Below, piece after piece: positions 1 through 64,000 of a stretch of DNA of 64,000 nucleotides (the first letter of the stretch is position 1; every line of letters starts with the position of its first letter). The notes under the pieces were generated by a model. The model did not search any database. It saw only the letters and a program-made list of their open reading frames with translations, and was not told the origin of the DNA. The stretch covers positions 3,358,922-3,422,921 of the forward strand of contig NC_092678.1 in the NCBI RefSeq assembly GCF_964355755.1, written 5' to 3'. A program made the translations under genes and the position numbers. This stretch comes from Antedon mediterranea. Its lineage: Eukaryota > Echinodermata > Crinoidea > Comatulida > Antedonidae.

Positions 1-160
1 TAGATATGTTTAAAAGACTTTATTACCCCGGTTATTTTTAACAAGCCAGTTATCAGCGAAGTTGGTGCTTCGACCTAAGCAGGTAACCATTTGTACACCT
101 GTATACTAAGTATGGACTAGATTGATCAGACAATTGTGGAGGCACTTTGGAATAATGTAA

Positions 161-280
161 AGCTCTGTCAACACTATCAAACTTTATGGGACAAAAAAAT
201 GTGATGTGCCCATATATGGACCTGATGATGTCATATCACTACCATATTTTGTCAAACTAGTTTGATAGTGTAGACAGAGT
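161..280. mobile_element. Harbinger-like MITE, family A, copy 1
   Basis: Terminal inverted repeats begin AGCTCTGTC-ACACTATCAAAC and end with the complement. The inside carries the family signature (GATGTGCCCATATATGG, GATGATGTCATATCACTACC). It is flanked by TAA on the left and TTA on the right. It lies in the DDX20 intron after exon 7. Confidence 0.85.
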
Positions 281-303
281 TTAAGAATCATTTGTGAGCT
301 AAC

Positions 304-3300
304 CTGGTAATGGGCGAATAGGTACATGACACTCTTTCTGGATGCTGTGAAGCAAGAGTTCTTCTCTACCGAAACTAGCGAGTGTTATTGAAGCGCCATA
401 GGTTCCAAATCGTCCAGCTCTGCCAATGCGATGCATGTACGTTTTGACATCAACTGGTACATCCAGATTGATCACTAGGTTCACCTTCTCAGCGTCAATA
501 CCTCTTGCAGTCTGAAAGATCATAGTTTAACAAAATCTAAGCTGTAATTAGGCTATGAGGGCTCACTGGCCAAACCACCCAGAGGCCCCACAACATAACA
601 GTCCCAATACTAACTAACCAGCATTGAAGGGCCTAGGAGTGCTAAATATTTTCAATTTTATTGCCAGAAATAACCACAACAATGACATTTAGAAAATGGA
701 CAATAGGTTAATAAATAGATATTGAACACAAATTTGATAGTTTACCAGATCAGTTGAAATGAGAACTCTGCATTCAAACTTCTTAAACGTTGACATTGCG
801 TGAAGACGTTGTTTTTGTTCTAACCCTCCAGAGATGAACATACTCGGCCAACCTTTCTGACAAAGAATATCACAAAGGTTTTCAGCTCTAAAAAATTTAA
901 AAATAATTAATATTCAGTATATCACCGGGCACTTTAGAATTCGAATTTGTGCCCAAATATGGCAGTGACATGCCCAAATATGGTAGTAATATGACATCAT
1001 CATGACCATATATGGGCACATCAAATTGTTTTGTCACATAAAGTTTGATAGTGTAGACACATTTACTAATTTATTCCAGAATGAACAATACAAATAAATG
1101 TTACCTTGTATGCAAATTTGAGAAGATCAAGCACTGTTGAAAGGTCACATTAGACAAAAGGTCAATAAGATCATTGACCTTTAAAGCAAACGACTTATGA
1201 GGAAGATCATGAGATTCAACTAATTTGTAATACTGACGAATTCCTGAAAAAATGGAAAGTAAATATGAGTAACATTAGTGAAGAAATCAACATTTGAATT
1301 GTGCTAGGTGGGGCATCCAATCTAAATATACATAGATCACACACCCTGCCCCAATTTCAACATAGCACCCACTAACGAAACCTCTGGGTATCTGCAAGAT
1401 TTTCACCACTAATAGACCAATATTAACATGATTTTAGCAGTAGGTAGGGGAATGAGCGTTAAGAGCTTGTTTTACAATTATGTGTAGGGTGGGTAGTTCC
1501 TTTCCATGCCGCCTTATCCTCCCTGGTATTTCCAACCAAGTACTCATTTACAGCTGAGTAGACTAAGAGTTGTTGGGAAATAAACCCGGGTCTTTCTGTA
1601 TGACAGCCAAGTGCTGCCAGTAATCTGGTTGAAATGTTTTTATCAAGCATAAAAGAAAGCCAAGATATAATACCATGTAAAGCAATCTCTTTTGGGTTTA
1701 ATCTCACGAAGGTTGCGTCTCTCATGTACGTTGTCAAGTGTTGCGCAAGGTATTCTGGGTAAGTTGCGGAGGCAGCCACAATCTGCTTGCTGTATGGCAG
1801 CTCATTATAAATCCAACTATAAAATCAAATAAAATGGGAAATTAAAGGCATTTGTATCCTCAAACTTGCAACTGAGGAAATTCGGATTCGGCCTCTACAG
1901 ACCCACAGCAGCCAGCAGGCCTACCTCTCAAGATCAGAACACCGGGGACGATCCCCTGCTTTTTGTAATAGTGAACCAAGTTCTTTAACGTGCTCTGTTT
2001 TGTATTTCGACACAAGCTAATTATGTTAACAATAACAAAACAAACGATGATACAAGCTGTACCAGCTATTAATGATTTCAGTTGAAAAGTTAGCAATTTA
2101 AAATTTCGGGAAATTACAAGGTGGGATTATATCCGAGTATAAACGGTAGTTACTGTATATACAATATTTTAAAGTAGTGTTTTACACTTACTTGATTTGG
2201 CTTTGAAATTTGTCATCCAGTAGCTTATCAGCTTCATCTAGAATAAACAGTCTGATTGAGTCTGGAACCATCAAACCTGTTTCTATAAGCTGCTTTACAC
2301 GTCCTATAATGAGCAATAAAAAAAAACATTTGTTTATGATTGATACTTTTATGAATATTCATTTGAAAATGTTCCACAAATTGGAAGTTAACATTTATAA
2401 TATTGGATCTCCCAAGTTATTCAAAGGGAATATTTAAAATTTGTTCGGCCTCATATTAAGGCTTAAAAAGATTCTTGAACTACCTGTAAGTGCCTGTTTA
2501 TTATAGATGGCGAAGACTTTTTGTAATAGACTGTCCTCTATATTATAGAGGGCAGTCAACATTTGTGAGTACCGTATTATGTGCTGGCAGATCTGTGCAC
2601 CTTAGATTGGCAGTAAACGGAAGTACTGGTTTTTTCAAAAAATTTTTTTTTTATTTTTAGTTTCATGGTTTTTAACAAGCTCCTTGAGCACTTTGTGGAT
2701 ATGTGCAGTTTATAAATCTTATCTTATCTTAATCTCACCTGGGGTTCCAACTGCAATATGACATTTCTTCAAATTCTGTTTATCTGGACCAATCAGCGTC
2801 CCCCCGATAAACACATGACATTTGAGTTTCTCCATCACCTGACCAATGTCCAAGATGACCTGTTGTATCTGGACAGCAATCTCCCGTGTTGGTGCAAGGA
2901 TAAGGACCTGCAAAGCATTGCTGGACATGTCTAACGATTCTAGAGCAATCACGGAAAATACACATGTTTTCCCTGTGCCTGACTTTGCTTGGATTATAAG
3001 ATCTGAAAGAAATTCAGTTACCTTGTAAAATTAATGCACCTCAGGAGAGGTGCATCATTTACAAATGATGTATTTTCCCCCCGGGAGGTGCGACATTTAC
3101 AAATGAACAAAGGTGTGTCAATGGTCGTCACTTTAGCACAAAAGACAGTCATGGTGCGCCAATGTTCTCTCTAAAAGTAAAAGGTCCATCATTAATTTTA
3201 AAATGGGTGCGTCATCGTCATGTAATAAAGGTAAGTTACTTTTTTGTTGCAGGGGTGGGGTGGTATGGTATGCACTTGCGTTGGTGTGCTATATAAAAAG

Positions 3301-3873
3301 GAAGAAAGGTCACCGTCATACGAGACGGATGGGGAAAAACCCCGGAAGCAGACTTGGGAGTTTTTTTTTTTTTAAACCAGGCACACAAATTTGTGGCGAA
3401 GGATTATCACATGGCCTATTAGTAGTATAGTAGGCCTAATATATAGTATATATGGTAGTAGGCTTATCATAGATGGTTAGGCCCGTCTCACTAGGCCTAG
3501 GCTAGGCTATATTATTAATTATTTTTTAGTGCAAAAAAAGTTATTAAAATTTTGAAAACAGCAGAATCAAAACATTTGACTCGAGACGTTGTTATATATA
3601 GTCTTAGTATATAGTCTTTGTGTTCGTTGTTGAAACATAATTTATACAAAACAACACGTTAGTCTTAGGCCTACCTAGTCCGCAGCGTCCAAGCGGGATG
3701 GCTTTCAGTTGAATAGGCGATGGCCTGTGAAAGCCCGTCCTTTGCAATCCTTCCAACACGGGCCTAGACAACAGCAATGAGGCGAAATCAACGTTGCTGT
3801 TTTCCTCATTTAGAACATCATCTGTCCTAGGCCGTATTGTTATATCATGTGCAGTTTTCATTCCAGTGTTCAT
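304..3873 (-). CDS. DDX20: DDX20/Gemin3 DEAD-box RNA helicase, N-terminal helicase core (3' part off the left edge)
   Basis: Seven exons: 3873-3675, 3002-2739, 2303-2192, 1816-1674, 1243-1105, 887-746, 511-304. All have GT/AG borders and the phases carry through, giving about 402 codons. Visible motifs in order: Q motif GFHRPSPIQ, Walker [45 protein letters not shown] and [10 protein letters not shown]. The stretch [11 protein letters not shown] followed by [17 protein letters not shown] is characteristic of DDX20 rather than other DEAD-box proteins. In known animals DDX20 is the ATP-dependent helicase subunit of the SMN complex, which assembles spliceosomal snRNPs. The last visible exon ends in phase 1 at a GT donor (303-302), so the Gemin-binding C-terminal half lies outside the window. 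The start is the ATG at 3873; a second in-frame ATG lies four codons later. Introns hold MITE copies at 951-1062 and, beyond exon 7, at 161-280. Confidence 0.95.
951..1062. mobile_element. Harbinger-like MITE, family A, copy 2 (left end lost)
   Basis: This copy has the family core (CCCAAATATGG, GACATCATCATG) and the right terminal repeat GTTTGATAGTGTAGACA followed by TTA. The left terminal repeat is missing. It lies in the DDX20 intron between exons 5 and 6. Confidence 0.75.
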
Positions 3874-4039
3874 CGATAATTATTATCACGAAAGTACCTA
3901 GTTAGGCCTCGTAGGCTAGGCCCCAGGCCTAGTTGAAAAACAAAAACAATGGCATGTCTCCATACACATGGCCGGCTAGAGAACGGGGAATTGAGAGAGT
4001 CCAATTTGGTCAAATTTTTAGCCTCAGGAGCAAGTCGTT

Positions 4040-4122
4040 TCTGATTGGTTGTAGCCATGGATTGAGTTCGCGTTTCTGATTGGTTGTAACCGTAGATTCG
4101 CGTTCGCATTTTTGATTGGTTG
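4040..4122 (-). promoter_or_regulatory. Triple CCAAT-box cluster upstream of DDX20
   Basis: Three CCAAT pentamers on the minus strand (ATTGG on plus at 4044-4048, 4079-4083 and 4115-4119) lie about 35 bp apart, 170-245 bp upstream of the DDX20 ATG. Each sits in a similar context (CCAATCAGAAACG or a close variant). Tandem CCAAT boxes with regular spacing are typical NF-Y sites of housekeeping promoters. No TATA box is evident. Regulation by NF-Y is inferred. Confidence 0.55.
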
Positions 4123-4129
4123 CAAGTAT

Positions 4130-5270
4130 TTTAATTGTCAGATTACCGTAATTATTTGAATAAACGCCCTACTTTTGAATAAGTGTTATATTTTTTGTTT
4201 ATATCTAGGGTGTATTTATTTGATTATACATGGTACTTCATCACCTAATTAACACCTCCCCTAAAAAAACCTTTAAGTTTAAGATGATATTAATGTGAAT
4301 AAAAGTGGTGTTTATGCCACAAAAGAGAAAAAAAATCCCTTGGGAGTGGCCATTATATAAATTTTGCAAGGTCGTTCATGAACTCAATGTTCTTAATTAG
4401 TGTGGCCAAACATTATCCAACGAGATCTACTACAGCACCCCAGAACAAATGGCCGAGCAGACATTTTTGCAAACATTTAAATTGGCCATTAAGCCATTCA
4501 TTTAATTTGAACTTTATTATTTGCATTGAAAGATAACTACAGGAAACTTGATATGAAACATAATTATGAACGATTGATGCAGTCACAGAACTCTAATTAC
4601 ATTTACTATTCATAAAACAGTAAGGGGGAATGCATGTTTAATGCTGCACCTTTGGCGTACCATATGATTCATTCTCTCTAATAAAACTTCTGTTGGAATG
4701 TATTTTACAAGATGAGTTTCTACACATCTCATACTGTTACATATATATATATATATATATATAAACTACTCAAACACTACTTTTCATATTATTTATTATA
4801 TATACAACAGTTTAGTTCCAACAACCTAGTTTCAATATCAATAATATAGTGTGATATCCATTCAAATATACTGTATCTTTTTTAGATAGAAAAAGTAGAC
4901 AAAGTTTATTGTGCCTCACATTTGTAGACCTCCATTCTTTTACCATTCAATTTATCAATAATTTTCTACATTCCAACCAAATAGTTATTTTACAGAAATT
5001 TAACGGCCTCATTTAAACAAAGTTTTACAATCTCTAAATTTACTACCTTTGTGTTTGTTATTATTACTATGGTGTTGATACACTTTAAAAATGCTCAACT
5101 TACTGTAGCCTGGTGTTGGCAGATGCTTCAGGCCTTAAATTTATTGGTTAATTACAGAATAGGATGTTGCAGAAAAAAATAATTTGCTTGTATATATTAC
5201 TATGAACTTTCGTTGCTCAAGAGATTCATATGGCTCATCTGAACAAGCTACTGTTAGAAAAAATGAATGA
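4130..5270. other. AT-rich intergenic DNA with an (AT)n microsatellite
   Basis: No gene is seen here. The sequence is strongly AT-rich and includes an AT dinucleotide run at about 4740-4763. No ORF has a recognisable domain. Confidence 0.6.
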
Positions 5271-5273
5271 ATG

Positions 5274-5523
5274 AAATGTGGGAAACAAGGACATTTCGCA
5301 AAAGGAGAAGAAGGCAAAGTGTAAAATAGATGCTGGGTCACCATGTAACTTAAGTGATCAGCAATTATGGGAAGAGGTAAAGAGAAAGGGTTATATTACA
5401 AAAGTTTTGGACGTCAGTATAGGTTGTAGGATAGATAATGCAGAAAAACAGGCAATACAATTTTTTAAAATCATAAATCTTCTGTGGTACTATTCACCTC
5501 AGAACTCTTTTCACCAGAGGTGA
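5274..5523 (+). pseudogene. Decayed Ty3/gypsy-like gag-protease fragment
   Basis: Around 5274-5303 one frame reads KCGKQGHFAK, the second half of a retroviral-type CCHC zinc knuckle. It is followed within 20 codons, in a shifted frame, by CKIDAGSPCNLSDQQLWEE, which resembles the active-site loop of a retropepsin (D-A/T-G plus CN-L). The two parts are in different frames and stops follow, so this is a broken relic. Assignment to Ty3/gypsy rests on these two motifs only. Confidence 0.45.
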
Positions 5524-5815
5524 CAAGACTTTTGCAAATCAGAACATGCTACTTTCAAAACATAGGAATTGCCTCTTACAAGTTTGATCTTTCACAAATA
5601 CAATAACCTGATGATGCATTAACGTTTACAATGGTATATGGACACTTGTTAAATTTTGAAACGTCAAATAATCCAACATGGGAATCATTGTTCCAGAACT
5701 ATGATCAGGTTAATAATTTCCACATTTCTCCCGAAGTAGGAGATGGATTCACACGATATGATCCTGAATTAATTAGTCAAATAGCCAAAATAGCATAATT
5801 GAATGATATAAGGAC

Positions 5816-6250
5816 ATGGTAAAAGTTGACTTTAACTTACGAGGTACGGATGCCATTAAGAAAATGCTAAGTTTAGTAGAAGGCGCTGAAAAGGGATATG
5901 CATTTGAGACTTTGATAGACAATAGTTGCAGGCTTATAGCCATAGGAGCAATAAAAAAGTACCTTCATGGTTGGATTAAAGTATGTCACAGGAAGCTTAC
6001 TCTCTTTTGTGGAGGTGAGCCATAGTAAATATGAAGTTGATACTATCAGTAATGTGGTCACTTATGCACAGCAAAAACCAGATGCGATGATATGGATGTC
6101 CTTTGTTAAAATGTTGAAGGTTTTGACTTCATGAATTAGAAAGCAAAGATAAAGAAGCACTCTGAAAAATGTCAGAAATCCAAAATTGAGGCCAAGCAGA
6201 TTCTGACAGAAAAGAAACATCCTTTTGCTTTCATTGCCTTTCCAGCCAAT
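5816..6250 (+). pseudogene. Unrecognised decayed coding stretch
   Basis: Two overlapping frames look protein-like: VDFNLRGTDAIKKMLSLVEG (5822 on), then, after a frame change near 5965, a segment ending TYAQQKPDAMIWMSFVKML. A further segment near 6220 contains HPFAFIAFPANQLP. Stops and frameshifts separate them. I do not recognise the family; it may be the rest of the retroelement just upstream. Confidence 0.25.
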
Positions 6251-6870
6251 CAGCTGCCTGTAGTGAGGAGTAGGCCACTAAAGCTAAGTTATCAAAGAAG
6301 ATAATGGGTTAAATGTACATGTGATAATTTTCTCTGAAATTTATACAGATTTTTTTTTTTTTGACCAAAAAAGGAAATGATGTGCAGCAGGAAATGATTG
6401 TGGTATTATTTATATAATTAAAGCATTAATAGGGAAAACATCAACATTCACTAAAGTTGATGGTAAAATTAATTCTCCGTTTCTGTAATTGTATCTTTTA
6501 TATTTTATTAAATCGGCAAGAGCCGTATTATATAAACCCAATACTTTTTAATTACCTTTTACAGTTATATCTTTTTTTTTTTAATTTCATATGGTAATAT
6601 CGGCTAGTGATTTAATTTTAAACAGTACCAGGTAAAAATGAAAGAATATATTAATTGTGTTTGTAGCAATCCAAATTTCGGTAGTTGTAAAACAGACTTA
6701 TCCAAGATCAAGTATAACAAAAACGATTATCTAGTGTATGTTCTATATACAGGGCCACAGCGAGAGGTAAAAAATAAATTAAGCAAAGATGTTTTAAATA
6801 TATTTAGTAATATAAATTACACAAGCTGTGTGAAAATTCAAAACTCCAGACAAGCTACAGTAACTGCCTC
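6251..6870. other. AT-rich spacer with a CAGGGCC-type repeat end
   Basis: No gene is recognised. The sequence near 6750-6880 (GGGCCACAGCGAGAGGTAAA, then GTAACTGCCTCATCTG) resembles the element at 14751-14928, so it is probably another copy of that repeat family. Confidence 0.35.
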
Positions 6871-9800
6871 ATCTGCCTTGACATAAATTTGTAGAATTTG
6901 AAAAAAATGAGCACACTCTACTAGTGCAGTTGTACAGCGTTGTATCAGTCAGTGTTTCATCAAAACTTTGACCTTCAACCTCAACATCATTTTCAACATT
7001 TTTTGCAAGTTTCAGGTTGTGCCCCTAAAAGATAAAACACAAATTAAAATATTAGAGAGAACTAAACATATTAATATCAAAAAGTAGTTCATAATGTCAT
7101 TTTAGGTGTCAAATGTGGGAGCATGCCACACAAGTGACACTCTCTTGGATCCGCCCCCTGGAAGCTGCTTTGCTTAAATAATTATAATTTATTATGACTT
7201 TCCAATAATAATTTATGTAGATACTTTGCAAAAATATTTGTTCAATATTGTAATATCTTAAGTACCTCACTTAGTTCAGGAAAGTCGTCCTGTAAACAAA
7301 ATGGACACAGACCAGTATCATCTTTACACACTGGGTTGGCATTACCAAGTTCCCCACCATGTGGACATCGACAAGCAATTTGTATTACTTGGCCAAGCTG
7401 AATCCGGTTCTCAAGCCTTTGGTTTTCTTGTTTCAATGTCTGTCAAATTAAAACAGTAAATAAAATAAATATAAAATCATATTTAGCATAATAGGGTAGA
7501 AGTAGATATAATAATAATAATTTAGGTATTTGTATAGCACCAGATTCATCTAAACTGAAGTAAAAATCAAATGTGCTTATATTGGTTGTTAAAAAGATGC
7601 ATTTTAAGTTCTTTTTTTAAAAATAGCAATAGAAGTTGATTTAGTAAAATGGGGAGGGAAAATTATTTTATAGAGAATACATGCATTATGCATTAGGTAG
7701 GCATACCTTAATAATTGCGCCTGCTTTTCTTGGGCACAGTCCGCACACAAACTGTATCAATGACTGTGTGTGAGGATCAACCCATTATCAAGAAGCACAT
7801 TGACACAGATTTTTTGTCTTGGGCAGTTACCACCATCAATGTCACATCATTACAACTTTTACCTTCAACCTCAACATCATTTTCAACATTTTTTTGCAAG
7901 TTTCAGGTTGTGCCTCCTAAAAGATAAAACACAATAAAAATATTAAGTATTATTAAACGGGGGAGCACTAAACATATTAATATCAAAAAGTAGTTCATAA
8001 TGTCATTTTAGCCGTCAAAAGTGAGAGCATGCAACGCAAGTGCCACTCTCCTGGATCCGCCCCCTGGAAACATAATACAACGAAGCTGCTTTGTCATGCT
8101 TAAATAATTAATTATTTTTTTTATTATGAATTTCTAAGTCTGGTTAGGGAATACTACTTGACTTTATTATGTAAATAAAGTAAAGCAAAATAAGTAAATA
8201 CACAAATATTTGTTCAATATTGTAATATCTTAAGTACCTCACTTAGTTCAGGAAAGTCGTCCTTTAAAAAGAATGGACACAGACCAGTATCATCTTTACG
8301 CACTGGGTTGGCATTATCAAGTTCCTAGCCACATGGACGTCAACAAGCAATTTTTATTACTTGGCCAAGCTGAATCCGGTTCTCAAGCCTTTGGTTTTCT
8401 TGTTTTAATGTCTGTCAAAATAAAACAGTAAATAAAATAAATATAAAATCATATTTAGCATAATAGAGTAGGAGTAGATATAATTCAACAAATTAATTTA
8501 CAGAGAATACATGCATTATGCATTAGGTAGCCATACCTTAATAATTGCACCTGCTTTTCTTGGGCCCAGTTCGCACACAAACTGCATCAATGACTGTGAG
8601 GATGCTCAACAGTACGGTTTATATCCACTCCAACCTCGTTCACATGGTAAATAAATTGTGTTTATCACTAATTGCTTTTGTTGGAATGAATCCCATCAAC
8701 TCATTATCAAGACGCACATTGACACAGATTTCTTGTCTTGGGCAGTTACCACCATCAATGTCACATCATCACAACTTTTACCTTCAAACTCAACATCATT
8801 TTCAACATTTTGTGCAAGTTTCAGGTTGTGCCCCTAAAATATAAAACACAAATTAAAAATATTATTAAACGGGGGAGCACTAACATATTAATATCAACAA
8901 GTAGTTCATAATGTCATTTTAGCCGTCAAAAGTGAGAGCATGCCACCCAAGTGCCACTCTCCTGCATCCGCCTCCTGGAAGCTGCTTTGTCATGCTTAAA
9001 AAATTATTATAATTATATTTTTATTATGACTTTCCAAGTCTGGTTGGGGAATACTACTTGACACTCTTCATTGGACCATTACCTACTTTGTCAAAAAATA
9101 AAAATATGTAAGACTAAAAAAAGCTTTCAAAATGTACCTGAAAACCAAAGTTCCATCATTGACATAATAATAATACTCGGACTCGACATGTGAAATATAT
9201 TGGATCCATTACATACTTGAACGTAGTTATGTTGTCACGCGTAACCATCAAAGAACACTTGCATTTCAGCATTGAAGGCTTTATCTTCATCACAACTGGT
9301 TGGACAATTTCTAGTAGGTAGGTAGCTGTGACGTCTTCTACAACTACATTTTGTTCCATCATGCAATTCTGCAATTTAAAACATTGTAATATCAAAATCA
9401 TTATCTTAAATGCATCTCAAGCTGTCTCCGGTTCTCAAGCCTTTGGTTTTCTTACGTCGTAATGTAGGCATACCTTAATAATTATGTCTGCTTTTCTTCG
9501 GCCCAGTCCGCACACAAACTGCATCAATATATCCACTCCAACTTCGTTCACACAGTAAATAAATTGTGTTTATCACAAATTGCTTTTGTTGGAATGAATC
9601 CCATAAACCCATTATCAAGACGCACATTGACACAGATTTCGTCCTATGGAGATAGCTTGACACAGTCGGAGAGTGTTTTGCCGGAATTCACTCTATAGTC
9701 GACGAACAATTTGTTTTACTTGCCCTACCACCAATTTTCCTGCAATAATATAATTACATTCTTTATTCAAATTTCTTCAGTTTCCAGGTAAATAGAGGAT

Positions 9801-11046
9801 GATTAACAACACATTTTTCACTGTAGCTTACCAATATAAAATTAGCCAGTGTTTCTTTCGTCAACATCTGGAATCGCTCTTCGGAGGTCACTATTTGGAA
9901 TAAAGATCTCAAATCCTTGCATCGATTGGTTAATTCTGCACGGATATTGTACAAAGTAATTGTTTTGTTTCCATAGTACTAGTAAACAAAAAAAATTAAA
10001 TATTTATGACATATTCATATAAAATGGTAGAAAGAATAACTTGATAGTAGTCAAGTTTCTATCCATGTACTCTAAGTGCTACAAAGGCTAGACTACAACT
10101 GTAGCTTCTCAAGAATCTCATTCAAAGCATCTGCAGGACTAGCGTCCACAGCTGACTGTAATACTCAAAATCATCCACTGCCATCTTACAAATGTTTTGG
10201 GTGTACATGTGTATGGTCAAGCACATCCCCTGATTAACCGATATAAAAGTAACTATGTTGAATGTTTACCTTTCACCTATCTTTGCTGTATCAATCTTGA
10301 TAAAACCAGCACAATTTATGAATACTTTGGGACCCAAACTGCAAGTTGTCACAAGCTGTGTCCGGTTCTCAAGCCTTTGGTGTTCTTGTTTCAATGTCTG
10401 TAAATTAAAACAATAAATAAAATAAATATAAAATCATATTTAGCATAATAGGGTAGGAGTAGATATAATTCAACAAATTATTTTATAGAGAAATGCATTC
10501 TGCATTAGGTAGGCATACCTTAATAATTGCTCCTGCTTTTCTTGGGTCTAGTCCACGCACAAACTGTATCAATGACTCATTATCAAGACGCACTTTTACA
10601 CAGATTTGTCTTGGGCAGTTACCACTGTACTTCGTGCTATAGAGATAGCTTGATGCAGCTGTTGATGGTATTGCTGGAATTCACTCTGTAATCAAAAATA
10701 ATACTAAAGTAATGCTTAACTTATTACTCGATAGCAACAACAATTACAATAATCCAGTAGCTGTATTCACCAATCATACTTATTATTAACAATTAACAAA
10801 AAGTAAAGTTTATTTTTTTAAGCAACATTTTTATCATTTCACAGTACATCACAACAGATACTCATTGTAGGAAAGTGGTACCATGTGGAAATAGTTATCT
10901 TATAATGACAAAAAAAAATGTTTACAGTACCTCTGCAATATTTGATGTCTGAAAAATCATAGCAACATTATCCTCAATAAAGGCATTATCTGCTGCTTGG
11001 TTTCCAGTTCATCGATACATTTCTGAATGTCCAGGATTGACCTTCT
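6870..11046 (-). pseudogene. Tandemly duplicated, decayed multi-exon gene family (unknown coiled-coil/Cys-rich protein)
   Basis: At least four diverged copies of the same exon set lie about 0.95-1.05 kb apart; the landmark CCTTTGGTTTTCTTG sits near 7417, 8387, 9439 and 10375. On the minus strand one exon reads TLKQENQRLENRIQLGQ and continues into a Cys-rich end (ACRCPHGGELGN, CPFCLQDDFPELSE; 7442-7265). The exon before it reads LDNESLIQFVRGLDPRKAG (10526-10620). A third reads GHNLKLAKNVENDVEVEGQ (about 7025). A fourth reads TNRCKDLRSLFQIVTSEERF (about 9930-9870). Splice borders such as AAG/GTATGC can be seen, but frameshifts (10545-10695, 10930-11046) and in-frame stops occur in most copies. 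I do not recognise the protein family. It is either a pseudogene cluster or a rapidly evolving gene whose true model cannot be set from sequence alone. Confidence 0.45.
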
Positions 11047-11394
11047 AAAACACCAAGAAAAAAATATTACTAATATTATTATTCAACTATGTTAATACTG
11101 GACAGTTTGATGTCTGCTGTTCCAGAAATGTCTTGTGTTCTGTATTGGGGGAGTGGACTGTGAATAGACATCAGCAACTGCTTTAACAATTATTTGTAGG
11201 TCTATTATACAAAGCAATATAGACTAAATACTTGTTTGTCTACAAAATAGATGTTTGAACTAACCTGGACTCTGCCATAACACCACATGAGGATTTTTAC
11301 TTCACAAGGAGTTTTCAATATCCACGTCCTTTAACTCTTTGTCTTATTTCAAATGACTTTGGTACTTTTGAGAAAGTTTGGCAGATAAACTTCT
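11047..11394. other. Intergenic, nothing recognised
   Basis: About 350 bp between the decayed exon family and the T-rich tract. I see no gene, repeat or motif. Confidence 0.5.
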
Positions 11395-11990
11395 CTTTTG
11401 CCATCCATTTTTTTAACACACAAACTTTTTAGTAACTTCAAAAACTTTTTTACAGAAATCTTTTTAAAACAATTTTTTTTGTATTTTATTTTTTGTATTT
11501 TTTTTGTATTTTTTTTTTTTAAACTGCACAGAAACTGTGAAAAGTTGAAAATACCAATTTTTTTGTATTTTATTTTTTAAATTTTTTTTGTATTTTTTTT
11601 TTTTTTTTTACGGCCTGAGATGCGCGGATAGGAATGGTTTCATCCTAGGTCGAAATGCACCCAATAATCTACACTACAAAACTATGCCCAAATCATATAC
11701 ACAACAAGAAAGTAAAATAATAACACAAGGAATAAAAAAGCAATGAAAATAAACAGAAGAATGACAAAAATAGAAATTAAACAAAAAGATAAAAAAGAAA
11801 AACATGCCTGTGGCCAGGTTAAATACCAGATATCTTTGTATTTTGTTTGGTATTTTTTTTTTGTATTTTATTTTTTAAACTGCCCAGAAACTTAGTTCTC
11901 AAAAGCGAAAATACCTTCTAGAAATTCTTTTTCAAAATAATTTTTTTTGTATTTTATTTTTTGTATTTTTTTTCCCATGAGAACCAGAAA
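11395..11990. repeat. T-rich low-complexity tract with TTTTGTATTTTATT direct repeats
   Basis: Runs of T with the phrase TTTTTTGTATTTTATTTTTT recur at about 11470-11520, 11558-11610, 11835-11880 and 11935-11970. The unique piece between them (11620-11820) is unrecognised. ORFs here are low-complexity artefacts. Confidence 0.6.
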
Positions 11991-12018
11991 AAAGTAGATT
12001 CGATTGACATGTTGTCTT

Positions 12019-12354
12019 GGCATTTTCTTGTCTGCATTGATTACAGAGAGTGTTTTATCTCTGTCCATGATATACTTGATGCAGACACGGCATTATCTTG
12101 TCTGCATTGATTACAGAGAGTGTTTTATCTCTGTCCATGATATACTTGATGCAGACACGGCATTATCTTGTCTGCATTGATTACAGAGAGTGTTTTATCT
12201 CTGTCCATGATATACTTGATGCAGACACGGCATTATCTTGTCTGCATTGATTACAGAGAGTGTTTTATCTCTGTCCATGATATACTTGATGCAGACACGG
12301 CATTATCTTGTCTGCATTGATTACAGAGAGTGTTTTACCTCTGTCCATGATATA
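12019..12354. repeat. 70-bp tandem repeat, about 5 copies
   Basis: The unit containing TCTTGTCTGCATTGATTACA and CTGTCCATGATATACTTGAT recurs exactly every 70 bp, with almost no divergence between copies. This implies recent expansion. Confidence 0.9.
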
Positions 12355-12746
12355 AACATTAGTAAATACAAAGCATGGTGGCCACAGGAAGTAAAATAAA
12401 AGAAGTAAAGAAGATAAAAGGAAGAAAAATAAAAAGCAATGAAGAGAAAGAAAAAGTTCAGGCAACGGCATGAAGAGGCACAGAGTGGGGCTAGCAGGAC
12501 ACAGATAGCCGGGCATTCAATCCATCCGAATCATCAGTGGGTATGTGTACGAACAAGATCAGATGTTAAATGGGAAGAAAGTCGTCAGCTACCAATATTC
12601 ACCAATAAATAATAATAAATGAAAATAATAAATAAAAATAAAACAATAAATTAAAAAAATATTAAATAAAATAAAATAAATATTAAATTAAATATAAAAA
12701 AAATAAATAATAAACTAGATTTGAACTCGTCACTACGGACGAGTTA
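12355..12746. other. A-rich spacer
   Basis: No gene is seen. AAATAAA-rich low-complexity sequence fills 12600-12715. Confidence 0.5.
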
Positions 12747-13929
12747 GGTTATCCGCAGCGCAAAAGCCACGTGCACGTCATACGTTAGAATATTGAGCGC
12801 AAAAAAAAAAACGATTATGGCATTGAAAAATGTTAGTGCGCTCTCTATTTTGCGTCGCGTCTAAGTATATACGGTATAACACTATATACTGTATACGTAC
12901 TACATACAGTGCAGAATAGGTGAAAATAAGTGACCAAAGTTATTGACGCATTTGAACATGATGACGTCATCACAATTTTTAAAATGGTGGATCATGTGAA
13001 AGATAATTGATTGATCTAGACAATATAAAAAAATTGAGTGAAATGGAATAAGGATAAGTAGAGATGCGCTCTATTTAAATTGACGAGCTATGACGAAAGA
13101 GAAAAAAATCCTATATTTTATATTCGGGTGGCCATACGATGACGTCACAATGTCCGGTTAGCCATATCAATGCATGATTCGAGAAAAACAACTCATCTAC
13201 TTCCAGAATATGTAATTTTAAAAAAGTTCACCACGTAGTTTAGAATGTATGACTGTTTAAAAAAAGGTCTAATTTTGACGATTTTTTGAAGTTTTTCATC
13301 AAAAATGCGCGCAAATTGTTCAATTCTACGTGCTCGTATGACGTGATATTAAGTCGAAATTGTATAAAAATTGGTAAAATTACTAGAAAAGGCTGAAAAA
13401 ACAAAAATCAAGCAAAAAAAGGATGTTTTTGCTATAAGTGCGCACGTGCGCGTAAAAAAATTGCGCACGCGTGGGAATTTTTGAAATGCTCAAAATGACA
13501 TGAAACGCGTAGAAAGTTGATTAGAAATTGATTTTTCGCATTTTGAAATTTTAAACGCGCGTGCACGCGTAACTTTTTGTCAAACATGCCATTTTTAATC
13601 CATAGAAAGTTTGCGCTTGATATGACTTAAATTTTCACCAAGTTTCATTACAAAATGACTTTTGATTTCTAAGCTATGATCAATCATTGAAATTCATAAA
13701 ATCGCGCGTAACTTACGCTGCGCGACTCTAAAGTTAAAAAACGAAACGTCCTGCACATCTACATCTAGAGGTCAATCTTATGACAAAGTTACACAATCTT
13801 ATATTGGCCAGAATTAGAGATACGCTGCGAACAAAATTCCGGGAAAGAAAGAAGAATAAGATAGAAAAAAAAAAAGAAAAAAAAAGATCCTGACAATAAC
13901 AAGGGGTTATCCGCCAAGTGCGGATAACC
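12747..13929. mobile_element. Non-autonomous DNA element with GGTTATCCGCA terminal inverted repeats
   Basis: GGTTATCCGCA at 12747 matches the reverse complement of the right end (TGCGGATAACC, ending 13929). The interior is unusually rich in CGCG/GCGC words for this AT-rich window. Its 13300-13730 part (CGTGCTCGTATGACGTGATA, TTGCGCACGCGTGGGAATTT) is similar to 48540-48900 inside another element. It has no coding capacity, so it was probably mobilised in trans. Superfamily unassigned. Confidence 0.5.
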
Positions 13930-14039
13930 AAAAAATTAATATAAATAAATAAAAATAATATAAATAAATTATAACAAACAATAATAATAAAAATAATTTT
14001 AAAAAGATGCACAAAATTTGGCCTACGGAAAATGAAAAG

Positions 14040-14740
14040 TAAATGAGCGGAAAATTAACCCACAGATGATTTTGTTATTTGTTTGTATAAGTAAATTACT
14101 TAGGCTATACTCCATAACCAGATAGGGGTTTCTTATTATTTGATAATTAACTTAGGCTATTCCATTAAACCAGATAGGGGTTTCTTAATAATCAACTTAG
14201 GCTACTCTCGTAAACCAGATGTTATTTTATATCTTATCTATTTTTTTTTTTTTGACATTGCATTTTCAGTAACTGCAGATCCTAAATATTGATTAGCAGC
14301 CAGAAGCTGGTAAGCAATAAATAATGGTGATGGAGATTTTAATTATTGAGAAATAAATATTGATTAGCAGCCATATTTTAGCATCTTGTTTCGAGACATT
14401 CAATTCTCTCAAGAGACAAGAGTAATTTGGCCTAAATGACGTATACCAAGACAAAGTATTTAGAGCAGATATGAAAGGAAACAACTGTAAGATGCAGTTC
14501 CCACCTTGAAATGATTTAAAGAGAAGATTTTGAATTTCAAGAATCGGTATAGTGTGAGCTACACAATATTGAGACAGGTGATGCACTTACAAAAAAGAAC
14601 AAGAACAGTAGGCCTAATACAATATTAACTGGAGTAATTTATAAAACACCAATTATGCAAAATGTATAGACCTACAGAAAGTTGGTAAGCAAGAAATAAT
14701 GGTGAGGGGAGATTTTAATTATTGAGAAATAAACAGGAGT
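14040..14740. repeat. Short direct repeats (ACTTAGGCTA/CCAGATAGGGG; GGTAAGCAATAAATAATGG)
   Basis: A roughly 60-bp phrase with ACTTAGGCTA and AACCAGATAGGGGTTTCTTA recurs three times at 14097-14220. A second phrase (GTAAGCAATAAATAATGGTG, then GATTTTAATTATTGAGAAAT) occurs at about 14310 and 14685. No gene was found. Confidence 0.5.
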
Positions 14741-14750
14741 AAAGAAATAA

Positions 14751-14928
14751 CAAGGCCGTAGCGAGAAGTAAAAAACAGATAAGGCAAAGATGCATTCTAA
14801 ATATTGATCTATATTAATATGAGGTAAAGATGCTTTAAATATAATTATTGTTATAAAATACGACAATCTGTGCTGGGAAATTGGGGTGGGTGGTGAAAGT
14901 TGAACATTTCAGACTGGCTACGGCCCTG
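14751..14928. mobile_element. Small inverted-repeat element with CAGGGCCGTAGC-type ends
   Basis: The left end CAAGGCCGTAGCGAG pairs with the right end CTGGCTACGGCCCTG (inverted). A related sequence lies at 6745-6880. CAGGGCCGTAGCxAG is a frequent DNA-transposon terminus in invertebrates; the family here is inferred. Confidence 0.45.
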
Positions 14929-14999
14929 AATACCTCATCTGGATTACTGACACAAGCCTGCAATCCAACGTAGAACAACAACAATTATATTAGAGATTA

Positions 15000-15125
15000 A
15001 AGAAAATTCATATGAAACAAGAATAAAAAAACTAAACTTACTGACACTAGAAGATATTAGAAAAAAGCTGACCTTATTCAAGTATTTAAAATGAATAGAG
15101 AAATTTTTGGGAATTTCATGTTCAG
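15000..15125 (+). pseudogene. LINE reverse-transcriptase C-terminal relic
   Basis: YETRIKKLNLLTLEDIRKK, then after a one-base shift KKADLIQVFKMNREIFG, matches the pattern R-L..L.TLE-RR--DLI.VFK that follows the RT domain in many LINE ORF2 proteins. It is frameshifted and isolated. Confidence 0.5.
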
Positions 15126-15950
15126 CCAACGTGTTATTGAAAATTACTAAGGGCGGAACGCAACTCTATCTAGAGATGGTAGGAGCGGCAAGTTCATCAA
15201 CAAAGGATGGACAGTACAAATGTACGGCTCCGAGAAAAGGAATAGGTCAAGTGCAATCAATTTTTGTTTGCACTCTATATGCAAGAGAAGGGATGTGTTC
15301 AAGTCACTGGGTTGTCAAGGTTGAAACCTTACCTATGGCCCTAAGAAAATAAACATGGACCAGTGGATATGATGAGCACTTTAAACCATAAATTAAACAA
15401 TATTTTGTAATAAATATTTGTTATACTTTTTCAATGTTGTTGCACCATACTGATATGAAAAATCAATGGGCAGTTTATGAATTTTCTACACCTGTCAATT
15501 TCAATACATGGCTGGGGAGGTCTACTATCAACAAAATACAGGACAGAAGTGTTTTCCATACAGAAATAGGATTTATAAAAGGCTCTTTTTAAAACAACTT
15601 TAGTTGCATACATAAAGGTATAAACTAAATAAACTGCTGTTGCCAATATAAGGAAATGGTTCCTTTTATAGCAAATGCTATCATAGGAACTGGTTATGAG
15701 AAGCTTTCTTATGTTATGTATTAGAAAAATACACGCTTGGATTGAAAACTTTGTTTCAAAAAATAAATGCGATATCATTGTTGTTAAAATTTCAAATTGA
15801 CCCCACAATTCACCATTACTAATGGTATTATAGATCTCGTTGCGTGTTTGAAGAAATGCCAAGATCGTTTGAGGATTGTATGAGATGCTTTTAAAATTTA
15901 ACCATCCATTTACTTGTGTTCAGTGTTTTTCACAGACGGTTTTTATTCTT
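15126..15950. other. Intergenic, no supported gene
   Basis: ORFs are present on both strands, including 143 codons on minus at 15862-15431. None has a recognisable motif, splice context or biased composition. I see no repeat structure. Confidence 0.4.
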
Positions 15951-15959
15951 TATGCTCTC

Positions 15960-16520
15960 TGCGTGTAACATTTAGAAGCCTTTGGTTTTCTTGGTTTTTC
16001 CCATTCCATTTCCTCTAACTGGTACATTGTAGTTTCCGGTACAGCTATTTTGTGAACTGGTCAACAAATGATTTCTATCATTACCAATTAGTTTGTATTT
16101 CTTCTTTGTCCCATCAACCAGAATAGTCTGGTTTTCAGGTGTTTTTTTTTATGCTCTCTCTCAACATTCAAAAGCATACAGTTTTCTTGTGAAAGTATTC
16201 CATTTCCTCTAACTGGTACATTGTAGTTTCCGGTACAGCTATTTTGTGAACTGATCAACAATGATTTCTCTCAATACCAATTAGTTCATCCAACAATGAT
16301 TTCTGCCAATACCAATTAGTTCGTATTTCTTCTTTGTCCCATCAACCAGAGTTGTTAATTTACACATATTCTGGTTTTCATGTTTTTTCTTTTTTATCCT
16401 CTGCGTGCAACATTTAAAAATATTTGGTTTTCCTGTGAAACCATTCCATTTCCTCTAACTGGTACGTTGTAGTGTTCGGTACAGCTATTTTGTGAACTGG
16501 CCAACAATGTTACCAAACCA
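15960..16520. repeat. Diverged direct repeats, about 240-bp period, 3 copies
   Basis: The phrase CCATTCCATTTCCTCTAACT, followed by GGTACATTGTAGTTTCCGGT and ACAGCTATTTTGTGAACTGG, occurs near 15998, 16196 and 16442, each preceded by a TATGCTCTCTGCGTG-like phrase. No coding sense is seen. Confidence 0.6.
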
Positions 16521-16924
16521 TATTCTGGTTGTTGTTCTTTATGATGATTCAAACTGATTGGATGTGGATATATATAACATAGGCTACTTTGCCTCCTGAT
16601 CAGTAATAGGAAACAACTCATTTATACTATACTTAAATTCCTGTATAGTAAGGTGCAGTCTAAATATCCCTGGTTGCCAATATGTCATTTAAAAAACACA
16701 AGGGCATTGAAGAATGTACAGTATCTTGTCATAAATTATTTCAATTTTCCATAATATGTACTAAATAAATGGTAGTTAAATTTCTTTCTCCTTGTACAAA
16801 TCTCAAAAGATATAAGACAATTAACAAATAGTAAATTTAAATTTAATTTTTTACCAAATGGTGAACTGCAGAGTCTGTTTAATTTTGGAATTCTTTTGGA
16901 AAACAAAACGAAGTTTAAAACCCT

Positions 16925-19900
16925 AATGTTAACTATGCCCAATTATATTGCATAATGGCAATACATAAACACTATACAAGCTAGGTCTTACTGCTTGTAA
17001 AAAAAGGAACAAGATTATTTTTCTGCATATAACAGCACTATATACAACAATCTACAATCAATGTTTGATGGCAATTGAAAATGAAGAGACACAGTATACC
17101 TAATATTGGTACAAGTGTATTTAAGCAAGAAGCTTATAGCATAAAAATGGAAATGAAAAAAGGATGTAGATGCAAAGCTCTTAGAGCATGCAAAAGTGGT
17201 TATTAGCGTTCTAGGTAATAGGACTACAAAAGGAGTGATGTTTGGGCACAGGGGAAACAATATATCAATATTTTGTCTTATACCAAGTAAAGGTTTAAGA
17301 ATCTTTAAAGGTTAGGTAAAGACATATAGCATTGAAATAATCAAGGTGTAGATGCAAGAGGGTAGTGTGCAAAGCTCTTAAAACATGCAGAATGGTTGCT
17401 TTTTTAAAAAGTGATGTTTTGGTACAGGTGATAACAATATCACCATTATGTCTTGTACCAAGTAAAGGTTTAAGAACAGTATGGATTTTTGTTTAGTCAA
17501 CAACATTGAAATAATCAAGGTAAATAATAATTTCTGGTCATGTCAACAGAGCAGTGACTAAACCATAAGGAAAGGATGAGATCATTACACTGAATGTTCA
17601 AAAGGATGCAGGGATATAGTTGAAAATAAAAGGATACAACTCATCCACATAATTGGCCATTTTGAAAATGCAAATGGCTTTGATGAAGATATTTTTTAAA
17701 GATGACTATTGGGTTATCAATTAGAACTATGCCCGATTATATTGCTTAAATGCAATTCATAAACACTATACAAGCTAGGCCTTACGGGTTGTAAGAAAAG
17801 GAAAAGTGCTTTCAAAAAAATATTGTTTTTAAGAGCTAGTGCTGCATATAAGAGCACTATACAACAATCTATGATCAATGGTCGATGACAATAAAAAGGA
17901 AGGAAAAAGAGACTCAGTATACCTAAGATTGGTACAAATGTATTTAAGCAAGAAGCTTAGGCCTATAGCACCAAGAATGGGAATGGGAAAAAGATGTAGA
18001 ATCAAGAGGCTAGTATGCTTCCAGGCTGATAGCCTTCTGAATGCTCTATCAGCCTGGAAGCAGCAAAGCAGGTTTTAAAAAAAGATTGTTTTTAAGACCT
18101 AGTGCTGCATATAACAGACAACAATCTACAATCAATGGTTGATGCGATTGAAAAGTAAGAGACACAGTACACCTAATATTGGTACAAGTGTATTTAAGCA
18201 AGAAGCTTATAGCATAAAAAAAAATGAGAAAAAGATGTAGATGCAAGGCTCTTAGAGCATGCAAAAGTGGTTATTAGCGTTCTAGGTAATAGGACTACAA
18301 AAGGAGTGACGTTTGGGCACAGGGGAAACTATATATCACTATTTTGTCTTATACCAAGTAAAGGTTTAAGAATCTTTAAAGGTTAGGTAAAGACATATAA
18401 CATTGAAATAATCAAGGTGTAGATGCAAGAGGGTAGTGTGCAAAGCTATTAAAACATGCAGAATGGTTGATTTTTTAAAAAGTGATGTTTTGGTACAGGT
18501 GAAACAATATCACCATTATGTCTTATACCAAGTAAAGGTTTAAGAATCTTTAAAGGTTAGGTAAAGACATATAACATTGAAATAATCAAGGTGTAGATGC
18601 AAGAGGGTAGTGTGCAAAGCTCTTAAAACATGCAGAATGGTTGCTTTTTGAAAAAGTGATGTTTTGGTACAGGTGATAACAATATCACCATTATGTCTTA
18701 TACCAAGTAAAGGTTTAAGAACAGTATGGATTTTTGTTTAGTCAACAACATTGAAATAATCAAGGTAAGTAATAATTTCTGGTCATGTCAACAGAGCAGT
18801 GACTAAACCATAAGGAAAGGATGAGATCATTACACTGAATGTTCAAAAGGATGCAGGGATATAGTTGAAAATAAAAGGATACAACTCATCCACAGAATTG
18901 GCCATTTTGAAAATGTAAATGGCTTTGATGAAGATAGTTTTTAAAGATAACTATCGGGTTATCAATTAGAACTATGCCCGATTATATTGCATAAAGGAAA
19001 TTCATAAACACTATACAAGCTAGGCCTTATGGGTTGTAAGAAAAGGAATAGTGCTTTCAAAAAAATATTGTTTTTAAGAGCTAGTGCTGCATATAACAGC
19101 ACTATACAACAATCTATGAACAATGGTCAATGACAATTAAAAAGGAAGGAAAAAGAGACGCAGTATAACTAAGATTGGTACAAATGTATTTAAGCAAGAA
19201 GCTTATAGCACCAAGAATGGGAATTGGAAAAAGATGTAGAATCAAGAGGCTAGTATGCTTCCAGGCTGATAGCCTTCTGAATGCTTTGTTTGCCTGGAAG
19301 CAGCAAAGCAGGTTTTAAAAAAAGATTGTTTTTAAGACCTAGTGCTGCATATAACAGCACTATGCAACAATCTACAATCAATGGTTGATGCGATTGAAAC
19401 GGAAGAACCACAGTATACCTAATATTGGTACAACTAGTGTATTTAAGCAAGAAGCTTATAGCATAAAAAAAAATGAGAAAAAGATGTAGATGCAAAGCTC
19501 TTAGAGCATGCAAAAGTGGTTATTAGCGTTCTAGGTAATAGGACTACAAAAGGAGTGATGTTTGGGCACAGGGGAAACTATATCACCATTATGTCTTATA
19601 CCAAGTAAAGGTTTAAGAACAGTATGGATTTTTGTTTAGTCAACAACATTGAAATAATCAAGGTAAATAAAAATTTCTGGTCATGTCAACAGAGCAGTGA
19701 CTAAACCATAAGGAAAGGACGAGATCATTACACTGAATGTTCAAAAGGATGCAGGGATATAGTTGAAAATAAAGGGATACAAGTCATCCACAGAATTGGC
19801 CATTTTGAAAATGTACATGGCTTTGATAAAGATATTTTTGATGGAGATATTTTTTAAAAGATAACTATCGGGTTTCAATTAGAACTATGCCTGATTATAT

Positions 19901-20470
19901 TGCATAAAGGCAATTCATAAACACTATACAAGCTAGGCCTTACGGGTTGTAAGAAAAGGAACAGTGCTTTAAAAAAAGAGCACAATACAAACAACAATCT
20001 ATGATCAATGGTCGATAGCAATTAAAAAGGAAAGAAAAAGGAAACACAGTATACCTAATATTGGTACAAATGTATTTAAGCAAGAAGCTTATAGCACCAA
20101 GAATGGGAATGGGCAGGTTTTAAAAAAAGATTGTTTTTAAGACCTAGTGCTGCATATAACAGCACTATACAACAATCTACAATCAATGGTTGATGCGATT
20201 GAAAAGTAAGAGACACAGTATACCTAATGATTTGTTTTAAAAAAAAAACTTCTGCATGCTGCCTTGAAGCAGCAAAGTTCTAGGTAATAGGACTACAAAA
20301 AGAGTGACGTTATGGGCAGAGGTGAAACAATATCACCATTATGTCTTATACCAAGCAAGATTTAAGAATCTTTAAAGATTAGGTAAAGGCATTGCATAGG
20401 TAAATAATATTTGATTTAATATTTCAAATTCATTTCTGGTCATGTCAATAGAGCAGTGACTGAACCACAA
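16925..20470. repeat. Tandem segmental duplications (0.8-1.24-kb blocks)
   Basis: The landmark AACTATGCCC(A/G)ATTATATTGC recurs near 16931, 17727, 18970 and 19883. Other shared blocks include ACACTATACAAGCTAGGCCT, TTTAAGCAAGAAGCTTATAG and GTTCTAGGTAATAGGACTAC. Block order and length vary, so deletions followed duplication. A perfect 15-bp stem hairpin (CTTCCAGGCTGATAG) at 18021-18061 is degraded in the second copy at 19258. No gene is supported. Confidence 0.8.
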
Positions 20471-20496
20471 GGACAAGATCATTACATTGAATAATC

Positions 20497-20768
20497 CAAA
20501 GGAGTGTGCAGCCAGCCTAATGTTGCAGGAGTGTGCAGCCAGCCTAATGTTGCAGGAGTGTGCAACCAGCCTAATGCTGCAGGCGTGTGAAGCCAGCCTA
20601 ATGCTGCAGGAGTGCGAAGCCAGCCTAATGCTGCAGGAGTGTGAATCCAGCGTAATGCTGCAGGAGTGTGCAGCTAGCCTAATGCTGTAGGCGTGTGAAG
20701 CCAGCTAATGCTGCAGGAGTGTGAATCCAGCCTAATGCTGCAGGAGTGTGAATCCAGCCTAATGTGAC
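20497..20768 (+). repeat. 27-bp minisatellite, first block
   Basis: The unit CAGGAGTGTGCAGCCAGCCT + AATGCTG is repeated about ten times with point variants. Because 27 is a multiple of three, long ORFs persist (9-residue repeat QECAASLML on plus). The open frame follows from the period and is not by itself evidence of a protein. Confidence 0.9.
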
Positions 20769-21140
20769 TGAATCACAAGGAAAGTTCGAGATCATTACAT
20801 TGAATAATCAAAAGGATGCAGGAGTGTGAAGCCAGCTTTTGACCACACATGCAAATGGTGTGTGAAGCCAGCCTGAAAGCAGCAAAGTTCTAGGTGATGG
20901 GACTACAAAAAGAGTGACGTTTGAGCACAGGTGAAACAATATCACCATTATGTCTTATAACCAAGCAAAGGTTTAAGAATTTTTAAAGATTAGGTAAAGA
21001 CATATAGCATTGAAATAATAAAAGGTAAATAATATTTGATTTAATATTTTGAATTCATTCTATGGACTTCAATTTATTAGGTTTCTGGTCTGAACCATAA
21101 GCAAATGACGAGAATGATCACTACACTGAATGATCAAAAA

Positions 21141-21335
21141 GCTGCAGGAGTGTGCAGCCAGCCTAATGCTGCAAGAGTGTGCAGCTAGCCTAATGCTGCA
21201 GGAGTGTGCAGCTAGCCTAATGCTGCAAGAGTGTGCAGCTAGCCTAATGCTGCAGGAGTGTGCAGCTAGTCTAATGCTGCCGGAGTGTGCAGCTAGCCTA
21301 ATGCTGCAAGAGTGTGCAGCTAGCCTAATGATTTT
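21141..21335 (+). repeat. 27-bp minisatellite, second block
   Basis: About seven copies of the same 27-bp unit as at 20497-20768, separated from it by 370 bp that also carry the duplicated 17-20-kb sequence. Open in one frame on each strand (QECAASLML on plus, LAAHSCSIR on minus). Confidence 0.9.
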
Positions 21336-21814
21336 TAGCAGGCCAAGCTGCCACGATTTGACAACACATTGGCCCATGCAAACAAAGATAGTGGCAGGTC
21401 AAGATGCCACATTTTGACCACATACAAACAGTATGTGAAGCCAGCATACTTGGGTTTAGGGTCAGGTCTTGTTACAGATCCAATATCTTATCTTATCTTA
21501 TCTTATCTTATCTTGTTTGTAAAACTGCCATAGACACAGAGGGTAAAGTTTTCTAGTTGTAGTACTACACGTTACTGAAAATGCAATATAGTCAAAATAC
21601 ATATATAAATAAATGGAATTAGCTATTGTAACAAATTGCAATATTATGGTTCATTATGGTCAGATGTTTTGTCCTGGTTTGTTATACTGTAGTATATTTT
21701 ACTGATCATATTTTACTAATAAATAACAGAATCTATAAAATATGTTATCTGCATATAAATGCATACAATTTTATCCCAACACACCAGTAAACAAATTATA
21801 AAAACATAATATTT

Positions 21815-23595
21815 AGAATACAAAGATCTACAGACTTTTAAAAAACCAAAACGTTTATAAACTTTAAAAAAAAAAGAAAAAAAAAAAGAATACAAACAAA
21901 ACAAAAACCACCTCTTCTCCAAGAGCCGTACATCCTCATGCTTAAGTGTTGTTTTGGTTGTTCTGCCAACTAAGATGACAAACCAAAAAGGTCAATTTGA
22001 TTTTACTATGAAGTACTCCAACAATTTGACATGAAAATACCCACAGAAATTGGATACTAACCACCAGACTATGCATGTAGAGTAGACTCTACCATTGCTA
22101 GAGTGCGCCTACCGATGTTAAAGTGCGCCTACCGATGTTAGAGCACGCCTACCAATGTTAGAGCAAGTCTACTGAAGAGTGTGAGCCTATGGAAGAGTGC
22201 GTGCCTACGGAAGAGTGCGTGCCTACGGAAGAGTGCGTGCCTACGGAAGAGTGCGTGCCTACGGAAGAGTGCGTGCCTACGGAAGAGTGCGAGCCTACGG
22301 AAGAGTGCGAGCCTACGGAAGAGTGCGTGCCTACGGAAGAGTGCGTGCCTACGGAAGAATGCGTGCCTACCGAAGAGTGCGATCCTACCGAAGAGTGCGA
22401 TCCTACCAAAGAGTGCGATCCAACCATAGAGGACATGCCTACATTAGAGTGCGAGCCTACCGAAGAGTACGAGCCTACATCTGCTGAAGAAGCTGCTAAG
22501 GGAAGTACAAGCCTACAGCTGCTTCAGAAGTACAAGCCAACCGCAGCTGAGAAGTACGAGCCTACAGCTGCTACAGAAGTACCAGCCTACATAGTACCAG
22601 CCTATCACTGCTAAAGAGTGCGAGCCTAGAGCTGCTAAAGAGCGCAAGCCTACAGCTGCTAAAGAGTACAAGCCTACACCTGCTATTAATTGCGAGCCTA
22701 CAGCTGTTAAAGAGTGGGAGCCTACAGCTGCTAAAGAGTGCGAGCCTAACGCTATTAAGAATGTGAGCCTAACGCTATTAAGAATGCGAACTAACTCTAT
22801 TAAGAATGCGAGCCTAACGCTATTATGAATGCGAGCCTACTGCTATTAAAGAGTGCAAGCCTAACGCTAATGAGAGTGCGAGTCTAACACTAGTAAGAAT
22901 GCGAGCCTACGGCTATTAAGAGAGCGAACCTAACTCTAGTAAGAGTGCGAGCCTAACGCTATTATGAGTGCGAGCCTACAACTGCTAAAGTACAAGCCTA
23001 CAGCTGCTAAAGAGTGCGAGCCTATACAGCTGCTAAAGAGTGCGAGCCTAACGCTATTAAGAATGCGAACTAACTCTATTAAGAATGCGAGTCTAACGCT
23101 ATTAAGAATGCGAGCCTACTGCTATTAAAGAGTGCAAGCCTAACTCTAGTAAGAGTGCGAGCCTAATGCTTAACGCTATTATGAGTGCGAGCCTAACGCT
23201 ACCAAGAGTGCTAGCCTAACGCTATTAAGAGTGTGAAGTAGATCCCCTATAACATCAGTAGACAAACGCTAACACCAGTAGACAAACGCTAACACCAGTA
23301 GACGAACTTTAACAATGGTAGAGTCTACTCTACAAGCATTTGTCCAGTGGTTAATAACCAATTTCCATAGGTAATTCCATGTCAAATCATTGGAGAACTC
23401 CAAAGTCTAACCAAATTGGCCTTTTCGGTTTGCCTCTTAGTGGGCAGAACAACCAAAACAAAACAAAAAGCATGGGGATGTACAGGAGTCGGAGAGGAGG
23501 TAGTTTTACAAAGTACAAACAAGCAAACAAAACGTTTATAAACGTTTTGGATTTTTAAAAGTCTGTAGAGCTTATAACATAAAATTCTAAATAAA
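21815..23595. mobile_element. Foldback-type element: about 280-bp inverted arms around a minisatellite core
   Basis: The left arm (21815-22110) and right arm (about 23290-23595) are reverse complements of each other. Shared landmarks in order from outside: CTACAGACTTTTAAAAA, CCAAAACGTTTATAAAC, GTACATCC(T/C)CATGCTT, TTTTGGTTGTTCTGCC, ATTTGACATG and GTAGAGTAGACTCTACCATT. Divergence is moderate, with small indels. The core is made of 18-22-bp repeats. This architecture resembles FB/Galileo-like foldback transposons. The outer end and any target duplication were not located. Confidence 0.75.
22090..23240 (+). repeat. 18-22-bp minisatellite core of the foldback element
   Basis: At 22180-22430 an 18-bp unit (GAAGAGTGCGTGCCTACG) repeats about 13 times. 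It grades rightwards into 21-23-bp variants built on GAGTGCGAGCCTA plus GCTGCTAAA or ACGCTATTAA. The 18-bp part is open in all three forward frames and one reverse frame (EECVPT, RVRAYG, KSACLR, SSVGTH). Unit variants change amino acids freely (V, E, D at the fourth position), which argues against a constrained protein. Confidence 0.9.
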
Positions 23596-23599
23596 ACAA

Positions 23600-24430
23600 A
23601 ATTTAAAAAACGTTTTAAAATAAAACTGACCAAATTTTGTCTTCTAAGATCCATAGTTATTATTTTTCAGATTTATTTGTTTTTTTTTTTAATGTCTTTT
23701 AAAAGGTCCATGCCTTGGTTGTTTTTTTTAATGTCTTTGAAAAGGTTGATGCCTTGGTTGGTTAGTTGTTTATTTTTTAAATGTCTTTGAAAAGATTCAT
23801 ATGGCAAAGCATGGCACACCATTTGTATTTGAAGAGTACCTTAGCATTATACTTAATTCTCAGAAGTAATATTTAAAATAAATGAGAACTTTAAAATTTC
23901 CTGTCGTTTCACAATGTTGTGTCACTCATGATATGTCATGTCACTCGCAATATCATATTAGTATGCAAAAGAGGACACAAGACTAATTTTTTTTTAAATA
24001 GTAAGTATCTTCCCTAGTTTTCCAAATTACCCTTTGCTAAGAATAGTTGGGTGATGATGGCATGTTTGTGCGGGGTGGGAGACCCAGAGCTGTACACAGG
24101 GACACAGGTCACATTGATAAGTGGCACACATTATACTTTTCTGTTTACAAGGCGAGTTACTTTTCCTAGGATGGCCTAGGCCTTCCTAGGAAAGACAGAC
24201 TGTGGGTAAGAACTTAGCAGAACAAGTGCAATAGGAGAATACATTTCTGATGAGGTTCAAGGGATCATCTTGTACCCTATTCACTGTAATGAGTCACTAT
24301 AAGGATATTCGCAGCAATTACATTAAAATTCAACCAGTTGTGTCCGACTATGCTTTAAAAAAAATTTTTTTTTAGTCAGTTGAGAAGAGTCGTCACCCTG
24401 AAAACAAGATATTCCAGAGTGACGTACTGC
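23600..24430. other. Spacer with short direct repeats
   Basis: AATGTCTTTGAAAAGGTT(G/C)AT with CCTTGGTTG recurs three times at 23690-23800. Nothing else is recognised. Confidence 0.45.
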
Positions 24431-24471
24431 TCAAAATTTTAAAGCAGATGTTCACGCTCTATTAAATAACT

Positions 24472-24885
24472 TTGATGGATGGGAATGTTGAGTGGATTTT
24501 TCCTGCAACGTCCCATAGCAATGGAGAAGTTGATGGCTTTGGAGGGACTTGCAAGCATAGCGTTCGAGGAGAGAAGACCAATGCTAGAGTTGATCCTCAA
24601 ACTTCTAAAAAATGTGCTGATTATGCATCTGAAGTGTGCAGCAAAATCACATACAGAAAAGGAGAGTGGGTGAAAGTTTTGTATGACAATAAACAGCATG
24701 TTAGAGTTTTTCACAAAACCTCTTTCAAAGTGAAGTGCCTCTTCCCAAAGGAAGAGTGCTGGAAGCTAGAATGTGACAATGATGCAGTGTGGTATAGGGA
24801 ATGTGAGGTGGTGAACCATAAATCAAACCCTGGGGTGACCTATACCAGTTTTAAAGAGGTCAGTTATAATGCAGTTTGTTTTTGA
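24472..24885 (+). CDS. Transposon-linked ORF fragment with ATSH-G-DG-GG-K signature
   Basis: A 137-codon ORF begins MMDGNVEWIFPATSHSNGEV and contains DGFGGTCKHSVR. The pattern W-F-ATSHGKG..DG.GG..K is, to my knowledge, a recurring segment of uncharacterised transposon-associated proteins in cnidarians, arthropods and echinoderms. The later part is Cys/Trp-rich (ECWKLECDNDAVWYRECEV). No upstream domain or acceptor could be joined to it, so it is probably the 3' remnant of a mobile gene. Function unknown. Confidence 0.4.
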   Translation: MMDGNVEWIFPATSHSNGEVDGFGGTCKHSVRGEKTNARVDPQTSKKCADYASEVCSKITYRKGEWVKVLYDNKQHVRVFHKTSFKVKCLFPKEECWKLECDNDAVWYRECEVVNHKSNPGVTYTSFKEVSYNAVCF

Positions 24886-25019
24886 TGATGCTATAATTCA
24901 CTCAGATTATAATAATGCCAATAAAACTACGACACATAGGGACAAACTTTCTCCATAGAGAAATATATACTTATATTTTAGAAAGGTACAATATTTATGT
25001 ACAAGTATTACCCATGATA

Positions 25020-25135
25020 CCCTTGTAGAGCAGTGGTGGCCCCTGGATTTTTCCGAGGGGGTTGGGTCGGAGGCTATGCGAGCGAGCGAAGCCCCTGGAA
25101 GCAACGTGTTTCTAGCGTAATTTGAGGCTGTAGAG
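25020..25135. mobile_element. Fragment with CAGGGGC-type transposon terminus
   Basis: GTGGCCCCTGGATTTTTCCG and GCGAGCGAAGCCCCTGGAAG resemble the generic (GG)CCCCTGGAT ends of invertebrate DNA elements. Related words occur at 7140, 8045 and 36627. Family not assigned. Confidence 0.3.
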
Positions 25136-25138
25136 GTA

Positions 25139-25300
25139 GAGAGCAGATGAAGGTCCCAAACGATTGGGTTCAGACTAGCGTGTATTGTCAGGCCACACTG
25201 CACACTTTGTGGACTAGACACCTTGTTCATAATAATTAGACAATTTAGGGTTTTTATAAAGAAAATCAATACTTTATAATCAAAGATTGCAAGCAAACCA
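25139..25300 (+). pseudogene. Fragment of the 25-38-kb exon family (HCTLCG module)
   Basis: One frame reads RPHCTLCGLDTLFIIIRQF. The DNA matches 37480-37640 (minus strand) and, more weakly, 29965-30130 (plus). It is cut by stops nearby. Confidence 0.4.
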
Positions 25301-25463
25301 TCCACAGAAAGATTACAGGCCGAAGCTTTTAAATAATGGTATGTACCGCCCCTACTGTCGCTGGTTTTTACACTTTGTGATTTGTGCAAATGGGATCATC
25401 ATAGAGCAAAGAAAAACATGCCTCATCTTACGGCTGTTAATGCAACAAAAATCCTAGAGATTT

Positions 25464-28400
25464 CAATGCTGCGATTAAATGCAAACATTATCCGATGATG
25501 AAGAGTCGTTTAGATTTGTAGTAAATGTGGGAAACCGGATGTACCGATAGGGGGATCTATACACTAATTATTATCAATATTTTTACACATGTGACTTTGT
25601 GCAAACGCGATAAAAGTGAGGAAAAAATACACGGCTCATCTTACGGCCGTTTGTTCAAGGCGAAATTACATCAAGGACACAACAGAAAGTTAACAAAAAC
25701 TTTTTGGAAATATTAAGCCTAGATCCTAGGGATATCAATGCTGTGATTAAATGCAGACATTATCCAACACTAGACGAGGCGTTAAGATTTGTGTCAAACT
25801 AAAGTGTTCAGTGTGCTGGATGCAAAGGATGGATACCTGGATAGATGTGGACTAGACATCTTGTTCAATATAAGACAATTCAGGGCTTTTATAAAAAAAA
25901 TTAATACTTTGTAACCAAAGATTACAAAAGGAGGCCTTCAATTTCGTTAAGGGCGTTGAATACTGTTCTTTATGGTAGAGTTGTCCGGATAGATGAACAC
26001 ATCCGCACAGAGAAGAAAAAGAAGACGAAGAAAAAACACAATCAATTAAACAAACAAAAAACAGCAAACATGAGTCGCTTACAAACGTGAGGATAATGTT
26101 TAAATCTTATCTAACACTTTTATTAATTTAATAAGCCCGCAGTTTTAAATTTTGTTCACACATCTAAAGCTGGATATGAAGAAGTAACATACTAAGATTG
26201 AAAATTTGGAACAGCAGAAAACTACTGAATTATCAATATTTTTACACATGTGACTTTGTGCAAATGCTATAAGAGTGAGGCAAAAATACACGACTCATCT
26301 TACGGCCGTTAGTTCTAGGCGAAATCACAAGGACACAACAGAAAGTAAACAAAAACTTTTTGGAAATATTAAGCCTAGATCCTAGGGATATCAATGCTGT
26401 GATTAAATGCAGACATTATCCGACACTAGACGAGGCGTTAAGATTTGTGTCAAGCTAAAGTGTTCAGTGTGCTGGATGCAAAGGATGGATACCTGGATAG
26501 ATGTGGACTAGACATCTTGCTCAATATAAGACAATTCAGGGGTTTTATAAAAAAAAATTAATACTTTGTAACCAAAGATTACAAAAGGAGGCCTTCAATT
26601 TCGTTAAGGGCGTTGAATACTGTTCCTTATCAATATTTTTACACATGTGACTTTGTGCAAATGCTATAAGAGTGAGGCAAAATACACGGCTCATCTTACG
26701 GCCGTTAGTTCCAGGCGAAATCACAACAAGGACACAACAGAAAGTAAACAAAAACTTTTTGGAAATATTAAGCCTAGAATTGATAGGATATTGATATGTG
26801 ACACGCGTTAACAGAATCTGGACCAATTACATATAATGGACCATATTGATTAAAGTTTAATTTGTTTCACTTATTATATTTTGTTTCTGTTTTTAACAGA
26901 TTGTTAAACGAGGGGCACAATTTCGTATACGAGGGAGTTTACCGTTCCTAAAAAAAAAATACTTTGTAACCAAAGATTACTAAACGAAGCCTTCAATTTT
27001 GTAAAGGGCGTTGAATACCATTCCTTACGGAGACCAAGATAGATGAAGAAATGCGAGTTTCGCCAGTTTCATCCCTATGGACATAATTGGTTCGTTTCAA
27101 TGCTGCGATTAAATGCAAACATTATCCGATGATGAAGAGTCGTTTAGATTTGTAGTAAATGTGGGAAACCGGATGTACCGATAGGGGGATCTATACACTA
27201 ATTATTATCAATATTTTTACACATGTGACTTTGTGCAAACGCGATAAAAGTGAGGAAAAAATACACGGCTCATCTTACGGCCGTTTGTTCAAGGCAAAAT
27301 CACATCAAGGACACAACAGAAAGTTAACAAAAACTTTTTGGAAATATTAAGCCTAGATCCTAGGGATATCAATGCTGTGATTAAATGCAGACATTATCCG
27401 ACACTAGACGAGGCGTTAAGATATGTGTCAAGCTAAAGTGTTCAGTGTGCTGGATGCAAAGGATGGATACCTGGATAGATGTGGACTAGACATCTTGTTC
27501 AATATAAGACAATTCAGGGCTTTTATAAAAAAAAATTAATACTTTGTAACCAAAGATTACAAAAGGAGGCCTTCAATTTCGTTAAGGGCGTTGAATACTG
27601 TTCCTTATGGTAGAGTTGTCCGGATAGATGAACACATCCGCACAGAGAAGAAGACAACGAAGAAAAAACACAATCAATTAAACAAACAAAAAACAGCAAA
27701 CATGAGTCGCTTACAAACGTGAGGATAATGTTTAAATCTTATCTAACCCTTTTATTAATTTAATAAGCCCGCAGTTTTAAATTTTGTTCACACATCTAAA
27801 GCTGGATATGAAGAAGTAACATACTAAGATTGAACATTTGGAACAGCAGAAACCTACTGAATTATCAATATTTTTACACATGTGACTTTGTGCAAATGCT
27901 ATAAGAGTGAGGAAAAAATACACGGCTCATCTTACGGCCGTTAGTTCTAGGCGAAATCACAAGGACACAACAGAAAGTAAACAAAAACTTTTTGGAAATA
28001 TTAAGCCTAGATCCTAGGGATATCAATGCTGTGATTAAATGCAGACATTATCCGACACTAGACGAGGCGTTAAGATTTGTGTCAAGCTAAAGTGTTCAGT
28101 GTGCTGGATGCAAAGGATGGATACCTGGATAGATGTGGACTAGACATCTTGTTCAATATAAGACAATTCAGGGCTTTTATAAAAAAAAATTAATACTTTG
28201 TAACCAAAGATTACAAAAGGAGGCCTTCAATTTCGTTAAGGGCGTTGAATACTGTTCCTTATCAATATTTTTACACATGTGACTTTGTGCAAATGCTATA
28301 AGAGTGAGGCAAAATACACGGCTCATCTTACGGCCGTTAGTTCTAGGCGAAATCACAACAAGGACACAACAGAAAGTAAATAAAAACTTTTTGGAAATAT

Positions 28401-29960
28401 TAAGCCTAGAATTGATAGGATATTGATATGTGACACGCGTTAATAGAATCTGGACCAATTACATATAATGGACCATATTGATTAAAGTTTAATTTGTTTC
28501 ACTTATTATATTTTGTTTCTGTTTTTAACAGATTGTTAAACGAGGGGCACAACTTCGTATACGAGGGAGTTTACCGTTCCTAAAAAAAAAATACTTTGTA
28601 ACCAAAGATTACTAAACGAAGCCTTCAATTTTGTAAAGGGCGTTGAATACCATTCCTTACGGAGACCAAGATAGATGAAGAAATGCGAGTTTCGCCAGTT
28701 TCATCCCTATGGACATAATTGGTTCGTTTCAATGCTGCGATTAAATGCAAACATTATCCGATGATGAAGAGTCGTTTAGATTTGTAGTAAATGTGGGAAA
28801 CCGGATGTACCGATAGGGGGATCTATACACTAATTATTATCAATATTTTTACACATGTGACTTTGTGCAAACGCGATAAATGTGAGGAAAAAATACACGG
28901 CTCATCTTACGGCCGTTAGTTCTAGGCGAAATCACAACAAGGACACAACAGAAAGTAAACAAAAACTTTTTGGAAATATTAAGCCTAGATCCTAGGGATA
29001 TCAATGCTGTGATTAAATGCAGACATTATCCGACACTAGACGAGGCGTTAAGATATGTGTCAAGCTAAAGTGTTCAGTGTGCTGGATGCAAAGGATGGAT
29101 ACCTGGATAGATGTGGACTAGACATCTTGTTCAATATAAGACAATTCAGGGCTTTTATAAAAAAAATTAATACTTTGTAACCAAAGATTACAAAAGGAGG
29201 CCTTCAATTTCGTTAAGGGCGTTGAATACTGTTCCTTATGGTAGAGTTGTCCGGATAGATGAACACATCCGCACAGAGAAGAAGAAGACGAAGAAAAAAC
29301 ACAATCAATTAAACAAACAAAAAACAGCAAACAAACATGAGTCGCTTACAAACGTGAGGATAATGTTTAAATCTTATCTAACCCTTTTATTAATTTAATA
29401 AGCCCGCAGTTTTAAATTTTGTTCACACATCTAAAGCTGGATATGAAGAAGTAACATACTAAGATTGAACATTTGGAACAGCAGAAAACTACTGAATTAT
29501 CAATATTTTTACACATGTGACTTTGTGCAAATGCTATAAGAGTGAGGAAAAAATACACGGCTCATCTTACGGCCGTTAGTTCTAGGCGAAATCACAAGGA
29601 CACAACAGAAAGTAAACAAAAAACTTTTTGGAAATATTAAGCCTAGAATTGATAGGATATTGATATGTGACACGCGTTAATAGAATCTGGACCAATTACA
29701 TATAATGGACCATATTGATTAAAGTTTAATTTGTTTCACTTATTATATTTTGTTTCTGTTTTTAACAGATTGTTAAACGAGGGTCACAACTTTGTATACG
29801 AGGGAGTTTACCGTCCCTAAAAAAAAAAGAATTTGTAACCAAAGATTACTAAACTAAACTTCAATTTTGTAAAGGGCGTTGAATACCATTCCTTACGGAG
29901 ACCAAGATAGATGAAGAAATGCGAGTTTCGCCAGTTTCATCCCAATGGACATAATTGGTT
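25464..29960 (+). repeat. Tandem array of about 1.63-kb exon-bearing units
   Basis: The landmark CAATGCTGCGATTAAATGCA is at 25464, 27098 and 28730 (periods 1634 and 1632). The units are nearly identical, so the expansion is recent. Each unit contains modules that look like exons of one gene: a first-exon-like ATG-RLQT with donor GTGAGG (near 26070, 27702, 29338); KNFLEILSLDPRDINAVIKC followed by HYPTLDEALRFVSS; SRRNHNKDTTESKQKLFGN; and an intron ending TTTTTAACAG before LLNEGHNFVYEGVYRS. Sub-modules are duplicated inside each unit (CTCATCTTACGGCCGTTAGT near 25636, 26296 and 26692). Stops break most frames. I do not recognise the encoded protein. Confidence 0.85.
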
Positions 29961-30150
29961 CGTTTGGTTCCACGGACGATTGGGTGCAGATCGGGCCATA
30001 CTGCACATGTTGTGGACTAATTAAATGATAAGCTAGGCCAACACAAAGTAGACAGTTTGGACCTTTTATAAAAAGAAATCAATACTTTGTAATTCTATTT
30101 TAGATTATGCCTTATAAAAAGGATGATCCCAATGAAAATAATATAAGCTA
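29961..30150 (+). pseudogene. Diverged copy of the HCTLCG module ending the array
   Basis: The sequence reads RPYCTCCGL in one frame and shares GGATGATCCCAATGAAAATA with the minus-strand stretch near 37415. It marks the right end of the amplified family on the plus strand. Confidence 0.35.
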
Positions 30151-31160
30151 ACCTTTTTGGACTTAAATTACTCGACACGATAAGTTTAATTGCTGTATGG
30201 TCTATAATAATATGAATACATTTAGGCCCAAGATGCTCCTGAACAATTCATATATCATTGGCTTGCACTGCGAATTCATGAATTTGCGCTTAAAAACGTA
30301 TAAAAGAAGTTAAGAATACGTGACTATGTCACAGTCGTGATTATGCTAGGGCATACTTTGATAAGAGAATTGTTAGCAAACATCATAAAAGACATGTGGA
30401 AGTGTACTGGATATAATAAACAAGGCAAGCTCACAACCTTGTAAGCGACATGAGTTTGTAATATGTAATATGTTATATTATTATATATAGTAAAATAAAG
30501 AAGAAATTTTGAATGGGTGCCATAAATAAACAAATTTTTTCTTATTCAGGAGAAAAGAGTGCTATTGGATATTTAAGCCGTAGAGAGTCGCAAGTAAAAC
30601 AAAATATTCAAAAAAGAGTGGATAGTCCAGCAGCATAGTCATGTCGTCATGTTGTCGTGTCATGGAAAGAAGAAATTTATGACATGCAGTGTTGTGTTTT
30701 TATTAATGAACTGGATTGACTGTGCATCAACCTTACAACCAAACATTTTTACTCCTTGTAGATTAGTAATTACTATGTTTGAAAGATGGATCCTTCCTAT
30801 TACAGCATATAATGTACATATAAAATAATTGTTTTTATTAATTTTCTAATTTCTTGATAATATAATGTAAAACATTTTTGTAATCAATTTTTAGGTTAAA
30901 CCAAACAAGATTCAATAGGGTCAACTATTAATTTTGCAATTTGTTTTGAAAAGAGCTAATTCCATTTATTCATGATAAGAAAAATTAAAAGTTACATCTG
31001 AGTTAACATTGCCTAAATGGCCCGATAATATCTGTGGGGACTGTTATTACTGTATTTCAGTAATGTTTTTTTCTTTAATAATTATCTACCTTCTTGCAGG
31101 TAGACAGGGACTTGGGGTGTGCATCATAAAAAAATAAATAATATTAATAAAGAAAAAGAA
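30151..31160. other. AT-rich spacer, nothing recognised
   Basis: About 1 kb without a supported gene or repeat. Short ORFs only. Confidence 0.5.
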
Positions 31161-31167
31161 AAAAAGT

Positions 31168-31984
31168 TTACCAATATGGTGAATACCTAACTGGTGGCCG
31201 ACTTATTCTTCCCGATCGAGTTCTGTACACGCCAGCTGCAACAGCAGGCACGGCCGCCACATCCGGCACCGGAGCAACGTCCGGCACAGGCACCACTACA
31301 GCCACATCCGGCACCACTACCGGAACAGCCGGAGCAGCAGGCACGGCCGCTGCCGCAGCCGCAGGCCCACCATCATCGGCTCTTGGATTGGGGATGCCTA
31401 GCATATCAAAATGCCCACCTGCCACGCACATCTGATGCCAATTCGCTGCTGCCCTCTGTCTTTCCGTCTCTGCATTGTAAGGTGGCAAATTAGGAGGTGG
31501 GCGAAACGCACATTCAGACGATGAACAAGTAAGTGATGATGAAGGTGAAGTGGTGCATTGTCGTGGACATTTTCGTCGCTGAGGCAGTGAATGATGTTGT
31601 GGCGGTGAATGCTGTTGTCTTGGTGGGGAATGTTGTAGTCTGCGTAATCTAATGAGGCGTTCACGTTCTTCACGTTGTCGTTGTTGTCTCGTGCGTCTGA
31701 ACTGTATTCTGTCTGGTGGTGTTTGTGGTCTGGGTGGTGAATGATGTTGTGGTCGTGGTGGTGAATGATGCTGTGGTCTTCGTCTGCGTGGTGGTCGTGG
31801 TTGTGGTGGTGGTGGTATAGGCACACGTAGTGGGGAGCGATTAAAACCTCTTGCAGTTCGGCCATAAGGATGAAACCGTCGACATTCTCGTTGTCGAAAT
31901 ACTACTTCCTCATCTATCCGGGCAACTCTACCGTAGGGACGGTAAACTCCCTCACATAAAAAGTTATGTGCCTCATTTAACAAT
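31168..31984 (-). CDS. Terminal exon of an unknown Pro/Arg/His-rich protein with TRSGR tail
   Basis: A 271-codon open exon has no ATG. It begins directly after an acceptor (CTGTTTTTAACAG at 31997-31985) with LLNEAHNFLCEGVYRPYGRV, a conserved module that recurs, decayed, in the array at 25.4-30 kb together with the same intron end. The middle is low-complexity (PRPPRRRR and HHSPP repeats, then an A/V/P-rich stretch). The end is YRTRSGRISRPPVRYSPYW. A TRSGR..-PP-RY tail is common at the C-terminus of Ty3/gypsy-type polyproteins, so a retroelement origin is possible. It may instead be a host gene whose first exon lies at 37756. Codon order is intact in this copy, unlike the plus-strand relatives. 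Confidence 0.5.
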
Positions 31985-32584
31985 CTGTTAAAAACAGAAA
32001 CAAAATATAATAATAAATGAGTGAAACAAATTAAACTTTAATCAATATGGTCCATTATATGAAATTGGTCCAGATTCTATTAACGTGTGTTACATATCAA
32101 TATCCTATCAAATTGAAAGTCGGAGAAACAGTCTCTGTAAATTTTTCAAAAACACATTTTCCTAAATATTGAATATATTTTTTTATGCAAATCACAAATA
32201 ATAAATGTACCTCCAAATCACCTTATTTGTTAGTTTAAACCCTATAGCGCAACCTATAATGATGACCAGTGATTTTGTGGAAGATCCAGGAATTTTAAAA
32301 AAAATATGTGGTGGGCGGGGTGGAGACTAAAAATGGTAAAATAAAGTGGGTGGAGATGATGAATCCACACCTGGTCAACTTTTTTAGGTGAAAGTTCAAG
32401 GTCATAACGAAAACAAAAATATCGTTATCCGTGTACGCGTGAAACTTTCCAAAAACACATTTTCTTATCAATTTTGAAAAATATCAACACTTGCGCAATG
32501 AAAATTTATATATATCTTTTTTAAATAAATGAAATGTTTCAAGAGATCTTGCCAGGAATATGTGATCAAAATTAAATTGTGTAA

Positions 32585-32655
32585 AGCTCTGTGTACCATT
32601 TTTGTCAAACTAGTGATATATGCCCAAATATGGTAGTGATATGACACCATCATGA
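32585..32655. mobile_element. Harbinger-like MITE, family A, copy 3 (right end lost)
   Basis: Left end TAA + AGCTCTGTGTACC, then TTTTGTCAAACTAG and CCCAAATATGGTAGTGATAT. Internally deleted and truncated. Confidence 0.7.
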
Positions 32656-32689
32656 AATAGGTTGTTCAAACAACAACAAAATTATAATT

Positions 32690-35600
32690 TGTTGAATTTA
32701 CATACAATTCAATTTATACACTACAGGACTCTTAATCAATTTTTTGGGGGGGTTTAATGGGATGTATGTTTTTTTTAGGTTTGCAGAGTTTAACATTTAT
32801 TTTTAACCAAAAAAATGATGTTTTACCCCAAAAATAGGTTTTTAAAAGAACAAAAAAACTACATGATTTTATTGCTTTAATTGGTTTTCTGTTTTTTTTT
32901 TCGGTTTGATCGGTTAAACAATTATTTATACCAAAAAAACGATGTTTTACCCCAAAAAATAGGTTGTTACTTCACAGTCAATAATTTGTTGAATTCATAT
33001 ACAATTCAATTCATACAGTACAGGATGTAATTGCTTTTATTTTGTTTTCATGGGACGTCTGTGTTTTTTAGGTTTGCAGAGTTTAATAATTATTTTTCAC
33101 CAAAACTAGGTTGTTAAAACAAAAAAAAAATTATAATTTATTGAATTTACATACAATTCAATTCATACACTACTAGTATTTAATTACTTTTAATTACTTT
33201 TTTATGACCTTCATAAACTTCAAGTTACTTCTTTTATGTTTGAATATGTTACTGGTTTACTACCAAAGTCTGTTTCAATGTTATTTTCAAATCGTTTATT
33301 AGATCATACCTATAACATAAGAAATCCACATAAATTGTATGTTCCATTTGTTAAACTTAGAAAAAGCCAGTTTTTTATTACTTATTTAGGACCAACGTAT
33401 TGGAATAATCTAGATTCAACTGCCATCAATCATTTATATACTGTAAATTCATTTAGAAAGCATATAAAAATCCTTTATTTATCTTGTTACCAAACCTACT
33501 AAATATGTTGCGCACTGTATAATTTATTTAAATTCTATGCGTTGTATTTGTATATTTATACGGTACCGTTCTTATTTTTGTTTGAATTATTATTATTTTA
33601 GGGGTCAATGTGAGACAAGTTCTACTTCTAATTTTGATCCCTAAGATGGTCTTATATTAATTGTTTATGATTGTTTATTGTAATATTGTTTGTTATATAT
33701 TGTGACCATCTTAAATAAATGTATTATTGAATATTGAATTGGTTTTCATGGGATGCCTATGTGTTTTTGAGGTTTACAGAGTTTAACAATTATTTTAAAG
33801 AAAAAAAATGATGTTTTACCTCAAAAATAGGTTTTTAAAAGAACAAAAAAACTACATGATTTTATTGCTTTAATTGGTTTTCTGGGTTTTTTTTAGGTTT
33901 GATCGGTTAAACAATTATTTATACCAAAAAAATGATGTTTTACCCCAAAAAATAGGTTGTTACTTCACAGTCAATAATTTGTTGAATTCATATACAATTC
34001 AATTCATACAGTACAGGATGTAATTGCTTTTATTTTGTTTTCATGGGACGTCTGTGTTTTTTAGGTTTGCAGAGTTTAATAATTATTTTTCACCAAAACT
34101 AGGTTGTTAAAACAACAACAAATTATAATTTATTGAATTTACATACAATTCAATTCATACACTACTAGTATTTAATTACAATTAATTTTAACCAAAAAAT
34201 GATGTTTTACACCCAAAAATAGGTTGTCCAAACAACAACAAATTATAATTTGTTGAATTTACATACAATTCAATTTATGCAATACAGGATTTAATTGATT
34301 TTATTTGGTTTTCATGGGATGTGTATGTGTTTTTGAGGTTTGCAGAGTTTAACAATTATTTTTAACCCAAAAAAAAATGATGTTTTACCCTAAAAATAGG
34401 TTTTTAAAAGAACAATACAACTACATGATTTTATTGCTTTATTTGGTTTTCTGGTTTTTTTTTAGATTTGATCGGTTAAACAATTATTTATACCAAAAAA
34501 CAATGTTTTACCCCAAAAAATAGGTTGTTATTTCACAGTCAATTAATAATTTGTTGAATTCATATACAATTCAATTCATACAGTACAGGATGTAATCGCT
34601 TTTATTTGGTTTTCATGGCATGTGTATGTGTTTTTGAGGTTTGCAGAGTTTAACAATAATTTTTAACCCAAAAAAATTATGTTTTACCCCAAAAATAGGT
34701 TGTCCAAACAACAAAAAATTATAATTTGTTGAATTTACATACAATTCAATTCATGCAATATAGGATTTAATTGATTTTATTTGGTTTTCATGGGATGTGT
34801 ATGTGTTTTGAGGTTTGCAGAGTTTAACAATTATTTTTAACCCAAAAAATGATGTTTTACACCCAAAAATAGGTTGTCCAAACAACAACAAATTATAATT
34901 TGTTGAATTTACATACAATTCAATTTATGCAATACAGGATTTAATTGATTTTATTTGGTTTTCATGGGATGTGTATGTGTTTTGAGGTTTGCAGAGTTTA
35001 ACAATTATTTTTAACCAAAAAAAAGATGTTTTACCCCAATAGGTTGTCCAAACAACAAGAATTTACATACTATTCAATTTATGCGATACAGGATTTAATT
35101 TATTTTATTTGGTTTTCATGGGATGTGTATTTGTTTTGAGGTTTGCAGAGTTTAACAATAATTTTTAACCCAAAAACATTATGTTTTACCCCAAAAATAG
35201 GTTGTCCAAACAACAAAAAATTATAATTTGTTGAATTTACATACAATTCAATTTATGCAATACAGGATGTAATTGATTTTATTTGGTTTTCATGGGATGT
35301 GTATGTGTTTTGAGGTTTGCAGAGTTTAACAATTATTTTTAACCAAAAAAATGATTTTTTACCCCCAAAATAGGTTGTCCAAACAACAACAAAATTATAA
35401 TTTGCTAAATTTACATACTATTCAATTTATGCAATACAGGATTTAATTTAGTTTATTTGGTTTTCATGGGATGTGTATTTGTTTTGAGGTTTGCAGAGTT
35501 TTAACAATTATTTTTAACCAAAAAAATGATGTTTTACCCCAAAAAATAGGTTGTCCAAACAACAAAAAATTATAATTTGCTGAATTTACATACAATTCAA

Positions 35601-36470
35601 TTTATGCAATACAGGATTTAATTGATTTTATTTGGTTTCATGGGATGTGTATGTGTTTTGAGGTTTGCAGAGTTTAACAATTATTTTTAACCCAAAAAAT
35701 GATGTTTTACCCCAAAAATAGGTTGTCCAAACAACAAAAAATTATAATTTGCTGAATTTACATACAATTCAATTTATGCAATACAGGATTTTATTGATTT
35801 AATTTGCCTTTCATGGGATGTGTATGTGTTTTGAGGTTTGCAGAGTTTAACAATTATTTTTAACCAAAAAAAAGATGTTTTACCCCAATAGGTTGTCCAA
35901 ACAACAAGAATTTACATACTATTCAATTTATGCGATACAGGATTTAATTTATTTTATTTGGTTTTCATGGGATGTGTATTTGTTTTGAGGTTTGCAGAGT
36001 TTTAACAATTATTTTTACCCAAAAAAATGATGTTTTACCCCAAAAATAGGTTGTCCAAACAACAACAAATTATAATTTGCTGAATTTACATACAATTCAA
36101 TTTATGCAATACAGGATTTAATTGATTTTATTTGGTTTCATGGGATGTGTATGTGTTTTGAGGTTTGCAGGGTTTAACAATTATTTTTAACCAAAAAATG
36201 ATGTTTTACCCCAAAAATAGGTTGTCCAAACAACAAAAAATTATAATTTGCTGAATTTACATACAATTCAATTTATGCAATACAGGATTTTATTGATTTA
36301 ATTTGCCTTTCATGGGATGTGTATGTGTTTTGAGGTTTGCAGAGTTTAACAATATTATTTTTACTAAAAAATGCGGTTTTACCCTAAAAATAGACCATTA
36401 ATTAATAATTTGTTGAATTTACATACAATTCAAATCATACACTACAGGGTTTAATCGCTTTTATTTGGTT
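32690..36470. repeat. Satellite array: 174-bp monomers with higher-order structure, plus 293-bp dimers
   Basis: The landmark TTTGCAGAGTTTAACAAT recurs near 34642, 34816, 34990, 35144, 35318, 35492, 35666, 35839, 35993, 36166 and 36338. Spacing is 172-174 bp except for two short 154-bp monomers ending at 35144 and 35993, 849 bp apart. This five-monomer spacing is a higher-order repeat. The left part (32690-34640) is organised as roughly 293-301-bp dimers that alternate the standard monomer with a variant containing TTTGATCGGTTAAACAATTA. A LINE fragment interrupts it at 33195-33740. Confidence 0.9.
33195..33740 (+). mobile_element. CR1/L2-like LINE 3' fragment inserted in the satellite
   Basis: An 88-codon ORF (33236-33502) with MFEYVTGLLPKS, YNIRNPHKLYVP, GPTYWNNLDS and VNSFRKHIK matches the conserved C-terminal tail of CR1-clade reverse transcriptases (Y.TRN...P..R......Y.GP..WN.L......S...FK..LK). 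It is followed by a 3' UTR ending TATTATTGAATATTGAAT, a typical short-repeat LINE terminus. It is 5'-truncated and splits the satellite array. Confidence 0.75.
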
Positions 36471-36964
36471 TTCATGGGGTTAATATATTTTTGTAGAGGT
36501 TTGCATTTATTTTTAAAAAAATATACAATGCGAGTTTTTAAGGGATGTGCTACCATGATATATAAATTGTTTAAAATACAACAATCACAGAAGCCTAGGC
36601 ATAGATACATTTATATTATTCAGGGGCGGATCCAGCATTATAAATTAGGTTGGAGAGGGGGGGGGGGGGGGGGTGCTAAATATTTCATAATGATAAAAAC
36701 GATCCGTCGGGTTGCAGAAAAATTTAAAATAGTGTTTTATTTAAAAAAAGACATGGCTGATAAATGTGTACCTGTTATTATAGACCATGCATCAATTAAT
36801 AGGTGGTGTTTTTTGAAAGGTCAAATGCGCCCTCTATCTATTATCGAGAGGTAACAAAGATCTTGTGAGAGGAATCCCCTTTCTGTCAAATCAAACAATT
36901 ATAACCACAGATGGTCAGTTATATTTGTAATCCGGGAGAAAATATGGAAAACTGGAAGCACATG
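36471..36964. other. Spacer with CAGGGGCGGATCCAG end and an 18-G run
   Basis: TTCAGGGGCGGATCCAGCAT at about 36620, followed by a G homopolymer (36656-36673), is a usual invertebrate DNA-transposon terminus. The 129-codon ORF across it is not credible. Confidence 0.4.
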
Positions 36965-37400
36965 TTAGGCTAGGACATGAGTCTAAGTTTTATTATTATA
37001 AATAATATCATGCAAAAACCTACACACGTGTTAACCAGTTTTTGAAGGCCTGAGGCAGAGGGAGCTAACACAACCAAATCATCAGCATAGCATAAATGAT
37101 TAAAACATGCATTGTTAAAATAACATCCATATCTACTTTTACCAAGAGACGTACTGAGAGCGTCAACATATATATTGTATAATAGAGGAGACATTACACC
37201 CCCTTGCCTTACACCATTTGTAACTGGGAAACTATCCGATAAACAGTTACCCCATCTGACTAGAAACCGTTGTTGTTGATACCAGGACACAAGGAACCTA
37301 ATCACAACAAGAGGCACATTTCTCTCAATAAGCGTTCTAAAATGGGAGTGTTGGCAGCATGTATGTGTCTATTTAACATACCATTATTAATAGAAAGAGA
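36965..37400 (-). pseudogene. LINE reverse-transcriptase fragment (FADD/YADD palm)
   Basis: Minus-strand frame: LIERNVPLVVIRFLVSWYQQ, then NGVRQGGVMSPLLYNIYVD and HLCYADDLVVLAPSASGLQK. These are RT motifs 4 (G.RQGG.LSP) and 5 (YADD). The N-terminal palm, fingers and endonuclease are missing. The fragment sits between the satellite and the family module at 37.4-37.7 kb. Confidence 0.85.
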
Positions 37401-37409
37401 ATCACTTAT

Positions 37410-37670
37410 TTTCATTGGGATCCTTTTATATATATAAAATATTAGTTTTATATAAAATTAACAAAGTGTAGGCTAGATTTTTTAGGCCCAAACGGTATTG
37501 TGTTAGCCCAACTAGGCTAGCATATCTTCTAATAATTATGAACAAGCTGTCCATGCCTAATCCACAAAGTGTCAGTGTGGCCCGACCGTACACACTAATC
37601 TGCACCCATGGACCCAAACGGTCTCGGCTAACTAACCTCAGTCTTCTTGATTTATTGCAAACCATTTGCT
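37410..37670 (-). pseudogene. Minus-strand copy of the exon-family HCTLCG module
   Basis: Minus-strand DNA (GGGCCACACTGACACTTTGT, CTTGTTCATAATTATTAGA) aligns with 25180-25245 on plus, and its downstream end (GGATCCCAATGAAAATAA) with 30120-30145. Stops and small indels are present. It places a second, inverted family member between 31 and 38 kb. Confidence 0.45.
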
Positions 37671-37738
37671 ATAAAAGACAGCAGTAGGGCCTATACTAGG
37701 AGGTTTACTATTGAATTAATAAGATTTAAACAATACTC

Positions 37739-37756
37739 ACGTTTGTAATCGAGTCA
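37739..37756 (-). CDS. Candidate first coding exon (MTRLQT) of the 31-38-kb gene
   Basis: The minus strand reads ATGACTCGATTACAAAC then GTGAGTATTG, a start codon followed 17 nt later by a consensus donor. The array units on plus read ATGAGTCGCTTACAAAC then GTGAGG, and homology continues into the intron (TGTTTAAATCTTAT). Conservation of start and donor across copies suggests a real first exon that would be spliced towards the exon at 31984. Any middle exons are not identified, and a satellite and a LINE now lie between. Confidence 0.35.
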
Positions 37757-37794
37757 TGGTTTTATTTTGATTTTGTGATTTTTTTGTGTGGAAT

Positions 37795-38075
37795 GGCGGC
37801 AGTGAATGGCGGCAGTGAATGGCGGACGGAAAGATTGAAAAAGTGGATCTTGCATTCTTGGCGGCAAAATCACGAACGTGTTGTCTTTTGACCAATCAGA
37901 AACAGTTTACTAATCAGAAACAAAAAAATGGCCAATCGCCGCACACAACACCAACAGGTGGTTTTGACCAATCACAAACAAATAACTGTACAACCAATCA
38001 GCTTTCTTGTTAATGTGACTCTGACATGAACTAACAAGAACTGGCCAATCGCCGCACACAACACATCAGACACAC
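37795..38075 (-). promoter_or_regulatory. CCAAT-rich repeated segment upstream of the MTRLQT exon
   Basis: Six CCAAT/CTAAT-like boxes (GACCAATCAGAAAC, GGCCAATCGCCGCACACAAC twice, GACCAATCACAAAC, AACCAATCAG) lie within 200 bp, next to three tandem GAATGGCGGCAGT copies at 37792-37825. Their position just upstream of the candidate start fits a promoter, or a transposon-carried one. Inferred. Confidence 0.35.
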
Positions 38076-38322
38076 GCACTAGAAGTTTGGATGTGGACAA
38101 TTATTGCAGCAGGGCCACTAAATGGCAAAGCCTATACTATGCTTTTCCATTTTGTGCTCATATAATCCCGTATTTTGATGTTATTTGCTGTGATGTTGAA
38201 TATATTGATGATGTTTGACATTATTAAATTTACAAAAAGTGCAATTTCCAGCTATCCGAGTAATTGTTAATTATTGTTATTATAATAATATACTACCTTG
38301 ATACCTCCATCATCCATGCTTG

Positions 38323-38356
<34 letters not shown>

Positions 38357-38825
38357 TTTATTCGGTCATCAATGTAAAAATAACCAGGAATGAGAATATA
38401 TATATATATATATAAAGTATATAAACGAAACAAACCTAAATTTGTTTTTGTCTTGATTTAGTATCATAATCATAGTCCTGAAATAAAGGTTTTGCACCAC
38501 TCTAGCCACGTTCACCTGATAATTTACCAACGTTAGATCAGTGCTATTTCGAACCTTCTGAAGATAGTCCGTATAGCATGGTAACTAAAGAGTACAGTTT
38601 CTAGGCAATTAAATGTAATAAGCCTAATGATTATTATAATCCCGGAAAACACGTAATTGATTTTTACCATTTTTATGATTTATATAATTTTAAGGTTGGT
38701 ATTTTTATGGTTCAAAACGAGAGCTTTATACCTCTCACGGGCGGAACGATTTTTTATCATTCAACCTATTTAAAATTCATAAAAAAATTTTTATAACGAT
38801 ACTGGTTTAAAACTTAAAGCATTTT
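38076..38825. other. Intergenic with (TAA)n and (TA)n microsatellites
   Basis: A trinucleotide run lies at about 38325-38358 and a TA run at 38396-38414. No gene is recognised. Confidence 0.6.
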
Positions 38826-38827
38826 CT

Positions 38828-38932
38828 AAACTATCAAACTTTATTTGTCAAAAAATGTGATGTTCCCATATATGGTAGTGTTATGCTTAAATATGGTAGT
38901 GATATGATATCATCTCTATATATCACTTTTTT
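38828..38932. mobile_element. Harbinger-like MITE, family A, copy 4 (degraded)
   Basis: CTATCAAACTTTATTTGTCA, AATGTGATGTTCCCATATAT and GGTAGTGATATGATATCATC match the family. The right terminal repeat is missing. Confidence 0.65.
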
Positions 38933-39164
38933 TTATTAACGAAATTGAACATTTAAAAATTGCTTTTTGTCATTTATGAATATCATAGAATGTTTTAATA
39001 TAAAGGTTTGTAAATAAAAAAATAAAGGTGCAGTATGGGCCAGCCAGTTTGAACAGAGTCTAATTATTTTCTTTTGTTTTAGGCCTAAGTGAATGATTTT
39101 CAGATTAGGCCTATAACATCTGACCAAATAATTGAAATATATATTTATACTGGGTAACCTCTTC

Positions 39165-39430
39165 AGTCAAAGACTGGTCTCACAGAGGGCCCAGTTGGTG
39201 ATCAGTGGCTGTGATGTACTAATACACCGGGGTGACCCCCACTCGTCTCGAAAGATGTACTAGGTTCTTTAAAGTGCACACGAGCTAGATGTGTACACTG
39301 GACCTACGGTTTATAGTCCTTATGTTTTACCACCAGAACCATGGAGTAAGTGAGCCTCGAACCCTTGCCGATGTTATGGCTACGTAATTATGGTTCCACT
39401 GTCTTAACCGCCCGGCCACTCACTCACATT
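39165..39430 (-). mobile_element. tRNA-derived SINE, copy 1
   Basis: Read on minus, a Pol III A box (GAGTGGCCGGGCGGTTAAG, about 39402-39422) is followed by a B box (GGTTCGAGGC, 39362-39353) at tRNA spacing. A non-tRNA body then shares GTACACATGTGAGCTAG-like words with the copy at 56412-56698. Confidence 0.8.
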
Positions 39431-39609
39431 GGTTACGGTTACGGTAATTTAAATATGGGAGAACTAATGCGTGATACAAAGAAAATAAAGTTTGGTGCAA
39501 GTGTTTGTTTTAATCTAAATAAAATGCCATTATACTTGGAAATAATATTGGATATTCTACTAGCATTATAGTAACCGTCTTCTTCGACGGGTGTGAAACT
39601 TAAATATAT

Positions 39610-40310
39610 TGTTTATGTTTTGTTAATAATGTACAACTCGGTAATTTTACCTCACCTAATATATGCAATAACTATTTGGGGAGTTGCGGGGCAACGAAGC
39701 TACATAGAATACATACTTCGAAAAAGGAGCGATCAGAATTATATGTAAAGTGCACTATCCGCATCCATCAGCAAATTTATTCTATAACAAAAACCTATTG
39801 AATATTTTTGACTTGTATGAGAAGTACACTGCTGTATTTAGGTTTCAATTCTGTATGGGCAATTTACCAGTTTCATTTAACCCTTTTTTACAAAAATGAA
39901 ATCTGTACAAGAGTATGGTACGCAGAAGAAGAGTGATTTCCGTATTCCTCTAAAAAGAACAAATATAGGAGTATTGTCTATAGAGGGGCAAATATTTGGA
40001 ACCGTTTACCTGAAAACATAAAGTGTGAAACTAAAATCGGAAAATTTAGAAAGGAAATACAACTACTATTAATAAATAAATGTAGAGTTCACTTTTGTTA
40101 CTTTTACTTTTTATTTCTATTTGTACTTTTATTGTTTTATTAATTTGCTAATTAGATATCTGTATTATAGGATAATGCGTTTAAGAGCTTCGGCTCATTG
40201 CATACCCGTTTTGTATCAAATACGTTTATAGAAATATTCTTGTGAAAGAATTACTGTATAATTATATATATTTTGTTGATACAAATAAATGGTACGTATA
40301 GTACCGCGAA
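39610..40310 (+). mobile_element. LINE 3' fragment (CR1/Jockey-like C-terminus)
   Basis: Frames joined by small shifts read LPHLIYAITIWGVAGQ, KRAIRIICKVHYPHPSANLF, NIFDLYEKYTAVFRFQF, DFRIPLKRTNIG and NIWNRLPENIKCETKIGKFR. This is the usual thumb/C-terminal order after a LINE RT domain. It is broken by several stops and 5'-truncated. The AT-rich 3' tail runs to about 40310. Confidence 0.7.
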
Positions 40311-40805
40311 TGATGATGTTGATTTCAACCGCGCCGAGAAAACTTGTCAAACGTAGGCCTAAGGTAAAATAATATGCAGGAATTGCAATTGAAGTCTTAT
40401 TTTTTTATGTTTTAAATCCATTTGTACACAAAAGATTGATATTGAAAGAAAGTCATGGTAGGCTAAATGCTTATTATAAATAATGCAATGTATGCGGCGG
40501 TCAGTAAAATTCATTGTAATAAAATTAAAGATTAGGCCTATATTTTAAATACACTTGCAAGTGTTACGTTGCCTACGTCCGTAATCTGAAGTTTAAAAAA
40601 AAAGTCCACTGTTATTTAGGAATTCGAAAGTATTGCTAGAATATAGGCCTATTGAAAGAGTTTTGAAAATGGTGGTACGTCTGTAGATAGGCAAATAATT
40701 AATATTATTTTAATTAATGATTACCATACAGTACAGAAATGTGTTTCCTTACAGGTAGTAGTCGTTTATTACTGAAATACAATGCAAATACAGTACAAAA
40801 CAGAT
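40311..40805. other. Intergenic, nothing recognised
   Basis: AT-rich DNA with AGGCCTA words. No ORF of note. Confidence 0.5.
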
Positions 40806-40807
40806 AG

Positions 40808-41069
40808 AGCGTGGTTCCCACTAGCGACGCAACACAAGAACGTAACGCAACGCAAGTGAATTGACCAATCACAAATGATGGTTATTCGCTTGTGATTGCT
40901 CTCTAGCTTGGTTTCCACTAGAACGTAACGCAAGGACGTAAACGCAACGAAAGCGTTTTAACCAATGACAAGCGAAGTTATAGACAGTTAGTAGCCATCG
41001 CTTGTGATTTGGTCATTTCACTTGCGTTGCGTTACGTCCTTGCGTTGCGTCGCTAGTGGGAACCACGCT
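40808..41069. mobile_element. MITE family C (AGCGTGGTTCCCACTAGCG ends)
   Basis: AGCGTGGTTCCCACTAGCGA plus CGCAACGCAAG pairs with its reverse complement at the right end over roughly 60 bp (both arms continue to AAGTGAA-TGACCAA-TCACAA). A second, internal partial copy of the arm starts at 40907 (GGTTTCCACTAGAACGTAAC). No coding capacity. The flanks (TAG/TTA) do not give a clear target duplication. Confidence 0.8.
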
Positions 41070-42305
41070 TTACTGTATTCATGTACATGTAATTAGGATG
41101 GTTATGGAAGAACTATAAATTACTTCATGGGCTTATATACATTAACACTAATTTAACTGTAGGACTTTCACTACAAAAGTTTACTTGGATTGGATAGACA
41201 AAAATCAAAAACTAACATAAGCTACAGTACAGTTTTATAACAATTACGTTACTAATTGATCAATAATCTGGAAATCAGCAGACTCGTGTGGTTTAACGTT
41301 GACAATCCCGAATACGATGATACAATTGGACTCGTAGGTACAGTATCCATCGTGGAAACTGATGTAGCCTAATAGCTGCGAAGTAAAATTAAAGTGCATT
41401 ACAAACTTTTTGATTAAATTAGGTATTCCAGAGTAAAAATATGATAAGGTACCAACAATATGCTTGTAATTATTCGGCAGATTAGTAATAGTAGAATAAT
41501 GAAGAGTATTACGTAGGCTAACTGTGTATAACATGGGATTGTGTAGGGACCGTCAGGGCTACAGTATTCTTAGAATAAAAACGTAGCAAAAGGTTATAGT
41601 AATAATCACCTTAACGAATAATTCCCATTCCCATTGTTACAATACAGGTGGCAAAGCCGATGTAGGATTTTGAACGCTAATGAAAGAAAACGAATAAACT
41701 TAGAGCCATACTTCGAATTTTACAAAGATATAACAATATAGTTATGTAGCCTCTATAAATAATCCTATAAATGTTTATTATTAAAAATGGAAGTGAACGA
41801 AAATAATCCACGACCACGTTGCTTTTATTTTACTTTAAAATTGTGCCTACCTTATTGACTTGTCACCTCTCTAAACGGTAATGCTGCCCATTTTTCTCGA
41901 TTCCTGCTTTTATAGTTTAATGACGCCCTCTGGAAATTTCATAGCCCTTTGATCCAGAGGTAAATTTTAAAACATTTAATAAGTCATAATTTAATAAATA
42001 TTTGGTTTACGAACTTTTTATATAGCCCATTACTATCTCCGTTGCAAGATTGATGTCGAGTGCAAATCAAAAAACCAATCAGAGGTTGTACCGCGGCGTG
42101 CAGTGAGGACAAACATTTTGTGATTAAACCATAGCCAAAAACTGGACAGTTTTCGAAATATTATAAATATGATTAAAGTATAGTATTATTATCTCTGGTT
42201 TTTTTTATGTGGGTTGTTCATGTGTGAAGTCCTTTCAACCGATTGTGTGGCAACATTGCTTTGAAGTAAACAGTTGATGAAACGTGACATTTGGAGAAAT
42301 GGTAT
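41070..42305. other. Intergenic, no supported gene
   Basis: ORFs at 41244-41534 and elsewhere lack motifs or splice context. Nothing recognised. Confidence 0.45.
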
Positions 42306-42307
42306 AA

Positions 42308-42412
42308 AGCTTTATCTACACTATCAAACTAGTTTAACAAAAAATGATGTGATGTGCCCAAATATGGTAGTGATAAGCTCATTAAATATGTTAATGATAT
42401 GACATCATCATG
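42308..42412. mobile_element. Harbinger-like MITE, family A, copy 5 (right end lost)
   Basis: TAA + AGCTTTATCTACACTATCAA, then ATGTGATGTGCCCAAATATG and ATGACATCATCATG. It lies about 400 bp upstream of the twinfilin start. Confidence 0.75.
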
Positions 42413-42597
42413 TAGCCTACTAAGTAGGCCTACTATCACGAACATTTTTCTCAAATTTGATTGTTGTTATAGAGAATTATATAGAATTAGAAGTTTGTGT
42501 AATCTAAACCCACCCACAAGCTTTGCTTTCTGTTGTATTATTATAAACATTATTATTTATATTTATTGCCGCTTCTCCGACATTCAACTCGCTTGCG

Positions 42598-42650
42598 TTG
42601 CGCCATAGAGATATTATAGTGAACTATATAATATCTCTATGGTTGCGCCA
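42598..42650. repeat. Short palindrome upstream of twinfilin
   Basis: GCGCCATAGAGATATTATA and its near-perfect inverted copy (TATAATATCTCTATGGTTGC) flank a 6-10-nt loop. It could extrude a cruciform or be a tiny inverted-repeat relic. Confidence 0.6.
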
Positions 42651-42727
42651 ACTAAAGTGTTATGTGTGGGAACCACTTTCTGTGGGTTAATGTATCGTAT
42701 ATTTAAACTCGAGCGAACAAACGGTAC

Positions 42728-42740
42728 AACCCGGAAGTTG
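42728..42740 (+). promoter_or_regulatory. ETS-type site in the twinfilin proximal promoter
   Basis: ACCCGGAAGTTG contains CCGGAAG, the core bound by GABP/ETS factors, about 85 bp upstream of the ATG in a TATA-less housekeeping context. The role is inferred. Confidence 0.4.
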
Positions 42741-42819
42741 TGAACAACAACGGCATCTCAGAGTTTGTGGAAAGAGGACCCGGTGTTTTGCCTATTTCAA
42801 CTGTTTCTTCCAATATAAA

Positions 42820-45800
42820 ATGTCACATCAGACAGGAATAACTGGTATTTAATGATTTTACATATCATATTTTCATATGTGTATAATACAAATTGAATAA
42901 AGTTCTGTAAATACGATTTTGATGCTTGTTTGTCTAGGCTACTTTGCTAAGCCACCTGTTTTAAGTTTCCCAAAGGGAGTGGGTACGTTTTATGTGTAAG
43001 CCATGTGACGTAAGGAAGTGATCATTTGTGTATTTTTTTTAATTTTGTTTTAGCTTCTCAAAATCTGAAGGCCTTCTTTGCTTCAGCAAAGGCAGATGAA
43101 AATATCAGAGCCATAAAAGTGAACATTGATGTTGAAAATGGTAAGTTACTAAAGTAATAATAATATATATTCATATTGTAAAACAGTACTAGGCCTAGGC
43201 CTATATTGGTTACATTGTTATACCAACCGTTGGTATAACAATGTAGAAATACCGTGTAGAAATGTGGACAAGTGTAAATGCACGTTGCACAAGAATTTCC
43301 TTGTGCAATTTAAAATTTCTCTAGGATTTGAAATTAGCTTGTAACCCCCACCATTGACAATTTCTATTTTTACAGAATTAATGGAGGTAGCATCAAGCTA
43401 TGAAGTTCATGGAAACTGGGAAGATGATATCCTTCAATCTCATAAACAAACACCTACAATTATTTAATGCAATACAAAATCCAGTTAAAACAAAACAGTT
43501 AGATCTATTATTGTTTTTACCTTTATTACCATACCTTTTTCTTCTATAACATAACGTAAAGCCCATCTCAAAAAGAAGCCCCTCCCATTCCCCACCTTTT
43601 TTGATTTGCAAATATAATTTTGAAAAAGAAGCACATTTCGATAAGAAGCCCACCCAAGAGTCAAAGCCTTGTCTACACTATCAAACTTTATGCGACAAAA
43701 AAGTGAAATGTGCCCAAATATGGTGGACATGATGATGTCATATCACTACCATATTTGGGCATATCACTACCATATTTGGGCACATCACACTCAGTGTAGA
43801 CAGAGCTCAAAAGGTTATCCTCTGCTATGTCATATTTGTTTTTTTTGTGGTTTTGAGATTGTTTTTATTTCATCTGGTATTAATGTTTTGTTCTATTAGC
43901 AATACATATTACAAACAGACAATAAGATACAAGACAATTTGAGTTTCTTTAACAATTTATTACATTATGATAAGGCTGTGCTGCCAATGCTGGTGCAGAA
44001 GGAATCCTGTTATGTTATATATCGACTGGACACCAAGACAGACCTAGGCTTTGAGTGGGTTTTCATTCTGTATGTTCCAGATTTTTGTCAGGTTAGCTAT
44101 CCACATATTTTTAAAGCTAATTAGTTTTTTTATAACACACCTGTATTCTTGGAATTTGATTGGTTAATTACACATCACATGTTGTTTGGTATTAGGTCAA
44201 AACGGTGATATTTAATGATGACAGGTTCCATATTGATGTTTAACTTTTTGTAAATGTTTCCAGAATTGTTCACCTTTGAAAATCAACTTGTTGTGCGGGC
44301 CATCTCTAACTGTCCTACTCCTCAGTTGGAGCAATGCCTTTTTGAATATAGCCTAGCTTCCGTTTTTTCCTTTTTTTTTGGCTAGCTTCCTGGCCTGGCA
44401 TTTTTCAATGATTTACGATGAATAAATTGAAAAAAGGGTGTAAAACAATCATACAAACAATATTTTGTGTTCGTTATATATATTTATTTTATTAGATGAA
44501 AAATTGACTGCTCTATTTTTCAACTCATTCATTATTTGTATATTACTACAACTAGACCATTATTTAACCAGCTATGCTTCTCCATCCATTATTCAGGTTC
44601 GAGACAAAATGTTATACGCAAGCACCAAGTCATCTCTTAAGATAGAATTTGGCTCTGCACAAATCAAGCGGGAGTTGTATGGTACCATACCGGTAAGTAT
44701 GCAGCTTGTTGGTTATTTTGTTAACTAATTTTATGTCATATATAATCCAGATGAGGCCTTGGTTCAAGACAGGCAGCAAACTTGCACTCCTTTTAACATA
44801 TTCAGGGGTGATGTTTGTGTCTTGGTGTGTAGAAGTTAAGTGAATCACACTCCTCCATTTTAAGAGTGTGTTAAGCTCTGTCTACACTATCAAACTTTAT
44901 GAGACAAAAAACGTGATGTTTCCATTATATGATTATGTCATATCACTACCATATTTGGGCACATCACACTTTTTTGTCAAACTAGTTTGATAGTATAGAC
45001 AAAGATTTAGGTGAGTGATTGCACTCTAAAAAAAAATTGGTTGTATATTCAGGATGATGTGTCATTGAATGGTTACCACAAACATTTAGAGGCTGAATCT
45101 GCTCCAGCACCCCTAACAGCGGCTGAGGAAGATCTTCAATTTATGCGGAAAACCGAGAGCTTTCAGAGTATCGGAGTTGACACAAAACATCAGACGATGC
45201 AAGGGGTTAATTTCCCATTATCAAATGATGCAATAAAACAGCTTCAACGGCTGGCCAATCACCAAACATCATATGTGCAGTTGGTAAGCTTACTTAAAAC
45301 AAGGCAATCCAACAACAGGATGTTGAGCTCCGGAGATCAAAGGGTTTATCTGTGGCTGCGCCACGATCAGTTCCACACCCTTAAAATGCACAGCTCGCAG
45401 CGAAGAATATGTGAATAGTACCGTTTCGTTGGTATTTTTCGCAGCCCGACATAAGATCAAAGGGCTGTTACGTGTTCCTATTTTGGCAGGGCGGACTCAG
45501 CATCCTGTTGTTGGATTGCCTTGCTGAAAAAAAAATGGTTGCTAACGATTTTAAAACAGCATATATCATCAGCACAGAATCAATATTCTATTCAATTTGA
45601 ATTGAGTAAGTTATGTTTTATTTTGAACCATTTTGCACACTGCACAAATTCCTTATGTTGTATCTGAAAGATGAGGCAAGAAGAGTACACCATTTTGACC
45701 ACAATCAAGAAGTCTCCTCCAAAAGCAATGAATAGCCTACAAAGTTTCATCTTTTTTATCATTCTTTTTCTATTCAGTCTTTAGATGTTGAAAAAGAAGA

Positions 45801-46739
45801 AATACATTTAAGTGAATACATGGATGACATTGCAGCAAATGAGTTAGCGTCACATGTTCCAGAATCATCACCTCGATATCACCTGTTCCTGTTCAAACAC
45901 ACTCATGAAGGAGATGCCTTAAAATCAATCGGTAAGGGTTTTTTAAAGAGCCTTTCATATCTGCAAATAAAATTGTGGGTCAATGTTTCATTCTCACAAC
46001 GCACCCTACCACCAAATATTTTTACTTGATAGGCGTGTAACGAAAATTTGCTAATGCTGGACGCAAACCTGAACTGGATTAGGTGTGAAAGACCATTAAA
46101 GGTCAAACCTAAGCAAACTACAGTACTATTCTTCACGTTCATGAAAACCAACAGTGCATTCCTTTGTGTGGACAGACTAATGAGCTTGGGTTTTGGCAGA
46201 TATATGATACATGAGTGCGCAATGCAGTAGGCTGCGAATTACTACATATATTTAGCAGGATTTGATGCATATAATTGTGCATTCTGAACATCAGACATTT
46301 TAGGGCAAACTGGAATGTCTGGACTACTTTACAATCTGTTGTAATAATTGGCGTTACTTCTTACAGTGTTTATTTACTCCATGCCTGGTTACAAATGTTC
46401 AGTCAAAGAGAGGATGCTGTACTCAACGTGCAAGTCGCCGTTTCTAAATGGTATCGCAAACGAGTTCAATATAGAAGTTGCAAAAAGTGTAAGTAATTTT
46501 TAAATTGCAATAATTTAATTTGTAAAAGCAGGATCAATAATTGATACAAAACAAGGATTAATAATAATAATAGTATTGCTTTTTTGTTTTTAAAGATTGA
46601 AATTGACGATGCTGCAGAATTAACCGAGGACTTTATCTATCAAGAGGTCCACCCCGTTAGGAACCTACATCGACCAACATTCGCCAAACCAAAGGGTCCC
46701 GCGGGAAAGAGAGGAGCGAAACGACTAATTAAAGAATAG
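42820..46739 (+). CDS. TWF: Twinfilin, actin-monomer-binding protein (complete, 345 aa)
   Basis: Nine exons: 42820-42844, 43054-43140, 43376-43426, 43964-44091, 44597-44692, 45053-45283, 45778-45931, 46367-46488, 46596-46739; 1038 nt in frame. The start [20 protein letters not shown] is the canonical twinfilin N-terminus. Two ADF-homology domains follow (about residues 5-135 and 170-305). The linker has [10 protein letters not shown] and [14 protein letters not shown]. The C-terminal tail [19 protein letters not shown] carries the basic, capping-protein-binding region. Twinfilin sequesters ADP-actin monomers and helps uncap and depolymerise barbed ends in the cytoplasm. Length matches the family (about 350 aa). 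Intron 3 is an AT-AC (U12-type) intron; all others are GT-AG. MITE copies sit in introns 3, 5 and 6. Orthology to TWF1 or TWF2 is not resolved; invertebrates usually have a single gene. Confidence 0.96.
43427..43963 (+). other. TWF: U12-type AT-AC intron 3 of twinfilin
   Basis: The intron begins ATATCCTT, the exact U12 donor consensus, directly after exon 3 (GAAGATG). It ends TTATTAC before exon 4 (ATTATGATAAGG). A branch-site match TTTCTTTAAC lies at 43944-43953, with the adenosine 11 nt before the AC end, the expected U12 spacing. No GT-AG choice restores the twinfilin frame EDDYDKAVLP. A full MITE (43665-43807) lies inside. Confidence 0.92.
43665..43807. mobile_element. Harbinger-like MITE, family A, copy 6 (CAA target duplication)
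   Basis: The ends AGCCTTGTCTACACTATCAA and GTGTAGACAGAGCT are flanked by CAA on both sides. The core has a duplicated CATATTTGGGCATATCACTA phrase. It is inserted in the twinfilin U12 intron. Confidence 0.85.
44874..45006. mobile_element. Harbinger-like MITE, family A, copy 7 (TTA target duplication)
   Basis: AGCTCTGTCTACACTATCAA at the left and its complement (GATAGTATAGACAAAGAT) at the right are bordered by TTA on both sides (44871-44873, 45007-45009). It lies in twinfilin intron 5, 46 bp before the exon 6 acceptor. Confidence 0.9.
45300..45523. mobile_element. MITE family D in twinfilin intron 6
   Basis: CAAGGCAATCCAACAACAGG + ATG at 45300 is the reverse complement of the right end (45523 back to 45501), a near-perfect 23-bp inverted repeat. 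It begins 16 nt after the exon 6 donor, so the ORF that seems to extend exon 6 is intronic element sequence. No clear target duplication. Confidence 0.8.
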
Positions 46740-46866
46740 TGTAGTAATCATTTTTCGAATTATACAATTTTATACCAAACTTTGGAGCCTAGAAATAATC
46801 TTTTGATAACATTTTGGTTGATTTGCAGTGTAGTAAATCAAAACAAGTTTCCAGATTACTATTTTC

Positions 46867-46872
46867 AATAAA
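46867..46872 (+). terminator. Poly(A) signal of twinfilin
   Basis: AATAAA 128 bp after the stop codon, followed by a T/GT-rich stretch (TTATATTTTTAC, TTGTGTTC). Confidence 0.6.
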
Positions 46873-46899
46873 AAGTTATATTTTTACATGGAAGAATTG

Positions 46900-47985
46900 T
46901 GTTCTTTACAATACTGTATGCAATGAATACATGGTGGCAAAATAGTACTCTATGTAGATTTGCTTAACATCTATCAATAGACACACTGCATGATTAAATA
47001 CTGTAATTGTTGTTATTTGGATAACTGTATAGCAAAAACCTTATTTTTACTATTAAAATAAACATTCAAAATGTGTTAAGATGTAGTTGATTAAAAGAAA
47101 AAAAATTACCTAGATGAAGTAGTAAAAGCTATTTTAATAACGTATTGTTAACAAGAAGCCCTCCTGTTTATGCAAATTGTTGAATAGATTATTACTGACA
47201 TATTATGTTACATGAATTTGTACAGGTTAGGGGTTTAAAATGAAAAAAATGTACCAAATAGGCGATATTGGAAAAAATCAGCCAAATTGAAAGTTAATGA
47301 CATTTCTGTATATTTTATCACTGTTTTGAGTTTGAATTTATATAAAATTTAATATATATTTCTTATTAGTTTATTTGAAATTTAATAGCATGAAGAAAAT
47401 AATATTGAATGTTAATTAAGTATTATGTTATAATAAAAAATTACTTTGACCTTTAACCTTTAATGCACAATATTCTTTTGGACGAATAACATTGTCAATT
47501 ATGTTAACATTTTCTAAAAATTAATTCAGGGATCCAATTAGAACTATTTAAAAAATGTGATTTGATTTTTAGACATAAACTGTTGTAAAATCTTAGTACT
47601 TATTAGAATTCATTTTATTACATTTGAACTGCAGAATAAAGCCATTTTAATCTAAATATTTGGTATATAATTTTTTAATTAGAAGTAGAATACCTATAAC
47701 AGTGACTGAATTGAATTTTTCACACATAACTCCTAGAGCTACCTATAAAGAAGCACTTAATATGCAACTAATTTAACCTGAAAATGATGAAATATGCCTT
47801 AAAAAGTATCATTTTAAAAGTGAAATTTTTTAACCGGAAATGATGAAGAGAGTGAAAACGAGAAAGAACGCCAACTTATGTTGATAACAAGTTTGCAGTA
47901 CACCATGTGATCGAAGCCTATTCATCAAAATGTTGAGTAAACTCAACAGTTCTTTTCACAACTACACACATGGTGTACAGCAAAC
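46900..47985. other. AT-rich intergenic spacer between twinfilin and TIMMDC1
   Basis: No ORF or repeat is recognised. The two genes are convergent, so this holds their 3' flanks. Confidence 0.55.
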
Positions 47986-47990
47986 TAATT

Positions 47991-48098
47991 GAAGTCTACA
48001 CTATCAATCAAATATGGTAGTGATATGACATCATCATGTCCATATATGGGCACATCACATTTTTTTGTCACATAAAGTTTGATAGTGTAGACAGAGCT
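47991..48098. mobile_element. Harbinger-like MITE, family A, copy 8
   Basis: Shortened left arm (AAGTCTACACTATCAAT), complete right arm GTTTGATAGTGTAGACAGAG + CT followed by TAA. Confidence 0.8.
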
Positions 48099-48138
48099 TA
48101 ATACTAACTTACATATAAAATTAAACAAAAAAGTTCTG

Positions 48139-51100
48139 TCATAAGTTTTCCTGATCATCATTTGATTTGAGTAAATTCTTTTTCTTTAATTCCGTTTCCA
48201 TGTAGTCCAGCATCATCGGTGTCATACTCTTTCTCATTTGACTAGAAAAAAATACATTTTTTACGATAAAAGTACTAAAAGTATTTATAAAACATTTTCT
48301 TTAGATACCATATATACTACAGTATACCCAATAAAGTGTTCCAATATATATAACAAGGCCAACAGCCATTAAGTCGCGTGCTACAATGCATAGTGATACC
48401 GGACCGACAGACAGACCGACAGACAGACAGAGAGACCGACCGACTGACATAGTGAACTATACTGACCGAAATTACTGAACATGTTTAAAAATGTTGAAAT
48501 GTTTAAAAACATTTATTTTTTTAAAATTTACACGTGCGTAGCCTGTCACTTTCGACGTGCTCGTATAACGTAATTTCGAGTTGAAAAGTAAGTCAAGAAA
48601 ACAGAAATCGGGCAAAAAGAGTGCGCAATAACATTTAACGCGCAGTGCGCGCGCAAAAATATGCGCACTCATGGCAATTTTGTAAACGCTTAAAATTGCC
48701 TGAAATGTACTCTTATTTCATCGAAAATAAATTTTGAAAATGTTAAGCGCGCGTACGCATGCGTTACATGCGCTACGCACGTAATTGTATTGCCATATGA
48801 TGATTTATGCCCTGAAATTTATGAGTACCAAATTTTATTTAATTGTGATTCATGGTTGTGAAGATATGATCACAAACGTGATTTTGTTAAATCGTGCGTA
48901 GACCGCGTCATTTTTTATTGCGCACCGTGAAAACATAACCACATTGATTCATGGCCATAAGGAATATACTGTGAAAAATTGACCTAGCTAGATTAAACTG
49001 ATATCAAGATAAGGTCAGAAAGCGATAAAACGCATAGTGATACCGGACCGACAGACAGACAGACAGACAGACAGACCGACCGACCGACATAGTGAACTAT
49101 AGAGTCGCTTCCACGCGACTAATAATATGGGTTGGCCATTTATTACCCACCATTCCTTTCACAGGAAAGTGTCCCCTTTATAGGGGTGCCCGATATTCCC
49201 CAGAGGGTCTCCCATCCAGGCTCTAACCAGGCCCAACGTTGCTTAACTTCGGTGATCTGACAAGAACCGGTGTTTCAACATGGTAAAGCCATATAAAAGG
49301 GAATACATCCTTACTATAGCTCTGTCTACACTATCAAACTTGCCCATATATGGACATGATGATGTCATATCACTACCATATTATTTGGGCACATCACAAA
49401 GCCGTATGTTGTCTCGATACTTACATATCTTGCCAGTGCTCTTTGGCGTATTCAAAACGCTTTCGACGATAACGCTCTAAATTATATTCTCCTTTTAATA
49501 CTTGAAACCCTAACATGAAAACACCTGCAGGAATTCTGTCAAAAAGAATCAAATTTTAAACTTTATTTTCCTTATAACGGCGATGATTTTTTAGGAGTAA
49601 TTTACATTAAACTACTTACTTATAACAGTATCAGAAAGTTTCGATTTGCAACGACTGATGACATAACTAGGTCAGGTCAATCGATGTGTCTTCAGAAGTG
49701 TGTGGGTGTGTGTGTGCACAGTAGATTACCCTTATTATCTATAAACCAAAAACTTACCCAACAAGTGTTCCAGCGAATGCACCACCCACCATACCTTTCA
49801 GACCTAAATTAAATCTATACAGAGCACCCATCGTTGCTGAATAAAAAATAAGAAAAAACAATTAAGACTAAAGAAATTGTAGTATTTTAGAAAAAAATAT
49901 TTTTTGAGTATAAACAGCCAAACAAAATTGATAAACCAGAATAAACTAATATATATACAAAAATCCCCACTATTACTCAACCTACATACAATAGGAAAAT
50001 CAATGGGGCCAGGGGGTGTTCATGGCAATTAAATTTTACCTTATAGTCCATATTTATCGGACTTCGTAAATGTAACTAATTTGGAGAAATTCTCAAGCTG
50101 CAACAAATTACAATACACTAATCACTCAATGTTTTTATTAAATACAAATGATATAATCTAATCACCATGGATCACTTACCACTAGCAACAGCATAGTTGA
50201 GTAAATCATCTTTATTTCTATATATTGCTAGATTTGTTGATAGAATACTGAAAAAAAAAAGATTTATAGATAAAGATTTAAAGATGTATTGTCTCCAGAA
50301 ATCATGAAAAATGAAAATTAATAAAATCAAACTTTGAATAGTTCATTTTGTCAATTTTTTTGCTTTAAATCACTTTTTTTTTCCAGGTAGATAAAATGCT
50401 TAAATTTTTGGTCAAAGTGAATAACTATTATGGAACATTAAAATGGCATATTCAACAAAACATTTTGTTTTCAAATACTTTATATATATTTATTGCAATA
50501 AAGATGATTCTGATTTGATTTAACCAATAATGATGTGCACAAATGAAAATCAATTTATCACAATTAACACCAATGAAAAGTTTTATAATAAAAAAACCAC
50601 TTACTGAAATGCTCCACCTAAAACTGCTGACCGCCATCCCCATCTAAACCCGTAACGTATAAAACCACGGGATCCCGCATTCTGGGCAGACCTCTGTGGA
50701 AGATAAGAAAATTTATAAAATGTATAACTGGATTATTTAAATTTGGTTGATAATTTCCTATTTCTTTCTATACAAGTATGCCATATTATTCCACAACATC
50801 TACTTAAGTTTTAAAAGTTTAAATTTAATAACATTTCAGTTTTTTAACAGCCAACATTACAGAGTACAGTATCTAAAACCTGAAGAATGTTGGGCTAAAG
50901 GCCAATTTACACAGACGAGCAATAACGGTAAGCGCAAATCTATCCTGAGCATAAACTGCCTGTTCACTCCGCGTTGTGTGTAAATGGTCATAAGGAGTAA
51001 CATAGATTCAATATTTTAATTATCGTTACTGCTTGTCTGTGTAAATTGCAATAGACCTGAACTACCCTTACATATCACCATCAAACAGCCACATTTAAAC

Positions 51101-52474
51101 AATCAATCAACATCTTTATTTATTCACGAAATTATAAAATACAAAAGTACAAAATATAAAACTCATTCACCATAAAATAATGGTGTTCTTCCACAAGTTT
51201 GTGATAGGTAATATAATATATACAAATAATACTGTGTATACACATTTATACAAAAACATTAAAAGAAATAATTTATAAAATAATACAGTTTAAATATGTT
51301 TGCAATTTATTTTTTAAATACGTTCAGATATTGTGGCAAATGCACTAGGCGATGCGATTTGGTCTATTTTGAAGATAATCAACACTCATACATTGATGTA
51401 CTAGAGATATATACTAACTGGTATGCAAAGAGATGAACTGGCTGTCACAATGGCAGAGAGGAAATTATGGAGGAATCTAGTCATATAAGGGGTATGTCCT
51501 GGACTAAGTAATTGTTTTAAAAAACCACTCACCACTGCCTGTATTCGATGTTCATATACTTCAGTGTTGGATACTTCTATATAACGACCTCGTGCATGAC
51601 GTGCTGCTGGTAGACCACCATAAATAGCGCCACCTATGAATGCTGTAATCGGCACTATAACCATCTCATACAGTTCCTGCCTCATGCCTTCTTTATCTAT
51701 ACTGTTAATTGTAAGTAAAAATATATTTGTTGAATAGTAAAATACATAAACATTACCAAGGTACTTGTTTGGGTGGGGTCTTATGAATAGCTTAATGATT
51801 GAACCATAGCAAACTAAATTGAACCAGGGTATAACAAGTTACCCCAAATGAAAAATATCCATCCGCTGCAAGCCGGTAAGGAGGTATGAGCATATCTTAT
51901 GCCCAACAATTTTGAATGGTCAATGGTGCATATACTCACCATGGTTCATTGTGAATGGTTAACTGTGGTTCATTGGGTAATTCATTATTGTACTGTTCAT
52001 TCACAGGCATTGTTGTGGTTTTTTGTGGTTCACTGTGGTTCATCGGGAATAGCTGTGGTTGGGGTAATTCATCAGACCGCCGGTGGCTCTAAAGCTCCAT
52101 TTACACTATCAAACTACATGTAGCAAAAAAATGTGATGTGCTCATATAGACATGATGTCATATCACTACCATATTTGAGCATTTCATTGCCATATTTGGG
52201 CACATCACAATTTTTTTGTAAAACTAGTTTGATAGTGTAGACAGGGCTTAGAAGGGAAATAAGGATAGGGGGAGGGGCAGAAAGTATCCTATCATACTGT
52301 TACTGTAAAGTTCTCTCTCTAATCATTGTATACTTACTCAATGGTATAAACACTTTGTAGTCTTTCTAAGCCATTATTTTCCATAGGTATGTTGTATCTT
52401 CTTTCCAACTCTCTTAATTCATCTGATTTTGCTGCAACCTTTGTTGTGGCAACTTGTTTTTTATTTGTTTCCAT
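48139..52474 (-). CDS. TIMMDC1: TIMMDC1, mitochondrial complex I assembly factor (complete, 251 aa)
   Basis: Seven coding exons on minus: 52474-52338, 51701-51533, 50693-50605, 50247-50180, 49836-49758, 49535-49425, 48241-48139; 756 nt with phases that match at every junction. Motifs shared with the Tim17/22/23 fold of TIMMDC1: AFIGGAIYGGLPAARHA, YIEVSNTEVYEHRIQAV, GSRGFIRYGFRWGWRSAV, TNLAIYRNKDDLLNYAVA and GALYRFNLGLKGMVGGAFAG. Hydrophobic glycine-rich stretches give about four membrane passes in the inner mitochondrial membrane. The family helps assemble the membrane arm of NADH dehydrogenase. The protein ends with a charged tail (ETELKKKNLLKS). Its N-terminus (METNKKQVATTKVAAKSDEL) is shorter than the vertebrate one. 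An upstream non-coding exon is likely (see 53066). A large repeat element lies in the last intron. Confidence 0.93.
48372..49120. mobile_element. 0.75-kb inverted-repeat element with CCGACAGA microsatellite borders
   Basis: AGTCGCGTG at the left pairs with CACGCGACT at the right. Just inside each end is the phrase CATAGTGATACCGGACCGAC, followed by CAGACAGAC/CGACCGAC repeats and ATAGTGAACTAT. The interior (48540-48900) is CG-rich and similar to 13300-13730 of the element at 12747-13929, so both belong to related non-autonomous families. It lies in the last TIMMDC1 intron. Confidence 0.6.
49165..49285 (-). mobile_element. 5S rRNA-derived sequence (SINE3-like)
   Basis: Read on minus, GATCACCGAAGTTAAGCAAC, GTTGGGCCTGGTTAG, GCCTGGATGGGAGACC and GGGGAATATCGGG follow the order of 5S rRNA, including box A (AAGTTAAGCAACGTTGGGC) and the box C region. 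The first 30 or so 5S bases are replaced (CATGTTGAAACACCGGTTCT) and the end diverges, so it is not a functional 5S gene. It probably heads a 5S-derived SINE. Confidence 0.75.
49318..49398. mobile_element. Harbinger-like MITE, family A, copy 9 (right end lost)
   Basis: TAT + AGCTCTGTCTACACTATCAA, GACATGATGATGTCATATCA, GGGCACATCACA. It sits 27 bp from a TIMMDC1 coding exon (49425). Confidence 0.8.
52093..52248. mobile_element. Harbinger-like MITE, family A, copy 10
   Basis: AGCTCCATTTACACTATCAA to GTTTGATAGTGTAGACAGGG + CT, flanked by TAA/TAG. It lies in a TIMMDC1 intron. Confidence 0.85.
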
Positions 52475-53160
52475 GGTAATTTAAATATTTTCTGCATCAC
52501 CCACTTTTATTGCACTGATCTATCTTTCATCAGCTGAAATTATTTATTATGAAAAAAAAAAATTGTAATTTGAAAAAAAAACCTTTGCAAAATATTTTCC
52601 TAGCCGTACAGCACAGGCAATAGTAGATTTTTGCATGCTTTAAAGTTGATTGAAGAGTTTCTTTGCAGTGACATTTTCATTGACGACATATATGAGCTAG
52701 GATACTAGCTAGCCTAGGCCTACAGGCTACTTTTAGACCTTGGCCTATATGAATATGTATATTCATGGAGGTATATTTGAGTGAGGACCTCCATGATCAG
52801 GCTAAGGGCCTAGGCCCTGCTAATAAGCCAGGGCAGGCCCAGCAGGCTGGCTGGTGGGCATGCAGCAGCCAGCTAGCTCTGTTCTGAGCTAGCTGCTGAC
52901 AACAGACAGAAACTAAGGGAGAGAAGGCCAGCCTTTTTTAGCTTGCTAAGTCTAGCCTCTATTTTTAGAGTATATATGACGTCCTAATTCGTTTAAAATT
53001 AATATAAAATATCAAAGCAATTACAAAATAAATGAAAAAACTAGGCCTAGGCCTAGCCTGCTTACCACTGGCAGAGAAAGTACGTCTCGCCGTGTGCCAA
53101 CATCGTAACGGTACTCTAGCCCAACCTCTAGCCTAGGCCTACTCTGTTTTCCCACCACAT
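52475..53160 (-). promoter_or_regulatory. TIMMDC1 5' UTR, first intron and promoter region
   Basis: On minus an acceptor TAATTTCAG precedes CTGATGAAAG (exon from 52533). A consensus donor follows CTCTGCCAGTG at 53066 (GTAAGCAGG), so a non-coding exon of roughly 95 nt probably ends there. The intron between carries AGGCCTA-rich and CAGCAGGCTGG-rich sequence. The transcription start is not resolved. Confidence 0.5.
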
Positions 53161-54060
53161 GTCTTGAAAACAGTATAGAGGGCGCTATATGAGTATGATT
53201 AAATATCAATATTCAATTTTATATGTTTTTACCCGGTTTTTAAATTCATTTTAGTCATATTTAATTACTTTACAATAACAAGTAAACAAAATAGGCCTAC
53301 TATAATACTTTAGTACTATATTTATTATTTACACTCAATGAATGCAGAAAAAACGGCGGAATATATCAAATAAAAACTTAACAAAGGTATAATATTAGTT
53401 CATATGGTTACAATATTAGTAAAACTACTAAAGTATTACCATTTTACACGGATATTGCGCATAAAAACGTACTAATTTTAAAGAAATGATAGGGAAAGAG
53501 TACCAACATTCTATTGTCAGTCAGGTTCCGATATTATTGTACTTTGAAAACGGTATATATCGTTACCCTCATAACAAAAAAAAGACAAAAAAACTCATAA
53601 ATTCTTTAAAAACAAATATTTATTCATTATTTTTTCTATAAATATATATCAATAGAAGCTAAATGTAATGTAGGTAAAAAGACGCAATATAATTATTGCG
53701 CAACGTAATAAAATGACTTAGGCAAAAATATTTTGAATATAGTGTGACTTAGGCAGTTTTACAAATGAAAATTGAAAAAAAGTCAGACAAAAAACGATCT
53801 GAGCATGTGCAAATGTATAAAGCACACAGATAATGTAAAATTTTAGAACAACGACATTGATATAATTTCTTATGCATAGCCTACAATAGGTCACTTATAT
53901 GTCACTTATTTACCTGTCTAATCAAGCATAAAGGTATTGATTTAATAGATCAATGAGTTCAAATTTCACATTTCACTGCATCTTGTTCATTCCAGTGCTG
54001 CTATTGCAAATAAGTTGAGAATTCTAGTGAATTCCTTTTAAAATTAAAGAATTGGGTACA
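53161..54060. other. Intergenic AT-rich DNA
   Basis: Between divergent TIMMDC1 and the TMEM229 gene. No ORF or repeat family is recognised. Confidence 0.5.
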
Positions 54061-54281
54061 GGGCAACTATCACACGGCCGTTATATAACTCCTAAAAAGG
54101 TAAGAAATATGAAACATTTACGTAACATGAGGTACGTCTACCCGTTATGCGTTTTGTTTATCATAAACTCTATTTATACAAACCGTTATGCATAGTTTTA
54201 CATGCATTACATGCCAATACGTTGATTCGATTTTTCCAGAGGGCGGAAGACACAAAAAAACGTTGTTCAGAACTGTCTTCA

Positions 54282-54416
54282 AGCTCTGTCTACAAAAGCA
54301 AACTGTATGTGACAAGAAGATGTGCTGTGCCCATATGGACATGATAATGTCATACCACTACCATATTTGGGCACATCACGCATTTTTTTGTCAAACTAGT
54401 TAGTGTAGACAGAGCT
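54282..54416. mobile_element. Harbinger-like MITE, family A, copy 11
   Basis: AGCTCTGTCTACAAAAGCAA to TTAGTGTAGACAGAGCT, followed by TTA. It lies in the inferred 5' intron of the TMEM229 gene. Confidence 0.85.
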
Positions 54417-54540
54417 TTATACAGAGAGAGCATAATGTATATTCATCATTCCATTCACAAATCAAATGTAACCAAAATAATGAATGAATATTAAATTTAT
54501 ATGTATTTTAAAATTTTATATTATTTTTTTTTATATAGAT

Positions 54541-55011
54541 ATGAAGATATCCAATGCCCATCTTCAACCATTATCTACCACCATACGTTTTATCGCATAC
54601 GGAGTTCATGGCTTTCTTGACGAAATCGTTTTTACAGCATTATGGCAACTAGTGTTTGAATCATTTGACCCTCGTTTAATTGGCTACACATCGTTGTATT
54701 CATTCATAATTTACGGAACAGGTAGTTTTATAATTGAACGTATATATCTTCGCCTACAAGAAAAAGACGTTGCGTGCATTGTACGGGTGTTTATATACAC
54801 ACTGATAGCATACGCTGTGGAATTAAGCTCCGGTTTAGTTTTAAGACAATTTGATGCATGTCCATGGGATTATAGTGACCGGTCAATGAACTTTATGGGA
54901 CTTATAACGCTGACATATGCCCCTGGATGGGCGCTTCTGGGCTACTGGCAAGAAGTATTTTCTGGATTTTTATTAAGTTTACGACAACCTGTGAAGATGA
55001 AGCAGAAATGA
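54541..55011 (+). CDS. TMEM229B: TMEM229 family multi-pass membrane protein (156 aa)
   Basis: Single coding exon. Shared landmarks with vertebrate TMEM229B in order: IAYGVHGFLDEIVFTALWQL, IYGTGSFIIERIYLRLQ, FIYTLIAYAVELSSG, LRQFDACPWDYSD and MNFMGLITLTYAPGW. Four hydrophobic segments (about residues 18-40, 50-68, 84-104, 120-145) fit a small four-pass protein. In vertebrates TMEM229B has no established biochemical activity, so function is unknown. The ATG at 54541 is preferred over one at 54484 because a splice acceptor (TTATATAG) ends at 54538 and the earlier codons lie in the T-rich tract. Separation of paralogues A and B in invertebrates is not certain. Confidence 0.9.
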   Translation: MKISNAHLQPLSTTIRFIAYGVHGFLDEIVFTALWQLVFESFDPRLIGYTSLYSFIIYGTGSFIIERIYLRLQEKDVACIVRVFIYTLIAYAVELSSGLVLRQFDACPWDYSDRSMNFMGLITLTYAPGWALLGYWQEVFSGFLLSLRQPVKMKQK

Positions 55012-55128
55012 TGAAGTTTAAAATTCACTATCATAAAGAAATGTCATTCTAACATATTCAAATTTATTAGAAAGCAATAAATATTATTAAATAATATTTT
55101 TAAAATGCATTGTTGTTGTTTATCAAAG

Positions 55129-55293
55129 AACCATGTCCATGTTCTACTGCAGTTACTGCAGTAATCTCATGATGTTTCTGAAATAAAATGATTTTATTTT
55201 GTTTCAATGTAAAAGTTTATGAGGCAGTCACTGCATTAAACATAAAAATCTAGTTACTGCAGAAACTGCAGTAGATTATTGACATGGTCTCTA
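55129..55293. repeat. Hairpin-forming inverted repeat with CTGCAGTTACTGCAG arms
   Basis: ACCATGTCCATGTTCTACTG + CAGTTACTGCAGTAA at the left is mirrored by the right end (complement of TTACTGCAGAAACTGCAGTA + GATTATTGACATGGT). The roughly 90-bp middle is unrelated. Possibly a small MITE relic downstream of TMEM229. Confidence 0.6.
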
Positions 55294-55299
55294 AGGTAG

Positions 55300-55875
55300 T
55301 TAAATAATATATAAAAGGAATGCAATATTTTAAACCTACAACTAAATATACATTTAAACATTGACAATAAGTATACTGTTTCAATTAAATATTTCAATTG
55401 ATAATACCTGAATAACAAAACTGAAAACCTAAAATACATTTAACTACACTACTATGCTATCAGTACATCTTAACTTAACTTAACCATTCAGAACCTATGT
55501 TGCAATTACACACACTTTGTTTATAAAAATACATAATTAATTGCTCTATATACCTAACACATCATTATTTTACCTACTTTTGTTTACAATTTATGGAATA
55601 TTACATAGTTTTTGCTGCATAAATTATGTTTTTCATTAAATAAATTAACACATTGCATACTACACTAATCTGCATATAAGTACAACAGCCACTTAGTTAA
55701 AAATAAAATAGATTCTTTCCCAACCAAATACCAAATTATTTTCTGCTATTACCTATAAACAATTAATTAATATAAAACGATTAAATATATTAGCACTCTA
55801 CAATATACTAAACTGTGTAAATATATTTGGCAAGGAAATTTATGCCTCCTTTATTATATGTTAAAAATTAAAATA
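55300..55875. other. AT-rich spacer
   Basis: No gene or repeat recognised between the TMEM229 and dehydrogenase 3' ends. Confidence 0.5.
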
Positions 55876-55879
55876 TCTG

Positions 55880-56168
55880 TGTTACGGCAAATCCCTTTAC
55901 AACATGAAGGGGAAATCCCATTACGGTACCTCATTAAGCAGAAATCCCATTATACCTCATTAACCAGAAATCCCATTACAAAATGAAGGAGAAATCCCAT
56001 TACAAAATAAAGGGGAAATCCAATTACAACATGAAGGGGGATGTCCAAATAGATTATAAAGGGATACAACATGGATGAGGGAAAAACCCATTACAACATC
56101 AAAGAGAAACCTATTGTATCGCTAAAGTAAACCCCATTATATCATCATTGAAAAAGGGAAACCCCCTC
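55880..56168. repeat. Degenerate 24-28-bp tandem repeat adjoining the dehydrogenase stop
   Basis: The phrase GAAATCCCATTACAACATGA + AGGG recurs about ten times with variants and ends 2 bp from the dehydrogenase stop codon, so it would form its 3' UTR. Confidence 0.7.
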
Positions 56169-56169
56169 A

Positions 56170-59100
56170 TTAAATCAAGGCTTTTAAGTGCCATTCATTA
56201 TCCACTAAAGACTTGATAATTTGCTTGCTTCTGTTTGGCCAAATTGGATGAAGTTCACGACTCAATTTATCTGCAATTTCATTTGCTGCCTCTACAGGAG
56301 TGATATTGTCATCTTCAGCTTTCTTTAAAATCTTGTTAGTAATGTTGAATATCTGTGAATATATATAATACATTTATTTATTGAATTGCACTATATCTAA
56401 GAGTTGAACATGTTCACTGGCAGGGCCAAAGACTGGTCTCCCAGAGGGGGCAGTTATGATCAGTGGCTGTGATGTACTAAGTACACTGGGATAACCCTAC
56501 TTGTCCCAAACGATGTACTAGGTTCTTTAAAGTACACATGAGCTAGATGTGTACACTCATGGACTTACGTTTATAGTCCGAAAAGACTCGTTCTACCTAC
56601 CACCAGAACCATGGATCGAGTGAGCTTTGAACCCTTGGCGATGTTATGGCTACGTAATTACAGTTCCACTGTCTTAACCGCTGAGCCATTCACTCGCTCT
56701 TAAGGGTCTTTCACACCTGTTCCGGCACGGTTCCGGTCCGGCGCCCAATCGAACGTCAATGTTTCGTTTTTACGCGGCTAAGCGCATATCGATTGGCGCA
56801 TAGCCGTGTGGAGAGTCGTGAAAACGAAACATTGATGTTCGATTCGCCGGACCGGAACCGTGCCGGAACAGGTGTGAAAGACCCTTTAGGGAGTTTCTTG
56901 GTTAACCATTGTAAAATTTACGACTAAAATAGATTTTTTTAAAAACATAGAAAGCTAATACCATTGTTTTGAAGGTGGATGTTACATATTTTCACATTAA
57001 GGCATATTAGTTCACCAATATTTAAAATGTAAACAACCATTGAAATTATGTATACCATTATCTAACCCCAAACTACCGTACTCACCGAATTCTCCCATTC
57101 CTTGTTAAAATGACGAGTAATAGCTGGATCGTCCGGTAGTCTTCCGTAAACCTCATTTGCGCAATTTACAATACCCTGGAAAAAGTAATAATAAATATTA
57201 TCCTATATGCAGTGTGGTGACATCACACAATAACTACCTTTTAAAATAAGTTCCACATTATTATTAGGCATCATGTTTTAAATAAGCGTCTTATAATTAT
57301 TAGTACTGCATATAAATAAATGTAGTTTTGTAATTTGATCAATCACAATTGATAGATTATTTGATTGATTTGGTTATTTGCAAAAGGGCTACGTCCTTTG
57401 TTGTATCTCTGTTGGGAGCCAAGCTTATAAAAAGAGGCTTTATCAAAATAAGTGCTCCATTGTATCGGTGGTACTTATAAAGTGTTGATGAAATAAATAT
57501 ACATATAGTATATATTTACCATTCTATTAGCTAGAAAGTCAACAATGTAAGAGATGCCTCTTTCCTTCAGCAACTCGTTATCTGCTGGGCATCCCAGCTG
57601 GTTGTTGGCTGCACCGCATACAATCTTAGCATTTATCATAGGAATCGTATCTGCATTTAAAACCTGTGAATAAATAACTTTGTTCAAGTAATCTAGAAAC
57701 AGTGGCATAACGGCTTAATGGCTAAACCCAGAGACTCTCAGCAGTGTCCAGAAGAAAAAACAGGAATTAAAATATGTCAATAAAGGCTAAAAACGTCCAA
57801 GGCCTCCAGCGTTGGAGGGCCACTTAGGGTTCCTAAACCAGAAGCCTCAGGTCTCTACATTACGCCACTGTATAGAGGACCTCTTAATATCGGTTCTTTT
57901 TAATAAAGAATCTGCACAGTTTATCCTTTTTAAAGAACGAGTAAACTAGAAGGGCACATATATACAGAAAGATTTTTAACTTAACCCTGGGACCGCTGTT
58001 GTTTTTAACTTACGTTTCCTAGAGCACAAGGAGAGAATATATCACACGGATAACCTGCTACCGAATTGTCATCAATCTCAACTTTCTCAACTTGTAAAAT
58101 ATCTTTATACTGTAAATGAAACAAAATGTCATAGATTTAATACGATATGATATTATTTATTGTCATTCAAAGGTAAAAATGAAATGAATGAAATTTATTT
58201 TGGTTGAATTAACATACAATTAGACAAATGAATACAATATATAAAGCTTCGTAACCAGTGGGAAAGAGACCCTACAAACTATTAATACATGAATTGAATT
58301 ATAAAGAAATGATTGTTGGCAGCGTTTAGTGTTTGATACCAAATATGGTAGTGATATGCCCAAATATGGTAGTAATATGACATCATCATGTCTATATATC
58401 GGCACATCACATTTTTTTGTCATATAAAATTTAATAGTGTAGACAAGGCTTTATGCGAGTAAGAAAAATGGGGGATGAAAAACACCTCCAAGACTATCCG
58501 AAGACTTGGGAAGTCTGTAATAAAACCTGCTGTCGAAATGAATATAGCATTTGAGAGCTGGTTACCTTTGGATAGAACCGGTTTCTCATGTCCGTTACTC
58601 GTATCTGATGACAATCTGTCACGTAGATGTGCGATACGCCTTTTTGCAGCAGCTCTTCTACTATCACAGTTGCTAGGAAACAAGTAAACAGTGGATTAAA
58701 TCAATTATCATTAAATTATTTTTTTGCTTTAAATTACATTTAAAATGGTATATTCAACAAAAATGTGAAGAAAAAAATTGTTTAGGGGGACAATATATCT
58801 TTAAGGAATGTCTGTAGAATATCATAGATCACAGGTAAGACTGTGTGTAACTTTACACAGATGACTGTCTTACCAACATTACCGGCTCCTTGGATTGCAA
58901 TACGTTTCCCTACCAATGTACCCATGTTAAGGTAGTCCAAGGCTCCTTCCATTGCACAAACAACACCTACAAATGAAGAACACAGCATACATGAAACAGT
59001 ATTATAAATTATAAATTTGTTAGAAACTCATAGTGTTCTGTAAACCTAAATATAGGGTGTATTGCTGACCAAACTTAATGCGGGAATATTAACTGTACTC

Positions 59101-62100
59101 ACCTTTTCCCGTTGCGATTGAGGGATTGCCGGATCCACCCTTGACTTCTGATATACATGTTGTATAGCGTGTGAACATGTGCACATTGTCCAAGTCAGAC
59201 ACATTTAAGCCGACGTCCTCCGCAGCAACTAAAACAATATTCAGAAATTATATAGAAATATTAATATTTTGTAGTTGGATATCTGAAAAAATGATGTTTT
59301 ATGAGATGATTGTTTCTCATAATAGTACTATATAGTACTGTAGTGGAGCTGTAGCTTGGTGGTTAACGTGCTTGCCTTCCAATCCCAAGGTTCAGGGTTC
59401 AATCCTGACCTAGAGCCAGGGTTCAATTCTGATCTAGTTCCAGGATTGTAACTCACAACTCTTTCAACTCCACTCCCTAAGTCTCTAATAAGCACGATAA
59501 ATTATATAATAGTTTATCCATCCTGTAATTGGCGAGTTTGTGCTCGCTGTAGGATGCGTAGGAAATAAAACAGTTACTATATTCAATTCAAATGGTCCCC
59601 TTCCATCATTCACCACACAAAGGTTTAAATGCAGAAAATACTACACATTTGGTTGCAACTTTCTTATTTATAAAACATGGCATTAAAAATGATTACTGAT
59701 AATTTTTTGTGCATACATTTTTTTGCAACACAATGCATGCATTTACAAAACTTTTTTTAGAATAACAAACCAATGAATCAGTGTTTTCAAAGTTATCAAT
59801 CATCATTATCATATTGTTGAACCAAAAGTGTGTGCAATATTAATATATTAAAACATTGAAAACTGACATGCAAGTGGCAGTGTGCAGATTAAAAAACATT
59901 GTGTTATTCCTTTTATATACTACACCCTCCCCCCTTTTTAAAAAATTTAAATTAGAGACAAAATGCTGAACTTTATAAAGCTAACAAAGCAGCAAACATA
60001 CCAATGCAACCATTCAGAGAAGAGAAAAAGCAGCCCAAGTCATAGAAAAGTTGCGTACGAAACTCGGGCTGTCGATGATGCTTATCAGGTGGTTCAGGAA
60101 CAAGTCCTATACCGCCACCATACCTCAAAAAATGCAGAATTAGAGTACACATATTAATCAGTGCAAACAAATAAACATAAAATGTACAGCTTTAGCATGT
60201 GATAGAGAGCAGATGGAATATGTTATTAAACTATGTCTATCTGCACTATCAAACTAGTTTGACAAAAAAAGTGTGATGTGCCCAAAAAAGGTAGTGATAT
60301 ATCCAAATATGGTAGTGATATGACATCATCATGTCCATAGGCACATCACATTTTTTTGCTATATAAAGTTTGACAGTGTAGACAGAGCTTAAGGTTATTT
60401 TTATAATAATAGTAGAAGAATAAATTACAGTAACCCAAAGGACAATAAGAAATATTTTCTAGGAACATATAAAAAAGTCCATTTGGTATGTAAACCTACA
60501 TTTATGGAGATTATGATGTAATTAGGATGATCAATTGTTGTTTATATAATTATGACATTATATTTATGTTATGCAACGAAATGTCTTTATAACATATAGT
60601 ATCCCTTAAAAACCACCCAACATGCATTTTTAAGAGCTAAATCCTTGTTATTGTAATATTATTTTAATAAGACAACCACTGTGTTTCGTAAAGGTCACTA
60701 AATTAGGAATACCAGTAGGTGTATAATAATAGAAAGTTGAAGGCTATGTTAATAGACCAGATGGCGTACACATGCACCAAATTGATATTCTAGGCTGTAA
60801 AATTTGCATCAAGTCAAAGATACAGTACTTAAAATTATGAATGAGATTAAAACGTAGAATATTAAATATACTGTATTAAATAAGAGTTTAAAGGCTTCAG
60901 TTGAATAATCTGGAATAAATTATTAAATTTGATAAAGATTTTTACCATAGAATTGGCCACTAAACAAAATAATGACTGATTTCACTTAATAATAGTTCTA
61001 TTAGTTTTACGTGATCTTTTAATTAAATAAATCGACTGTGAAAGGTCCAGAAAAACAGTTGAAATTTATATACAACTAGTATTATTTGGTCGTGTTCTTT
61101 CTTCTTTTAGTTATGGGTCATTACATGAATACACAATTGTATGATGTATTGATCCCATTGTCACAAATCAATTTGTTACTAATATTAATACAACATTTCT
61201 GAATAAATATTTAATTTGTATCATATGTATTATTTATTATTAGAGCACCATAATTCTGGGAGCATATAATATTAATAGAAAGAATTAGTAGAGCAGTATA
61301 AAAAACAAAATTAAACAAAAAAATACAAACATGAAAATTAATAATATCTATGAGAAAGTAACAAAAAAGAAAGAATGAAATTAAAATTGAAGGAGGGTAA
61401 CTCTACCATAACAGCCATTGAGAGAGGAGAGAAACTCTCCATAATCATAGAACAAAGAAGTACGAAATTCTGGGTCCTTGTGGTTGTCTGATGGTGGCTC
61501 CTGGATAACGCCCTTGCCGCCACCGGCCCTGCGGAACAGAACGATGCTAATAAATGGTGCCAAATCACAAGAAAAGAACACTTGCAATGCAAATTAGATT
61601 AGATATTTAAAACTACGATGAAAATTATATTTTAATAATATTATAAGCAGTAATGTGGTAAAAAGTAATATTATTTGAATAAAATAAAAGGTACTTTATT
61701 TCAATGTAATCATGATATTACTTGTTTAATCATTTTTATAATTATTAGTATCTTAAATTGGTAACTGTATATATATAGCCTTAGTATTACCTTCATATGA
61801 ATAATTATGGGCTCAAGAGAGAATATTCTAGACAAATTTGTTTGATACTTTTTGCATGTCACTGGAATTACAAGTGCGGTGTTATCGCAAGAATTTGTTA
61901 TGTATTTATGTACGTAAACTTTTAGTATTAACAGTTATGAACAATCTAGAGTTATTCTTTACCATAAGCCAGCAAGGGCCGACTTGACTCCCATACCCTG
62001 TCCAAGGCGTAGACCATCTCGTAGGTATGCTTCCATGTCCGCGTAATCCCACAAGCGTATACCACCGCACTAGGTAAAAATAAAATAGATTATTATATTA

Positions 62101-62819
62101 TATTTTTATTAAAACAAAAGTTATATTTAAAAAAAAATCTGAAATTTGAAAAGAGGCATTATCTTAATTTTCTCCTATAATATCTCAATGAGCTTGCTTC
62201 TACTGAAAAAAAAAACCACCAAACTTATTAATTAATTGTAAAATGATGCAAATAACCAAAAACAATTAAAATTTACCGCCTGTCCCCGGTTTGTTCGCCA
62301 TATAAATGCACCAAGAAGACAATTTGTTCGCTTTCCTAACTGCATAAAAATGCCTTCATGTTCGTCAAAATCTACTTTGTCTTTTAACAAAAACAATTTT
62401 AATTCTTCAAGAAGTCCTGGATGCGAAACTTTCACCGCCTTTTCTTCGGGATCAAATACTAAATACAGACGTCTGATATTTTCAGCTTTTAAATAGTCAA
62501 TGAAATTCTGAGGAGATAACTTCAATAAAGACGTTTTGGAAGAGGCTGACCCTGTATTAGCAACTAGAGGGGTTGTTAAGAATGTCCGATGGCTGGATAG
62601 AGGCCAGGCCGCAGCACTACCACCACGAAGAGCTCCACGACCGGTTTCATCCTGCCGGTTTTTGTGGAGGAACACTGACTGCCGCTTGTTGAATCGATGG
62701 CCTTCGTGGTTATAATTAAAAGAGTTGCATGCAATATTACGAACGTTTAGATTCAATAATGTTGGTGAAATATAGCGTTTAGCAGAATATCTGAAATTAT
62801 TAAGTGATAATGCCATCAT
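56170..62819 (-). CDS. Leucine-dehydrogenase-like ELFV amino-acid dehydrogenase, mitochondrial (536 aa)
   Basis: Exons on minus: 62819-62277, 62069-61963, 61528-61407 (3a), 59228-59103, 58966-58874, 58672-58566, 58109-58014, 57663-57520, 57175-57086, 56352-56170; 1611 nt in frame. Exon 3b (60123-60002) can replace 3a. Landmarks shared with bacterial leucine/phenylalanine dehydrogenases: CGGIRLWDYADMEAYLRDGL, GMGVKSALAGLWAGGGKGV (the two active-site lysines), VAAEDVG (catalytic Asp), GSGNPSIATGKG, the NAD-binding loop AIQGAGNVG, CDIFSPCALG and CGAANNQL. The enzymes reversibly deaminate branched-chain or aromatic amino acids with NAD. The roughly 180-residue first exon starts MMALSLNNFRYSAKRYISPT, Arg/Ser-rich and acid-poor, which fits a mitochondrial presequence. 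It makes the protein much longer than the bacterial form (about 365 aa). Substrate is not predictable. SINE and MITE copies lie in the introns. Confidence 0.88.
56412..56698 (-). mobile_element. tRNA-derived SINE, copy 2
   Basis: Minus-strand A box GAATGGCTCAGCGGTTAAG (56691-56673) and B box GGTTCAAAGC (56633-56624), with the same body as the copy at 39165-39430 (GTACTAGGTTCTTTAAAGT, GAGCTAGATGTGTACACT). It lies in the last dehydrogenase intron, next to MITE B. Confidence 0.82.
56703..56885. mobile_element. Near-palindromic Harbinger-like MITE, family B (TTA target duplication)
   Basis: AGGGTCTTTCACACCTGTTC + CGGCACGGTTCCGGTCCGGC is mirrored at the right end over about 75 bp per arm, with TTA on both flanks (56700-56702, 56886-56888). 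The TTA (TWA) duplication and short G-rich terminus fit PIF/Harbinger. Strikingly GC-rich compared with its surroundings. Confidence 0.9.
58340..58450. mobile_element. Harbinger-like MITE, family A, copy 12 (left end reduced)
   Basis: CCAAATATGGTAGTGATATG, GACATCATCATGTCTATATA, then ATAGTGTAGACAAGGCT + TTA. It lies in a dehydrogenase intron. Confidence 0.75.
59335..59590 (+). mobile_element. tRNA-derived SINE, second family
   Basis: A box TAGCTTGGTGGTTAACG (59352-59368) and B box GGGTTCAATCC (59395-59405), with a duplicated GGGTTCAAT(T/C)CTGA(T/C)CTAG phrase after it. The tail is A/T-rich (GGAAATAAAACAGTTACTAT). The body differs from the SINE at 39 and 56 kb. It lies between exon 3b and exon 4 of the dehydrogenase. 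Confidence 0.8.
60002..60123 (-). CDS. Exon 3b: alternative, same-phase copy of dehydrogenase exon 3
   Basis: This 122-nt exon has borders TTTTTTGAG/G and G/GTATGT and encodes 40 residues aligned without gaps to exon 3a. Shared: GGG-G, EPPD/S, PEFRT, LFYD, SSLNGC. It reads WYGGGIGLVPEPP where 3a reads WAGGGKGVIQEPP, so the active-site lysine becomes isoleucine. Both exons start in phase 2 and end in phase 1; since 122 is not a multiple of three, using both or neither breaks the frame. Many identical residues use different codons (PEFRT, LFYD, NGC), consistent with selection on the protein. The GAG acceptor is weaker than the CAG of 3a. Confidence 0.75.
60230..60389. mobile_element. Harbinger-like MITE, family A, copy 13 (TAA target duplication)
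   Basis: ACTATGTCTATCTGCACTAT to GTTTGACAGTGTAGACAGAG + CT, with TAA on both sides (60227-60229, 60390-60392). It lies between dehydrogenase exons 3a and 3b. Confidence 0.9.
60400..61370. other. Intron between exons 3a and 3b, otherwise featureless
   Basis: About 1 kb of AT-rich intron. I found no additional exon-3-like copy in it. Confidence 0.55.
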
Positions 62820-62865
62820 TTTGGTTTACTTTCACTCTCTGAAGTTAGGCCTAACCTACCGATCC

Positions 62866-62875
62866 TCTCGCGAGA
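62866..62875. promoter_or_regulatory. TCTCGCGAGA palindrome in a divergent promoter
   Basis: An exact 10-bp TCTCGCGAGA lies 47 bp upstream of the dehydrogenase ATG and about 230 bp before a plus-strand candidate transcript. In mammals this element drives CpG-island, often bidirectional, promoters and is bound by BANP. CGCG words are otherwise rare here, so the match is unlikely to be accidental; function in this species is inferred. Confidence 0.6.
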
Positions 62876-63106
62876 CGACGAACCAGCAATATTTATAAAG
62901 TGCGCCCTCTCTGGTGGACATAACTAAAAACTAGTCTTTGAGCTTGACGATACCTACTAATTACTTAGTACGTCTGGTGGTAAAAGACTACGCGGAAGTA
63001 ACTTTAAGAAAACTTTACGGTCGAATAAGTTTTGTAAATAAACTTCGATCGAGAAAATCAACAATTGTATACTGGTGGTACGCCTTAGTTTGACCAGGTT
63101 TGACAG

Positions 63107-63472
63107 ATGTTTAAGGTAAGTATAAGAATATAAAGTCTAAATAATAACTTAACAGACGAATGCTATATGTAAGTGTATATTTAAACTTAAAAAAATTAAT
63201 TCATAGACCAAGATATTCATATACAGACCGACGATTTTCGGTCAAGAATTGAGGTAGGCTAGGGTAGCTGAATACAGATCACTCCGGCCGCGCTTCACTC
63301 CGGCCGCGCTTCAATCCGGCCGCGATTCATCCGGCCGCAACTATGGAGCGCCCATAGTCTTCAACCGAGACACGTTTTTTGTAGAGAATCAAAATAAACA
63401 TTTGTAATCATATTCAGTATATTTTTTCTCTTTCAGGATCACAACAACATCGCAAGTGTTTTAAATTAGGTC
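63107..63472 (+). ncRNA. Candidate two-exon transcript at the right edge (13-codon ORF or 5' UTR)
   Basis: ATGTTTAAG/GTAAGTATAAG gives a perfect donor after 63115. TTTTTTCTCTTTCAG/GATC gives a strong acceptor at 63436. Spliced, the ATG reads only MFKDHNNIASVLN then stops at about 63472. It may therefore be a non-coding RNA, a microprotein, or the 5' end of a gene continuing right. Divergent from the dehydrogenase. Confidence 0.3.
63288..63345. repeat. GC-rich 15-bp repeat (TCCGGCCGCGCTTCA), four copies
   Basis: Four near-identical units within the putative intron 63116-63436, the only strongly GC-rich simple repeat in the right third. Confidence 0.8.
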
Positions 63473-63479
63473 TAATGCT

Positions 63480-64000
63480 AAAACAAAATAATTTATGTGT
63501 TTTATCCAATGTAATAGGCTAGTATATTAATTGTAATGTAATTAATTATGTAATTTATTGCAATGTACCCTATATGTCATATTATTTTTATCATATATAA
63601 ATTAAAATATAAAATCATTGTAAATTGGACTGTACAAAAATGATATATTAATTCTTGATACAATTCCAGGTAACATTAATTAGACGGATATTTGATTATT
63701 TGAAATAAATTAATTAATATTGTAAATATTGTTATTAACTATAACAAACATCAATAGTAATTGATTATTTGAAATAAATTAATTAATATTTTACATATTG
63801 TTATTAATTATAATTAGTAAGTATGGGTACTGGCAAGATAAAGTGTTATAAAAATAAGGGTTTTAACTAATTTTTAATGTTAATAAATGTAAAGCTATAA
63901 AAATAAATGTACATAGAAAGAAATTAAATATTGTTATTCAAGCATTAATTAGACGGGTATTTGATTATTATTTTATTATTGAATTTAATTAAGTTAAGTT
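63480..64000. other. Very AT-rich right edge with a duplicated ATTAGACGGATATTTGATTA phrase
   Basis: The phrase ATTAGACGG(A/G)TATTTGATTA occurs at 63680 and 63949, and AAATAAATTAATTAATATT at 63703 and 63772. No gene is visible. Confidence 0.5.

Follow-up and report, generated by a model that had tools for sequence, protein, structure and literature searches.

Mutually exclusive exons (MXEs) that alter the catalytic residues of an enzyme are already known, if rare, and the exon pair described here is a new case with an unusually clear-cut predicted consequence. One survey lists nine MXE events that affect catalytic sites, including that of Drosophila CG42249, in which, as in the crinoid pair, homologous exons differ at key catalytic residues (PMC7954323). 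CG42249 belongs to a different enzyme class (a probable nucleotidase), whereas exon 3b of the crinoid gene drops a single, well-studied lysine for which the mutant phenotype is known. Exons 4a and 4b of OGDH, the E1 component of 2-oxoglutarate dehydrogenase, resemble the crinoid pair in that an ancient exon duplication in a mitochondrial metabolic dehydrogenase produced two exons whose combined length is not a multiple of three and whose exchange alters the behavior of the enzyme (PMC7969005). The OGDH swap toggles a calcium-binding regulatory motif, and its exclusivity rests on a short intron with distant branch points (PMC7969005); the swap of 3a for 3b would toggle the general base, and the two exons are separated by an intron of 1283 nt. 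The PKM1/PKM2 pair is likewise a case of MXEs in a metabolic enzyme, where the exchange changes the regulation of the oligomer (discussed in PMC7954323).

In this report, we describe a dehydrogenase gene in a window of 64,000 nucleotides (the whole stretch of DNA that was analyzed), which is part of contig C9 of a eukaryotic assembly of 18 contigs and 354 Mb. We propose, with a probability of roughly 0.7, that exons 3a and 3b of this gene are mutually exclusive and would give rise to one active isoform and one catalytically impaired isoform. Exon 3, which encodes the catalytic-lysine loop and the next helix, would have been duplicated in tandem long ago, and each mRNA would contain a single copy, either 3a or 3b. 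Isoform a, with the equivalents of Lys68, Lys80, and Asp115 of leucine dehydrogenase (LeuDH), is expected to be catalytically active as an NAD-dependent L-amino-acid dehydrogenase. Isoform b would have isoleucine in place of the general-base lysine, with its fold, its NAD domain, and its counterparts of Lys68 and Asp115 retained; we expect it to have almost no oxidative deamination activity, and it is probably a subunit with a role in regulation or binding. Should isoform b be made, the locus would provide a natural experiment with two proteins that differ only in a segment of 41 residues, one with and the other without the general base. It would also permit a direct test of whether pseudo-enzymes made by splicing enter mixed oligomers and thereby regulate their active counterparts, and the MXEs of metabolic enzymes (OGDH, PKM) would be extended to the removal of catalysis itself.

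Gene structure and protein family

The dehydrogenase gene is located on the minus strand of the window, from the ATG at 62819 to the TAA at 56170. All exon borders were re-derived, and all of the introns have GT donors and AG acceptors. Exon 1 (62277..62819, 543 nt) encodes the start methionine, a basic N-terminal extension, and the start of the N-terminal domain, and exon 2 (61963..62069, 107 nt) contributes the first active-site lysine, in the sequence GMGVKSALAG (the LeuDH Lys68 equivalent). Exon 3a (61407..61528, 122 nt) carries the GGGKG version of the next motif, with the catalytic lysine equivalent to Lys80. Exon 3b (60002..60123, 122 nt) is the homologue of 3a and reads GGGIG, the lysine and an invariant tyrosine both being replaced by isoleucine. 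These values are the same as those given in the first-pass annotation, which had described the two exons as 122 nt each, identical in phase, and gap-free. The intron between them (60124..61406, 1283 nt) has a MITE-like repeat inside. Exon 4 (59103..59228, 126 nt) encodes VAAEDVG with the catalytic aspartate (the Asp115 equivalent), and the NAD-binding domain begins in exon 5 (58874..58966) with GAGNV. The remaining exons are 6 (58566..58672), 7 (58014..58109), 8 (57520..57663), 9 (57086..57175), and 10 (56170..56352), the last of which includes the TAA stop codon.

The best structure match of isoform a was found to be the bacterial leucine dehydrogenase 6acf (E = 4e-60, residues 142-505), and the Pfam matches were PF02812 and PF00208. 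The best NCBIfam model was that of the ScyB tryptophan dehydrogenase (NF035922), with a score far below the curated cut-off of 600 bits. Judged by these matches, the last of them below its cut-off, the encoded protein is an amino-acid dehydrogenase of the ELFV family whose substrate is uncertain, and the label "leucine dehydrogenase" holds at the family level. In the alignment with LeuDH, isoform a carries the lysine of GVKSALAG, the lysine of GGGKG, and the aspartate of AEDVG, which we take to be Lys68, Lys80, and Asp115, respectively, in the established numbering. All three are found in isoform a only, since isoform b is without the Lys80 equivalent.

The homology of isoform a to the bacterial leucine dehydrogenases (6acf, 1leh) and ScyB (NF035922) extends over about 360 residues, and isoform a has in common with them the equivalents of Lys68, Lys80, and Asp115 and the NAD motif. 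Unlike its bacterial relatives, with which the identity is about 42%, the crinoid gene has introns and a long N-terminal extension, its protein has an insertion of 5 residues in the PEFRT region, and its isoform b has lost Lys80. The first 60 amino acids contain 9 K/R versus 3 D/E; in composition the N-terminus resembles a mitochondrial presequence, and the protein is probably mitochondrial.

By protein search, the dehydrogenase gene is present as a single copy in the 354-Mb assembly, as is exon 3b, and an ordinary ELFV gene of the glutamate-dehydrogenase type is carried on another contig, C6. Among the viral and genome contig collections no animal-type orthologues were found, only bacterial and marine-contig relatives, which served to assess the conservation of residues. 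A literature search returned no paper on a metazoan leucine dehydrogenase and none that links leucine dehydrogenase to mutually exclusive exons; the locus points to a type of eukaryotic leucine-dehydrogenase-like gene on which that search found no paper.

Divergence of exons 3a and 3b

When aligned ungapped over their full 122 nt, 3a and 3b are identical at 73 nucleotides and at 26 of the 41 encoded amino acids, and the tblastn comparison of the two within the window gives E = 5e-12. The runner-up among the ungapped 122-mers within the gene matches at only 50 positions. The homology ends at the exon borders, no mutual similarity being found between the flanking introns, and within the window there are no further copies of exon 3 and no duplicates of other exons. 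It is extremely unlikely that 3b is a product of chance or of the assembly (a haplotype duplicate or a fragment of a paralogue), a reading in favor of which nothing was found and which is at odds with the strength of this homology. The first-pass annotation had raised the question of separate haplotypes, and this origin, together with that from a paralogue, is ruled out because the locus is single-copy on one large contig that carries both exons, and because the saturated synonymous divergence is incompatible with haplotypes.

Different codons are used for 15 of the 26 shared residues, and the nucleotide differences at codon positions 1, 2, and 3 number 13, 9, and 27, respectively. Pairwise codon maximum likelihood gave a saturated synonymous divergence and an omega well below 1, and omega = 1 was rejected for the pair (2 delta lnL of 30). 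A model with 3a constrained and 3b neutral since the duplication was worse than a model of shared constraint by a 2 delta lnL of 17, the two models having an equal number of parameters and being fitted to two sequences only. In simulations of neutral decay from 3a, an open frame together with 26/41 identity was obtained in 4% of the runs at 0.3 substitutions per site and in 0 of 1000 at 0.5 substitutions per site. The rejection of a neutral 3b argues that this exon has been held as coding sequence through most of its long history, in agreement with the earlier suggestion that it is under selection.

Because the synonymous sites are saturated, the test for selection on 3b reports a long-term average, and this leaves room for a recent relaxation or loss of function. 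Exon 3b might then be a former alternative exon that was functional for a long time, was abandoned recently, and is now decaying. The GAG acceptor of 3b and the two invariant residues that it has lost would be expected from such a history. We nevertheless consider it unlikely, for 3b is free of stops and indels, its donor and branch-like sequence are intact, and its frame still fits both of its neighbors.

Predicted consequence of the exon swap

The contrast of GGGKG in 3a with GGGIG in 3b, noted in the first-pass annotation, is correct. The position of Lys80 is occupied by lysine in all 89 distinct relatives (mostly Bacillota, plus 12 divergent contig sequences that are 34-47% identical to the query) and by isoleucine in 3b. 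A tyrosine near the end of exon 3 is equally invariant (89/89) and is also isoleucine in 3b; this replacement and the GAG acceptor of 3b are two points that the earlier description did not contain. Where 3a agrees with the family consensus, 3b has two further changes, both conservative (Val to Leu and Ile to Val), and it retains the three glycines, the Phe, the Gly, and the Leu-Asn-Gly turn. According to the mutagenesis of Sekimoto et al. (1993; reviewed in PMC12018205), Lys80 of LeuDH acts as the general base, the mutant enzyme having 1.5% of the wild-type deamination activity. The first-pass annotation, which called the GGGKG lysine an established active-site residue, is upheld on the loss of this residue from 3b.

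The scores for the dimerization domain (PF02812) were determined to be 39.4 bits for isoform a and 32.7 bits for isoform b, relative to a cut-off of 25.3 bits, and those for the best NCBIfam model were 202 and 186 bits, respectively. With the Lys68 equivalent also kept, these values uphold the view that isoform b would retain the fold, the VKSALAG lysine, and the NAD domain. Isoform b has the pattern of a pseudo-enzyme, in which an essential catalytic residue, the general base, is lost (Lys to Ile) while the fold appears to be kept (PF02812 above the cut-off), and from this pattern we infer that it is likely to be catalytically inactive. Both PKM1 and PKM2 are active, unlike the predicted isoform b.

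A functional isoform b could instead be a catalytically different enzyme, with the hydrophobic residue remodeling the pocket and changing the substrate or the reaction. Selection has preserved 26 of the 41 residues and the whole fold, with no loss of structural glycines or of the Leu-Asn-Gly turn, and the MXE enzymes already known mostly alter kinetics or regulation (PMC7954323; OGDH 4a/4b). Such a change of function is improbable, however, given that the residue replaced is the general base of the family, conserved in 89 of 89 relatives, and that its replacement costs about 98% of the activity. Under the preferred reading of a catalytically impaired isoform b, a more far-reaching and rather doubtful extension is that one animal-type gene might encode, through mutually exclusive splicing, both an amino-acid dehydrogenase and its own pseudo-enzyme, distinguished by the general-base lysine, and that the two would co-assemble into mixed oligomers by which the catabolism of amino acids is adjusted to the tissue or stage.

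Reading frame, splice sites, and introns

Isoforms a and b were spliced in silico, and each was found to be an uninterrupted open reading frame of 536 amino acids with a terminal stop, so that 3a and 3b both join exons 2 and 4 across GT/AG borders, as had been claimed. The earlier statement that the use of both or neither exon would shift the frame also held: the first stop is at residue 262 with 3a followed by 3b, at residue 305 in the reverse order, and at residue 227 with neither. The two exons are therefore adjacent, homologous, and of the same phase, with compatible lengths and splice sites, and the frame that is restored by either one is broken by joint use or skipping. Frame incompatibility is a recognized route by which exclusivity is enforced (PMC7969005; PMC5740500), and MXE pairs that are frameshifted by joint inclusion are a common validated class, with validated human MXEs among them (PMC5740500). 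For 3a and 3b, exclusivity would be enforced at the latest once the mRNA is spliced, since a transcript with both exons or with neither is frameshifted and would be exposed to nonsense-mediated decay. It is likely that 3b is spliced into mRNA.

The splice sites of 3b (60002..60123) are the acceptor gag|G and the donor gtatgt. Its acceptor (...tttttgag|G) has G at position -3, where C or T is found in all 9 of the gene's remaining acceptors. A GAG acceptor is rare and weak, which argues mildly against efficient use, and 3b may be little used. The donor of 3a (ATG|gtagag) is the lowest-scoring donor of the gene by a matrix taken from general knowledge. A 3a-3b junction would combine this donor with the only GAG acceptor, the two poorest sites of the gene, and would be the least favored; the other borders of 3a and 3b are ordinary, and the pattern is suggestive but weak as an indication of exclusivity. 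It also bears on the idea that 3b is mainly a switch of abundance (a poison exon), whose inclusion with 3a, ending at the stop at residue 262, would send the mRNA to nonsense-mediated decay. We give this idea very little credence, since a poison exon has no need of amino-acid conservation, yet 3b is conserved as protein, and the junction that it requires is the least favored one.

Other devices for exclusivity were considered, and none was clearly seen. All of the donors look to be of the U2 type, and U12/U2 incompatibility does not apply. Steric hindrance and a distant branch point are not applicable because the intervening intron is 1283 nt long, and a branch-like ctctaat precedes the acceptor of 3b by about 20 nt. 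For intron-intron pairing of the docking/selector kind, the best duplexes were at or near the levels of shuffled sequence, and none was clearly above; the strongest, which involves a repeat, had a value of -27.0 versus a minimum of -26.5 in 12 shuffles of this single sequence.

The MITE-like repeat in the 3a/3b intron (60230-60387, minus strand) is about 158 nt long with inverted arms of 47 nt; genome-wide, about 2,400 candidates were seen, and about 40 copies were scored, with 87-91% identity. By eye, a related sequence can be recognized near 58340-58450 in intron 6. A repeat-like stretch in the intron that precedes exon 4 (59330-59570) includes two tandem units of 24 nt (CAGGGTTCAATCCTGA...) and is similar to a tRNA-derived SINE (B-box-like GGTTCAA). 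Intron 9 contains a fold-back element (56698-56890), in which GGGTCTTTCACACCTGTTCCGGCACGG... and its complement form a long inverted repeat that is nearly perfect; the element is followed by tRNA-SINE-like sequence to about 56440.

Adjoining the dehydrogenase gene is an open frame on the plus strand (54484-55011) with a match to PF06541 of 37 bits (cut-off of 25.9), the product of which is perhaps a small, TMEM229-like protein that spans the membrane several times. A reverse-transcriptase fragment (36970-37368, minus strand; PF00078, 50 bits) is a retroelement remnant, and a tandem repeat at 22158-22614 is open on both strands (SSVGSH and PTEECV repeats). Short tandem repeats of the GCGGCCGGA type are found at 63280-63350, about 500 nt upstream of the dehydrogenase start codon, and are GC-rich amid an AT-rich region.
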